From the NCBI GenBank assembly GCA_023266845.1, contig JAHFPH010000011.1, forward strand, positions 1-45,126: 45,126 bases of DNA, read 5' to 3'. Position 1 is the first letter of the stretch, and every line of letters begins with the position of its first letter. Under the pieces are notes generated by a model. That model was not told the origin of the DNA. It saw only the letters and a program-made list of their open reading frames with translations, and made no database searches. Source of the DNA: Rhodospirillaceae bacterium (lineage in GTDB: Bacteria; Pseudomonadota; Alphaproteobacteria; JAEULC01). Below are positions 1 through 45,126 of this stretch, piece by piece. The translations under genes were made by a program, and so were the position numbers.

Positions 1-1
1 C

Positions 2-58
2 GCCGCCGAGATCGCCGCGCTGGCGAAAGAGCTGTCGCAGCGCGCCGCCGCCGCATGA
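2..58 (+). CDS. C-terminal tail of an unknown protein (5' end outside window)
   Basis: An open frame enters from the left edge and ends at TGA 56-58. Only 18 residues are visible, ending EIAALAKELSQRAAAA, an Ala-rich and probably helical tail. The stop overlaps the ATG of the next short frame (ATGA at 55-58), which is the usual sign of translational coupling, so this was probably the upstream member of an operon. Its function cannot be told from this tail. Confidence 0.45.
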   Translation, partial: AAEIAALAKELSQRAAAA

Positions 59-192
59 CCGCGCCCGCCAGCGTTCTGCCGCCGCCCCTTCGCACCGGCG
101 ATCCGATCCCCTGGTTCGGCCTGCCGGGCAACAGCACGGCCTATTTCAGCATTCATGCCGTGGCCGGGCGTCAGCGCCCGCGCGCGACGTAG
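55..192 (+). pseudogene. Truncated N-terminus of a redoxin / 2OG-oxygenase-type protein
   Basis: ATG at 55 opens a 45-codon frame. Residues 13-39 (LRTGDPIPWFGLPG, then a segment ending HAVAGR) resemble the first strand of the peroxiredoxin-like domain found at the start of some alphaproteobacterial redoxin/2-oxoglutarate oxygenase proteins. In that family the VAGR segment is followed by a long thioredoxin fold. Here homology ends at about base 170, exactly where the stop of the oppositely oriented cysQ lies (171-173), and the frame then reads six unrelated residues to TAG 190-192. I read it as a gene start left behind by a deletion or rearrangement. An assembly join is the other possibility. 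The family match is from memory of the motif. Confidence 0.5.
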
Positions 193-989
193 GGCGGATT
201 GAGGAAGCCGGGCTTGGCGTAGAGCAGCGGGCCGCCGTCGAGCGTGGCGACCGACCCGCCCGCGGCCAGAAGGATCGCGTGTCCCGCCGCGCTGTCCCAT
301 TCCATGGTGGGCCCGAGGCGCGGGTAAAGATCGGCCTCGCCCGCGGCGACGCGGCAGAATTTGATCGCGCTGCCCGTCGCTTTCACCGCGGCGATTTTCT
401 TGCCCGCCAGGAAGGCGTTCAGCTTGTCGCGGCTGTCGTGGCTGCGGCTGGCGGCCACGGTCAACCCCTCCTTGGGCGCCGCGCGCGCGGCGATCGGGCG
501 CTCCGGGCCGTCGCCCTTGCGCGTGAAAGCCCGGCCGCCGCAACCCCAGAACATCTCGCCCGAGGCCGGCGCCAGCAGCACGCCCAGGATCGGCGCGCGG
601 TTTTCCACCAGCCCGATATTCACGCTGAACTCGCCGTTGCCTTTTAGGAATTCCTTGGTGCCGTCCAGCGGATCGACCAGCCAGAACCGGCCGGTCGAAA
701 CCTTGGGCGCTTTGCCCGCGGCGAATTGCTCTTCGGCCAGAACGGGCGTGGCGGGATCGAGCGACGCGAGCGCGCTCAGGATCACCGCCTCGGCGGCGTG
801 ATCGGCGGCGGTGACGGGCGATCCGTCGGCCTTGTCGCTGCGGGCGACGCCGGGGTGATAGTGCTCGAGGATCGCGGTTCCGGCCGCGCGCGCCGCTTCC
901 AGCAGCGGCGGGATCAGCCGGGCGAGATCGGAGGCCGCGTCGATCGCGGCTACTCCGCCGCCTCGGCCCGGCCGTTGAGCGCGCGCCAC
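171..989 (-). CDS. cysQ: 3'(2'),5'-bisphosphate nucleotidase / inositol monophosphatase family, CysQ-like
   Basis: This is a Mg-dependent phosphatase of the IMPase superfamily. CysQ hydrolyses 3'-phosphoadenosine 5'-phosphate made during sulfate assimilation. Visible motifs are SDKADGSPVTAADHAAE near the start, the metal-binding LAEEQ, WLVDPLDGTKEF (metal and phosphate site) and the C-terminal WDSAAGHAILLAAGG. The start is unclear. The nearest in-frame ATG/GTG/TTG is GTG 987-989, overlapping the upstream molybdenum-hydroxylase gene by about 40 bases without a good ribosome site. Homology begins only around IDAASDLARLIPPLLEAA, where an in-frame ATC (942-944) lies 8 bases after GGAG. The gene is last in a minus-strand group and converges on a truncated redoxin gene. 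Confidence 0.88.
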   Translation of the reverse strand: MARAQRPGRGGGVAAIDAASDLARLIPPLLEAARAAGTAILEHYHPGVARSDKADGSPVTAADHAAEAVILSALASLDPATPVLAEEQFAAGKAPKVSTGRFWLVDPLDGTKEFLKGNGEFSVNIGLVENRAPILGVLLAPASGEMFWGCGGRAFTRKGDGPERPIAARAAPKEGLTVAASRSHDSRDKLNAFLAGKKIAAVKATGSAIKFCRVAAGEADLYPRLGPTMEWDSAAGHAILLAAGGSVATLDGGPLLYAKPGFLNPPYVARGR

Positions 990-3262
990 ACGCGCTCGGG
1001 CGTGGCCGGCATGTCGATCCGCTTCACGCCGCGCTCGGCCAGCGCGTTGATGACGGCGTTGATGACCGCGGGAGGCGCGCCGATCGCGCCGGCCTCGCCC
1101 GCGCCCTTGATGCCCAGGGGATTGGTGGTGCAGGGCTGGTTGTTCCATAAGACCTTGAATCCCGGCACGTCGCCGGCGCGCGGCAGGGCGTAATCCATCA
1201 GCGAGCCGGTGACGAGCTGCCCGGTCTTTGGGTCGTACACGCAACCCTCGAACAGCGCCTGGCCGATGCCCTGCACCACGCCGCCATGCACCTGGCCCGC
1301 CAGCAGCAGCGGGTTTATCACCCCGCCGAAATCGTCGACCATAACGAAGCGCTCGATCGACACAAGGCCGGTGTCGGGATCGATCTCCAGCTCGCAGACA
1401 TGGCAGCCGTTGGGGAAGGTCGAGACCGCGGGGTTGAAGTCGCCGAGGCCCGAGAGATCGATGTTCTTGCCCTTGGCGCGCTTGGCCAGCGCGAAAATGC
1501 CGATGGCGCGGTCGGTGCCGGCGATGCGGTAGCTACCGTCCTTGAACTCGATGTCCGACGCCGCCGCCTCCAGCGCTTCGCCGGCCAGCTGCTTGCCTTT
1601 CTTGATCACCTCGTCCACCGCCTGCACGGTCGCGGCACCGCCCACGGGCAGTGAGCGCGAGCCGCCCGTGCCCATGCCGAAGCTCACCAGCGAGGTGTCG
1701 CCCTGCACCACGCGCACGCTTTCCAACGGCACGCCCAGGTTCTCGGCGATAAGCTGGGCATAGGCGGTTTCGTGCCCCTGCCCGTTCGACTGCGTGCCGA
1801 TCATCAGCGACACGGTGTCGTCGGCGTTGACGCTGAGCGTGGCCTTTTCATTCGGCTGGCCGCCGCAAGCCTCGACGTAATAGGCCATGCCGATGCCGCG
1901 CAGCTTGCCGCGCGCCTTCGCGTCGGCCTTGCGCTTGGCGAAGCCGGACCAGTCCGATTCTTTCTGTGCCAAGGCCATGGTGCCGTGGAAATCGCCGGAA
2001 TCGTAGGTCAGGCCCATCGCCTGCTTGAACGGCATCCCTGTCTTGGGAATGAAGTTGAGCGCGCGCAGCTTGTCGGGTGCGATGCCGAGCTCCGCGGCCA
2101 CGTGGTCGACCACGCGCTCGACCAGATACGCGGCCTCGGGCCGCCCGGCGCCGCGATAGGCGTCGACCGGCACGGTGTTGGTGGTCACGCATTTGACGCC
2201 GACATGCGCCGCTTTGAACGCATAGACGCCCACCAGCAGGCCCGAGCCGCAATCCGTGGGAATGAACGGGCCGTAATTCGAGAGGTACGCGCCGAGATTG
2301 GCCGTGGTGCGCACCTTGATCGCCAGGAACCTGCCCTCGCCGTCCACCGCCAGCTCGGCGCGCGAGACATGGTCGCGGCCTTGCGTGTCGCTCATGAAGG
2401 CTTCGCCGCGCTCCGGCGTCCATTTCACCGGCCGGTCGACGCGCCTGGCCGCCCACAGCACCAGCAGGTATTCGGGATAGGCGAAGATCTTCATGCCGAA
2501 GCCGCCGCCCACGTCGGGGGTGACGCAGCGCACCTGCTTGTATTTCACGCCTAGCGCCTCGGCCATCTGCGCCGCGACGTTGTGGACGCCCTGGCTGCTG
2601 GTGTGAATCGTATAGCTGCCCGCCGCCTTGTTGCATTCGCCGATAGCGACGCGCGGCTCCATCGAATTGACGATGATGCGGTTGTTCACCAGCTCCAGCG
2701 CGATCACCCGTTTGGCCTGCTTGAACTGGGCGTCGACCGCCGCCTCGTCGCCCATCTGCCAGTCCAGCACCAGATTGCCCTTGAGCTCGGGCCAGATCTG
2801 CGGCGCGCCGGCTTTGAGCGCGCCTGCCGTGTCGGTGACCGAGGGCAGCGGGTCGTAATCGACCTCGACCGCCTCGGCCGCGTCGCGCGCCTGGGACTGC
2901 GTCTCGGCCACGATCAGCGCCACCGCGTCGCCGACATGGCGCACACGTCCCTGCGCCAGGGCTGGGCGGCGTGGCTTGAGCATCGCGCTGCCGTCGCGGT
3001 TCTTGAAATCGACTTTGCACAGAATGTCGCCCAGCTTGTCGGCGGCGACATCCTTGCCGGTCAGCACCGCCAGCACGCCGGGCATTTTGGCGGCCGCCTT
3101 GACGTCGATGCTTTTGATCGTCGCATGGGCGTGCGGCGAGCGCAGGATATGCGCGTAGGCCTGGCCCTTGATGTTGATGTCGTCGGTGTATTTGCCCTGG
3201 CCCTTCAACAGCCGCGCGTCTTCCACGCGGCGCACGGGCTGACCCACGCCGAATTTCGCCAT
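950..3262 (-). CDS. Xanthine dehydrogenase / CO-dehydrogenase family molybdopterin-binding large subunit
   Basis: A 770-residue large subunit of the molybdenum hydroxylase family, which oxidises purines, aldehydes, aromatic heterocycles or CO using a molybdopterin cytosine dinucleotide cofactor. The N-terminal a/b hammerhead ([20 protein letters not shown]), VGGGFGMK near 251-258, AYRGAGR at 368-374 and the catalytic glutamate in [10 protein letters not shown] (E723) are all present. AYRGAGR replaces the AYxCSFR loop of true aerobic CO dehydrogenase, so it is a form-II/xanthine-dehydrogenase-like enzyme and the substrate cannot be named. No 2Fe-2S or FAD subunit gene lies nearby, so electron-transfer partners must be encoded elsewhere. 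A candidate promoter sits at 3301-3328. Confidence 0.9.
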
Positions 3263-3300
3263 CTGCCTCGACCCCTTAAACGGACTTGCCTGCCGGCGCG

Positions 3301-3328
3301 ATGATAAGGGAAACCGCGTTTACTGCAA
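3301..3328 (-). promoter_or_regulatory. Candidate sigma-70 promoter of the molybdenum hydroxylase gene
   Basis: On the minus strand a TTGCAG box (3328-3323) is followed after 16 bases by TATCAT (3306-3301), five of six matches to the -10 consensus. It lies 39 bases upstream of the ATG at 3262. Position and spacing fit, but the -35 match is weak and no experiment supports it. Confidence 0.3.
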
Positions 3329-3346
3329 CGAGGGCAAAAGCTGGGC

Positions 3347-4252
3347 TCAGGCTTTTTTACCTTTGAGCGCGTATTCCCAATAGAGCTCCCGCGCGCGCTT
3401 GTAGACCGGGCCGGGCTGCAGATTCCGGTCCTCGATCCGCGTGACGGGCTGCACCTTGGCGTAGTTGCCGGTGGCGAACACCTCGTCCGCGTCCTGCACC
3501 TCGCGCATCGACACGCTGCGTTCCTGCGCCTCGACGCCGGCGGCGCGCAGCAGCTTGACCACGCGCTGGCGGGTGATGCCGTTGAGGAACGTGCCGTTGG
3601 CGGCCGGCGTGCTGGCCACGCCGTTCTTGACGAGCCACAGATTCGAGGTGGCGAACTCGGCCACGTTGCCCAACGGGTCCAGCATGATGGCGTTGTCGAA
3701 ACCCTTTTGCTTGGCCTCGAAGATCGCGCGCGCGGCGTTGGGATAAAGGCACGCGGCCTTGGCGTCGGTCGGCGCCGTGTCGGGCAGCGGCCGGCGGAAG
3801 CTCGACAGGCAGGCCGAGAACCCCGTGGGCTGCGGCAGCGGCGAGTCGGTGATCACCAGCGCGAACACCGTGCTCGCGGGATCGGGCTCGACGAACCCGG
3901 TCTCGGCATAGAACATCGGGCGGATATAGAGCTCGGCCCCTTGCGGGAATTTGCGGATGCCGTCCCAGCACAGTTTCTCCAGCGCCTCGGCGCTCATCGT
4001 TGCCTTCAGGCCCAGCGAATAGGCCGAGCGGATCGCGCGCTGGCAATGCAGGTCGAGGTCGGGCGCCACGCCGGCGAAGGCGCGCGCGCCGTCGAACACC
4101 ACCGAGGCGAGCCACCCGGCATGGGTGCTGGCGCGCATCAGCGCCGGATTGTCGTCGCGCCACTTGCCGTCGACATAAACCCAGGACTTGCGCTCGGGCG
4201 AGGACAAGGGCTTGCCCAGGGCTTGCCTCGGGGCGGCGGCATGCATCGTCAT
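3347..4252 (-). CDS. ilvE: Class IV (branched-chain) aminotransferase
   Basis: A 301-residue PLP enzyme of fold type IV. Branched-chain aminotransferases exchange amino groups between Leu/Ile/Val and 2-oxoglutarate. ELYIRPMFYAETGF (about 107-120) is the typical substrate-cavity strand. K165 in DAKAACLYPNAARA is the expected Schiff-base lysine, EFATSNLWLV (from about 199) carries the PLP-contacting glutamate, and GITRQRVVKLL is the phosphate-binding helix. The DAKAACLYPN loop differs from the usual KxxxNY pattern, so a related activity such as D-amino-acid transaminase or an unusual acceptor range cannot be excluded. It lies 46 bases from the PiuC-like gene and 84 bases from the molybdenum hydroxylase gene, all on the minus strand. 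Confidence 0.85.
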   Translation of the reverse strand: MTMHAAAPRQALGKPLSSPERKSWVYVDGKWRDDNPALMRASTHAGWLASVVFDGARAFAGVAPDLDLHCQRAIRSAYSLGLKATMSAEALEKLCWDGIRKFPQGAELYIRPMFYAETGFVEPDPASTVFALVITDSPLPQPTGFSACLSSFRRPLPDTAPTDAKAACLYPNAARAIFEAKQKGFDNAIMLDPLGNVAEFATSNLWLVKNGVASTPAANGTFLNGITRQRVVKLLRAAGVEAQERSVSMREVQDADEVFATGNYAKVQPVTRIEDRNLQPGPVYKRARELYWEYALKGKKA

Positions 4253-4298
4253 CGTGACCTCGTTTCCTTTTCCAGTCCTGCGGTCGCGTCCCAGCGCA

Positions 4299-4967
4299 TC
4301 ACGTGCGCCACCACAGCCGCATCAGGTTGAACAGGCAATTGCGGAACAGGTCGGTTTCGGGAGCCTGGCCGGCGTTGCGCTCGAGAAAATCCTTCACGAT
4401 GCCCAAATCGTGCAGGATGTTGCGCGCACGCTCGTCCGGCACGTAGCTCTCGATCCACGACACGGCGGCCAACCGTGTGCCGTGCGTGACCGGCTCGACC
4501 CGGTGCAGGCTGGTGGTGGGATAGACCACGGCGTCGCCGGCGGCGTGCTTGGCGCGCATTTCGTGCTCGCCCGAGATGACTACCAGCTCGCCGCCGTCGT
4601 AGGTCGTCGGGTCGCTGAGGAACACCGTGATCGACATGTCGGCGCGGACCTGCCCGTTGTTGAGGAACGGCGTGTCGACATGGTTGCCGTAGTACATGCC
4701 GGGGTCGTAGCGGTTGAAGGTCGGCGGCACGATCAGCCGCGCGAAGGTGAAGCCCAGGAAATCCGAGTTGCGCATCAAGGCGCCGATCACGGCCTGGTCC
4801 AGTCGCTTCTTGACCTCGGGCTTGCGTTCGATCTGCAGGTTGTTCTTCACCTGCTGCGCGCGGCCGGTGGCGGTGGCGGCGCCGCTTTCGAACTGGCCTT
4901 CGGCCATGATGGCGAGGATTTGCCTCACCTCGTCCGGCGTCAGCACGCCGGGGATGTGCTTCAGCAT
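4299..4967 (-). CDS. piuC: PKHD-type Fe(II)/2-oxoglutarate hydroxylase (PiuC/YbiX family)
   Basis: A 222-residue member of the Fe(II)- and 2-oxoglutarate-dependent dioxygenases annotated as PKHD-type hydroxylases, often found with iron-uptake genes. The iron ligands are visible as H96 and D98 in YGNHVDTPFL and H155 in TTSLHRVEPVT, with the 2-oxoglutarate-binding arginine R165 in THGTRLAAVSW. The N-terminus (MLKHIPGVLTPDEV) and the length match the family closely, so the ATG at 4967 is secure. No TonB receptor or siderophore gene is adjacent, so the link to iron is family knowledge only. It is the first gene of the minus-strand group ending in cysQ. Confidence 0.92.
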   Translation of the reverse strand: MLKHIPGVLTPDEVRQILAIMAEGQFESGAATATGRAQQVKNNLQIERKPEVKKRLDQAVIGALMRNSDFLGFTFARLIVPPTFNRYDPGMYYGNHVDTPFLNNGQVRADMSITVFLSDPTTYDGGELVVISGEHEMRAKHAAGDAVVYPTTSLHRVEPVTHGTRLAAVSWIESYVPDERARNILHDLGIVKDFLERNAGQAPETDLFRNCLFNLMRLWWRT

Positions 4968-5075
4968 TGCTGGTGCGCCCCTACCCTGCCCTTACGGCCG
5001 ATTGTGCGGTGCGCGGCGGCCCTAGGGCAAGGGCTGGATTGTCGCGGTGACAAACGGCTATGGTCGCCCCAACCG

Positions 5076-5423
5076 ATGGACGAAAAAATCATCTACAACC
5101 TCTGCCGCAAGCCGGACTGGGACGCGGCTATCCGCCACGGCGAGTATCGCGGCTCGGCCGACGATATCCGCGACGGGTTTATCCATTTCTCGACCGCCGC
5201 GCAGATCGCGGAAAGCGCGGCCAAGCACCGCGCGGGGATCGCCGATCTGTTGCTGCTGACCGTGGACGCATGCGATCTCGGCGCCGAGCTGAGATGGGAA
5301 AAATCGCGCGGCGGGCAGTTGTTCCCGCATCTCTACGCCCCCTTGAAGGTGACGGCGGTCAAGCGCGTGGATGCCTTGCCGCTCGGTCCCGGGGGCTTGC
5401 ATGTCTTCCCGAAACTCGCCTGA
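5076..5423 (+). CDS. DUF952 family protein
   Basis: A 115-residue protein starting MDEKIIYNLCRKPDW. The DUF952 signatures are visible: IYNLCRKPDWDAA at the start, DGFIHFST in the middle, and a C-terminal stretch containing GGQLFPHLYAPL. The family is small, cytosolic, related to the ADP-ribosyltransferase-like fold according to its annotation, and has no established reaction. A longer in-frame reading upstream crosses the opposite-strand piuC gene and is not coding, so I chose ATG 5076. The gene stands alone between the divergent piuC gene and the EAL-domain gene 89 bases downstream. Confidence 0.85.
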   Translation: MDEKIIYNLCRKPDWDAAIRHGEYRGSADDIRDGFIHFSTAAQIAESAAKHRAGIADLLLLTVDACDLGAELRWEKSRGGQLFPHLYAPLKVTAVKRVDALPLGPGGLHVFPKLA

Positions 5424-5512
5424 CGCGCCCAGGCAATCGCCTTCCCTTGGCCGCGCCAAGCTGCTAAGTATTTGCGATCATTGAGAACAGGCCGAAGGAA
5501 AAGTCACCGCGC

Positions 5513-6763
5513 ATGTCGGTCCTGTCGCATATCGCGATGCTCTTCACCTACACGTTGGCCGCCGCCGCGATTTTCGTGGTGCCGACCGTGTTTTCGTTGA
5601 CCGAGACGATCGGCTGGTGGCTGTTCGCGGCCTTCGTGTTCCTGGGCGGTGCGCTGATCCACGAGACGACGGCGCGGCACGTCAGGCAGAAAATAGCCAA
5701 CCGTCGCTTCGCGGCGTTCAGGCGCGAAATCAATGCGTTGAAGAAGGAGCTGACGGAGTTGCACGGCGCGCCGGTCCGCGCGCTGGCTCCGGACGGGGCG
5801 GCGGCCGCGACGCCGACCACCATGTCTGCGCCCGCCTCGGCGCCCGCGGCCGCGGCGAGCGGCGTGGACACGGCGGTGGCGGAAGTGAAGACGCTGCAGA
5901 CGATGATCGGCCGTCTGTACCCGGCCAAGAACGGCACGCCCGCCGGTCCGCGTCAGGGTTTCGCCGCCGTGCTGCCGCAGGACCGCCCGGCCGGCGCCGT
6001 GGCGACGGCCGATGCCGACGCCGCCGAGGCGCTGGACCAGGTGCGCGAGGCGCTGCGCCACGACCGCATCGACCTTTATCTGCAACCCATCGTCAGCCTG
6101 CCGCAGCGGAAAATCCGCTTCTACGAATGCTTCACGCGGCTGCGCGCGGGCGACGGCGGCACGATCCACCTGGCGCAATTCGCCGAGGCCGCCGCGAAAG
6201 CGGGCTTAAGCGCCGCGATCGACAATCTGGTGCTGTTCCGCTCGGTCGAGATCGCGCGCAAGACCCAATTCGGCAAATCCGACGCCGGCTTCGTGTGCAA
6301 CGTCACGCGTAACACGCTGGACGACACGGCGTTCCTCAATGAATTCGCGGAGCAGGTCGGCCTGCATATCGGTCTCGCGGCGCGGTTGGTGCTGGAGTTC
6401 CCGCAGACCGACTTCGCCACCAAGAACGCCGACAGCGTCGAGGCGCTCGGCCGCCTGGCGCGGCTCGGCGCGCGCTTTTCGATCGACCAGGTGGACAATC
6501 TGCGCCTCGACGGCGCTGCGCTCGCGCGCCAGGGCGTGCGCTTCGTGAAAATCCCGGCGCGCATGCTGCTGGACGAGCTGCGGCTCGACACGCCCTCGAT
6601 CGACCCGCGTGCCTTGAAAGACAGCCTGGACCATGCCGGGGTGGATTTGGCGGTCGATTACCTGGAATCGGAAGGCGACCTGACCGAGCTGCTGGATTTC
6701 CAGATCGATTTCGGCCAGGGATTCCTGTTCGGCGAGCAGCGCATCGTGAAAGACCGGGAATAG
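5513..6763 (+). CDS. TipF-like membrane protein with degenerate EAL domain
   Basis: A 416-residue protein. Residues about 7-29 and 33-50 are two hydrophobic segments. Residues 53-85 are charged and probably coiled coil, 86-175 is an Ala/Pro-rich linker, and 176-410 is an EAL domain. Catalytic features are lost: the EAL triplet reads ECF (205-207), the DDFGTG loop reads IDQVDN (324-329), and the LKID lysine region reads FVKIPARM. This architecture matches Caulobacter TipF, a c-di-GMP-binding polar protein needed for flagellum placement, so a receptor rather than a phosphodiesterase is likely. Function here is inferred because no flagellar genes are in view. The next gene starts 13 bases downstream. 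Confidence 0.8.
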   Translation: MSVLSHIAMLFTYTLAAAAIFVVPTVFSLTETIGWWLFAAFVFLGGALIHETTARHVRQKIANRRFAAFRREINALKKELTELHGAPVRALAPDGAAAATPTTMSAPASAPAAAASGVDTAVAEVKTLQTMIGRLYPAKNGTPAGPRQGFAAVLPQDRPAGAVATADADAAEALDQVREALRHDRIDLYLQPIVSLPQRKIRFYECFTRLRAGDGGTIHLAQFAEAAAKAGLSAAIDNLVLFRSVEIARKTQFGKSDAGFVCNVTRNTLDDTAFLNEFAEQVGLHIGLAARLVLEFPQTDFATKNADSVEALGRLARLGARFSIDQVDNLRLDGAALARQGVRFVKIPARMLLDELRLDTPSIDPRALKDSLDHAGVDLAVDYLESEGDLTELLDFQIDFGQGFLFGEQRIVKDRE

Positions 6764-6775
6764 GGAAACAACCAG

Positions 6776-7651
6776 GTGCCGTTGCCGCCATCGATCCACG
6801 GCCTGCGGGAAATCGCCGGACGCTACGACGGATTCATCCTCGATCTGTGGGGCGTGCTGCACGACGGCGACAAGGCCTATCCCGGCGCCATCGACTGCCT
6901 GGAGCGGCTGAAGCGCGCGGGCAAGCGCGCGATGGCGCTGTCGAACGCGCCGCGCCGCGTGGACGTTGCGGTCAAGCGCATGACCGAGATGGGCATCCGG
7001 CCCGAGCTGCTGAACGCCGTGATGACCTCGGGCGAGGACGCCTGGCAGCATCTGAAAAAGCGCGACGATCCGTGGTACGCGAAACTCGGCCGCAAGGCCT
7101 TCCATCTGGGCCCGGAGCGCGATACCGGCATGCTCGCCGGCCTCGACCTTACGGTCGTGCACGACGTCGGCGCGGCCGAGTTCATCCTCAACACCGGCGC
7201 GCACATGGACGGCGAGACGCTGAAGGAATACGAGCCGCTGCTGAAGCAGGGCGCCCAGCGCCGCATCCCGATGGTCTGCGCCAATGCCGACCTGGTGGTG
7301 ATCCATCACGGACGGATGCAGATCTGCGCCGGGCTTCTGGCCGAGCGCTACGAGGCGCTGGGCGGGCATGTGCGCTGGCACGGCAAGCCGCACCGCGACA
7401 TGTACCAACTGTGTTTCAAGCTGCTGGGAGTCGCCGACCGGCGGCGCATCCTGGCCGTGGGCGATTCATTCCGTACCGACATAGCGGGCGCCAAGGGCGC
7501 GGGAATCGACGCGCTGTTCGTGGCGCACGGCATCCACGGCGAGGAGCTGGAGGTGCCGGCCGGCGGCCATCCCGATCCCGAAAAATTGAACGCCTTGATC
7601 GAGCGGACCGGCGTTTCGCCGGCGGCCGTGATGCCCAATTTCGTCTGGTAG
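6776..7651 (+). CDS. HAD-superfamily IIA hydrolase (TIGR01459 type)
   Basis: A 291-residue HAD phosphatase of the NagD-like subfamily IIA, starting at GTG 6776. Motif I is FILDLWGVLHDG (nucleophile D23), motif II is ALSNAPR, the cap is of the C2 type, motif III lies in HGKPHRDMYQ, and motif IV is VGDSFRTDIAGAKGAG. The residue two after the nucleophile, usually the general acid Asp, is Trp (DLW). My recollection is that this is shared by the TIGR01459 subfamily, so activity may be altered or the acid supplied elsewhere. The substrate is unknown. The 12-base gap to the TipF-like gene indicates co-transcription. Confidence 0.85.
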   Translation: MPLPPSIHGLREIAGRYDGFILDLWGVLHDGDKAYPGAIDCLERLKRAGKRAMALSNAPRRVDVAVKRMTEMGIRPELLNAVMTSGEDAWQHLKKRDDPWYAKLGRKAFHLGPERDTGMLAGLDLTVVHDVGAAEFILNTGAHMDGETLKEYEPLLKQGAQRRIPMVCANADLVVIHHGRMQICAGLLAERYEALGGHVRWHGKPHRDMYQLCFKLLGVADRRRILAVGDSFRTDIAGAKGAGIDALFVAHGIHGEELEVPAGGHPDPEKLNALIERTGVSPAAVMPNFVW

Positions 7652-7685
7652 CGTGATAGCATCGCCGGCCAACGGAAAGGCCGCG

Positions 7686-9485
7686 ATGCCGACACGCACT
7701 TGGACCTGGCATTTCGATTCCCCGCCCACCCAAGTGTGGACGGCGATGGCCGACACCGCACGCTTCAACGAAGCCGCCGGCCTGCCCAAGCACGCGATCG
7801 TCGAAACGCCGCGCCCGGACGGCGCGGTCGACTATGTCGGCAGGGCGCACAAAGGGCCGTTCGCGCTGGAATGGCGCGAGCATCCCGTCAACTGGGTGCA
7901 TGAGCGCTGGTTCGAGCATCGCCGCAGCTTCGTGAAGGGACCGCTCAGGACAATCTGCGCGACCTTCCGTCTGAAGCCGGACGGCGCGGGCGCCAGCGGC
8001 GAATACGAGCTTGAGGCCGAAGCCGCGAATTTGTTCGGCACGGCGATCCTCGCGACGGGGTTTTTCCCGTCCACCGGCAAGATCTTCGGGCGCCTGGCGA
8101 AGGAGGCCGACGAGTTCGCTAGGGGCGCGAGCGCGCAACCGTTCGAGGTGCCGCCGCCCGCGCTGCCGTCCGGCGCCGTCGAACGCGCCGCCGCCATCGC
8201 CGCGCGGATCGAGCAGACCCCGCACGGGCATGGTTTGGCGAAACGCCTGGCCGATCACATCCTGACCGCGCCTGAGGTAGATTTGTGGACAATAAGACCC
8301 CTGGAGCTGGCGCGGCGCTGGCGGGTGCCCCAGCGCCACGCCATCGAGCTGTGCCTGCAGGCCGTGCGCGCCGGGCTTCTGGAGCTGCGCTGGGACATAC
8401 TTTGCCCGCGCTGCCGCGTGGCCAAGTCGCAGAGCGGCGGCCTCGACGCCCTGCCCAGGGGCGCCCATTGCGGCACCTGCAACATCGATTACGACCGCGA
8501 TTTCTCGAAGAACGTCGAGGCGAGCTTCCACCCCGCGCCCGCGCTGCGCCCGATTTCCGGCGGCGAATACTGCCTGTTCGGGCCGATGAGCACGCCGCAT
8601 ATCAAGGTGCATGTGACCGTGCAGCCCGGCCAAACGCGAACGGTCGAGGCCGATCTGCCCTTCGGCCTCTATCGCCTGCGCACGCTGGAGCCGGGCCCGG
8701 AAAAACTCCACGACTGGAAGCTGGGCGGGTTTCCGGCGGTGATCCTGGACGACAAGGACGTGCATGCCGGCCCGCCGACGAAGCCGGGCGCGATCGAGCT
8801 GGTCAATATGGCCAAGCGCGAGCTGACCTTCATCGTCGAGGATCGCGCCTGGGTGCGCGACGCGCTGACCGCCGACCGCGTGACCGCGTTGCAGGCTTTC
8901 CGCGATCTTTTCTCTGACGAAGCGCTGAGGCCCGGCGACGAAGTGGCGGTCGGCCAGGTGGCGCTGATGTTCACCGATCTGCGCGGCTCGACGGGCCTGT
9001 ATCAAAGCATCGGCGACGCCCCCGCCTTCCATCTGGTGCGCGATCATTTCGCCTTCCTGGCGGAGACGGTGCGCGAGCACGACGGCGCGGTGGTCAAGAC
9101 CATCGGCGACGCCGTGATGGCCGCGTTCGTCAAGCCGGCCGACGCCATCGCCGCCGCCCTTGCGGTGCAGCGCCGCGTCATGGACTTCAATCGCGCGCAC
9201 GCCAAGCACGGCGACAAGGCGGCGATCGTGATCAAGCTGGGAGTGCATTCCGGCCCCTGCATTTGCGTGACGCTGAATGGCCGCATGGATTATTTCGGCG
9301 GCACGGTGAACAAGGCGGCGCGGCTGCAAGGCCAGTCGCGGGGCGGCGACATCGTACTGTCGCGCGAGGTCGCGGACGATCCCGAAGCCGGGCGGCTGCT
9401 GGCGCCGTTGAAGCCGGCCGAGGAAAGCGCGGTGCTGAAAGGCTTCGCCGAGCCGCAGCGGTTCCTAAGGATCGCTAGCGCCTAA
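7686..9485 (+). CDS. Class III adenylate cyclase with SRPBCC-like and zinc-ribbon N-terminal regions (DUF5939)
   Basis: 599 residues from ATG 7686, which follows GGAAAGG at a good distance; an in-frame GTG at 7653 is less likely. Residues 1-150 look like an SRPBCC/START-type ligand-binding fold (WTWHFDSPPTQVWTAMADT). Residues about 165-400 are a DUF5939-like region with a zinc ribbon, C240-C243 and C262-C265. Residues 422-560 are the cyclase. The metal aspartates are D431 (MFTDLRGST) and D475 (KTIGDAVMAAF), K471 and D535 fit ATP specificity, and N542 and R546 are the transition-state pair. It is therefore expected to make cAMP in response to a ligand or partner. Its 3' end overlaps the convergent NUDIX gene by 11 bases. 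Confidence 0.88.
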   Translation: MPTRTWTWHFDSPPTQVWTAMADTARFNEAAGLPKHAIVETPRPDGAVDYVGRAHKGPFALEWREHPVNWVHERWFEHRRSFVKGPLRTICATFRLKPDGAGASGEYELEAEAANLFGTAILATGFFPSTGKIFGRLAKEADEFARGASAQPFEVPPPALPSGAVERAAAIAARIEQTPHGHGLAKRLADHILTAPEVDLWTIRPLELARRWRVPQRHAIELCLQAVRAGLLELRWDILCPRCRVAKSQSGGLDALPRGAHCGTCNIDYDRDFSKNVEASFHPAPALRPISGGEYCLFGPMSTPHIKVHVTVQPGQTRTVEADLPFGLYRLRTLEPGPEKLHDWKLGGFPAVILDDKDVHAGPPTKPGAIELVNMAKRELTFIVEDRAWVRDALTADRVTALQAFRDLFSDEALRPGDEVAVGQVALMFTDLRGSTGLYQSIGDAPAFHLVRDHFAFLAETVREHDGAVVKTIGDAVMAAFVKPADAIAAALAVQRRVMDFNRAHAKHGDKAAIVIKLGVHSGPCICVTLNGRMDYFGGTVNKAARLQGQSRGGDIVLSREVADDPEAGRLLAPLKPAEESAVLKGFAEPQRFLRIASA

Positions 9486-10326
9486 GGCCGCGGCAGATCG
9501 CCGCGTAATCCGGGTGCTCTGGGCCGATCAGCCCGTGGCGCAGCAGGAAATCGATGATGCACAAATTGCAGTTGAACTTGAACCGCCGCGTGTCGCGCAC
9601 GATCCGGGCGACGCGGGAAATGGGCCACAGCACGAACGCCGCGATTTCGCCGTCGGTGTTGCGCGGCGTGAAATCCGCCGGCAGTTCCAGGTCGTAGCAA
9701 TACTGGATGTCGGGCTTGATGCCGCCTTCGGTTTTGCCTTCATAGGCATAGGAGATCGCCCCGACCGGAATCGCGCGCGCCGCCAGACGGCGCGGAATGC
9801 CCGCTTCCTCGCGGCATTCCTTGATCAGATTCTCCTTGAACGAGATGCCGACGGGCTGGCCGCCGGCCACCATGTTGTCGAGCATGCCCGGATAGGTCTC
9901 TTTGCCTTTGGAGCGGCGTCCGATCCACATATGGATGCCGTCGCGTTTGCGAACGAAGCCGTTCATGTGCACGCCCTGGGCGCGCACGCCGAAATGCGGC
10001 ACCCCGGCGCGCTCCATCGTCAGCAACGCCCTGCCGCCGCCGAGCGGATTCACCGCATAGGTTTCATCGCGCCAGCCCTTGATAATCTTGTCTTGGGTCA
10101 GTTGGCGCAACACGCCGTCCACCGCCTTGCTGCGCTTGGCCGGGGTGTCGAGCGACGGTGCCAGTGACACGCCGCGCGCGCCGACGGCGAATACGCCGGG
10201 GAACCGCTGCAGAATCCGGGCGAATTTGGGATCGATCCAGCCAACCTGGGCCGCGCCGACGCTAAACGGCAGCAAGCGGCTGAAATCGGCGTTGTTGCAC
10301 TCCGCGATGCGGTCGAGAAAGCCCAT
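9475..10326 (-). CDS. NUDIX hydrolase with N-terminal DUF4743 (Tnr3-like)
   Basis: 283 residues from ATG 10326 (MGFLDRIAECNNADFSRLLPF), chosen because the family starts this way; upstream ATG 10374 would overlap trpF. The N-terminal half is the DUF4743 region seen in thiamine pyrophosphokinase-linked NUDIX proteins of fungi (Tnr3) and bacteria. The NUDIX box is GISFKENLIKECREEAGI, with Lys in place of the first Arg of the REUxEE core. The family is proposed to hydrolyse damaged thiamine diphosphate, which I cannot confirm here. It is divergent from trpF with only 46 bases between starts, so the two probably share a promoter region. Confidence 0.85.
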   Translation of the reverse strand: MGFLDRIAECNNADFSRLLPFSVGAAQVGWIDPKFARILQRFPGVFAVGARGVSLAPSLDTPAKRSKAVDGVLRQLTQDKIIKGWRDETYAVNPLGGGRALLTMERAGVPHFGVRAQGVHMNGFVRKRDGIHMWIGRRSKGKETYPGMLDNMVAGGQPVGISFKENLIKECREEAGIPRRLAARAIPVGAISYAYEGKTEGGIKPDIQYCYDLELPADFTPRNTDGEIAAFVLWPISRVARIVRDTRRFKFNCNLCIIDFLLRHGLIGPEHPDYAAICRGLRR

Positions 10327-10372
10327 GCGGAGTTCGTACCCGATTCCCGCGCGGCGTGGTAGCGTGCGGCGC

Positions 10373-11020
10373 ATGGCTCAGATCAAGATTTGCGGCATCA
10401 ACTCGCCCGAGGCCGTGGCTGCGGCGCGCGATGGTCGCGCCGATTTCATCGGCCTGGTGTTCTATCCGCCCTCGCCGCGCGCGGTGACGCCCGAGAAGGC
10501 GCGCGATCTCGCCATGCTGGCGGGCGCGGGCATCAAAAAAGTCGGGCTGTTCGTCGATCCCGACGACTTCCTGCTGGATCGTACGCTCGCGACCGTCAAG
10601 CTCGACCTGCTGCAGCTTCACGGCAAGGAAACGCCCGCGCGGGTCGCCGAGATCAAGACGCGCACCGGCGTGGCGGCGATGAAGGCGATCAAGGTCGCCG
10701 TCGCCGCCGACCTGAACGCGGTGGGTGATTTCGCCGCAGTCGCCGATTGGCTGTTGTTCGACGGCGTGCCGCCGAAAGATAAAAAGAACGCGCTGCCCGG
10801 CGGCAACGCGGCGCGGTTCGATTGGACTCTGCTGCGCGGCCGCAAGTTCCCGAAGCCCTGGATGCTCTCGGGCGGGTTGACGCCGGAAAACGTCGCCGAG
10901 GCGATCCGTATATCGGGGGCGCCTTGCGTGGACGTTTCCTCGGGCGTGGAGATACGCCCGGGGGTCAAGAACCCGGCCAGGATCGCCGCGTTCATCAGGG
11001 CCGCGAAAGGAAAGGCCTGA
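10373..11020 (+). CDS. trpF: Phosphoribosylanthranilate isomerase
   Basis: The third step of tryptophan synthesis, an Amadori rearrangement in a TIM barrel. 215 residues starting MAQIKICGINSPEAV; the cysteine in KICGI is the expected general base. LLQLHGKETP, DWLLFDGVPP and SGGLTPENV are the usual barrel-end loops, and VDVSSGVEIRPGVKNPARI is the phosphate-binding C-terminus. Asp in LLFDGV is the general acid region. It opens the plus-strand trpF-trpB-trpA-accD-folC run and is separated from trpB by about 93 bases. Confidence 0.95.
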   Translation: MAQIKICGINSPEAVAAARDGRADFIGLVFYPPSPRAVTPEKARDLAMLAGAGIKKVGLFVDPDDFLLDRTLATVKLDLLQLHGKETPARVAEIKTRTGVAAMKAIKVAVAADLNAVGDFAAVADWLLFDGVPPKDKKNALPGGNAARFDWTLLRGRKFPKPWMLSGGLTPENVAEAIRISGAPCVDVSSGVEIRPGVKNPARIAAFIRAAKGKA

Positions 11021-11113
11021 TCACCGAGACAAGTTTCCTGGGTTGTCCGGCTTGTGCCATCGGCCCGTCTATTCTATGAAATTCGTCCTGGAGTGGGACG
11101 AAAGCCGAATGCC

Positions 11114-12318
<1,205 letters not shown>

Positions 12319-12322
<4 letters not shown>

Positions 12323-13173
12323 ACGGCGGCGACGGCCGCATCGCGCGGCGCTTCGCGGCCCTGGCCCGGGAAGGACGCGGCGGCCTGGTGACGTTCATCA
12401 CCGCCGGCGATCCAGACGCGAAGACTTCCGCGAAGATTCTTTGCGGCCTTTCGGGGGCGGGCGCCGACCTGATCGAGCTGGGTATGCCCTTTTCCGACCC
12501 GATGGCCGACGGGCCGGCGATCCAGGCCGCGAGCCTGCGCGCGCTAAGATCGGGGATGACGCTGAAAAAGACCCTGGCGATGGTCAAGGACTTCCGCAAG
12601 CGCGACGCCGACACGCCTATTGTCCTCATGGGTTACTACAACCCGATCTACATCTACGGCGCGCCGAAATTCCTCGCCGACGCCAGGGCGGCGGGGGTGG
12701 ATGGGCTGATCGTCGTTGACCTGCCGCCCGAGCACGACGACGAGTTGTGCCTGCCGGCGATGCAGGCCGGAGTAAATTTCATCCGCCTGGCCACGCCGAC
12801 CACCGACGACAAGCGCCTGCCCGCCGTGCTGAACAACACCAACGGTTTCGTCTACTATGTCTCGATCATGGGCATCACCGGCACGCGCGCCGTCTCGACC
12901 GACCACGTGCGCCAGGCGGTGACGCGGCTCAAGCGCCACACCAAATTGCCGATCGCCGTGGGCTTCGGCATCAGAACGCCACAGCAAGCGGCGGAAGTCG
13001 CGCGCGTGGCCGACGCGGCCGTGGTGGGCTCGGCGCTGGTGCAGACGCTCGCGGGCAATCTCGACAAGAAGGGCAAGGCCAAGCCGGGCCTCGCCCTGGC
13101 CGTGCTGAAGCAGGTCGCGGCGTTGGCGAAAGGCGTGCGCGGCGCGCGCGGCAAGCCGGTCAAGGCCGCATGA
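12319..13173 (+). CDS. trpA: Tryptophan synthase alpha chain
   Basis: Cleaves indole-3-glycerol phosphate and passes indole to TrpB. 284 residues. [18 protein letters not shown] contains the catalytic Glu and the substrate-contacting Asp. [28 protein letters not shown] and [11 protein letters not shown] are the second catalytic Asp and loop-6 region, and [11 protein letters not shown] and VGSALV bind phosphate. The C-terminus carries about 15 extra basic residues ([14 protein letters not shown]) beyond the usual end. It is coupled to both neighbours by 4-base overlaps. Confidence 0.96.
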
Positions 13174-14090
13174 ACTGGCTCACCAATTTCGTCCGGCCGA
13201 AAATCCGGGCGCTGGTCAGCAAGACCACCGAGCCGACCGACAAGCTGTGGCTGAAATGCCCTGGCTGCGGACAGATGATGTTCCACCGCGACCTGGAGGC
13301 CGCGCTGTTCGTGTGCGCGAGCTGCGGCCATCATCTGCGCATGGACGCCAAGCGGCGCCTCGCCATGCTGTTCGACGACGGGAAATACGCGCGCATCGAG
13401 CTGCCGAAGACGCCGGCCGATCCGCTGCGCTTCCGCGACCGCAAGCGCTACAGCGAGCGCTTGAAGGCGGCGCAGGGCGCGACCAGCGAGGCCGACGCCA
13501 TCGTCGTCGCGCATGGCACGGTCGGCGGCCTCAGCGCCGTGATCGCCGCGTTCGAGTTCGAGTTCATGGGCGGGTCGATGGGCGTGGCGGTGGGCGAGGC
13601 GCTGGTCGCCGCCGCCAACCTGGCCAAGCTGCAGCAGGCCGCGCTGATCGTCGTGCCCGCCTCGGGCGGCGCGCGCATGCAGGAAGGCATTTTGTCGCTG
13701 ATGCAGATGCCGCGCACGGTCATCGCCACGATGCAGTTGCGCGAGAAAAACCTGCCTTACGTCGCGATCCTGACCGATCCGACCACCGGCGGCGTCACCG
13801 CCAGCTTCGCCATGCTGGCGGACATCGCGATCGCCGAGCCGAATTCGGTGATCGGATTCGCGGGCGCGCGCGTGATCGAAGAAACCATCCGTGAAACCCT
13901 GCCCGAGGGTTTCCAGCGCGCCGAATACCTGCTGGACCACGGCATGGTCGACATGGTGGTGCGGCGCAAGGAGCTGAAGGCGACGCTGGCGCGCGTGCTG
14001 GGCCTGCTGCTGAAGCCGGAGCCCAGCGCCGAGGTGCTGACCCTGGCGTCGCCGCACGCCGCGCATCAGGGCGCCGCCAAGAGCCAATAG
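13170..14090 (+). CDS. accD: Acetyl-CoA carboxylase carboxyltransferase subunit beta
   Basis: The carboxyltransferase beta subunit, which moves CO2 from carboxybiotin to acetyl-CoA to start fatty-acid synthesis. 306 residues. The N-terminal zinc ribbon is visible as [15 protein letters not shown] followed by [11 protein letters not shown]. Then come the crotonase-like fold segments [33 protein letters not shown] and [18 protein letters not shown], with the oxyanion-hole glycines, and [18 protein letters not shown] 13170 overlaps the trpA stop (ATGA), and the stop abuts the folC ATG. The trpA-accD-folC order is common in alphaproteobacteria. Confidence 0.97.
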
Positions 14091-15398
14091 ATGCCCGCCA
14101 CCCCCGCTCCGGGGCAGTCCCGCAGCGACCGGGTGCTGACGCGGCTTTTGGCGCTGCATCCCAAGCTGATCGATTTGTCGCTGGAGCGCGTGCTGCGCCT
14201 GCTGAAGGCGCTGGGCGATCCGCATAAACGCATCGCGCCGGTCGTGCATGTCGCGGGCACCAACGGCAAGGGCTCGGTGGTCGCCTATCTGCGCGCCACG
14301 ATGGAAACGTCGGGCCGGCGCTGCCATGTCTATACCTCGCCGCATCTCGTGCGCTTCCACGAGCGCATCCGCTTGGCGGGCGAGTTGATCGGCGAGAATG
14401 AGCTGGTCGATGTTTTGGAAGAATGCGAGCGCGTCAACGCCGGGCAGAGCATCACCTTCTTCGAGATTACGACCTGCGCCGCGTTCCTGGCCTTTTCGCG
14501 CGTCGGGGCCGATATCGTGCTGCTGGAAGTGGGCATGGGCGGGCGGCTGGACACGACCAACGTGACCGACCGGCCGGCGGCGACCTGCGTCACGCCGATC
14601 TCGATGGACCACATGGATCACCTGGGCGACACGCTGGCGAAAATCGCGAGCGAGAAAGCCGGAATCTTCAAAGCCGGTGCGCCGGCCGTGTTGGCGCCGC
14701 AATCGCGCGAGGCCGAGGATGTGCTGGAAGCGCGCGCGCGCGAGCTGCAAGCGCCGCTTCACCGCTTCGGTAAGGAATGGCGCGTGGCCGAAACGCCTGG
14801 CGGCATGCGCTACGACGGCAAGCGCTGGAAACTGGACTTGCCGAGACCCGCTTTGTTCGGCCCGCACCAGATCGTCAATGCCGGCACGGCGATCGCCTGC
14901 CTGGAAATGCTCGACGGTTTTCCTGTATCGGAGGCGCATATTCGCCAAGGGCTGCGCGGCGTGGACTGGCCCGCGCGAATGCAACGCCTGAAACGTGGAC
15001 CGCTGGTCGGTAAGCTACCCGGAGATTGGGAACTGTGGCTGGACGGCGGCCACAACGCGGGCTGCGGCGAGGCGCTGGCGGAGATCGCCAAGGGCTGGCG
15101 CGACAAGCCGTTGTATCTGATCTACGGCATGCTCAACACCAAGGAGCCGCGCGATTTCCTCAGGCCGATGGCGCCCTATGTCGCGGGCTTGCGCGCGGTC
15201 ACCATTCCCGGCGCGAACGCGTCGCTGAAAGGCGAGGAAACGGCGGCGCATGCACGGGCCTGCCGCATCGACGCGCAATCCTCGCCAAATCTGCAAGCGG
15301 CGCTGGACGAGATCATTGCCGTCGGAAAAAACCCGGCGCGAGTCTTGATCTGCGGGTCGTTGTATCTAGCCGGCGTGGTGCTGGCGGAGAATGCCTAG
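14091..15398 (+). CDS. folC: Bifunctional folylpolyglutamate / dihydrofolate synthase
   Basis: Adds glutamate to dihydropteroate and to folates. 435 residues. The Mur-ligase-type P-loop VVHVAGTNGKGSVVAYL, the metal/Glu site in TSPHLVRFHERIR, EVGMGGRLDTTNV and SMDHMDHLGDTLAKIASEKAGI are intact, as is the C-terminal LDGGHN motif. It starts immediately after the accD stop. The gene ends in a CTAG shared with the convergent gene (15395-15398). Confidence 0.95.
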   Translation: MPATPAPGQSRSDRVLTRLLALHPKLIDLSLERVLRLLKALGDPHKRIAPVVHVAGTNGKGSVVAYLRATMETSGRRCHVYTSPHLVRFHERIRLAGELIGENELVDVLEECERVNAGQSITFFEITTCAAFLAFSRVGADIVLLEVGMGGRLDTTNVTDRPAATCVTPISMDHMDHLGDTLAKIASEKAGIFKAGAPAVLAPQSREAEDVLEARARELQAPLHRFGKEWRVAETPGGMRYDGKRWKLDLPRPALFGPHQIVNAGTAIACLEMLDGFPVSEAHIRQGLRGVDWPARMQRLKRGPLVGKLPGDWELWLDGGHNAGCGEALAEIAKGWRDKPLYLIYGMLNTKEPRDFLRPMAPYVAGLRAVTIPGANASLKGEETAAHARACRIDAQSSPNLQAALDEIIAVGKNPARVLICGSLYLAGVVLAENA

Positions 15399-16429
15399 GG
15401 ACGGTATTTCCGCTCGACCAGGTCGATCGCCTGTTGGTGGCCGTAATTGTACTGGTGGACGATCGCCGGCCTATGGTCGGGCTTGACGCGAATGAAGCCC
15501 TCCTCGTCCACCCATACCGCCGTCGGATCGGCGGTTCCCAGATGCGCGCAATGCCGGTAGCAGGGGCCGATTTCGAACCCCTCGATCAATTTCAGATGGG
15601 CGATGAAGTTGTGCACGGCCGTGTCGCAGCCGAACTCCATGATCCGGTCCTTGCCGGTGAGCGCGGCGACGGCAAGCAGCAGCCGCAGGTAGGCGATGAC
15701 CGCCCGTGTATGTCCCAGCGTCACGCCCACGCACACCACCGGCTTGCCCTTGAAGACGCCGGCAAGCGCGGCGGCGCCGAAGAATTGCGTCATCCAGCGC
15801 GCGTTGGTCGGCTGCGTGTCCAGGGTGAAGCTCGGATGCTCCTGGAACGACACCAGCGGCGGATCCGCCGCCAGGGAAAACGGATCGGCCTGGAACATCA
15901 CGTCGCCGACATCGGTCAGCAGCACGCGCCGGTAGCGATGGCCTTGCTTCAACAGGTGATTGAGCGCCATGACGAAACGCGCCTGCACCACGTGCATGGC
16001 CCGATCGGCCTTGTCGTGGACCTCGAACGCGATCCGGTAGCGGTCGAGGAACGGCCCCAGCGCCGGGGAATCGACGAACAGCAGCACCGGACCCGCATGG
16101 TGCTCGCGCAGCGACTGCACGAAGGGCGCGATTTTCGCCGCGTCGTAGCCGAACGCGGCACCCAGGACGATGTCGCCTTCCGACGCCGCGGCCCGCGGCT
16201 GGGGGGCGGGTTGCTCGGCCAGCGCGCCAAGCAGCGCGTCGCTCGGTTCGGTCGCGGCGGTGGCGATGGGAATTTGGCTGCGGCGGGCGATTTCGCCCAA
16301 CAGCGCCAGCGCCTGCCCGTTGCGGGGATTGGCGCGCAGAATCTCGCGGTAAATCCGCTCCGCCTGATCCAGGCGGCCGGCGTTGTGCAACGCGACCGCC
16401 TTGTTCAGCAGCTCGACAGGCGTCACCAT
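15395..16429 (-). CDS. TPR-linked glycosyltransferase-like protein of unknown function
   Basis: 344 residues. Residues 5-38 form one tetratricopeptide repeat (LLNKAVALHNAGRLDQAERI), about 50-85 is an Ala/Pro linker, and 86-335 resembles a GT-A nucleotide-sugar transferase fold. The key motif is RRVLLTDVGDVMFQADPF (from about 167), which resembles the LxxDxRDVxFQxDPF signature of some glycosyltransferase-like families. Further conserved-looking pieces are CVGVTLGH, EFGCDTAVHNF and VHQYNYGH. No signal peptide is seen. The acceptor and sugar are unknown, and no polysaccharide locus is adjacent. It lies downstream of trxA on the same strand after 99 bases. Confidence 0.6.
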   Translation of the reverse strand: MVTPVELLNKAVALHNAGRLDQAERIYREILRANPRNGQALALLGEIARRSQIPIATAATEPSDALLGALAEQPAPQPRAAASEGDIVLGAAFGYDAAKIAPFVQSLREHHAGPVLLFVDSPALGPFLDRYRIAFEVHDKADRAMHVVQARFVMALNHLLKQGHRYRRVLLTDVGDVMFQADPFSLAADPPLVSFQEHPSFTLDTQPTNARWMTQFFGAAALAGVFKGKPVVCVGVTLGHTRAVIAYLRLLLAVAALTGKDRIMEFGCDTAVHNFIAHLKLIEGFEIGPCYRHCAHLGTADPTAVWVDEEGFIRVKPDHRPAIVHQYNYGHQQAIDLVERKYRP

Positions 16430-16528
16430 CCGCGCGTCCCTACGCTCGAGGCGAAGGGCGCAGCATAGATCATGCCCTTTTCGGGCGGAACAGAAAGCGG
16501 GCTTGCGGTCAGGCGCCCGGCACGTGGA

Positions 16529-16852
16529 TCAGGTGATCGACTGCTCCACCCACTGGTAGAGCGCCTGCTTGGGCGCGGAGCCCAGCCGCGTCGAGACGGG
16601 CTTGCCGCCCTTGAACACCATCAGTGTCGGAATGCTGCGGATCTGGTATTTCGTGGCGAGGTCGGGATTCTCGTCGATATTGACCTTGGCGATGGTCACC
16701 TTGCCGGCCATGTCCTTGGCCATGTCTTCCAGGCTCGGCGCGATCGCCTTGCACGGCCCGCACCATTCCGCCCAGAAATCCACCACCACGGGGCCGGCGG
16801 CCTTCAGAACGTCGGCATCGAAAGAAGAGGCGGTGACTTTGCGGGTGCTCAT
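16529..16852 (-). CDS. trxA: Thioredoxin
   Basis: A 107-residue thioredoxin starting MSTRKVTASSFDADVL. The active site is VDFWAEWCGPCKAIAPSL with the redox CGPC pair, the cis-proline is in IRSIPTLMVFKGG, and VNIDENPDLATKYQI is the usual strand. It reduces protein disulfides, including ribonucleotide reductase. An in-frame ATG 39 bases upstream adds a Pro-rich extension unlike the family, so I start at 16852. It is downstream of addA on the same strand, a common alphaproteobacterial arrangement. Confidence 0.96.
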   Translation of the reverse strand: MSTRKVTASSFDADVLKAAGPVVVDFWAEWCGPCKAIAPSLEDMAKDMAGKVTIAKVNIDENPDLATKYQIRSIPTLMVFKGGKPVSTRLGSAPKQALYQWVEQSIT

Positions 16853-16915
16853 GGGCGCGGGGTCCGGTTGGGTTGCTGGCGATGGACCCAATCTAGGTAC
16901 CGCACCCCGCGAGCG

Positions 16916-19900
16916 TCAAGGTGCCGCGGCCGAACCCGACCGCGTCGGATCGGCGCGGTCCAACAGCCCGTCGGGCAGCGTCATCGCATAGGCCCCGTCG
17001 GTCCACACCAGCGCGCACCGGACCGCGCGGCCCGGATAGATGCCGCGCAAAACCGCGCGATAGGCCGCCATCTGCCGCACATAGGCGCGCGGCGCCTCCT
17101 CGACGCGTCGGGGCGGCGGGCGATTCGTTTTGTAATCGAGGATCAAAACCTCATCCGGCCGCACCACGAGACGGTCCACCTGCCCCGATATGAGGCGGCT
17201 ACCGACGCGTCCGATAATCGCGGCCTCGGCGCGACCTTCCGGACCGAACAGCGGCGCCAGATCGGGCGATTCGAGCACGCGCAGCGTTTCTTCCGCGATC
17301 TGCGCGCGCTGCTCGTCGTTGAGCCCGCGCGCCCAGCGTCCGAGCAACGCGCCAGATGCCGCGCGGCGTTTGTCGGCGGGCAGCTCGGGCAGGACCTGCA
17401 ATAGACGATGGATCAGCAATCCGCGGCGGAAGCGTCGCTCGGCCTCGGCGCCGACGGGCGGCAGCACGGGCTGCTCGCCTTCTTCGTCGAGACTTGAGGG
17501 CGCGAGCGGCGTGGGCGGCTCCGGCTCGGGCGCCGGGTCGCGCCCGGCCCAATCCGGCAATGCGGCGGCCGCAACGCGCGCCTGTTCGTCGAGCGATTTC
17601 GGCTGGGACACCTGGTCCGATTCCAGCACGCGGCGCTCGCCTTCCCAGCCCTCGCCTTCCGGTACGCCCTGCTCCGGCTTCATCGCTTCGATCCGGCTCG
17701 CGCCATCCCGCACTAGGTTGTACCAGCAGGCTTCGCTCGCCGGCCGGTCGCGGCGCCAGCCCGTGACGTAGATGCGATCCTCGGCGCGGGTCAGCGCCAC
17801 GTAAAGCAGCCTGCGGTATTCGCGTTCGCGCGCCGTCTTGGCGCCGTCGCGCGCCAGCGCCGCCACCGCGTCGTCCATCGGCACGCGCGGCGACCATAGC
17901 GGCGTGTCGTCCTTGTCCCACAGCACCGAATTGTCGTGCCGCGGCATCTGCTGCGTGTCGGGCAGGATGACGATCGGCGCCTGCAGGCCTTTCGCACCGT
18001 GCACGGTCATGATGCGAACCTCGTCGCGGCCGCTCTGGTCCAGCTCGCGCTTGATCTCGGCCGCGCCCGCGCGCAGCCATTTCAGGAACCCTTGCAGCGA
18101 CGGCTCGTGCTCGCGCTCGAACGACAGCGCCGCCGCCAGGAACTCGTCGATCGGATCGCCGGCATCGAAGCCGAGCCTTGCGACCAGTTTCCGCCGCCCG
18201 CCGCGCGCGCCGAGGATTTCGGCATAAAGCGCGTAAGGGCCGACGAAATCGGCCCTGGCCAGCAGCGCGCCGAGCTCGGCCAACGCGCGGGCCTCCGGTC
18301 CGTCCGCATCTCCGGCCGCGCGCGCGTTCAGCGCCGCCCACAGGCTGCCGTCGCGCCCATGGGCCAGCCGGTAGAGCTGGTCCTCGGTCAAACCTAGCAG
18401 CGGGCTTTTCAGAACCGCGGCGAGGGTCAGGTCGTCTTCCGGCAGCAGCAGCGCGTCGCCCAACGCCATCAGATCCATCACCGCCAACTGCTCGGTCAGC
18501 ACCATGCGGTCCACGCCCGCTACCGGCACGTTGTGGCGCTTCAGCGCGCGCACCAATTCCTCGACCAGCGCGTCGCGCCGGCGCACCAGCACCATGATGT
18601 CGCCCGGGCGGACGCGCCGGTTTTTCGATTTCAGCAGCTCGGGCGGCGTGACCAGCCATTCCCGCACCGTGTCGGCGATGCGCTGCGCCAGGCGCGCGCG
18701 CGGCTGGTCGGCGTCCACCCGCATGGTCGGCGGCGACCAGGGCGCCATTTCCCCGCCGGCGCGCAACACCGCCGTGGGGGAAAGCTCGGCCAGGCCCGCG
18801 TCGCCCATGCGCTCGGGCTCGTGCTTCAGCGCGTGGCCTTCCTCGACCACCCCGTCGCGCGCCGCGCCGGCGGCGAAAACCGCGTCCACCAGCGCCAGCA
18901 CCGGCGGAGCGGAGCGGAACGACTTCGTCAGCTCGATCGGCAGGAAATCCGCGCTTGCCCGGCGCACGCGTTCGGCGAAATGCCGGCTCATCGCGGCGAA
19001 GGCCGCGGGATCGGCGCGCTGGAAACTGAAGATCGACTGCTTGGGATCACCGACCGCGAACACGGTGCGCGCCGCGTCGCCGCGCACGCCCTCGCCGGCG
19101 AAGAATTCCTCGGTCAGCGCACGCACGATGGCCCATTGGTCGGGATTGGTGTCCTGCGCCTCGTCGATCAATATGTGATCGAGCCCGCCATCGAGCTTGA
19201 ACAGCACCCACCCGGTATTGCCGGGCGCCTCCAGCAGCCGGCGCGTATGCAGCACCAGGTCGTCGTAGTCGAGCACCCCCGCTTCGCGCTTGCGCCGCGC
19301 GTAGAGCGTCAGCATCGCGTCGCCGAGGCGCGCCACGGCCACGGAGGCTTCGGCCACGGCCAGCGCGCGGCGGCGCTCCATGAGCGCGACGATGCGGTGC
19401 GCCTCGGCGGTCAACGCGGCGATCGTGCCGGGATTTTTTTCTTCGACGGCCTTGGTCGCCAAGCGGTCGCGAGGCTCGCCTTTCTGGGTCAGGAAGGCGG
19501 TGATGTAGTCCTTGATCGTCAAAGCTCGCGCGGGCGCATCGGATGCCAGCCAATCGGCGACGACTTGGCCGCGTTCTTTGTCGCTCTTCGAGCCTTGCTG
19601 CAGCGCCTGCACGGCCAGCGTCAACGCCCCGCAGTCGAACGCGCCCTCGGCGCAAGCCGCGGCGAGCAGGTCGGCTTCGCTTTTGACCATGCCCATGCCG
19701 TGGCGCTTGCGGATCGCGGCGGCCAGGCCCTCGATCCCGCCGCTTGCTTGGAGCGCGCGCGACAGGCGCCCGCGTTCGGACGCCAGGGCTTGCATCAACT
19801 TGTTGAAATCGTCCTCGCCGACCCAGGCGGCCAGGCGCGCCAGCGGATCGCCCAGCGCGGGCTCGGGCGCCTCGGCGCCGAGCAGCGTGTCGCGCGCCTC

Positions 19901-20383
19901 GTGCATCATCGCGCGGGCCTGGTCTTCGTCCAGCACGGTGAAATGCGGCGCCAGGCCCGCTTCCAGCGGAAAGCGCTGCAGCACCGACTGGCAGAAGGCG
20001 TGAATCGTCATGATGCGCATTCCGCCCGGCGCGTCGAGAACCTGGGCGAACAGCCGGCGCGCGCGGGCGAGAGTCGATTCGTCGATCTTGTCGTGACCGA
20101 TTTTTTCCAGTTCCTGCTGCAAATCGTCGTCCGGCAGTATCGCCCACAACCCCAGTCGCTCGGCGATGCGCGTGGCCATTTCCGCCGCCGCCGCGCGGGT
20201 GAAGGTAAGGCACAGAATTCGCGTCGGTTTGGTTTCGGGCAGCAGCAGCAGGCGCAGCACGCGCGCGGTCAGCACCTGCGTTTTGCCGGTGCCGGCCGAG
20301 GCCTCGACCCAGGCCGAGATGCGCGGATCGGCGGCCTGGCGTTGGGCCGGGGTCAGCTCCAGCGGGTTGAAATCCGGCGTCAC
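16916..20383 (-). CDS. addA: Double-strand break repair helicase AddA
   Basis: The UvrD-type helicase-nuclease subunit of AddAB, which resects double-strand breaks for RecA loading. 1155 residues from GTG 20383, which forms a GTGA overlap with the addB stop; an ATG at 20407 is the alternative. Helicase motifs are visible: Walker A in VEASAGTGKTQVL, ARILCLTFTRAAAAEM-like motif Ia, HILIDEAQDTNPDQW (Walker B), FAVGDPKQSIFSFQRADP, VRIMTVHGAKGLQAPIVIL and LLYVALTRAEDRIYV. The RecB-type nuclease motif VLILDYKTNRPPP lies near the C-terminus. Length fits the alphaproteobacterial family. Confidence 0.95.
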   Translation of the reverse strand: MTPDFNPLELTPAQRQAADPRISAWVEASAGTGKTQVLTARVLRLLLLPETKPTRILCLTFTRAAAAEMATRIAERLGLWAILPDDDLQQELEKIGHDKIDESTLARARRLFAQVLDAPGGMRIMTIHAFCQSVLQRFPLEAGLAPHFTVLDEDQARAMMHEARDTLLGAEAPEPALGDPLARLAAWVGEDDFNKLMQALASERGRLSRALQASGGIEGLAAAIRKRHGMGMVKSEADLLAAACAEGAFDCGALTLAVQALQQGSKSDKERGQVVADWLASDAPARALTIKDYITAFLTQKGEPRDRLATKAVEEKNPGTIAALTAEAHRIVALMERRRALAVAEASVAVARLGDAMLTLYARRKREAGVLDYDDLVLHTRRLLEAPGNTGWVLFKLDGGLDHILIDEAQDTNPDQWAIVRALTEEFFAGEGVRGDAARTVFAVGDPKQSIFSFQRADPAAFAAMSRHFAERVRRASADFLPIELTKSFRSAPPVLALVDAVFAAGAARDGVVEEGHALKHEPERMGDAGLAELSPTAVLRAGGEMAPWSPPTMRVDADQPRARLAQRIADTVREWLVTPPELLKSKNRRVRPGDIMVLVRRRDALVEELVRALKRHNVPVAGVDRMVLTEQLAVMDLMALGDALLLPEDDLTLAAVLKSPLLGLTEDQLYRLAHGRDGSLWAALNARAAGDADGPEARALAELGALLARADFVGPYALYAEILGARGGRRKLVARLGFDAGDPIDEFLAAALSFEREHEPSLQGFLKWLRAGAAEIKRELDQSGRDEVRIMTVHGAKGLQAPIVILPDTQQMPRHDNSVLWDKDDTPLWSPRVPMDDAVAALARDGAKTAREREYRRLLYVALTRAEDRIYVTGWRRDRPASEACWYNLVRDGASRIEAMKPEQGVPEGEGWEGERRVLESDQVSQPKSLDEQARVAAAALPDWAGRDPAPEPEPPTPLAPSSLDEEGEQPVLPPVGAEAERRFRRGLLIHRLLQVLPELPADKRRAASGALLGRWARGLNDEQRAQIAEETLRVLESPDLAPLFGPEGRAEAAIIGRVGSRLISGQVDRLVVRPDEVLILDYKTNRPPPRRVEEAPRAYVRQMAAYRAVLRGIYPGRAVRCALVWTDGAYAMTLPDGLLDRADPTRSGSAAAP

Positions 20384-23340
20384 TGGTCGTCCTCGGCCGA
20401 CGACCATTCCTGCACCCGCGCCAAGTGGTCGTAGTCCGAATAGACCGGCGCGAAAGCGGCGCGCGGACGCGATTCATAGGGCGTGTCGGCCTTGTCGTAA
20501 GCCGCGATCAACCGCAGCAAGCCCGCCATCGCCTGCTCGGCGATGCCGTTCGGGTCGCCGGCGACCGCGGTTATCTTGCCCGGCTCCGCGCCGCCGCTGA
20601 GGCGCCAGACTTCCAGCGCGGCAATCTCGGCCTTGCCGACTGATTTGAATCCGCCCTGCCTGGCAATGGCGGCTTCCAGCGGCAATTGCGGCGCCATGCC
20701 CAGATCGACCTGTTTCTGGCTCGGCGCCTGCCCGGTCTTGTAGTCGATGATGACCAGCCCGCCCTCCTTCAATCGGTCGATGCGATCGGCCTTGGCGGTA
20801 AGATGGAACGGGCCGCCGGGCGCGTCGAAATCCAGCGCGCCGCTTATTTCCGCCGCGCTTTCGGTCAGCGATGGTCGGCGCGCGCGCTCCTGGTCCACGA
20901 ACCAGCGCGCCGCGCGCTCGAAGCGCGGCCACCAGAACGCGGCCACTCCCGGCCGCGAGTCGAAGGGGCGGAACACCTCGCGCCCCACGTCGAGCAACCG
21001 GTCGTAAGCGTCTTCCGGCAGCTCCTTCGGAAACCGGCTGAGAAATTTTTCCAGCGCGTCGTGGATCAGGATGCCGCGGTCGGCGGCGCCCGGCTGCTCG
21101 TCGATATCCGCGAGCCGGCGCAACCGCAGGATGTGCCGGGCGTAAATCGCATAGGGATCGCGCATCCACATTTCGATCTGCGTGACCGACAGATGGCGCG
21201 GCCGCGCGGCGACGGGCGGACGCGGCGCGGGACGCTCGGCCGCGGCGATCTTTTCGGGACGGTCGAGCCGCTCCTGCCAATCCAGCCAATGACCCTCGCG
21301 CAGCGCCTTGGCGCGGCCGCCCGCGCGCAACACGGCGTTAAGCCGCAATAGCCAACGCGACGGCACCATTGGCGCGCCGTCCACACGCGCCGAGCGCGTC
21401 AGGATCGCCTCGCCCGCCAGAAAGCCTTGCGCGAAATCGTGCGCCGACAAACCGATGCGCCGCTCGGGCAGCGGCAAGCCGAACTCCTGGCGCATCGGGC
21501 GGCTGAGCCAGGGGTCGTCCGGCGGCTTGGGCGGCCACACGCCTTCGTTCAGCCCGCCGAGGATCAGCCGGTCGGCCTGTTGCAGGCGCGCCTCGAGCAA
21601 TCCCCAGATCGCCAGACGCGGATGCTGGCCGCGGCGCGGGCGCACGACCGCGCCTTGCAGCAGACCTAGGAAAAGCTGCGGATAGTCGGCGCCGTCGATC
21701 GCGCCCATCGCATCGGCCGAGGATTTGATTTCGTCGAACCGCAGAACAAGCGCCTCGCCCGCCTCGCCCATTCGCAAGGCCGGCGCGCCATCCGCGCCGG
21801 TGGCCAGGAACGAGGCGAAATCCCAATGCGCCGCGAGCAGTTCTTCCAGTTTCGCGCGCCGCTGCCGCAGCAGATCGGCGAATTTTCGCGAAACTTCGTT
21901 GAGCCGCGTGATCCATTGGAGCAGCGCCCGGTCCGGTTCCTCGATGCTTCTCAGCGCGGCGGCGATGCCGGCGAAGCCCGGCGCGGGGCGCGGGCCGCGC
22001 AACGCCGCGAGCTCCAACCGCCGCGTCAGCTTGCGGAACTCCTCGCGCGCCATGCCGCCCGAGGCGAGCGGATGCTTGAAGCAGGCGAGCAGCGGCACCG
22101 GCGCCACACGCTCCGCCAGCATGCGCGCGACCAGGCGCATGAACACGGCAGGCGGCGTCGCGGCCAGATCGATCCCCGCGGAATCGTCGATCGCGATGTT
22201 CCAGCGCCTGAGCTCGGCCGTCACGCGATGCGCCAGCGCGCGGTCCGGCGTGACCAGCGCGGCGGTCTTGCCGGGCGCCTCCAGCGTCTCGCGCAGCATC
22301 AACGCGATGGCGGCAGCCTCTTCGCGCGGCGAGAGGCAATCCACGCGCCGCACATCGGCGGTGGCGTCGGCGCCGAATTTTCCAAGGCCGCTCCAGGAAT
22401 GCGTGGCGTCGGCCGGGCGCATCGCCGCGCTCAGCAATTTCGCCCGCGCCAGCCGCGGCTGGGTTATGCCCGTGGGCCAATCGCCCACCTGCCCCGGCCC
22501 CAGCTCCAGATGCCGCACCAGCTTCGCCATCGCGTGCTGCGGATGCGCGGGATCGTCCAGGATCGCCTGCTCGTCCTCCATGACCGCCGCGCGATCGAAG
22601 CCCGGCAGGATCACCGCGCCGCGCTTAAGCGCCGCGACCGCCTTCATCAGATCGGCCGTGGCGGGCACGCTGCCGGTCGAGCCGGCGATCAACACGCGGC
22701 CCGCGGGCGGGCGCTCCGACCATCGCTCGGCCAACAGCCCCAGCGCCTTATCGCGCCGTTCCGCCGGGTCCATCGCGCCTTCGTCCTTAAGGATTTTCGG
22801 CCAGTGCTCGGTGATGAGCTTCAGGAAATCGAGCGTCTTGCTCCAGTGCTGGGCGAATCTCTCCGGCACAAGCTCTTTGAGCTTGTCGAAAGATCGGCGT
22901 TCGGTATGGGCCTGGTCGAGCAGTCGCGCGAGCGAACCGGCCAACCGCAACGCCTGGTCGGCGGTGACCGGCATGTCCGGCCGCGCCATGATCAAGCGCG
23001 CGAGCAGCATCAGCCGGCGCGCCGGTGCGATCGCCGGCGGCAGCGCGGCGTCCTCCAGCGACGCGACCGCGTCGCCCGACATGAGCGCCGCGTCGTCCTC
23101 GTCCACGTCGCCGATCGGCCTTAGCGCCGGCAACAGCATGGCCCGGCCGCCCGAGGCGCGCAGGAAAGCGTCGCTGAGCGCGCGCACGGCGCGGCGATGC
23201 GGCAGCAGGATCGTGATCTCGGAAAGCTTCAGTGGATCGCCGGATTCGCGCAGCAGACCCTGGGCCAGCGCGTCGGCGAATGCCACGCCCGGCGGCACGG
23301 TGAAGACGCGGCGCATCCCGGAAGGCGGGGCGCCGCTCAT
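20380..23340 (-). CDS. addB: Double-strand break repair protein AddB
   Basis: The AddA partner, 986 residues. The N-terminal half is a degenerate helicase-like region beginning with RVFTVPPGVAFADALAQGLL, without a functional Walker A, as in other alphaproteobacterial AddB. PRHLSVTQIEMWMRDPYAIY and the nuclease segment containing AKADRID and GLVIIDYKTGQAPS form the C-terminal PD-(D/E)XK nuclease. It lies 3 bases after murU and overlaps addA by 4 bases, which fits stoichiometric assembly of the heterodimer. Confidence 0.94.
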   Translation of the reverse strand: MSGAPPSGMRRVFTVPPGVAFADALAQGLLRESGDPLKLSEITILLPHRRAVRALSDAFLRASGGRAMLLPALRPIGDVDEDDAALMSGDAVASLEDAALPPAIAPARRLMLLARLIMARPDMPVTADQALRLAGSLARLLDQAHTERRSFDKLKELVPERFAQHWSKTLDFLKLITEHWPKILKDEGAMDPAERRDKALGLLAERWSERPPAGRVLIAGSTGSVPATADLMKAVAALKRGAVILPGFDRAAVMEDEQAILDDPAHPQHAMAKLVRHLELGPGQVGDWPTGITQPRLARAKLLSAAMRPADATHSWSGLGKFGADATADVRRVDCLSPREEAAAIALMLRETLEAPGKTAALVTPDRALAHRVTAELRRWNIAIDDSAGIDLAATPPAVFMRLVARMLAERVAPVPLLACFKHPLASGGMAREEFRKLTRRLELAALRGPRPAPGFAGIAAALRSIEEPDRALLQWITRLNEVSRKFADLLRQRRAKLEELLAAHWDFASFLATGADGAPALRMGEAGEALVLRFDEIKSSADAMGAIDGADYPQLFLGLLQGAVVRPRRGQHPRLAIWGLLEARLQQADRLILGGLNEGVWPPKPPDDPWLSRPMRQEFGLPLPERRIGLSAHDFAQGFLAGEAILTRSARVDGAPMVPSRWLLRLNAVLRAGGRAKALREGHWLDWQERLDRPEKIAAAERPAPRPPVAARPRHLSVTQIEMWMRDPYAIYARHILRLRRLADIDEQPGAADRGILIHDALEKFLSRFPKELPEDAYDRLLDVGREVFRPFDSRPGVAAFWWPRFERAARWFVDQERARRPSLTESAAEISGALDFDAPGGPFHLTAKADRIDRLKEGGLVIIDYKTGQAPSQKQVDLGMAPQLPLEAAIARQGGFKSVGKAEIAALEVWRLSGGAEPGKITAVAGDPNGIAEQAMAGLLRLIAAYDKADTPYESRPRAAFAPVYSDYDHLARVQEWSSAEDDQ

Positions 23341-23343
23341 GGG

Positions 23344-24072
23344 TTAGCGCGCCGCTTGCTCGATGCGCGGCAGCTCGCGCTGGGCCAGGGCGAGGCCGTC
23401 TGGCGTGCCGATATGGAACCAGTGCCCGTCATGCGCCACAGCATACAGCCGCTTCGCCGCCTCGGCGCGGTCGTAGAGCAGGTTGAGCGAGAAGCGCCCC
23501 GGCTTCGCCCCGGCGAACAGACGCGGATGCAGGATCTGCAGCCCGGTGAAAACGTAGGGCGCCGACTCGTCGCGCTTGCGCCGGCGCAGGCGCATGCCCG
23601 GCGTCAGGAAAAAATCGCCCCGCCCGTCGTAGTCCGGGCTGCGCGCCTTGGCGTTGACCAGCAGCAGCGCGTCCATGCGCGCGTCGTCCCAGGACTGGGC
23701 AAGGCGCGCGAGCGCGGGCTCGGGCCCATCGACCCAGGCGATGTCGCTGTTGACGACGTAGAACGGCCCGCCACCCAGGCGGCCTAGGGCCTGCATCACC
23801 CCGCCGCCGGTCTCGAGCAACACCTTTTCGGGGGAAAACGAAATCGCCGGCCGCTGGCGCCGCGACAGATGCTTTTCGATCTTCTCGCCAAGATAATGCG
23901 TGTTGACAACGGCACTTTCGACGCCCGCCTCGGCCAGCCGGTCGAGAGCGCGGTCGATCAGCGCGCGCCCCGCCACTTCGATCAACGGCTTGGGCAGTTG
24001 CTCGGTGATGGGTCTGAGGCGCAGCCCCAGGCCCGCCGCCAGCACCATCGCGCGCTTCGGAGCGGCCGTCAT
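23344..24072 (-). CDS. murU: Nucleotidyltransferase, N-acetylmuramate 1-phosphate uridylyltransferase type
   Basis: 242 residues from ATG 24072, in an ATGA overlap with the upstream kinase gene. The GT-A nucleotidyltransferase signature AMVLAAGLGLRLRPITEQ and the following LPKPLIEVAGRALIDR are intact; VVNSDIAWVDG provides the metal aspartate, and ETGGGVMQAL the sugar pocket. With the adjacent AmgK-type kinase this matches the anomeric-kinase/uridylyltransferase shunt that turns recycled MurNAc into UDP-MurNAc, bypassing MurA and giving intrinsic fosfomycin tolerance in Pseudomonas putida and Caulobacter. Assignment rests on the pair; a different sugar specificity is possible. Confidence 0.85.
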   Translation of the reverse strand: MTAAPKRAMVLAAGLGLRLRPITEQLPKPLIEVAGRALIDRALDRLAEAGVESAVVNTHYLGEKIEKHLSRRQRPAISFSPEKVLLETGGGVMQALGRLGGGPFYVVNSDIAWVDGPEPALARLAQSWDDARMDALLLVNAKARSPDYDGRGDFFLTPGMRLRRRKRDESAPYVFTGLQILHPRLFAGAKPGRFSLNLLYDRAEAAKRLYAVAHDGHWFHIGTPDGLALAQRELPRIEQAAR

Positions 24073-25076
24073 GCGGCGAGACTCTTGGGGATGGTGCGCA
24101 AATGTGGCGGCACGTTGCGGTCGATCCAGTCGCGCATCGGGGCAAGGGCGGGGTTTTTCAAGTCGCCTTCCAGCCACCGCCAGGCGCGCGGGATATGCTT
24201 CAGATACGCTGATTTGCCGTCGCGCACGCAAAGCCGGGTGAAGATGCCGATGATCTTGGCGCTGCGCTGCGCGCCGAGGATGGCATAGCTGGCGGCGAAG
24301 GCGGCGCGGTTCATTTTCGGGAAAGCATCGAGGTACCGCGCGTACATCCGGGCAGCGAGTCCGGGCGCGATGTCGCGCCGCGCGTCTTCAAGCAGCGAAA
24401 CGAGGTCGTAGCTGACCGGGCCGATCACCGCGTCCTGGAAGTCCAATACGCCGCAGGAAGCCGCGTCGGCGCGGCCCTTCAGCAGCATCAAATTGTCGAT
24501 GTGGAAGTCGCGCAGCACCAGCGTGTCGGGCACGACGCGCGCCGCAGCGAACAATTCGTGCCAGATCGACAGGTATTCGCCGCGCAGCGCCTCGGTTGTC
24601 GGCTTTCCGGCGGCGGCGGGCAGGAACCAATCCGTCAGCAGCGACGCTTCGGCCAGCAGGCGCTGGTCGTCGTAGGGCGGCACGCCCTTGCCGTCCGCCG
24701 GCGTGAACCGCCGCTGCAGCCCGGTCAGCGCATCCACGGCCAGGCCATAGAGCGTGTGCTCGTCATGCCCGCGCTTGAGCAGCGCGGTATAGGTGTCGTC
24801 GCCGAAATCCTCGATCAGCAGCAAGCCGTTCGCCGCGTCTTCCGCCAGAATCTCCGGCGCGCTGAGGCCAAGGCGTTTCAGCAGCCGCGCGATCGTCACA
24901 TAGGGCCGCACGTTCTCGCGCTCCGGCGGCGCGTCCATCAGCAGCGCGGAGCGCCCGTCCATGCTGAGGCGATGATAGCGGCGGAACGACGCGTCGCCCG
25001 GCAACGCCGCGCGTTTGGCCGCGCCCCAGCCCTGGGCGGCGAGGAACGCGTCGAACAACAGCGCGCGATCAGGCAT
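24069..25076 (-). CDS. amgK: Cell-wall amino-sugar kinase, AmgK-type phosphotransferase
   Basis: 335 residues from ATG 25076. It has an aminoglycoside-phosphotransferase fold: LPGDASFRRYHRL is the nucleotide loop, LLIEDFGDDTYTALL the hinge, LVLRDFHIDNLML the catalytic HxD loop, and CGVLDFQDAVIGPVSYDL the metal-binding DFQD. AmgK phosphorylates MurNAc or GlcNAc at C1 for MurU. Its start overlaps the tsaE stop by 8 bases and its stop overlaps the murU start by 4 bases. The gene order tsaE-amgK-murU is conserved in alphaproteobacteria and supports the call over a drug-resistance kinase. Confidence 0.87.
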   Translation of the reverse strand: MPDRALLFDAFLAAQGWGAAKRAALPGDASFRRYHRLSMDGRSALLMDAPPERENVRPYVTIARLLKRLGLSAPEILAEDAANGLLLIEDFGDDTYTALLKRGHDEHTLYGLAVDALTGLQRRFTPADGKGVPPYDDQRLLAEASLLTDWFLPAAAGKPTTEALRGEYLSIWHELFAAARVVPDTLVLRDFHIDNLMLLKGRADAASCGVLDFQDAVIGPVSYDLVSLLEDARRDIAPGLAARMYARYLDAFPKMNRAAFAASYAILGAQRSAKIIGIFTRLCVRDGKSAYLKHIPRAWRWLEGDLKNPALAPMRDWIDRNVPPHLRTIPKSLAA

Positions 25077-25542
25077 CGGCGAGCCGCCCGCGCCACGCGC
25101 CGTGGCCGGTGAGCGCGGCGACGCGTCGTTCGGGTGCGTCCGCATACGCCAGCGCGAGATCGAGCCGTTCGCGCGGCAGCCTGTCGCCCAGGCGCTCCGG
25201 CCATTCGATCAACGCGATGCCCTCGGCAAGCGCTTCGTCCAACCCAAGCTCTTCCGCGTCTTCCGGCCGGACCAGCCGGTATAGGTCGAAATGCCAGACC
25301 GTCACGCGGCTCAGGTCGTAGCTCTGCACCAGGGTGAAGGTCGGGCTGGGCACTTCTTCCGGCGCCGCCGCGCCGTGACGGCCGGCGAGGGTGCGGATGA
25401 ATCCGCGGGCGAATTCCGTCTTGCCCACGCCCAGAGGGCCCGACAATGCAATCACATCGCGCGGCCGCGCGATGCCCGCGAGGCGCGCGGCGAGGCGCTT
25501 GGTCGCCTCGGGTCCATCGAGCTTGATCGTGGCTGGAATCAG
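25069..25542 (-). CDS. tsaE: tRNA threonylcarbamoyladenosine biosynthesis ATPase TsaE
   Basis: The ATPase that activates the TsaBD complex for t6A37 tRNA modification. IALSGPLGVGKTEFARGF is the P-loop, PSPTFTLVQSYDL the switch region, and VWHFDLYRLVRPEDAEELGLDE the Walker-B-like segment, followed by IEWPERLGDRLP. The only ATG/GTG/TTG in frame is GTG 25455, which would put the P-loop at residue 6 and remove the family's first strand. Homologous sequence (TIKLDGPEATKRLAARLAG) extends upstream to CTG 25542-25540, and the frame is closed by TGA 21 bases before the CTG. The CTG overlaps the GTPase stop as CTGA, like other overlaps here, so I take CTG as the start (157 residues). Confidence 0.85.
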   Translation of the reverse strand: MIPATIKLDGPEATKRLAARLAGIARPRDVIALSGPLGVGKTEFARGFIRTLAGRHGAAAPEEVPSPTFTLVQSYDLSRVTVWHFDLYRLVRPEDAEELGLDEALAEGIALIEWPERLGDRLPRERLDLALAYADAPERRVAALTGHGAWRGRLADA

Positions 25543-26681
25543 AGGCGCTCTACCTTTTCAATGCCGGCGGCCTCAGCGGGCGCGACACAGGCCACCGATT
25601 TGAACAGCGTCTCCACCGTATCGGGGTCGAGGTCGCGCGCGATCAGCACGATGCGCGTGCGGCGATCGTCCGAAGGCCAGGCGTCGAGCATTGCCGGCGG
25701 ATGGAACACGTGCTGCACGCCGTGGATCACCACGGGCTTGTCTTCGCCCGCCACGTTCACGATGCCCTTCAGGCGCAGCAGCGCGTCGCCATGCGCGGCC
25801 AGCAGCATGTCGACCCAGTTGGCCAGCGATTCCCACAGCATCGGCCGGTCGTGGTTCAGGCAAAAGGCGCGGATGCGCGCGTCGTGCCGGTTCACGTCGG
25901 GTTTTTCGTGGCCGTGATGGTCATGGTCGCGGCCATGATCGTGGCCGTGGCGCTCGTGATCGTGATGATCGTCGTGCTTGGCTTCGGCACCGCGCTGCTC
26001 ATAGGCTTCGGCTTGCAGCCAGCGCCGCACGTCGGCGGTCTTGGTTTTCGGATCGTAGAGACCTGCGTCGAACAGCCGGTCGGGGTCGATCTTGCCATGC
26101 GCCACGGCATGGATCGGCGCGCCGGGATTGAGGCGGTGCAGGCGCGCCTCCAGCGCGCGCACCGCGTCGGGCTTGGCGATGTCCTTTTTGGTCAGCAGCA
26201 GCCGGTCGGCCATCGCCGCCTGCTTGACCGATTCCATGTGCTCGTCGAGCTGCCGCGCGCCGTTGGCCGCGTCGATCGTGGCGATCACGCCGTCGAGGCG
26301 GAAGCGCGCGGCCACCGGCGGATCGTTCATCAGCGTGTGCAGCACCGGCGCCGGATCGGCCAAGCCGGTGGTTTCGATCACCACGCGCTTGAATTGCGGC
26401 ACCTCGCCGCGCACGCGCTTCAGGTACAGATCGCGCAGCGCGTCCACCAGGTCGCTGCGCACGGTGCAGCACAAACAGCCGCTGTTCAGCACCAGCATGT
26501 CTTCCGACGCGGTGCGCACCAAGAGATGGTCCAGCGCCACGTCGCCGAATTCGTTGATGATCACCGCCGTCTCGCCCATCGCGGGATGCATTAATAGCTC
26601 GCGCAGCAGCGTGGTCTTGCCGCTGCCCAGGAATCCGGTCAGCACGGAAATCGGCAGGCGTTCGGTGCTGTTGTCGGTCAT
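25539..26681 (-). CDS. COG0523 / CobW-family metallochaperone GTPase
   Basis: 380 residues from ATG 26681 (MTDNSTERLPISVLTGFLG); in-frame ATGs upstream would run into the divergent VOC gene. The P-loop GFLGSGKT lies at 16-23, the metal-binding GCLCC at 68-72, the Walker-B segment in VVIETTGLADP, and the guanine motif TKKD at 164-167. Residues 236-258 are a His/Asp-rich loop (HDHGRDHDHHGH) that can bind metals. C-terminal residues 265-380 form the CobW_C domain. The family delivers Zn, Co or Fe to client enzymes. No cobalamin gene is nearby, so zinc handling (ZNG1-like) is likelier. It appears to lead the tsaE-amgK-murU-addB-addA-trxA run. Confidence 0.87.
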   Translation of the reverse strand: MTDNSTERLPISVLTGFLGSGKTTLLRELLMHPAMGETAVIINEFGDVALDHLLVRTASEDMLVLNSGCLCCTVRSDLVDALRDLYLKRVRGEVPQFKRVVIETTGLADPAPVLHTLMNDPPVAARFRLDGVIATIDAANGARQLDEHMESVKQAAMADRLLLTKKDIAKPDAVRALEARLHRLNPGAPIHAVAHGKIDPDRLFDAGLYDPKTKTADVRRWLQAEAYEQRGAEAKHDDHHDHERHGHDHGRDHDHHGHEKPDVNRHDARIRAFCLNHDRPMLWESLANWVDMLLAAHGDALLRLKGIVNVAGEDKPVVIHGVQHVFHPPAMLDAWPSDDRRTRIVLIARDLDPDTVETLFKSVACVAPAEAAGIEKVERL

Positions 26682-26710
26682 CAGGCGCTTCACCCGGAAA
26701 AAGAATGGCG

Positions 26711-26717
26711 TATCATA
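26711..26717. promoter_or_regulatory. Possible shared -10 element between divergent GTPase and VOC genes
   Basis: The 45 bases between the two starts contain GTATCATAG. Read on the plus strand it gives TATCAT (26711-26716) and on the minus strand TATGAT (26717-26712), each five of six to the -10 consensus. Neither direction has a convincing -35 box at 16-18 bases, so this is only a candidate bidirectional promoter. Confidence 0.2.
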
Positions 26718-26726
26718 GTCCATCCC

Positions 26727-27176
26727 ATGAAGAAATCCCGCGCCCGCCGCCGCCCCTCGCCAGCGCTCAAAGTGCTGGGCATGGACCATATCGTGCTGAG
26801 GGTGCGCGACCTTAAGCGGTCGATCCGGTTCTACCGGCAGGTGCTAGGCCTTGAGGTCGAGCACCGCCAGCCCAAGCTGGGCCTGGTGCATATCCGCGCT
26901 GGCGGCCAGTTGATCGACCTGATCGACCTGAAAGGCAAGCTCGGGCGCATGGGTGGGGCGGCGCCGAAACGCCGCGACGGGCGCAACATGGACCATGCGG
27001 CGCTGCGCCTGGCGCGGTTCGACGAACAACGCCTGCGCGCGCACCTGTCGCGTCACGGCATCGACATGGGCGCGCCCGGCATGCGCTTCGGCGCCGGGGG
27101 CAGCGGCCCGTCGGTCTATATCGCGGATCCCGACGGCAACGTGATCGAGCTTAAGGGTCCGGCAAGCGAAGATTAA
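26727..27176 (+). CDS. VOC-superfamily (glyoxalase-like) protein
   Basis: 149 residues. After a basic start (MKKSRARRRPSPALKV) the vicinal-oxygen-chelate fold begins at LGMDHIVLRVRDLKRSIRFY and ends in YIADPDGNVIELKGP. The likely metal ligands are the His of MDHIVLRV, the His of NMDHAALRL and the Glu of NVIELKG, the usual 2-His-1-Glu pattern. It could be a glyoxalase, dioxygenase or isomerase; nothing nearby fixes the substrate. It is divergent from the COG0523 GTPase and 87 bases before the DedA gene. Confidence 0.82.
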   Translation: MKKSRARRRPSPALKVLGMDHIVLRVRDLKRSIRFYRQVLGLEVEHRQPKLGLVHIRAGGQLIDLIDLKGKLGRMGGAAPKRRDGRNMDHAALRLARFDEQRLRAHLSRHGIDMGAPGMRFGAGGSGPSVYIADPDGNVIELKGPASED

Positions 27177-27263
27177 TTAGGGTTAATCCGGTGCCCGGCG
27201 CATCGCCCCGTGTTATCGTGCGCAGCTTGAGGGGACGTCGCAGAAACCGGGAAGTCGACAAGC

Positions 27264-27914
27264 GTGGACATCAACCTAGCCATCGCCGAGCACGGCGCCT
27301 GGTTCTACCCGATCACCTTCCTCTGGACATTCCTTGAAGGCGAGACCTTCGTCATTTTCGCGGGCGCGGCGGCGCAGCAGGGGCTGTTGCACCTGCCCTG
27401 GCTGATCGCGGCGGCGTGGCTCGGCAGCTTCGCCGGCGACCAGTTCTATTTCCTGATCGGGCGGATCTGGGGACCACGATTGCTGGAGCGCTATCCGCGC
27501 TACCGCCCGCCGGTCGACGTGGCGCTGGGATTCCTGCGCGCGCACAACACGATGTTCATCCTGTCGTTCCGCTTCATCTACGGCATCCGCAACGTGAGCT
27601 CGTTCGCCATGGGCACCAGCGGGCTGCCCTGGCGCCGGTTCCTGTGCCTGAATTTCACCGCCGCAGGCGTATGGGCGCTGAGTTTCGGCGGGTCCGGCTA
27701 TCTGCTGGGCAAAGCCTTCGCGGCGATGCTGGGCGATCTGGCCCAGGAATTCGGGCTGGTGGCGCTGGCGATCTTCCTGATCGTCATCACCGGCGTGGTC
27801 GTGATGCACAAGCGGCTGCAGATGCGCGAGGCCGAGTTCCTGCGCAAGGAAAAAGAGCAGGACAACCGGCGCCAGCCGGACACGAACGGCAAGCGGACCG
27901 GCACCGGCCCCTGA
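27264..27914 (+). CDS. DedA-family integral membrane protein
   Basis: 216 residues from GTG 27264 (MDINLAIAEHGAWFYPITF). DedA/SNARE-associated domain features are visible: FLEGETFVIFAGAAA with the membrane-embedded acidic residue, GSFAGDQFYFLIGR, and the arginine motif FRFIYGIRN. About five hydrophobic segments follow, then a charged cytosolic tail rich in Lys/Arg/Glu. DedA proteins are proton-dependent lipid transporters or flippases, including undecaprenyl-phosphate or PE recycling, and affect polymyxin and alkali tolerance. The specific lipid is not evident. Confidence 0.9.
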   Translation: MDINLAIAEHGAWFYPITFLWTFLEGETFVIFAGAAAQQGLLHLPWLIAAAWLGSFAGDQFYFLIGRIWGPRLLERYPRYRPPVDVALGFLRAHNTMFILSFRFIYGIRNVSSFAMGTSGLPWRRFLCLNFTAAGVWALSFGGSGYLLGKAFAAMLGDLAQEFGLVALAIFLIVITGVVVMHKRLQMREAEFLRKEKEQDNRRQPDTNGKRTGTGP

Positions 27915-27923
27915 TCGCCCGCA

Positions 27924-28715
27924 TCAACGCCCGGCGAAACTGGCCGCGCGCTTTTGCAAAAATGCCGTTACTCCTTCGCGATAATCCCCGGTGTGGCCGG
28001 CCTGACGCTGCAACGCGGCTTCGAGCGACAACTGCACGTCGAGCGTGTTGCCCTGGGATGCGTTCATCGCCTGCTTGATGAGCGCCAGGCCGCGCGTGGG
28101 CGCGGCCGCCAGCCTCAGCGCGAGCGTTTGGGTCTCTTCCATCAGCGTGGCGTCGTCAACGGCCTTCCAAATCATGCCCCATTGCTCGGCGCGCTCGGCC
28201 GAAATCGGCTCGCCCAGCATGGCAAGGCCCATGGCCCGCGCTGAGCCCACCAGGCGCGGCAGGAAAAACGTGCCGCCGCAATCTGGCACCAGCCCGATCT
28301 TGCAGAACGCCTGGATGAAGCTGGCGGAACGCGCCGCCAGCACGATGTCGGCGGCAAGCGCGAAATTGGCGCCCGCGCCCGCGGCCACGCCGTTGACCGC
28401 CGCGATCACCGGCATTTCCAAGGCCTTCAGGCTCAGCAGCAGCGGGTTGTAGAGCGTGCCGAGCGTAAGGCCCAGATCGGGCGGCGCGCCGCCGGCCATG
28501 GTCGTGGCGCGTTCGCTTAAATCCTGGCCGGCGCAGAATCCCCGCCCCGCCCCGGTGAACACCAGACAGCGCGCGCCGCCGGTCTTCAGCCGCGCCATCG
28601 CGTGTTTCAATTCCGCGTGCATCTCGCGCGTGAAGCAGTTCAGCTTCTCGGGCCGGTTCAGCGTTATGGTCGCGACCGCGCGGTCCTGGGCGAACAGAAT
28701 GCTTTTGTAGTCCAT
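27924..28715 (-). CDS. Enoyl-CoA hydratase/isomerase, PaaG-like
   Basis: A 263-residue crotonase-fold enzyme. The oxyanion-hole segments are GRGFCAGQDLSER and VNGVAAGAGANFALAADIV. The LVPDCGGTFFLPRLVG segment places Asp where PaaG-type epoxide isomerases have their acid, instead of the Glu of true hydratases. CAGQDLSER is also typical of PaaG, the ring-opening isomerase of phenylacetyl-CoA breakdown. No other paa genes are in the window, so the role may be in another CoA-ester pathway. It is divergent from mug. Confidence 0.86.
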   Translation of the reverse strand: MDYKSILFAQDRAVATITLNRPEKLNCFTREMHAELKHAMARLKTGGARCLVFTGAGRGFCAGQDLSERATTMAGGAPPDLGLTLGTLYNPLLLSLKALEMPVIAAVNGVAAGAGANFALAADIVLAARSASFIQAFCKIGLVPDCGGTFFLPRLVGSARAMGLAMLGEPISAERAEQWGMIWKAVDDATLMEETQTLALRLAAAPTRGLALIKQAMNASQGNTLDVQLSLEAALQRQAGHTGDYREGVTAFLQKRAASFAGR

Positions 28716-28766
28716 GAAATCCCCGCATTGCTTGGTGCATGGCGACTATGCGTCGACCCGATTACC

Positions 28767-29285
28767 ATGTCGAGAATGAAGCCCGTTCTGCCCGATGTCC
28801 TTGGCCCCGATTTGCGCGTCGTGTTCTGCGGTTCGGCCGTGGGGCCGGAATCGTTCCGGCAGCAGGCCTATTACGCGCATAAGCGCAATCGCTTCTGGGC
28901 GACGTTGTACGAGGTCGGGCTGACGCCGCGTAAATTCGCGGCACATGAATATAGCCAACTGAAAACGCTGGGCTTCGGCTTAACCGACCTGGCGAAGCAT
29001 CGCCATGGTATGGATGCGGTGCTGAATAAAGCGGACTACGACGCCGATGCGTTGACCGACAAAATCGCGAAGCATCGGCCGCGTGTGCTCGCGTTCACCG
29101 GCAAGAAACCGGGCGCGGCGTTCATGGCGCGAAAATTCGGGCTCAGGTCATGCGCATACGGCTTGCAGCCCGAATGTATCGGCGCGACTGCGTTGTTCGT
29201 CTTACCGTCGCCGTCCCCCGCCAATGCCGGACACTGGGACGTCCAGCCCTGGCGCGACCTCGCGTCGTTTCTGAAGCGACGGTGA
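28767..29285 (+). CDS. mug: Mismatch-specific DNA glycosylase (MUG family)
   Basis: 172 residues from ATG 28767; ATG 28776 is also possible. It belongs to the uracil-DNA glycosylase fold. LRVVFCGSAVGPESF is motif 1, YYAHKRNRFWATLYEVGLTP the substrate loop, and GFGLTDLAKHRHG the following helix. In E. coli MUG motif 1 is GINPG with the catalytic Asn. Here it reads CGSAVG, a variant I recall from other alphaproteobacterial MUG-like proteins, so the water-activating residue may differ. The motif-2 region reads LPSPSPANAGH. It should excise U, T or alkylated bases opposite G. Confidence 0.85.
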   Translation: MSRMKPVLPDVLGPDLRVVFCGSAVGPESFRQQAYYAHKRNRFWATLYEVGLTPRKFAAHEYSQLKTLGFGLTDLAKHRHGMDAVLNKADYDADALTDKIAKHRPRVLAFTGKKPGAAFMARKFGLRSCAYGLQPECIGATALFVLPSPSPANAGHWDVQPWRDLASFLKRR

Positions 29286-29302
29286 GTTTTCCGGCGCCGC
29301 GG

Positions 29303-29346
29303 GCAATCGCCCCGTCGCGTTCTTGCATCCGGCGACGGGCGGTTGC
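29303..29346. repeat. Imperfect inverted repeat between mug and the SH3-like gene
   Basis: GCAATCGCCCCGTCGC (29303-29318) pairs with GCGACGGGCGGTTGC (29332-29346) with one bulged base and one G-T wobble around a 13-base loop. It ends 54 bases before the SH3-like ATG. It lacks a T-run, so it may be a rho-type end of mug or a structured leader rather than an intrinsic terminator. Confidence 0.5.
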
Positions 29347-29400
29347 AGTCTTGTCGCCGCCATACCCGGCCGCCCCGCTGGTCTTCACTGGAGAAACATC

Positions 29401-29889
29401 ATGAACGATGTCCGTCTTTGCTTTCGTCTTACCCTCGTTGCGTTGGCGCTGAGCCTGGCAGCGCCGGAGCTTCACGCGCAAAGCACCCAGGACATACCCA
29501 AGCTGCCGGGCCAGGGATCGGGATCGAGCTCGTCGGGCTCGACCACGGCCGCGCCCCCGCCGCCCGCGGCCCCTGCCGCCCCCGCGTCGGCGGCAGCCGC
29601 GCCCGCAGCCGCTCCGGCCGAACAGAAGGTCGAATTGTGGACCGCGAGCAAGGGCACGGTGCGGGTCTATGCCGAGCCGTCCGCGCGTTCGTCGTTTATG
29701 CGCGACGAATATTACGTGATCGAGCAGGCGATCAAGGTGGTCGAGCAGGTGCCCGGGCGGAACAAGCTGCCGTGGCTCAAGGTGATCACACCCTCGGGCA
29801 AGACCGGATACGTGTTCAGCGGCGAGGCGCGGCCCCCCGGCGTGTCGAGCACGGGCAAGCCGGTGCAATCGCCCAATTCAGACGATTGA
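29401..29889 (+). CDS. Secreted SH3-like domain protein
   Basis: 162 residues from ATG 29401, preceded by GGAGAAACATC. Residues 1-26 are a signal peptide (hydrophobic LTLVALALSLAA, then LHAQ). Residues 27-75 are a Ser/Gly then Ala/Pro low-complexity linker. Residues 76-145 look like a bacterial SH3 domain (VELWTASKGTVRVYAEPSA, then LPWLKVITPSGKTGYVF). Such domains bind cell-wall peptides or proteins, so a periplasmic role is likely. No catalytic domain is attached and no partner gene is evident. Confidence 0.75.
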   Translation: MNDVRLCFRLTLVALALSLAAPELHAQSTQDIPKLPGQGSGSSSSGSTTAAPPPPAAPAAPASAAAAPAAAPAEQKVELWTASKGTVRVYAEPSARSSFMRDEYYVIEQAIKVVEQVPGRNKLPWLKVITPSGKTGYVFSGEARPPGVSSTGKPVQSPNSDD

Positions 29890-29914
29890 AGCGAACGACG
29901 GGCGCGACGGCTGA

Positions 29915-30001
29915 AGCAGACGGCGTCGCGTCTACTACGGCCTGGTATTCGTGACCGGGCTGAAGCTGGCCTGGGACGGAATAGCCTGGCTGTCACGCTA
30001 G
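29915..30001 (+). pseudogene. C-terminal remnant of a TauE/SafE-type membrane transporter
   Basis: After an in-frame TGA at 29912-29914, 28 codons read RVYYGLVFVTGLKLAWDGIA and end WLSR before TAG 29999-30001. This looks like the last transmembrane helix and tail of a TauE/SafE (YfcA) anion exporter, which commonly ends with a GLKLLWDG-like motif. There is no upstream frame to hold the rest of the protein, and the fragment overlaps the last codons of the opposite-strand iolD. The match is by motif memory over a short stretch, so chance is not excluded. Confidence 0.4.
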
Positions 30002-31813
30002 GCGCTGGCGCGCGCGCGCCTTGTCGTATTCCGCGCGCTTGGCGCCGGACACCGGCACGTCCCACCACGCGCCGCCCTCCGGCGTGCCGCGCTGCGGATC
30101 GGCGTCGATGACGACGACATAGGTGCGCTTGGCGTTGCGTGCGCGCTTCAGCGCCTGCTCCAGTCCGGCGATCCCGTCCACCTTCTCGGCTTCCGCGCCC
30201 ATGCTTTTGGCGTGCGCGGCGAAGTCGATGTCCGGCGCCGCGTCGCTCCACAGATTGTTGAACGGGTCGAGGCCGCAGCCCAAGGTCTGCAAGCGGTGGA
30301 TGCAGCCGAAGCCCTGGTTGTCGACCACCACGATGATGAGCTTCTGCTTCAGCGCGATCGAGCTGGCGATCTCGGAGTTCATCATCAGATAGCTGCCGTC
30401 GCCGACCAGCACGAAAACCTCGCGCTGGGGCGCTGCCATTTTCGCACCCAGGCCCCCGGCGATCTCGTAGCCCATGCAGGAATAGCCGTATTCCAGGTGA
30501 TAGCCGGTCGAATCGGCCGCGCGCCAAAGCTTGTGCAACTCGCCCGGCAATCCGCCGGCCGCGGCCAGCAGCAATCCGTCGCGCCCGATGGCGCGGTTGA
30601 CCGCGCCCAGCACTTGCGCGTCGCTCGGCAACTGGTTGCTGCCCTTGCGCGGCGGCGCGGTGGCGCGATCCACAGTCTTTTGCCAATCCGCCGACAGGCG
30701 CTTTGACTTCTGAGCCCATGCCTCGGGCGCGTGCCAGCCTTCCAGCGTCGCCGAGAGATGCTTCATGCCGCGCCGCGCGTCGGCGACCAGCGACAGGCCG
30801 CCATGCTTGCCGGCGTCGAAACCGGCGACGTTCAGGCAGACCAGCGTGAGCTTCGGGTTGGCGAACAGGGCGCGCGAGCCGGTGGCGAAATCGCTCAGCC
30901 GCGTGCCGACCGCCAGAACCAGGTCGGCCTCGCGCGCCAGCTCGTTCGCGGCGCTCGAGCCGGTGACGCCGATGGCGCCCATGTTGGCCGGGTGATCCCA
31001 GGCGAGCGAGCCCTTGCCGGCCTGGGTTTCGGCGACGGGAATGCCGTGCGCCGTAGCGAAATCGCCCAGCGCCTTTTCGGCCAGGCTGTATTTCACGCCG
31101 CCGCCCGCGACGATCAGCGGCTTGCGCGCATGTTTCAGCGCCGCCGCGGCCTCGACCAGCTCCGCCGGATCGGGCCCGGGCCGGCGCAGGCGACGCACGC
31201 GCTCTTTGAAAAAGGCGGCGGGAAAATCGAACGCCTCGGCCTGGACGTCTTGCGGCATGGCCAATGTCGCCGGGCCGCACTCCGCCGGATCGGTCAACAC
31301 GCGCAGCGCCTGGGGCAGGCTTTGCAGCAGCTGCTCGGGCCGTGTGATGCGGTCGTAATAGCGCGATACCGGACGGAAGCAGTCGTTGGCCGAAAGCGTG
31401 CTGTCGGCGAAATCCTCGACCTGCTGCAAAACCGGGTCGGGACGGCGCGAGGCGAAAATATCGCCCGGAAGGAACAGCACGGGCAGGCGGTTCACATGCG
31501 CCACCGCCGCCGCCGTCACCATGTTGGTGGCGCCCGGACCGGTCGAGGTGGTGCAAGCCATCATGCGGCGGCGCGCGTTGGTTTTGGCGAAGGCGATCGC
31601 CGCATGCGCCATCGCCTGCTCGTTATGGGCGCGAAAAGTGGGAAGCGCGCGCCGGTGCTGGTACAGCGCCGGCCCCATGCCGGCCACGTTGCCGTGGCCG
31701 AATATGGCGAACACCCCGCCGAACAGCGGCTGGTTCCCGCCGTCGATTTCCGTCTGCTGCGCCGCCAGATGGCGCACCAGCGCCTCGGCCGTGGTAAGGC
31801 GTATAGTCTTCAT
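29993..31813 (-). CDS. iolD: 3D-(3,5/4)-trihydroxycyclohexane-1,2-dione acylhydrolase (decyclizing)
   Basis: The thiamine-diphosphate enzyme that opens the ring in myo-inositol breakdown. 606 residues. The N-terminal PYR domain contains CTSTGPGATNMVTAAAVAHV and LFLPGDIFASRRPDPVLQQ. The C-terminal ThDP/Mg motif is GDGSYLMMNSEIASS (from about 471), closing with VVDNQGFGCIHRLQ. The start MKTIRLTTAEALVRHLAAQ fits IolD. It is divergent from iolG with 92 bases between starts, while iolB, iolC, iolE and iolA are not in the window. Confidence 0.95.
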   Translation of the reverse strand: MKTIRLTTAEALVRHLAAQQTEIDGGNQPLFGGVFAIFGHGNVAGMGPALYQHRRALPTFRAHNEQAMAHAAIAFAKTNARRRMMACTTSTGPGATNMVTAAAVAHVNRLPVLFLPGDIFASRRPDPVLQQVEDFADSTLSANDCFRPVSRYYDRITRPEQLLQSLPQALRVLTDPAECGPATLAMPQDVQAEAFDFPAAFFKERVRRLRRPGPDPAELVEAAAALKHARKPLIVAGGGVKYSLAEKALGDFATAHGIPVAETQAGKGSLAWDHPANMGAIGVTGSSAANELAREADLVLAVGTRLSDFATGSRALFANPKLTLVCLNVAGFDAGKHGGLSLVADARRGMKHLSATLEGWHAPEAWAQKSKRLSADWQKTVDRATAPPRKGSNQLPSDAQVLGAVNRAIGRDGLLLAAAGGLPGELHKLWRAADSTGYHLEYGYSCMGYEIAGGLGAKMAAPQREVFVLVGDGSYLMMNSEIASSIALKQKLIIVVVDNQGFGCIHRLQTLGCGLDPFNNLWSDAAPDIDFAAHAKSMGAEAEKVDGIAGLEQALKRARNAKRTYVVVIDADPQRGTPEGGAWWDVPVSGAKRAEYDKARARQRLA

Positions 31814-31857
31814 GATTGCGTTTCCCGTTGACCAAGACCCGAGATTACGGATTTATG

Positions 31858-31880
31858 ACGGCCGCAACAAGAACGGCCGC
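31858..31880. promoter_or_regulatory. Direct repeat in the iolD-iolG divergent control region
   Basis: ACGGCCGC occurs at 31858-31865 and again at 31873-31880, 15 bases apart start to start, in the 92-base region between the iolD and iolG starts. It could be a tandem regulator site, but GC-rich 8-mers recur by chance in this genome. No regulator gene lies nearby. Confidence 0.2.
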
Positions 31881-31905
31881 GAGCAGCGGGAGGGAGAATA
31901 GGGCG

Positions 31906-32898
31906 ATGGTCGAATTCGCGCAGTTCGGCGCCGGACGCATCGGCCAGATCCATGCCGGCAATCTGGCGCGCAGCGACAGCGCGAAGCTGCGCTATGTCGT
32001 GGACGTGGACCCGAAATCCGCCAAGAAACTGGCGGAGAAATACGGCGCCAAGGCCGTGGACCGCGACACGGCCCTCGGTGATCCGAAGGTCGGCGCGGTG
32101 GTGATCGCGTCGTCCACCGATACGCATGCGGACCTGGCGATCGCCGCGGCCAAAGCCGGCAAGGCGATCTTCTGCGAAAAGCCGATCGACCTGTCGTTGA
32201 AGCGCGTCGATGCCTGCCTGAAGGTAGTCGCGGCCGCGGGCGTGAAAATGCTGGTCGGCTTCAACCGGCGTTTCGATCCGAGTTTCAAATCGCTGCACGA
32301 CCGGCTGCGCGACGGCGAGATCGGCGCGCTGGAGCAGGTAATCGTCACCAGCCGCGATCCCAGCCCGCCGCCGCTTGAATACGTCAAGGTTTCGGGCGGG
32401 CAGTTCCGCGACATGACCATCCACGATTTCGACATGGCGCGCTGGCTGTTGGGCGAGGAGCCCGCGGAAGTGTTCGCGGCCGGAAGCTGCATGGTCGATC
32501 CCGATATCGGCAGCCTGGGCGACACTGACAGCGTGATGGTGGTGATGCGCACCGCCTCGGGCAAGCTCGCGCATATCAACAACAGCCGCCGCGCGATCTA
32601 TGGCTACGACCAGCGCGTGGAAGTCCTGGGTTCCAAGGGCATGCTGCGCGCCGGCAACCGCACGCCCACCACGGTCGAGCGCGCGGGAATCGACGGCGTT
32701 GCGCGCGACAAGCCGCTGCATTTCTTCCTGGAGCGCTATGCCGAGGCCTATGCGGCGGAGATGGCGCATTTCATCGCCGCCTTGGGCAACGGCGTGCCGC
32801 CGAGCGTCGGCCCCAAGGACGGCCGGCAGGCCCTGGTGCTGGCCGAGGCGGCGCTGAAATCGATGAAAACCGGCGCCGTGGTCAAGATTCCCCAATAG
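31906..32898 (+). CDS. iolG: Inositol 2-dehydrogenase
   Basis: Oxidises myo-inositol to 2-keto-myo-inositol with NAD, the entry step of the pathway that iolD continues. 330 residues from ATG 31906, preceded by a strong GGAGGGAGAA. The Rossmann start FAQFGAGRIGQIHAGNLA, the catalytic lysine K92 in FCEKPIDLSL, and D169 with H173 in RDMTIHDFDMARW match the Gfo/Idh/MocA catalytic set. The protein is slightly short but complete. The pairing with iolD makes an inositol substrate likely; scyllo-inositol is possible. Confidence 0.92.
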   Translation: MVEFAQFGAGRIGQIHAGNLARSDSAKLRYVVDVDPKSAKKLAEKYGAKAVDRDTALGDPKVGAVVIASSTDTHADLAIAAAKAGKAIFCEKPIDLSLKRVDACLKVVAAAGVKMLVGFNRRFDPSFKSLHDRLRDGEIGALEQVIVTSRDPSPPPLEYVKVSGGQFRDMTIHDFDMARWLLGEEPAEVFAAGSCMVDPDIGSLGDTDSVMVVMRTASGKLAHINNSRRAIYGYDQRVEVLGSKGMLRAGNRTPTTVERAGIDGVARDKPLHFFLERYAEAYAAEMAHFIAALGNGVPPSVGPKDGRQALVLAEAALKSMKTGAVVKIPQ

Positions 32899-33211
32899 CG
32901 CCGACGCCCAGGCATTCCGTGATCGCGGTCGCATGGGGTGCAAGCCAGACCCGCGCCCGCCGCATTGCTGCACCTGCGAAAGGCTTTGACTTTCGACCCC
33001 GCGATGCCATTTCCTAGGGGTGCAATCGACGTTTTGGCCCGGCTTGGCCGTTTCGCCCCCCGGTTCTTGCGAGCCTTTTACGGGCGGCGTTTCAAGACTC
33101 TCCAAAATCAAGGTTGTACGAAGGCCGCGCGATGGTCGCGCGGTCGCTTTGCGCCCAGGTAGATCCCAATGGGATAGATCGTCGGGCGTGCTACTGAGGA
33201 GTGACTTGCTA
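32899..33211 (+). other. Structured 313-base region upstream of the cold-shock gene
   Basis: No convincing gene is seen between iolG and the cold-shock gene. It holds three hairpin-forming or palindromic elements. CGAAAG/CTTTCG lies at 32977-32995. CCGCGCGA (33125-33132) faces TCGCGCGG (33136-33143), a perfect 8-bp stem with a 3-base loop. ATCCCAATGGGAT at 33163-33175 is a palindrome 36 bases before the ATG. A ribosome site GAGGAG (33196-33201) follows. The -35-like TTGACT at 32986 has no good -10 partner. A long structured 5' leader would be typical of cold-inducible csp genes. Confidence 0.45.
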
Positions 33212-33415
33212 ATGGCTACAGGTACCGTGAAATGGTTCAACGCGCAGCGCGGTTATGGCTTCATTCAGCCGAGCGATGGCGGTAAGGACGTGTTCGTCCA
33301 CGCCACGGCCGTGCAGAACGCCGGTCTGGGCTCGCTGGTCGAAGGCCAGAAGCTCAGCTACGACGTGAGCACGGAGCGCGGGAAGCCCGCCGCTACCAAC
33401 CTGAAGTCGGCTTAA
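33212..33415 (+). CDS. Cold-shock domain protein (CspA family)
   Basis: 67 residues: MATGTVKWFNAQRGYGFIQP, then KDVFVHATAVQNAGL. The RNP1 (KWFNAQRGYGFI) and RNP2 (DVFVHA) nucleic-acid-binding motifs are intact in the single OB fold. Csp proteins bind single-stranded RNA and melt secondary structure at low temperature, although many alphaproteobacterial copies act in stationary phase or constitutively. ATG 33212 follows GAGGAG by 10 bases. The long structured upstream region suggests post-transcriptional control. Confidence 0.96.
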   Translation: MATGTVKWFNAQRGYGFIQPSDGGKDVFVHATAVQNAGLGSLVEGQKLSYDVSTERGKPAATNLKSA

Positions 33416-33430
33416 CGCCGCCTTGGCCGA

Positions 33431-33475
33431 CGGCGCCGGTCCGGGACTTAAAGGTCCCCTGGATCGGCGCCGGTC
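33431..33475. repeat. 11-base direct repeats flanking a hairpin downstream of csp
   Basis: CGGCGCCGGTC occurs at 33431-33441 and 33465-33475. Between them GGGAC (33443-33447) pairs with GTCCC (33454-33458) around a 6-base loop. CGGCGCCG is itself palindromic, so the two copies can also pair with each other. Sited 16 bases after the csp stop, this may serve as a transcript end, although no T-run follows. Confidence 0.4.
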
Positions 33476-33548
33476 GCCACCCCAGGCCCCCCTGTTCCGC
33501 GCCGTTTTCCGGCGCCTCCCGCCGCCCTGCCCCGGCGGCCTGGATTGG

Positions 33549-33578
33549 TTGACAACTTCCCGCCGGACTGCACCTAAT
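33549..33578 (+). promoter_or_regulatory. Candidate sigma-70 promoter of the dpp operon
   Basis: A perfect TTGACA (33549-33554) is followed after 18 bases by CCTAAT (33573-33578), four of six to the -10 consensus. It lies 60 bases before the dppA ATG at 33638, whose ribosome site is in AAAAGGGGAGC. No operator is recognised. Confidence 0.4.
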
Positions 33579-33637
33579 CTCCTCAAACCCGCCGGCAAAC
33601 CCGGCGCGGTTCACGATCAAAAGGGGAGCAAAAATCG

Positions 33638-35230
33638 ATGAAATTTACGCAGGGACTCGCGGCGCTTGGCGCCGCGGCGGTCATCGCCCTTTACGGGCAG
33701 GCCTCGGCGAAGACTCTGGTGTTTTGCTCGGAAGGCAGCCCAGAGGGATTCAATCCGGCGATGTACACCGCCGGCACCACATTCGACGCTTCGTCCCGGC
33801 CGATCTACAACCGGCTGGTCGAGTTCGAGCGCGGCAGCACCAAAACGCAGCCCGGCCTCGCCGAAGCATGGAGCGTGACCGAGGACGGCAAGATCATCAC
33901 CTTCGCGCTGCGCCGCGGCGTGAAGTGGCATAGCAGCAAGACCTTTACCCCGACGCGCGACTTCAACGCCGACGACGTGATCTTCTCATTCGAACGCGCG
34001 TGGAAATCCGACCATCCGTTCAACAAGGTCTCGGCCGGCAAATACCCGTATTTCGACGATATGGGCATGGGCAAGCTTTTGAAGGTGATCCGCAAGGCCG
34101 ACGACTACACGGTGATCTTCGAGCTGAACAACCCCGAGGCGCCGTTCATCGCCAACATGGCGATGGATTTCGCCTCGATCCAGTCGGCCGAATACGCCGC
34201 GGCGATGCTGAAGGCCGGCACACCCGAGAAGCTCGACCTCGAGCCGATCGGCACCGGACCGTACGCGCTGGTCAGCTACCAGAAGGACGCGGTGATCCGC
34301 TACAAGGCGCACCCGACCTACTGGTCGGGCAAGGCCAAGATCGACGATCTGGTCTATTCCATCACCAAGGATGCCTCGGTGCGCTGGGCCAAGGTCAAGG
34401 CCGGCGAATGCCACCTGATGCCGTATCCGAATCCGGCCGATCTGGACGCGATCAGGAAGGACCCAAACGTCACCCTGATGCAGTCGGAAGGCCTGAATAT
34501 CGGCTATTGGGCGTTCAATACCGAAAAGAAGCCCTTCACCGACAAGAAGGTGCGCCAGGCGATGAACTACGCCGTCAACAAGCAGGCGATCATCGACGCG
34601 GTGTTCCTGGGCGCAGGCAAGCCGGCGATCAACCCGATCCCGCCCACGATCTGGTCCTACAACACCGAGGTGAAGGACTATCCCTACGATCCGGCCAAGG
34701 CCAAGGCCCTGTTGGCCGAGGCGGGCTATCCCAACGGCTTCGAGACGGATCTGTGGGCGATGCCGGTGCAGCGGCCCTACAACCCGAACGCCAAGCGCAT
34801 GGCCGAGGTGATCCAGGCCGACCTCGATAAGGTCGGCGTCAAGGCCAAGATCGTCACCTATGAATGGGCCGAGTACCTGAAGCGCGCCCGCGCGGGCGAG
34901 CAGCAGACCATCCTGCTGGGCTGGACCGGCGACAACGGCGACCCGGACAACTTCCTCAACGTGCTGTTGGGCTGCGACGCGGCGAAGACTTCCAGCTCGC
35001 GCTGGTGTTTCAAGCCGTACGACGACCTGATGCAGCAGGCACGGCAAACCTCGGACATCGCCAAGCGCACCGATCTCTACAAGAAAGCGCAGGTGATCTT
35101 CAAGGAAGAGGCGCCGTGGTACACGGTCGCCCATTCCGTGGTGTTCAAGCCCGTGAGCAAGAAGGTGATCGACTTCCAGATCAGCCCGTTCGGGCACCAC
35201 ATCTTCTACGGCGTCGACATCAAGGAGTGA
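33638..35230 (+). CDS. dppA: Dipeptide ABC transporter substrate-binding protein
   Basis: 530 residues with a signal peptide (about 1-24, hydrophobic LAALGAAAVIALYGQASA). The mature protein is a cluster C, SBP_bac_5 family periplasmic receptor very like DppA: KTLVFCSEGSPEGFNP, then SSRPIYNRLVEFERG, PGLAEAWSVTEDGKIITF and GVKWHSSKTFTPTRDFNADD. The conserved WTGDNGDPDNFL segment of dipeptide binders, holding the aspartate that ligates the peptide amino terminus, is intact. It is first in a five-gene operon and is followed by a strong hairpin that probably keeps it more abundant than the permease. Confidence 0.95.
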   Translation: MKFTQGLAALGAAAVIALYGQASAKTLVFCSEGSPEGFNPAMYTAGTTFDASSRPIYNRLVEFERGSTKTQPGLAEAWSVTEDGKIITFALRRGVKWHSSKTFTPTRDFNADDVIFSFERAWKSDHPFNKVSAGKYPYFDDMGMGKLLKVIRKADDYTVIFELNNPEAPFIANMAMDFASIQSAEYAAAMLKAGTPEKLDLEPIGTGPYALVSYQKDAVIRYKAHPTYWSGKAKIDDLVYSITKDASVRWAKVKAGECHLMPYPNPADLDAIRKDPNVTLMQSEGLNIGYWAFNTEKKPFTDKKVRQAMNYAVNKQAIIDAVFLGAGKPAINPIPPTIWSYNTEVKDYPYDPAKAKALLAEAGYPNGFETDLWAMPVQRPYNPNAKRMAEVIQADLDKVGVKAKIVTYEWAEYLKRARAGEQQTILLGWTGDNGDPDNFLNVLLGCDAAKTSSSRWCFKPYDDLMQQARQTSDIAKRTDLYKKAQVIFKEEAPWYTVAHSVVFKPVSKKVIDFQISPFGHHIFYGVDIKE

Positions 35231-35291
35231 TCCGCCCGCGCGGATCCAGATCGACGGTAGGGGGAGCGGCAACGCTCCCCCTACCTGTTTT
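35229..35291 (+). terminator. Tandem hairpins between dppA and dppB, the second terminator-like
   Basis: Hairpin 1, overlapping the dppA stop, has arms GATCCGC (35229-35235) and GCGGATC (35240-35246). Hairpin 2 is a perfect 13-bp stem, GGTAGGGGGAGCG (35256-35268) with CGCTCCCCCTACC (35273-35285), closed by a GCAA tetraloop and followed by TGTTTT. It resembles an intrinsic terminator or a 3'-exonuclease block. In an operon this usually partly ends or stabilises the upstream message, giving excess binding protein over permease. Confidence 0.75.
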
Positions 35292-35317
35292 CGCGTCCAG
35301 CTAGAGACCACTGGCCG

Positions 35318-36328
35318 ATGCTGCGCTTTCTTCTGACCCGCCTGGCGCTGATCATCCCGACGTTCCTCGGGGTGACGCTCATGACCTTCGCGATGATCCG
35401 GCTGGTCCCGGGCGACCCGATCCTGCTGATGTACGGCGAGCGCACGGTCGATGAGTCGGTCTATCAGAAATTGAAGGCCGAGATGGGCCTGGACCGGCCG
35501 ATCCTGGTGCAATACGCCAGTTACCTGAACGACATGGCGCATGGCAACTTCGGCAAGTCGATCACCACGCGCACGCCGGTGCTGAGCGAATTCGTGACGC
35601 TGTTTCCGGCCACGGTCGAGCTGTCGCTGACCGCCATGACCCTCGCCATCCTGATCGGTCTGCCCGCCGGCATCGTCGCCGCCGTCAGGCGTAACACGGC
35701 GTTCGACCATACGGTGATGGGCGCGTCGCTGACCGGCTATTCGATGCCGATTTTCTGGTGGGGTCTTCTGATGATCCTGACCTTTTCCGTTTGGCTGGGC
35801 TGGACGCCGGTCAGCGGCCGCATGGCGGTGAAATATTTCATCGAGCCGGTGACGGGATTTTCGCTGATCGATTCGTACCTGGCCGGGGACTGGAGCGCGT
35901 TCAAATCGGCGCTACATCACCTGATCCTGCCGGCCTGCGTGCTGTCGACGGTGCCGCTGGCGGTGATCGCGCGCATGACCCGTTCGTCGATGCTGGAGGT
36001 GCTGAACGAGGATTACATCCGCACCGCGCGCGCCAAGGGCCTGCCGCCATGGCGCGTGGTGGGCCTGCACGCGCTGCGCAACGCGCTGATCCCGGTCATC
36101 ACGGTGATAGGCCTGCAGGTCGGCGCGCTGTTGGGCGGCGCGATCTTGACCGAGACCATCTTCTCGTGGCCGGGCGTGGGCAATTGGCTGATCGAATCGA
36201 TCCGCCGGCGCGACTATCCCGTGGTGCAAGGCGGTATTTTGCTGGCCGCGAGCATCGTGATGATCGTCAATCTGATGGTCGATGTGCTGTACGGGCTCAT
36301 CAACCCGCGCATCCGCAAGGGACACTGA
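35318..36328 (+). CDS. dppB: Dipeptide ABC transporter permease DppB
   Basis: 336 residues, MLRFLLTRLALIIPTFLGVT start typical of DppB/OppB. About six transmembrane helices are predicted from hydrophobicity, with the large periplasmic segment after the first (LVPGDPILLMYGERTVDES). The EAA loop that docks with the ATPases is visible in the DYIRTARAKGLPPWRVVGLH stretch. It begins 26 bases after the tandem hairpins and is followed 2 bases later by dppC. Confidence 0.95.
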   Translation: MLRFLLTRLALIIPTFLGVTLMTFAMIRLVPGDPILLMYGERTVDESVYQKLKAEMGLDRPILVQYASYLNDMAHGNFGKSITTRTPVLSEFVTLFPATVELSLTAMTLAILIGLPAGIVAAVRRNTAFDHTVMGASLTGYSMPIFWWGLLMILTFSVWLGWTPVSGRMAVKYFIEPVTGFSLIDSYLAGDWSAFKSALHHLILPACVLSTVPLAVIARMTRSSMLEVLNEDYIRTARAKGLPPWRVVGLHALRNALIPVITVIGLQVGALLGGAILTETIFSWPGVGNWLIESIRRRDYPVVQGGILLAASIVMIVNLMVDVLYGLINPRIRKGH

Positions 36329-36330
36329 GC

Positions 36331-37245
36331 ATGACGGCGCAGGTCGACATCGCCGCCGCCGTCGGGACCCGGGCCGAGCACAAGCCGATGCATCCACTGG
36401 CCGAGTTTTGGCACTATTTCCGCCAGAACAAGGGCGCGCTAGCGGGGCTGACGATCATCGTGGCGCTGGCGCTGATCGCGATCGGCGCCGACGCCCTCGC
36501 GCCGTATCCGCCGGCCGAGCAGTTCCGCGACGCCCTGTTGCGCCCGCCTTTCTGGGCCGATGGAGGCTCGTGGCAATACGTTCTGGGCACCGACGACGTC
36601 GGCCGCGACATGCTGTCGCGCCTGATCCACGGAACGCGCGTGTCGATGGTGATCGGCATCAGCGTCATCGCGCTGGGTCTTGTCGTCGGCGTGATGCTGG
36701 GCCTGCTGGCCGGGTTTTTTCCTGGGCTCCTCGGCATCGCCATCATGCGCGCGATGGACACGCTGCTGGCCCTGCCCGCGCTGCTGTTGGCCATCGTCGT
36801 CGTGGCGATCCTGGGGCCGGGCCTGTTCAACGCGATGCTGGCCGTGTCGATCGTCGTGCTGCCGCATTTCGCGCGCCTGACCCGCGCCGCGGTGCTGACG
36901 GAGCTCGCCAAGGACTACGTGACCGCGGCGCGCATTACCGGCGCGCGCCTGCCGCGCATGATGTTCCTGACCGTGCTGCCGAACTGCCTGGCGCCGTTGA
37001 TCGTGCAGGCGACGCTCGGTTTCTCCACCGCGATTCTCGACACCGCCGCGCTCGGTTTCCTGGGCATCGGCGCGCAGCCGCCGACGCCGGAGTGGGGCAC
37101 GATGCTGTCCGACGCGTTGCAGTTCATCCAGCGCGCCTGGTGGGTGGTGACTTTCCCGGGCGTCGCGATCCTGTTGACCGTGCTGTCCTTCAACCTGATG
37201 GGCGACGGGTTGCGCGACGCGCTCGACCCCAAGCTCAAGCGCTAG
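36331..37245 (+). CDS. dppC: Dipeptide ABC transporter permease DppC
   Basis: 304 residues from ATG 36331. The N-terminal OppC_N region (LAEFWHYFRQNKGALAGLTI) anchors the protein. LGTDDVGRDMLSRLIHGTRV precedes the core helices, and the EAA loop is in KDYVTAARITGARLPRMMFL. DppB and DppC form the membrane channel. An upstream in-frame extension would overlap dppB out of register with the family, so ATG 36331 is preferred. Confidence 0.94.
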   Translation: MTAQVDIAAAVGTRAEHKPMHPLAEFWHYFRQNKGALAGLTIIVALALIAIGADALAPYPPAEQFRDALLRPPFWADGGSWQYVLGTDDVGRDMLSRLIHGTRVSMVIGISVIALGLVVGVMLGLLAGFFPGLLGIAIMRAMDTLLALPALLLAIVVVAILGPGLFNAMLAVSIVVLPHFARLTRAAVLTELAKDYVTAARITGARLPRMMFLTVLPNCLAPLIVQATLGFSTAILDTAALGFLGIGAQPPTPEWGTMLSDALQFIQRAWWVVTFPGVAILLTVLSFNLMGDGLRDALDPKLKR

Positions 37246-37251
37246 GCCGCC

Positions 37252-38229
37252 ATGGCCTTGCTCGAAATCCGCAACCTGTCGGTCGATTTCGCAACGCATG
37301 GCGGCAAGGTGCGCGCGGTCGAAGGCGTGGATTTGACCGTCGACGAGGGCGAGGTGCTGGGCATCGTCGGCGAATCCGGCTCGGGTAAGAGCGTTGCGTC
37401 GCTGGCGGTGATGGGGCTGGTCGCGGCCAATGGCACGGTCAGCGCCGACCGCATGAGCTTCGCCGGGCACGACCTGATGAAGCTGAGCCCCCGCCAACGC
37501 CGCATGATCACCGGCCGCGACGCGGCGATGATTTTCCAGGAGCCGATGACCAGCCTGAACCCCTGCTTCACCGTCGGCTTCCAGTTGATGGAGGGGATGG
37601 CCGAGCATATCGGCGGCTCGCGCGCGACACTCAAGAACCGCGCGATCGAGTTGCTGGATCAGGTCGGCATCTCCGACGCCGAGACGCGCCTCAGGGCGTA
37701 CCCGCACCAGCTTTCCGGCGGTATGAACCAGCGCGTGATGATCGCCATGGCGATCGCCTGCAACCCGCGCCTGCTGATCGCCGACGAACCGACGACCGCG
37801 CTGGACGTCACCATCCAGCGCCAGATCCTGGAGCTGCTGCTGGATCTGCAGCGCAAACGCGGCATGGCGCTGATCCTGATCACGCACAACATGGGCGTGG
37901 TGGCCGAAACCGCGCATCGCGTCGTGGTGATGTACGCGGGCCAGGTGATGGAGGAACGGCCGGCCGCGGCGCTGTTCAAGACGCCGCGCCATCCCTATAC
38001 CGCAGCACTGCTCGAGGCCTTGCCCGAGCGTTCCTCCGGCAAGAAGCGGCTGCTGGCGATCCCGGGCATGGTTCCCGGCCTCGACGACCGGCCGCAGGGT
38101 TGCCTGTTCAACCCGCGCTGCCCCTATGTGGCGCCTGCCTGCCTGTCCGAGCGCCCGCCGCTGCTGGCCGAAGCCTCCGGCGGCGTGCGCTGCATCAAGC
38201 CGCTCGCGGCCGCCGCGGGGAGCGCGTGA
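37252..38229 (+). CDS. dppD: Dipeptide ABC transporter ATP-binding protein DppD
   Basis: 325 residues. Walker [15 protein letters not shown], the Q-loop in [12 protein letters not shown], the signature [16 protein letters not shown], Walker [15 protein letters not shown] and the H-loop ITHNMGVV are intact. The C-terminal oligopeptide/dipeptide domain includes cysteines ([14 protein letters not shown]) that in some relatives bind an iron-sulfur cluster. It pairs with DppF. It starts 6 bases after dppC. Confidence 0.95.
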
Positions 38230-39242
38230 TGGTCGCCGCCGTTTCCTCGCCGGTTCCGAAATCGGCCGACGCGGTGGTGATCGAGGCCACGGACCTCAGG
38301 CGCCATTACACGGTCAGGCTCGGCCTGTTGCGCGGCACGGCCACCGTGCGCGCGGTCGACGGCATCAGTTTCACCCTGCGCTCGGGAAAAACCCTGGCGG
38401 TGGTGGGCGAATCCGGCAGCGGCAAGTCGACCCTCGCGCGCCTGGTCACCCTGATCGAGCCACCCACGGGCGGCACGCTAAGGCTGATGGGCCAGGACCC
38501 GATCACGGCGTCGCCCGTCGAGCGCCGCGAGCTGCGCAAGGCCGTGCAGATGGTGTTCCAGGACCCGTACGGCTCGCTCAACCCGCGCCGCAAGGTGGGC
38601 GCGATATTGGAAGAGCCGCTGATCATCAACGCCAAAAAAATGACGGCGGCGGAGCGGCGCGATCGCGGGCTGGCGATGCTCGCTGCCGTGGGCCTGCGCC
38701 CCGAGCATTACGTGCGCTATCCGCACATGTTCTCGGGCGGGCAGCGTCAGCGCATCGCCATCGCGCGCGCGCTGATGTTGAATCCGCGCCTGGTGATCGC
38801 GGACGAGCCGGTCTCGGCGCTGGACATCTCGATCCAGGCGCAGGTGCTGAACCTGATGATGGATCTGCAGGAGCGGTTCAATCTCGCCTACCTTTTCATC
38901 TCGCACGACCTTAGCGTCGTGCAGCATATCGCCGACGACGTGATGGTGATGTACCTGGGCAAGCCGGTGGAGCACGGCGGCAAGGAAGCGGTGTTCACGC
39001 GCCCGCGCCACCCCTACACCATGGCGCTGCTGGCCGCGACGCCGCGCGTCGATCCCAGCCAACGCATCAACCCGCAGATTGTAAAGGGCGAACTGCCGTC
39101 GCCGCTCAGTCCGCCCAAGGGCTGCGCCTTCCATACGCGCTGTCCTTTCGCCAAAGAACGCTGCAAGGCCGAAGTGCCTGTCATGCGCCCGGTCGACGGG
39201 CGGCTCGCCGCCTGCCACTTCGCCGAGGAGATCGCGCAATAA
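38229..39242 (+). CDS. dppF: Dipeptide ABC transporter ATP-binding protein DppF
   Basis: 337 residues from ATG 38229, sharing one base with the dppD stop (TGATG). Walker [17 protein letters not shown]-loop MVFQDPYGSLNPRRKVG, signature FSGGQRQRIAIARALM, Walker B LVIADEPVSALDIS and H-loop ISHDLSVV are complete. The C-terminal CAFHTRCPFAKERC region repeats the cysteine pattern of DppD. It ends the transporter operon; the patatin-like gene begins 18 bases later and may be read through. Confidence 0.95.
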   Translation: MVAAVSSPVPKSADAVVIEATDLRRHYTVRLGLLRGTATVRAVDGISFTLRSGKTLAVVGESGSGKSTLARLVTLIEPPTGGTLRLMGQDPITASPVERRELRKAVQMVFQDPYGSLNPRRKVGAILEEPLIINAKKMTAAERRDRGLAMLAAVGLRPEHYVRYPHMFSGGQRQRIAIARALMLNPRLVIADEPVSALDISIQAQVLNLMMDLQERFNLAYLFISHDLSVVQHIADDVMVMYLGKPVEHGGKEAVFTRPRHPYTMALLAATPRVDPSQRINPQIVKGELPSPLSPPKGCAFHTRCPFAKERCKAEVPVMRPVDGRLAACHFAEEIAQ

Positions 39243-39260
39243 CCCGGTGCCGGAGCCGCC

Positions 39261-40307
39261 ATGACCGAACAAATGACCGCACCACACAAGATCGCGCTGG
39301 CGCTGCAGGGCGGCGGCTCGCACGGGGCGTTCACCTGGGGCGTGCTGGACCGGCTGCTGGAAGAACCCAACCTGACGATCGGCAGCGTCACCGGCGCCAG
39401 CGCCGGGGCGATGAACGCGGTGGTGCTGGCGCATGGGTTGCTCGACGGCGGCCACGAGGGAGCGCGGCGCGCGCTGCGCGAATTCTGGGAATCGGTCGGC
39501 CGCGTTCCCGGCCTGGCGTCGTTTTTCGGCCCCCTGCAATCCGGCGCGCCGGGGCAATGGCATCTCGACAATTCGCCGATCTACATCCTGTTCGATTTCA
39601 TCAGCCGCGTCTGGTCGCCCTACGAGCTCAATCCGCTGAACCTGCATCCCCTGCGCGACATCGTGACCGGGCTGGTCGATTTCGACGCCCTGCGGCGGTC
39701 CACCGCGCCGCGCGTGACGGTATGCGCGACCAACGTGCGCACCGGACGCCGCCGCGTGTTCGGCAACGCCGAGCTTACGGCCGACGCGGTACTGGCCTCG
39801 GCCTGCCTGCCGTATCTGTTCCCCGCCACCGAGATCGACGGCGAGCCGTACTGGGACGGCGGCTATACCGGCAACCCGGCGATCGCGCCGCTGCTGCGCG
39901 GCGACAGCGAGGTGAGCGACCTGATCATCGTCGCCATCAATCCGCTGGTGCGCGATGAAACGCCGAAAACCGCGCGCGACATCATCAATCGCGTGACCGA
40001 GATCAGCTTCAACTCGACCTTCCTGCTGGAGCTGGCGGCGATCGCCTTCGTCGGCAAGCTGTGCGCCGATCACGGCATCCAGGACAAACGCGCGCGGCAA
40101 ATGTTCTTCCACGGCATCGGCGCGGAAGCGGAGCTGAGCGCCATGGGCGCGTCGAGCAAGCTCAACAACCATCCCGCCTTCCTGAGCCATCTCTTCGGCA
40201 TCGGGCGCGAGGCGGCCGGGGAGTGGCTTGCCGCCAACCGCGCGGCAATCGGCCGACGGTCGACCATCGATCTTACGCAATTGCTGCCGAGCGATATGCT
40301 CGGTTAA
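39261..40307 (+). CDS. Patatin-like phospholipase
   Basis: 348 residues. A Ser-Asp dyad lipid acyl hydrolase: LALQGGGSHGAFTWGVLDRL gives the oxyanion loop, GASAG with S47 is the nucleophile elbow, and DGG (D199 in YWDGGYTGNP) supplies the aspartate. There is no signal peptide or transmembrane helix, so it is probably cytosolic. In Proteobacteria related proteins act in membrane lipid turnover or polyhydroxyalkanoate granules. Its 18-base spacing from dppF is suggestive but not proof of a shared role. Confidence 0.88.
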   Translation: MTEQMTAPHKIALALQGGGSHGAFTWGVLDRLLEEPNLTIGSVTGASAGAMNAVVLAHGLLDGGHEGARRALREFWESVGRVPGLASFFGPLQSGAPGQWHLDNSPIYILFDFISRVWSPYELNPLNLHPLRDIVTGLVDFDALRRSTAPRVTVCATNVRTGRRRVFGNAELTADAVLASACLPYLFPATEIDGEPYWDGGYTGNPAIAPLLRGDSEVSDLIIVAINPLVRDETPKTARDIINRVTEISFNSTFLLELAAIAFVGKLCADHGIQDKRARQMFFHGIGAEAELSAMGASSKLNNHPAFLSHLFGIGREAAGEWLAANRAAIGRRSTIDLTQLLPSDMLG

Positions 40308-40341
40308 ACCAACCCCGCGCAAATCCTGGGTTTCCCGCTGG

Positions 40342-40370
40342 TTGCGGAGCGCGCGCGAAACCGGCATAAC
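40342..40370 (+). promoter_or_regulatory. Candidate promoter of leuA
   Basis: TTGCGG (40342-40347), a 17-base spacer, then CATAAC (40365-40370), four of six to the -10 consensus. It would start a transcript near 40377, giving a leader of about 138 bases that contains both leader hairpins. The -35 match is modest. Confidence 0.3.
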
Positions 40371-40410
40371 ATCGGCATAAGAATCAGGCATTTGCGCCCC
40401 CCGGGAAGCC

Positions 40411-40488
40411 CTTCGAGCGAGGGCGGGGCCTGCCGCCCTTGCTACGAAGCGACACCCCAGGGGGCCCACGCGCCTTGAAAACGGCGCG
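40411..40488 (+). promoter_or_regulatory. Structured leader of leuA
   Basis: A long hairpin spans 40411-40449. CTTCG then an 11-base arm (40411-40426) pairs with 40433-40449 through one G-T wobble and one bulged A, closing a GGCCTG loop. A second hairpin has CGCGCC (40469-40474) pairing with GGCGCG (40483-40488) around TTGAAAAC. GGGGC at 40425-40429 can instead pair with upstream GCCCC (40396-40400), so two folds compete. No ATG-start leader peptide or leucine-codon run is present, so classical leu attenuation is not supported. Confidence 0.5.
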
Positions 40489-40514
40489 GCGAGAAAGCGT
40501 CCAAGAGGCACGCG

Positions 40515-42065
40515 ATGAGCAACAGCGACAAGGACCGCGTCTATATCTTCGACACCACGCTGCGCGACGGCGAGCAATCGCCCGGCGCTTCGATGAACCT
40601 CGAGGAAAAGCTGCGCGTGGCGCTGCTGCTGGAAGAGATGGGCGTCGACATCATCGAGGCCGGATTCCCGATCGCCTCGCAGGGCGATTTCGAGGCGGTG
40701 CGCGCGGTCGCGGGCAAGGTCAGGAATTCCATCGTCGCCGGCCTGGCGCGCGCCGGCAAGAAGGATATCGACCGGGCCTGGGAGGCGCTGAAAGGCGCCA
40801 AGCGGCCGCGCATCCACACCTTCCTGTCCACCAGTCCGCTGCACATGAAATACAAATTGCAGATGGAGCCGCAAGCGGTGCACCAGGCGGTGATCGACAG
40901 CGTCACCCACGCGCGCAACCTGTGCGACGACGTGGAATGGAGCCCCGAGGACGGATCGCGCACCGAGCACGATTTCCTGTGCCGCACCGTGGAAAGCGCG
41001 ATCAAGGCGGGTGCCAGCACCATCAACATCCCCGACACGGTGGGATACGCCGTGCCCGAGGAATTCGCCCAGCTGATCCGCATGCTGTTCGACCGCGTGC
41101 CGAACATCGGCAAGGCGATCGTGTCGGTGCATTGCCACAACGATTTGGGCCTGGCGGTGGCGAATTCGCTGGCCGCGGTGAACGCCGGCGCGCGACAGGT
41201 CGAATGCACGATCAACGGCCTGGGCGAACGCGCGGGCAATGCGGCGCTGGAGGAAATCGTGATGGCGCTGCGCACGCGCCACGACCGGATGCCCTATACC
41301 ACCGGCATCAAGACCGAGCACATCACCAAGGCCTCGCACCTGATTTCGACCATCACCGGATTTCCGGTGCAGCCGAACAAGGCGATCGTCGGCGCCAACG
41401 CCTTCGCGCACGAATCCGGCATCCACCAGGACGGCATGCTGAAGCACGCCGGCACCTACGAGATCATGACGCCGGAATCGGTCGGGCTTAACCGCTCGAC
41501 GCTCGTCATGGGCAAGCATTCGGGCCGGCACGCGTTCCGGGCCAAGCTCAAGGAGCTTGGCTTCGAGCTGGGCGACAACGCCCTGGAAGACGCCTTCAAG
41601 CGCTTCAAGGACCTGGCCGACAAGAAAAAGAACGTCTACGACGACGACCTGGTGGCGCTGGTCGAGGACGAGGTGGTGCGCGACCACGCGCGCCTGAAAT
41701 TCGTGTCGCTGCAGGTGATGTGCGGCTCGCGCGGGCCGCAGATGGCGGACCTGGAGCTGGACATCGACGGCACGGTCCACAACGTGCAGGCGCGCGGCGA
41801 CGGGCCGGTGGACGCCACCTTCAACGCGATCAAGAAGCTGGTGCCGCACACGGCCCAGCTGCAGCTGTTCCAGGTGCACGCCGTGACCGAGGGCACCGAC
41901 GCCCAAGCCAAGGTGACCGTGCGCCTGGCCGAGGACGGTAAGAGCGTGAACGGCCAGGGCTCGGATACCGACACGCTGGTGGCCTCGGCCCGGGCCTATA
42001 TCCACGCCCTCAATAAACTGTTGACGAAACGGGAGAAAACCGCCCCGGCCGCGCTCACGGCCTAA
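40515..42065 (+). CDS. leuA: 2-isopropylmalate synthase
   Basis: The first committed step of leucine synthesis, condensing acetyl-CoA with 2-oxoisovalerate. 516 residues from ATG 40515 behind AGAGG. The TIM-barrel catalytic start [18 protein letters not shown] and the metal-binding HCHNDLG are intact, as is the [17 protein letters not shown] segment. HKD-type residues lie in [13 protein letters not shown]. The C-terminal 120 residues (from about [18 protein letters not shown]) form the regulatory domain that senses leucine. An intrinsic terminator follows. Confidence 0.97.
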
Positions 42066-42129
42066 TCTCCCTGCGATGCCCTGCGGCTTGTAACCAAGCC
42101 CCAGGGGCGGTACCAATGCACTCTCCTGC

Positions 42130-42165
42130 AACCCCCCTTGGCCGGAAGCGCCCTGGGGGGTTTTT
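42130..42165 (+). terminator. Rho-independent terminator of leuA
   Basis: AACCCCCC (42130-42137) pairs with GGGGGGTT (42155-42162) over an inner GG/CC pair and the stem is followed by TTTTT. It ends 60 bases before mreB. A weak promoter-like TTGTAA/TACCAA pair (42088-42116) lies just upstream of it. If real, mreB would be transcribed through this terminator. Confidence 0.8.
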
Positions 42166-42167
42166 AG

Positions 42168-43268
<1,101 letters not shown>

Positions 43269-43290
43269 GCGCTTGAAGCGCTACTTTTCT
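43269..43290 (+). terminator. Possible terminator hairpin after mreB
   Basis: GCGCT (43269-43273) and AGCGC (43277-43281) flank TGA immediately after the mreB stop, followed by TACTTTTCT. The stem is short, so it is a weak intrinsic terminator candidate. Confidence 0.3.
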
Positions 43291-43311
43291 GCCGGCAATC
43301 TTTTTCTTTTT

Positions 43312-43402
43312 CGTCATGGCCGGGCTTGACCCGGCCATTCACGCTTTCCATCCGTCGAGATATCAATCGGCGTGGATGGCCCGATCAAATCGGGCCATGA
43401 CG
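43312..43402. repeat. Mosaic palindromic intergenic repeat (REP/BIME-like)
   Basis: A 91-base element with ends CGTCATGGCC (43312-43321) and GGCCATGACG (43393-43402), which are perfect inverted copies. Inside, TGGCCGGG (43317-43324) pairs with CCCGGCCA (43330-43337), TGGCCCGAT (43377-43385) pairs with ATCGGGCCA (43389-43397), and CCATTCACG (43335-43343) pairs with CGTGGATGG (43371-43379) with one mismatch. It therefore folds as two hairpins or one long cruciform. Similar CGTCATGGCCGGGCTTG-type elements are dispersed in many alphaproteobacterial genomes as I recall them. It lies between mreB and a convergent gene. Confidence 0.75.
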
Positions 43403-43413
43403 GAACGGGGAAA

Positions 43414-43857
43414 TCAGTCAGCCTTGCGCTCGACCGCCCTCTTTACCGCCCATCTGTGCGTTTCGTCGTAGAGTTTCGTGAGCGCGTCGGCCACGGAGAG
43501 CCACTGGGGATGGTTTTCCTTCAGCTGCGGGCCTTTCGATGCGCCTACCAGCCGCACCGCGAAGAACGCGCAATGCTTGTCGTGGAACTTTTTGTTGACC
43601 GGGTCTTGCGTGAACTCGTTGGCGCGGCCGATTTCGCGCAGTATCTCGACCGCGTAGCCCGTCTCCTCCAGCATTTCGCGCGCCAAGCCCTGCTCGTAGG
43701 TCTCGCCGGCTTCGAGCCCGCCGCCGGGCAGCCACCAATAGCCGCCCTCCTCCACCGCCAGGATTTCTCCGGCGGCGTTGAACACCAGGGCATAGGCGCC
43801 GGGTCGGGGCGGGTAGTCGCGGCCCGGCTGCTTCTTGCCGAACTGGATCGGGGCCAT
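43414..43857 (-). CDS. NUDIX hydrolase
   Basis: 147 residues from ATG 43857 (MAPIQFGKKQPGRDYPPRPG). The NUDIX box GGGLEAGETYEQGLAREMLEETG fits GX5EX7REUXEEXG, with AREMLEETGY giving the metal-binding glutamates. The N-terminal strand is PGAYALVFNAAGEILAVEEGG. It hydrolyses a nucleoside diphosphate linked to another group; the substrate cannot be told. It follows the alpha/beta hydrolase gene by 8 bases on the same strand and converges on mreB. Confidence 0.9.
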   Translation of the reverse strand: MAPIQFGKKQPGRDYPPRPGAYALVFNAAGEILAVEEGGYWWLPGGGLEAGETYEQGLAREMLEETGYAVEILREIGRANEFTQDPVNKKFHDKHCAFFAVRLVGASKGPQLKENHPQWLSVADALTKLYDETHRWAVKRAVERKAD

Positions 43858-43865
43858 CGTCCCGG

Positions 43866-45126
43866 TCAGGGGCCTGCGCGCACCCCGCCACGCTCGGCCT
43901 CGGCGATCAGGCGCTCGGCATCGGCCTTCAGCAGATAGCGATTGGCGACCAGCCCCTCGGCGGCTTTGCGCACCGCCGCGACATAGGAGTCCTTGGTCGG
44001 GTAACGCTCTTCCAACGACGGGCGCGGATCGCCCGCGACGGTGCGCTCGGCCTTGGTCGCGGCGAACGGGATGAAGCTGCCCTGCAGCGAGCAGAAACCA
44101 TCCTCGAACCGGTCGGCGCGACCGAGATTCCACCCCGTATAGGTGCCGATCGGAACCTGCACATAGACCGAGCGGATGCCTGCCAAATCGTTGCCGTCGG
44201 CGTCGACCTGCGGCACCAGCACGCCGTATTGCGCCGTGCCCACGCGTGGCGGCTCGACCGTGACGACGCCGCCGGTGTCGGCCGCCTTGTACTCGGGCCC
44301 GAAATCCAGCACGTGCAGCGGGTTGTTGACCGCGAGGAACCGTACCGCCGGGCGCTTGACCTCGCCATAGGCGTTGGCCGGGATCGGCGGGAAACGCACC
44401 TGGTCGGGCGCCACCAGCGTGCCGTCGGCGATGCGCGGTGCCGCGCTTTGCGGCGGCTGGGTGCCCGAGCGCAGCCACTGCACCATGCCGGTCAGCAGCG
44501 CGCGCATGGTCCAGGTATGCGGGTTGGGGTTGGGCTGCTGCTGGCAGTTGCCGAAGGGCGCGGCCTTGGACAGCGGCAGCGGCGCGGCGGCGTGCTGTGT
44601 GCTGGCCAATATGTAGGTGCGCACGATCGACGGATCGGCCACGTCGCGCGTGCCCAGGGGATCGGTGAAGCCCAGCGACTGGCGGCCTTCCCAGACCTCC
44701 AACGCGGTGGCGACGTGGAAGATGCGCGGGCAGGTCTTGCTGGCGGTGCAGCGGTCCAATACCCCCTGGGTGCGGCGGGTCAGCGGATCGCGCTGCTGGC
44801 CGTAGGTGAACGGGAAATCGTAGGCCGGGTACAGATGGTCCACCTGCCCGCCCCAGGCGCGGCCGGGCTGGGCGAACCGCAGGTTGAGCGGCATCAGCCC
44901 GCCGCCGATATGAGGGAAGGCGCCGTCGAAGGCGTGACCGCCGCCCTCCGCCTGGTTGAAGCCCAGATGCAGGAACTGGCGGATCATGCGGCCGCTCTGC
45001 GAGGTGCCGGCGATGATCGTGCGGTTGCCGGCACGATAGACCGGATTGGCAGCGCCGAGATGGTCGGCGGTCGCGTCGCGCAAGAATGCGCCCAGGTCGC
45101 GCGTCGCGGCGAACCCCAGCCCCATG
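43866..45126 (-). CDS. Alpha/beta hydrolase domain protein, truncated at the window edge
   Basis: At least 420 residues, with the N-terminus beyond the right edge. The first visible Met (MGLGFAATRDLGAFLR) is internal. IIAGTSQSGRMIRQFLHLGF carries the nucleophile elbow with the catalytic serine in SQSGR. The overall look matches the Abhydrolase_10 (alpha/beta hydrolase domain) family, whose members are often secreted esterases or related to phosphotriesterase-like proteins. The C-terminal half is rich in Pro/Gly and includes KAPRVGTAQYGVLVPQ-like strands. Whether a signal peptide exists lies outside the window. It probably shares a transcript with the downstream NUDIX gene. Confidence 0.7.
   Translation of the reverse strand, partial: MGLGFAATRDLGAFLRDATADHLGAANPVYRAGNRTIIAGTSQSGRMIRQFLHLGFNQAEGGGHAFDGAFPHIGGGLMPLNLRFAQPGRAWGGQVDHLYPAYDFPFTYGQQRDPLTRRTQGVLDRCTASKTCPRIFHVATALEVWEGRQSLGFTDPLGTRDVADPSIVRTYILASTQHAAAPLPLSKAAPFGNCQQQPNPNPHTWTMRALLTGMVQWLRSGTQPPQSAAPRIADGTLVAPDQVRFPPIPANAYGEVKRPAVRFLAVNNPLHVLDFGPEYKAADTGGVVTVEPPRVGTAQYGVLVPQVDADGNDLAGIRSVYVQVPIGTYTGWNLGRADRFEDGFCSLQGSFIPFAATKAERTVAGDPRPSLEERYPTKDSYVAAVRKAAEGLVANRYLLKADAERLIAEAERGGVRAGP

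Follow-up and report, generated by a model that had tools for sequence, protein, structure and literature searches.

A strong hairpin in the leuA leader of a Rhodospirillaceae bacterium, possibly a lineage-specific passive 5' stem-loop

Introduction

The leuA gene of a Rhodospirillaceae bacterium is preceded by a leader with a long GC-rich hairpin, which raises the question of whether this structure controls leucine biosynthesis, serves the transcript in a passive manner or has no function at all. The window, i.e. the whole stretch of 45,126 nucleotides that was analysed, is contig C170 of a 3.46-Mb genome in 200 contigs. The order of the organism is represented in the collection by four genomes, all of one genus, namely its own and those of the congeners G001, G002 and G003. 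An earlier note on this DNA had described the leader as a strong hairpin with a competing fold and no leader peptide, and had considered a metabolite- or protein-sensing role conceivable.

Gene setting and structure of the leader

The product of leuA comprises HMGL-like, HCS_D2 and allosteric LeuA_dimer domains (Pfam). The gene is followed by an mreB-like gene and preceded by a patatin-like gene, the stop codon of which lies 88 nt before the 5' foot of the leader stem. The patatin-like gene of the window separates leuA from an ABC transporter ATPase gene; as judged by eye, the end of apparently the same ATPase is located immediately before leuA in G001 and G002. On the 3' side of leuA, at 42130-42165, a hairpin followed by TTTTT resembles a canonical intrinsic terminator. 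An open frame 1525 codons long runs on the minus strand at 38478-43055, opposite several genes, leuA among them, and is most likely a product of the high GC content.

The 16-bp hairpin that had been placed at 40411-40449 is recovered with pair probabilities of at least 0.99 and forms the inner part of a larger imperfect stem-loop (Table 1). It contains a bulge at A40444, one G-U pair (40419-40440) and a loop at 40427-40432; the connecting pairs at 40408 and 40409 are less certain, with probabilities of 0.67 and 0.54. The second hairpin described before the ribosome site is present as well (40469-40488), and a small hairpin further on (40497-40513) ties up two G of the likely ribosome-binding site.

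Table 1. Features in and around the leuA leader and in related loci; positions are those of the window unless another locus is named.
Feature	Position	Strand	Basis
Patatin-like gene, upstream of leuA	39261-40307	+	ORF; Pfam PF01734
Promoter-like block AAGAATCAGGCATTTGCGC	40379-40397	+	MAFFT alignment of four leaders
Whole imperfect stem-loop, about 70 nt	40396-40465	+	MFE fold
Outer stem	40396-40401/40460-40465 and 40403-40405/40456-40458	+	Pair probability at least 0.955
Inner hairpin, 16 pairs	40411-40426/40433-40449	+	Pair probability at least 0.99
Second hairpin, 6 pairs, 8-nt loop	40469-40474/40483-40488	+	MFE fold
Small hairpin over ribosome site	40497-40502/40507-40513	+	MFE fold
Likely ribosome-binding site AAGAGG	40503-40508	+	Read from sequence
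leuA, 2-isopropylmalate synthase	40515-42065	+	ORF; Pfam PF00682, PF08502, PF22617
CtrA-like box	G001:C340:3932-3950, G002:C249:1235-1253, G003:C279:36429-36447 (minus strand)		Pattern search
R1 leader examples	L022 1397-1455, L041 1055-1113, L091 1312-1375, and 51 further named loci	+	R1

The competing fold proposed for the leader exists only in passing. When leader prefixes were folded in steps of 6 nt, pairing with the upstream GCCC was the best fold in only two of them, with ends at 40430 and 40436, and was superseded by 40442; on the full leader it reaches -51.8 compared with -72.3 kcal/mol, i.e. about 20 kcal/mol worse, so that the leader holds no pair of mutually exclusive folds close in energy. 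No T-run directly follows the stem on the plus strand, either in the sequence or in a terminator scan of 40250-40600, and an intrinsic terminator was rejected on these grounds. The sole terminator-like site of that region is small and lies on the minus strand (40399-40386), and none was found on the plus strand between the stem and leuA.

Strength of the hairpin within its own genome

The claim that the hairpin is much stronger than chance folds holds against shuffled sequence but not against the genome itself. The segment 40377-40514 has a minimum free energy (MFE) of -72.6 kcal/mol compared with a dinucleotide-shuffle mean of -54.91 (sd 4.05; z -4.37), and none of 200 shuffles reaches its value. 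Against a background of 80-nt windows taken every 5 nt on the plus strand of 202,101 bases, the stem is the 10th peak by MFE, the 22nd after GC correction and the 8th among intergenic peaks, the last by a rough gene call that surely has some false and missed genes. Besides the 45-kb window, this background comprises eight stretches from elsewhere in the genome, which were picked from contigs with weak matches, so it is not a random draw. Within the 45-kb window alone, the leader peak ranks 2nd by MFE and 6th after GC correction. Though strong against shuffles, the leader hairpin thus does not stand out within its own genome.

Among gaps of at least 80 nt in the rough gene call, 6 of 12 convergent, 10 of 36 codirectional (leader stem included) and 3 of 21 divergent ones contain a strong intergenic fold (Z <= -2.5). 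As such folds are commonest in convergent and rarest in divergent gaps, the distribution suggests that many of them are terminators. Some carry a T-run, for instance the one behind leuA, unlike the leader stem. Two long intergenic GC-rich stems, at 33401-33480 of the window and at 4451-4530 of L112, are comparable to the leader stem, and neither has an obvious T-run on either side.

Conservation of the leader

The earlier note had recognised no known riboswitch class, in agreement with Rfam 15, which gives no match at the gathering cut-off in the whole window; no known RNA family was recognised. A permissive search of 40300-40560 returned five matches, all far below the cut-offs, from four miRNA families and Methylosinus-1.

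The LeuA pieces of the three congeners are 88-91% identical. BLAST aligns none of the three congener leaders to the window leader; what it matches in the congeners is the beginning of leuA, besides short stretches on other contigs. In the MAFFT-aligned leaders, 8 of the 31 window base pairs are formed in G003, 7 in G001 and 6 in G002, while 14, 12 and 11, respectively, are gapped. The RNAalifold consensus of the four leaders is weak (-5.95 kcal/mol) and its pair set differs from the window stem; in 7 of its 20 pairs one or more sequences carry a double change, and several of these pairs fall at the CtrA-like box described below. A search for covarying pairs in relatives, which had been proposed as a check, yielded none that support the stem among only three strongly diverged congeners. 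The aligned congener leaders thus do not appear to form the stem, and its conservation is unsupported at the low power of this comparison. All three are nevertheless slightly more stable than the majority of their shuffled versions, G003 most of all (z -2.36, -1.45 and -1.87, with 4, 11 and 9 of 200 shuffles as low). Measured from the shared block to the start codon, the window leader is 138 nt long and those of the congeners 102-113 nt, a difference of 25-36 nt, and no conserved core is seen in the congeners beyond this short promoter-like block. Because congeners with the same block do not form the stem, any role that it has would be dispensable in the genus.

Across 385 genomes of the class, only two others match the leader at E <= 0.001, over 26 and 28 nt. 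The genome of the organism itself contains no second copy of the stem, only partial matches of 14-28 nt: the one other match below E 0.001 (on C96) falls within an ORF of 163 aa, and seven weaker matches of 14-28 nt have E values of 0.26-3.1. A dispersed repeat or REP-like element was considered and found unsupported, given that the sole other match below E 0.001 sits inside an ORF.

A leucine-peptide leader in related leuA loci

A LeuA search found 588 relatives, of which the best 80 named loci were kept; one of these (L019) was judged to be congener G003, and the other 79 form the comparison set. Many of the 79 carry, before leuA, a short ORF with leucine codons at its end (..LRLRCP, ..LLLSRP); its stop codon falls within a GCCCCTGARCG / CGTTCAGGGG stem, in the 5' arm. 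The covariance model R1 describes this 10-bp stem with the peptide end in its 5' arm and was built from 36 aligned loci; five of its ten pairs are invariant by selection, as these loci had been picked by the pattern CCCCT + AGGGG. In the alignment, 92.5% of 360 cells pair compared with 90.2% in shuffles, none of 500 of which attains this share; the covariation score of 0.178 exceeds the 0.137 of the shuffles, of which 1 in 500 is as high. Three pairs show a double change, which is no more than in shuffles (167 of 500).

R1 matches the plus strand before leuA in 54 of the 79 related loci (E <= 8.4e-5); since 36 of these 54 built the model, the matches outside the model-building set amount to 18 of 43 loci. 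L095 (E 0.0057) and L057 (E 0.028) match weakly, L064 (0.28) and L071 (0.3) barely. A survey of 190 genomes of the class with stricter filters found 50 with an R1 match at E <= 0.001, one in each, so that at this setting roughly one genome in four carries the element, not the majority of the class; the four best matches of the survey all lie 135-169 nt before the conserved LeuA motif. A T-run directly after the R1 stem is uncommon (mean of 1.6 T in 8 nt; at least 4 T in 3 of 43), and a hairpin further downstream, accompanied by a T-rich stretch ahead of leuA or at its start, was seen in only 9 of 43. The R1 leader has no Rfam match in the 20 loci scanned, 14 of which are carriers. None of the paper titles listed names an alphaproteobacterial leuA leader peptide, which may be covered by a comparative study on attenuators of proteobacteria that Vitreschak and colleagues published in 2004.

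The genus of the window appears to lack this element, consistent with the earlier statement that classical leucine attenuation is absent. R1 has no match at E <= 1 in the window or at the congener loci. With filters off, its maximum over 39500-40600 is 5.5 bits, on the minus strand inside the patatin-like gene, and within the leader its best scores are 2.2 (minus strand) and -0.7 bits (plus strand). A scan of the organism's own genome, in which 150 of 4200 first-look candidates were scored, gave no match at E <= 1, and the congener genomes offer nothing better than E 0.118. Likewise, over the 330 nt scanned, neither the window (L099) nor any of the three congeners has a short ORF with at least three Leu among its final 14 residues, by a script that considered only the first start following any stop.

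On a LeuA tree of 83 rows, 27 are labelled as lacking R1 (the four of this genus, L064, L071 and 21 others), with L057 and L095 scored as carriers. The label requires 16 changes, of which starred branches force 7; the mean over shuffled labels is 23.0, and 1 of 500 shuffles is as low. R1 absence is scattered yet clustered, and the genus of the window is one clade without the element. The pattern would fit loss, on a tree that is rooted at its midpoint, has many unresolved deep branches and is unsettled in its bootstrap values.

Promoter-like block and CtrA-like box

The promoter-like block just upstream of the hairpin shares 16 of 19 bases with TAGAATCAGGTACTTGCGC of G003, and G001 and G002 are partly alike. 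It may represent the -10 and transcript start region of leuA, a role that is inferred, since a sigma-70 consensus scan of 40250-40600 returned no promoter. Its presence in G003 argues weakly against a start of leuA transcription past 40449, which had been named as an observation that would speak against the leader.

All three congeners have a TTAR-N7-TTAACCAT motif just before leuA, a CtrA-like box. These boxes are three of only six such sites in about 15.7 Mb; the reversed control pattern has no site in about 15.7 Mb, and the window's own genome has no site of the box. All four genomes encode a close relative of CtrA, 68-72% identical to the CtrA query sequence (partial in G002).

Interpretation of the hairpin

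At a probability of about one half, the leader hairpin is a lineage-specific, passive 5'-UTR stem-loop of leuA, situated close behind the likely transcript start. This fits best because the genus has no leader peptide, the allosteric domain is kept, and a stable but apparently non-conserved stem stands behind a probable promoter. Transcription of leuA would begin from the block at 40379-40397, and the stem would mainly shield the 5' end of the mRNA from decay or insulate leuA from upstream sequence rather than act as a ligand switch. Leucine control would then lie in feedback inhibition of LeuA, as the presence of the LeuA_dimer domain suggests, together with unnamed transcription factors. The stability of the fold (z -4.37), its dominance in the ensemble and the position of the shared block beside its 5' foot speak for such a passive stem, as does the lack of a plus-strand T-run behind it, unlike other hairpins such as the one behind leuA.

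The stem may also have no function, given how common comparably strong folds are in this genome; it would then be a chance or inserted GC-rich palindrome that is tolerated between genes, an account that is unlikely but carries appreciable weight. It draws on the comparable intergenic hairpins elsewhere, on window pairs that are not conserved in the congeners and on the leader length (138 compared with 102-113 nt), with the short dyad of the CtrA-like box at about the same place in the congeners. It is harder to reconcile with a stability that 0 of 200 shuffles attain and with the second lowest MFE peak of the 45-kb window, nor is there any sign of a repeat family: the genome has a single further match below E 0.001, and it lies inside an ORF. 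Somewhat less probable is that the stem serves the patatin-like gene as a terminator or insulator that stops or slows read-through and shields the upstream mRNA at its 3' end, with leuA starting separately. The stem does start 88 nt past the patatin-like stop codon, and strong folds are distributed over convergent and divergent gaps as terminators would be, but no T-run follows it, whereas the hairpin after leuA ends in TTTTT. Moreover, the leuA promoter would be squeezed into 49 nt, and the shared block precedes the stem.

A riboswitch or protein-binding RNA that senses leucine, ketoisocaproate, isopropylmalate or a regulator is very unlikely. The strong nested structure and its place before a biosynthetic gene without the peptide leader of its relatives are compatible with sensing, but no positive evidence emerged for what the earlier note had thought conceivable: there is no second copy, and the folds are far apart in energy. 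An Rfam match is missing, the window pairs are mostly unformed in the congeners, where the consensus fold is weak, and the class contributes just the 26-28-nt matches in two others of 385 genomes. The competing fold is about 20 kcal/mol worse, and no terminator-like site lies between the stem and leuA on the plus strand. Even more improbable is the specific case of a newly acquired leader that senses a pathway metabolite or regulator via the 70-nt stem, possibly using the predicted transient cotranscriptional fold. Hardly credible, finally, is a decayed remnant of the alphaproteobacterial leu attenuator stem, which would share the gene and a GC-rich stem with a C-run opposite a G-run. This candidate was rejected on the R1 scores, which without filters peak at 5.5 bits over 39500-40600 and, in the leader itself, at 2.2 bits (minus strand) and -0.7 bits (plus strand); a Leu-rich short ORF is also missing.

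Taken alone, the leader stem looks ordinary, with no detectable conservation, and serves as a reminder that a strong GC-rich fold in front of a biosynthetic gene should not be read as a switch by default. More useful than the hairpin itself are the comparative findings on leuA. With the Leu-peptide leader present in many lineages and absent elsewhere, and the CtrA-like box in the congeners, they suggest that the control of leuA turns over in the Alphaproteobacteria.

Comparison with known systems

Like the riboswitches and leaders of Rfam, the window has a structured leader before a biosynthetic gene, but none of the families reaches its gathering score. The R1 element shares with it the gene, the position and a GC-rich stem, and differs in its leucine leader peptide and its CCCCTGARCG / CGTTCAGGGG stem, which the window does not have. 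In Caulobacter, ilv attenuation relies on a rho-independent terminator together with a leader peptide that contains Ile and Val codons (PMC4117421). Both leaders belong to a branched-chain amino-acid gene of an alphaproteobacterium, but neither a leader peptide (Ile and Val codons judged by reading the sequence) nor a terminator was found in the window leader. Stabilising 5' stem-loops are known from recA of Acinetobacter and vacA of Helicobacter (PMC7509114), and reference titles in PMC3997798 concern those of ompA and papA. By description, the window leader resembles them in having a predicted stable stem near its probable 5' end and before the ribosome site.
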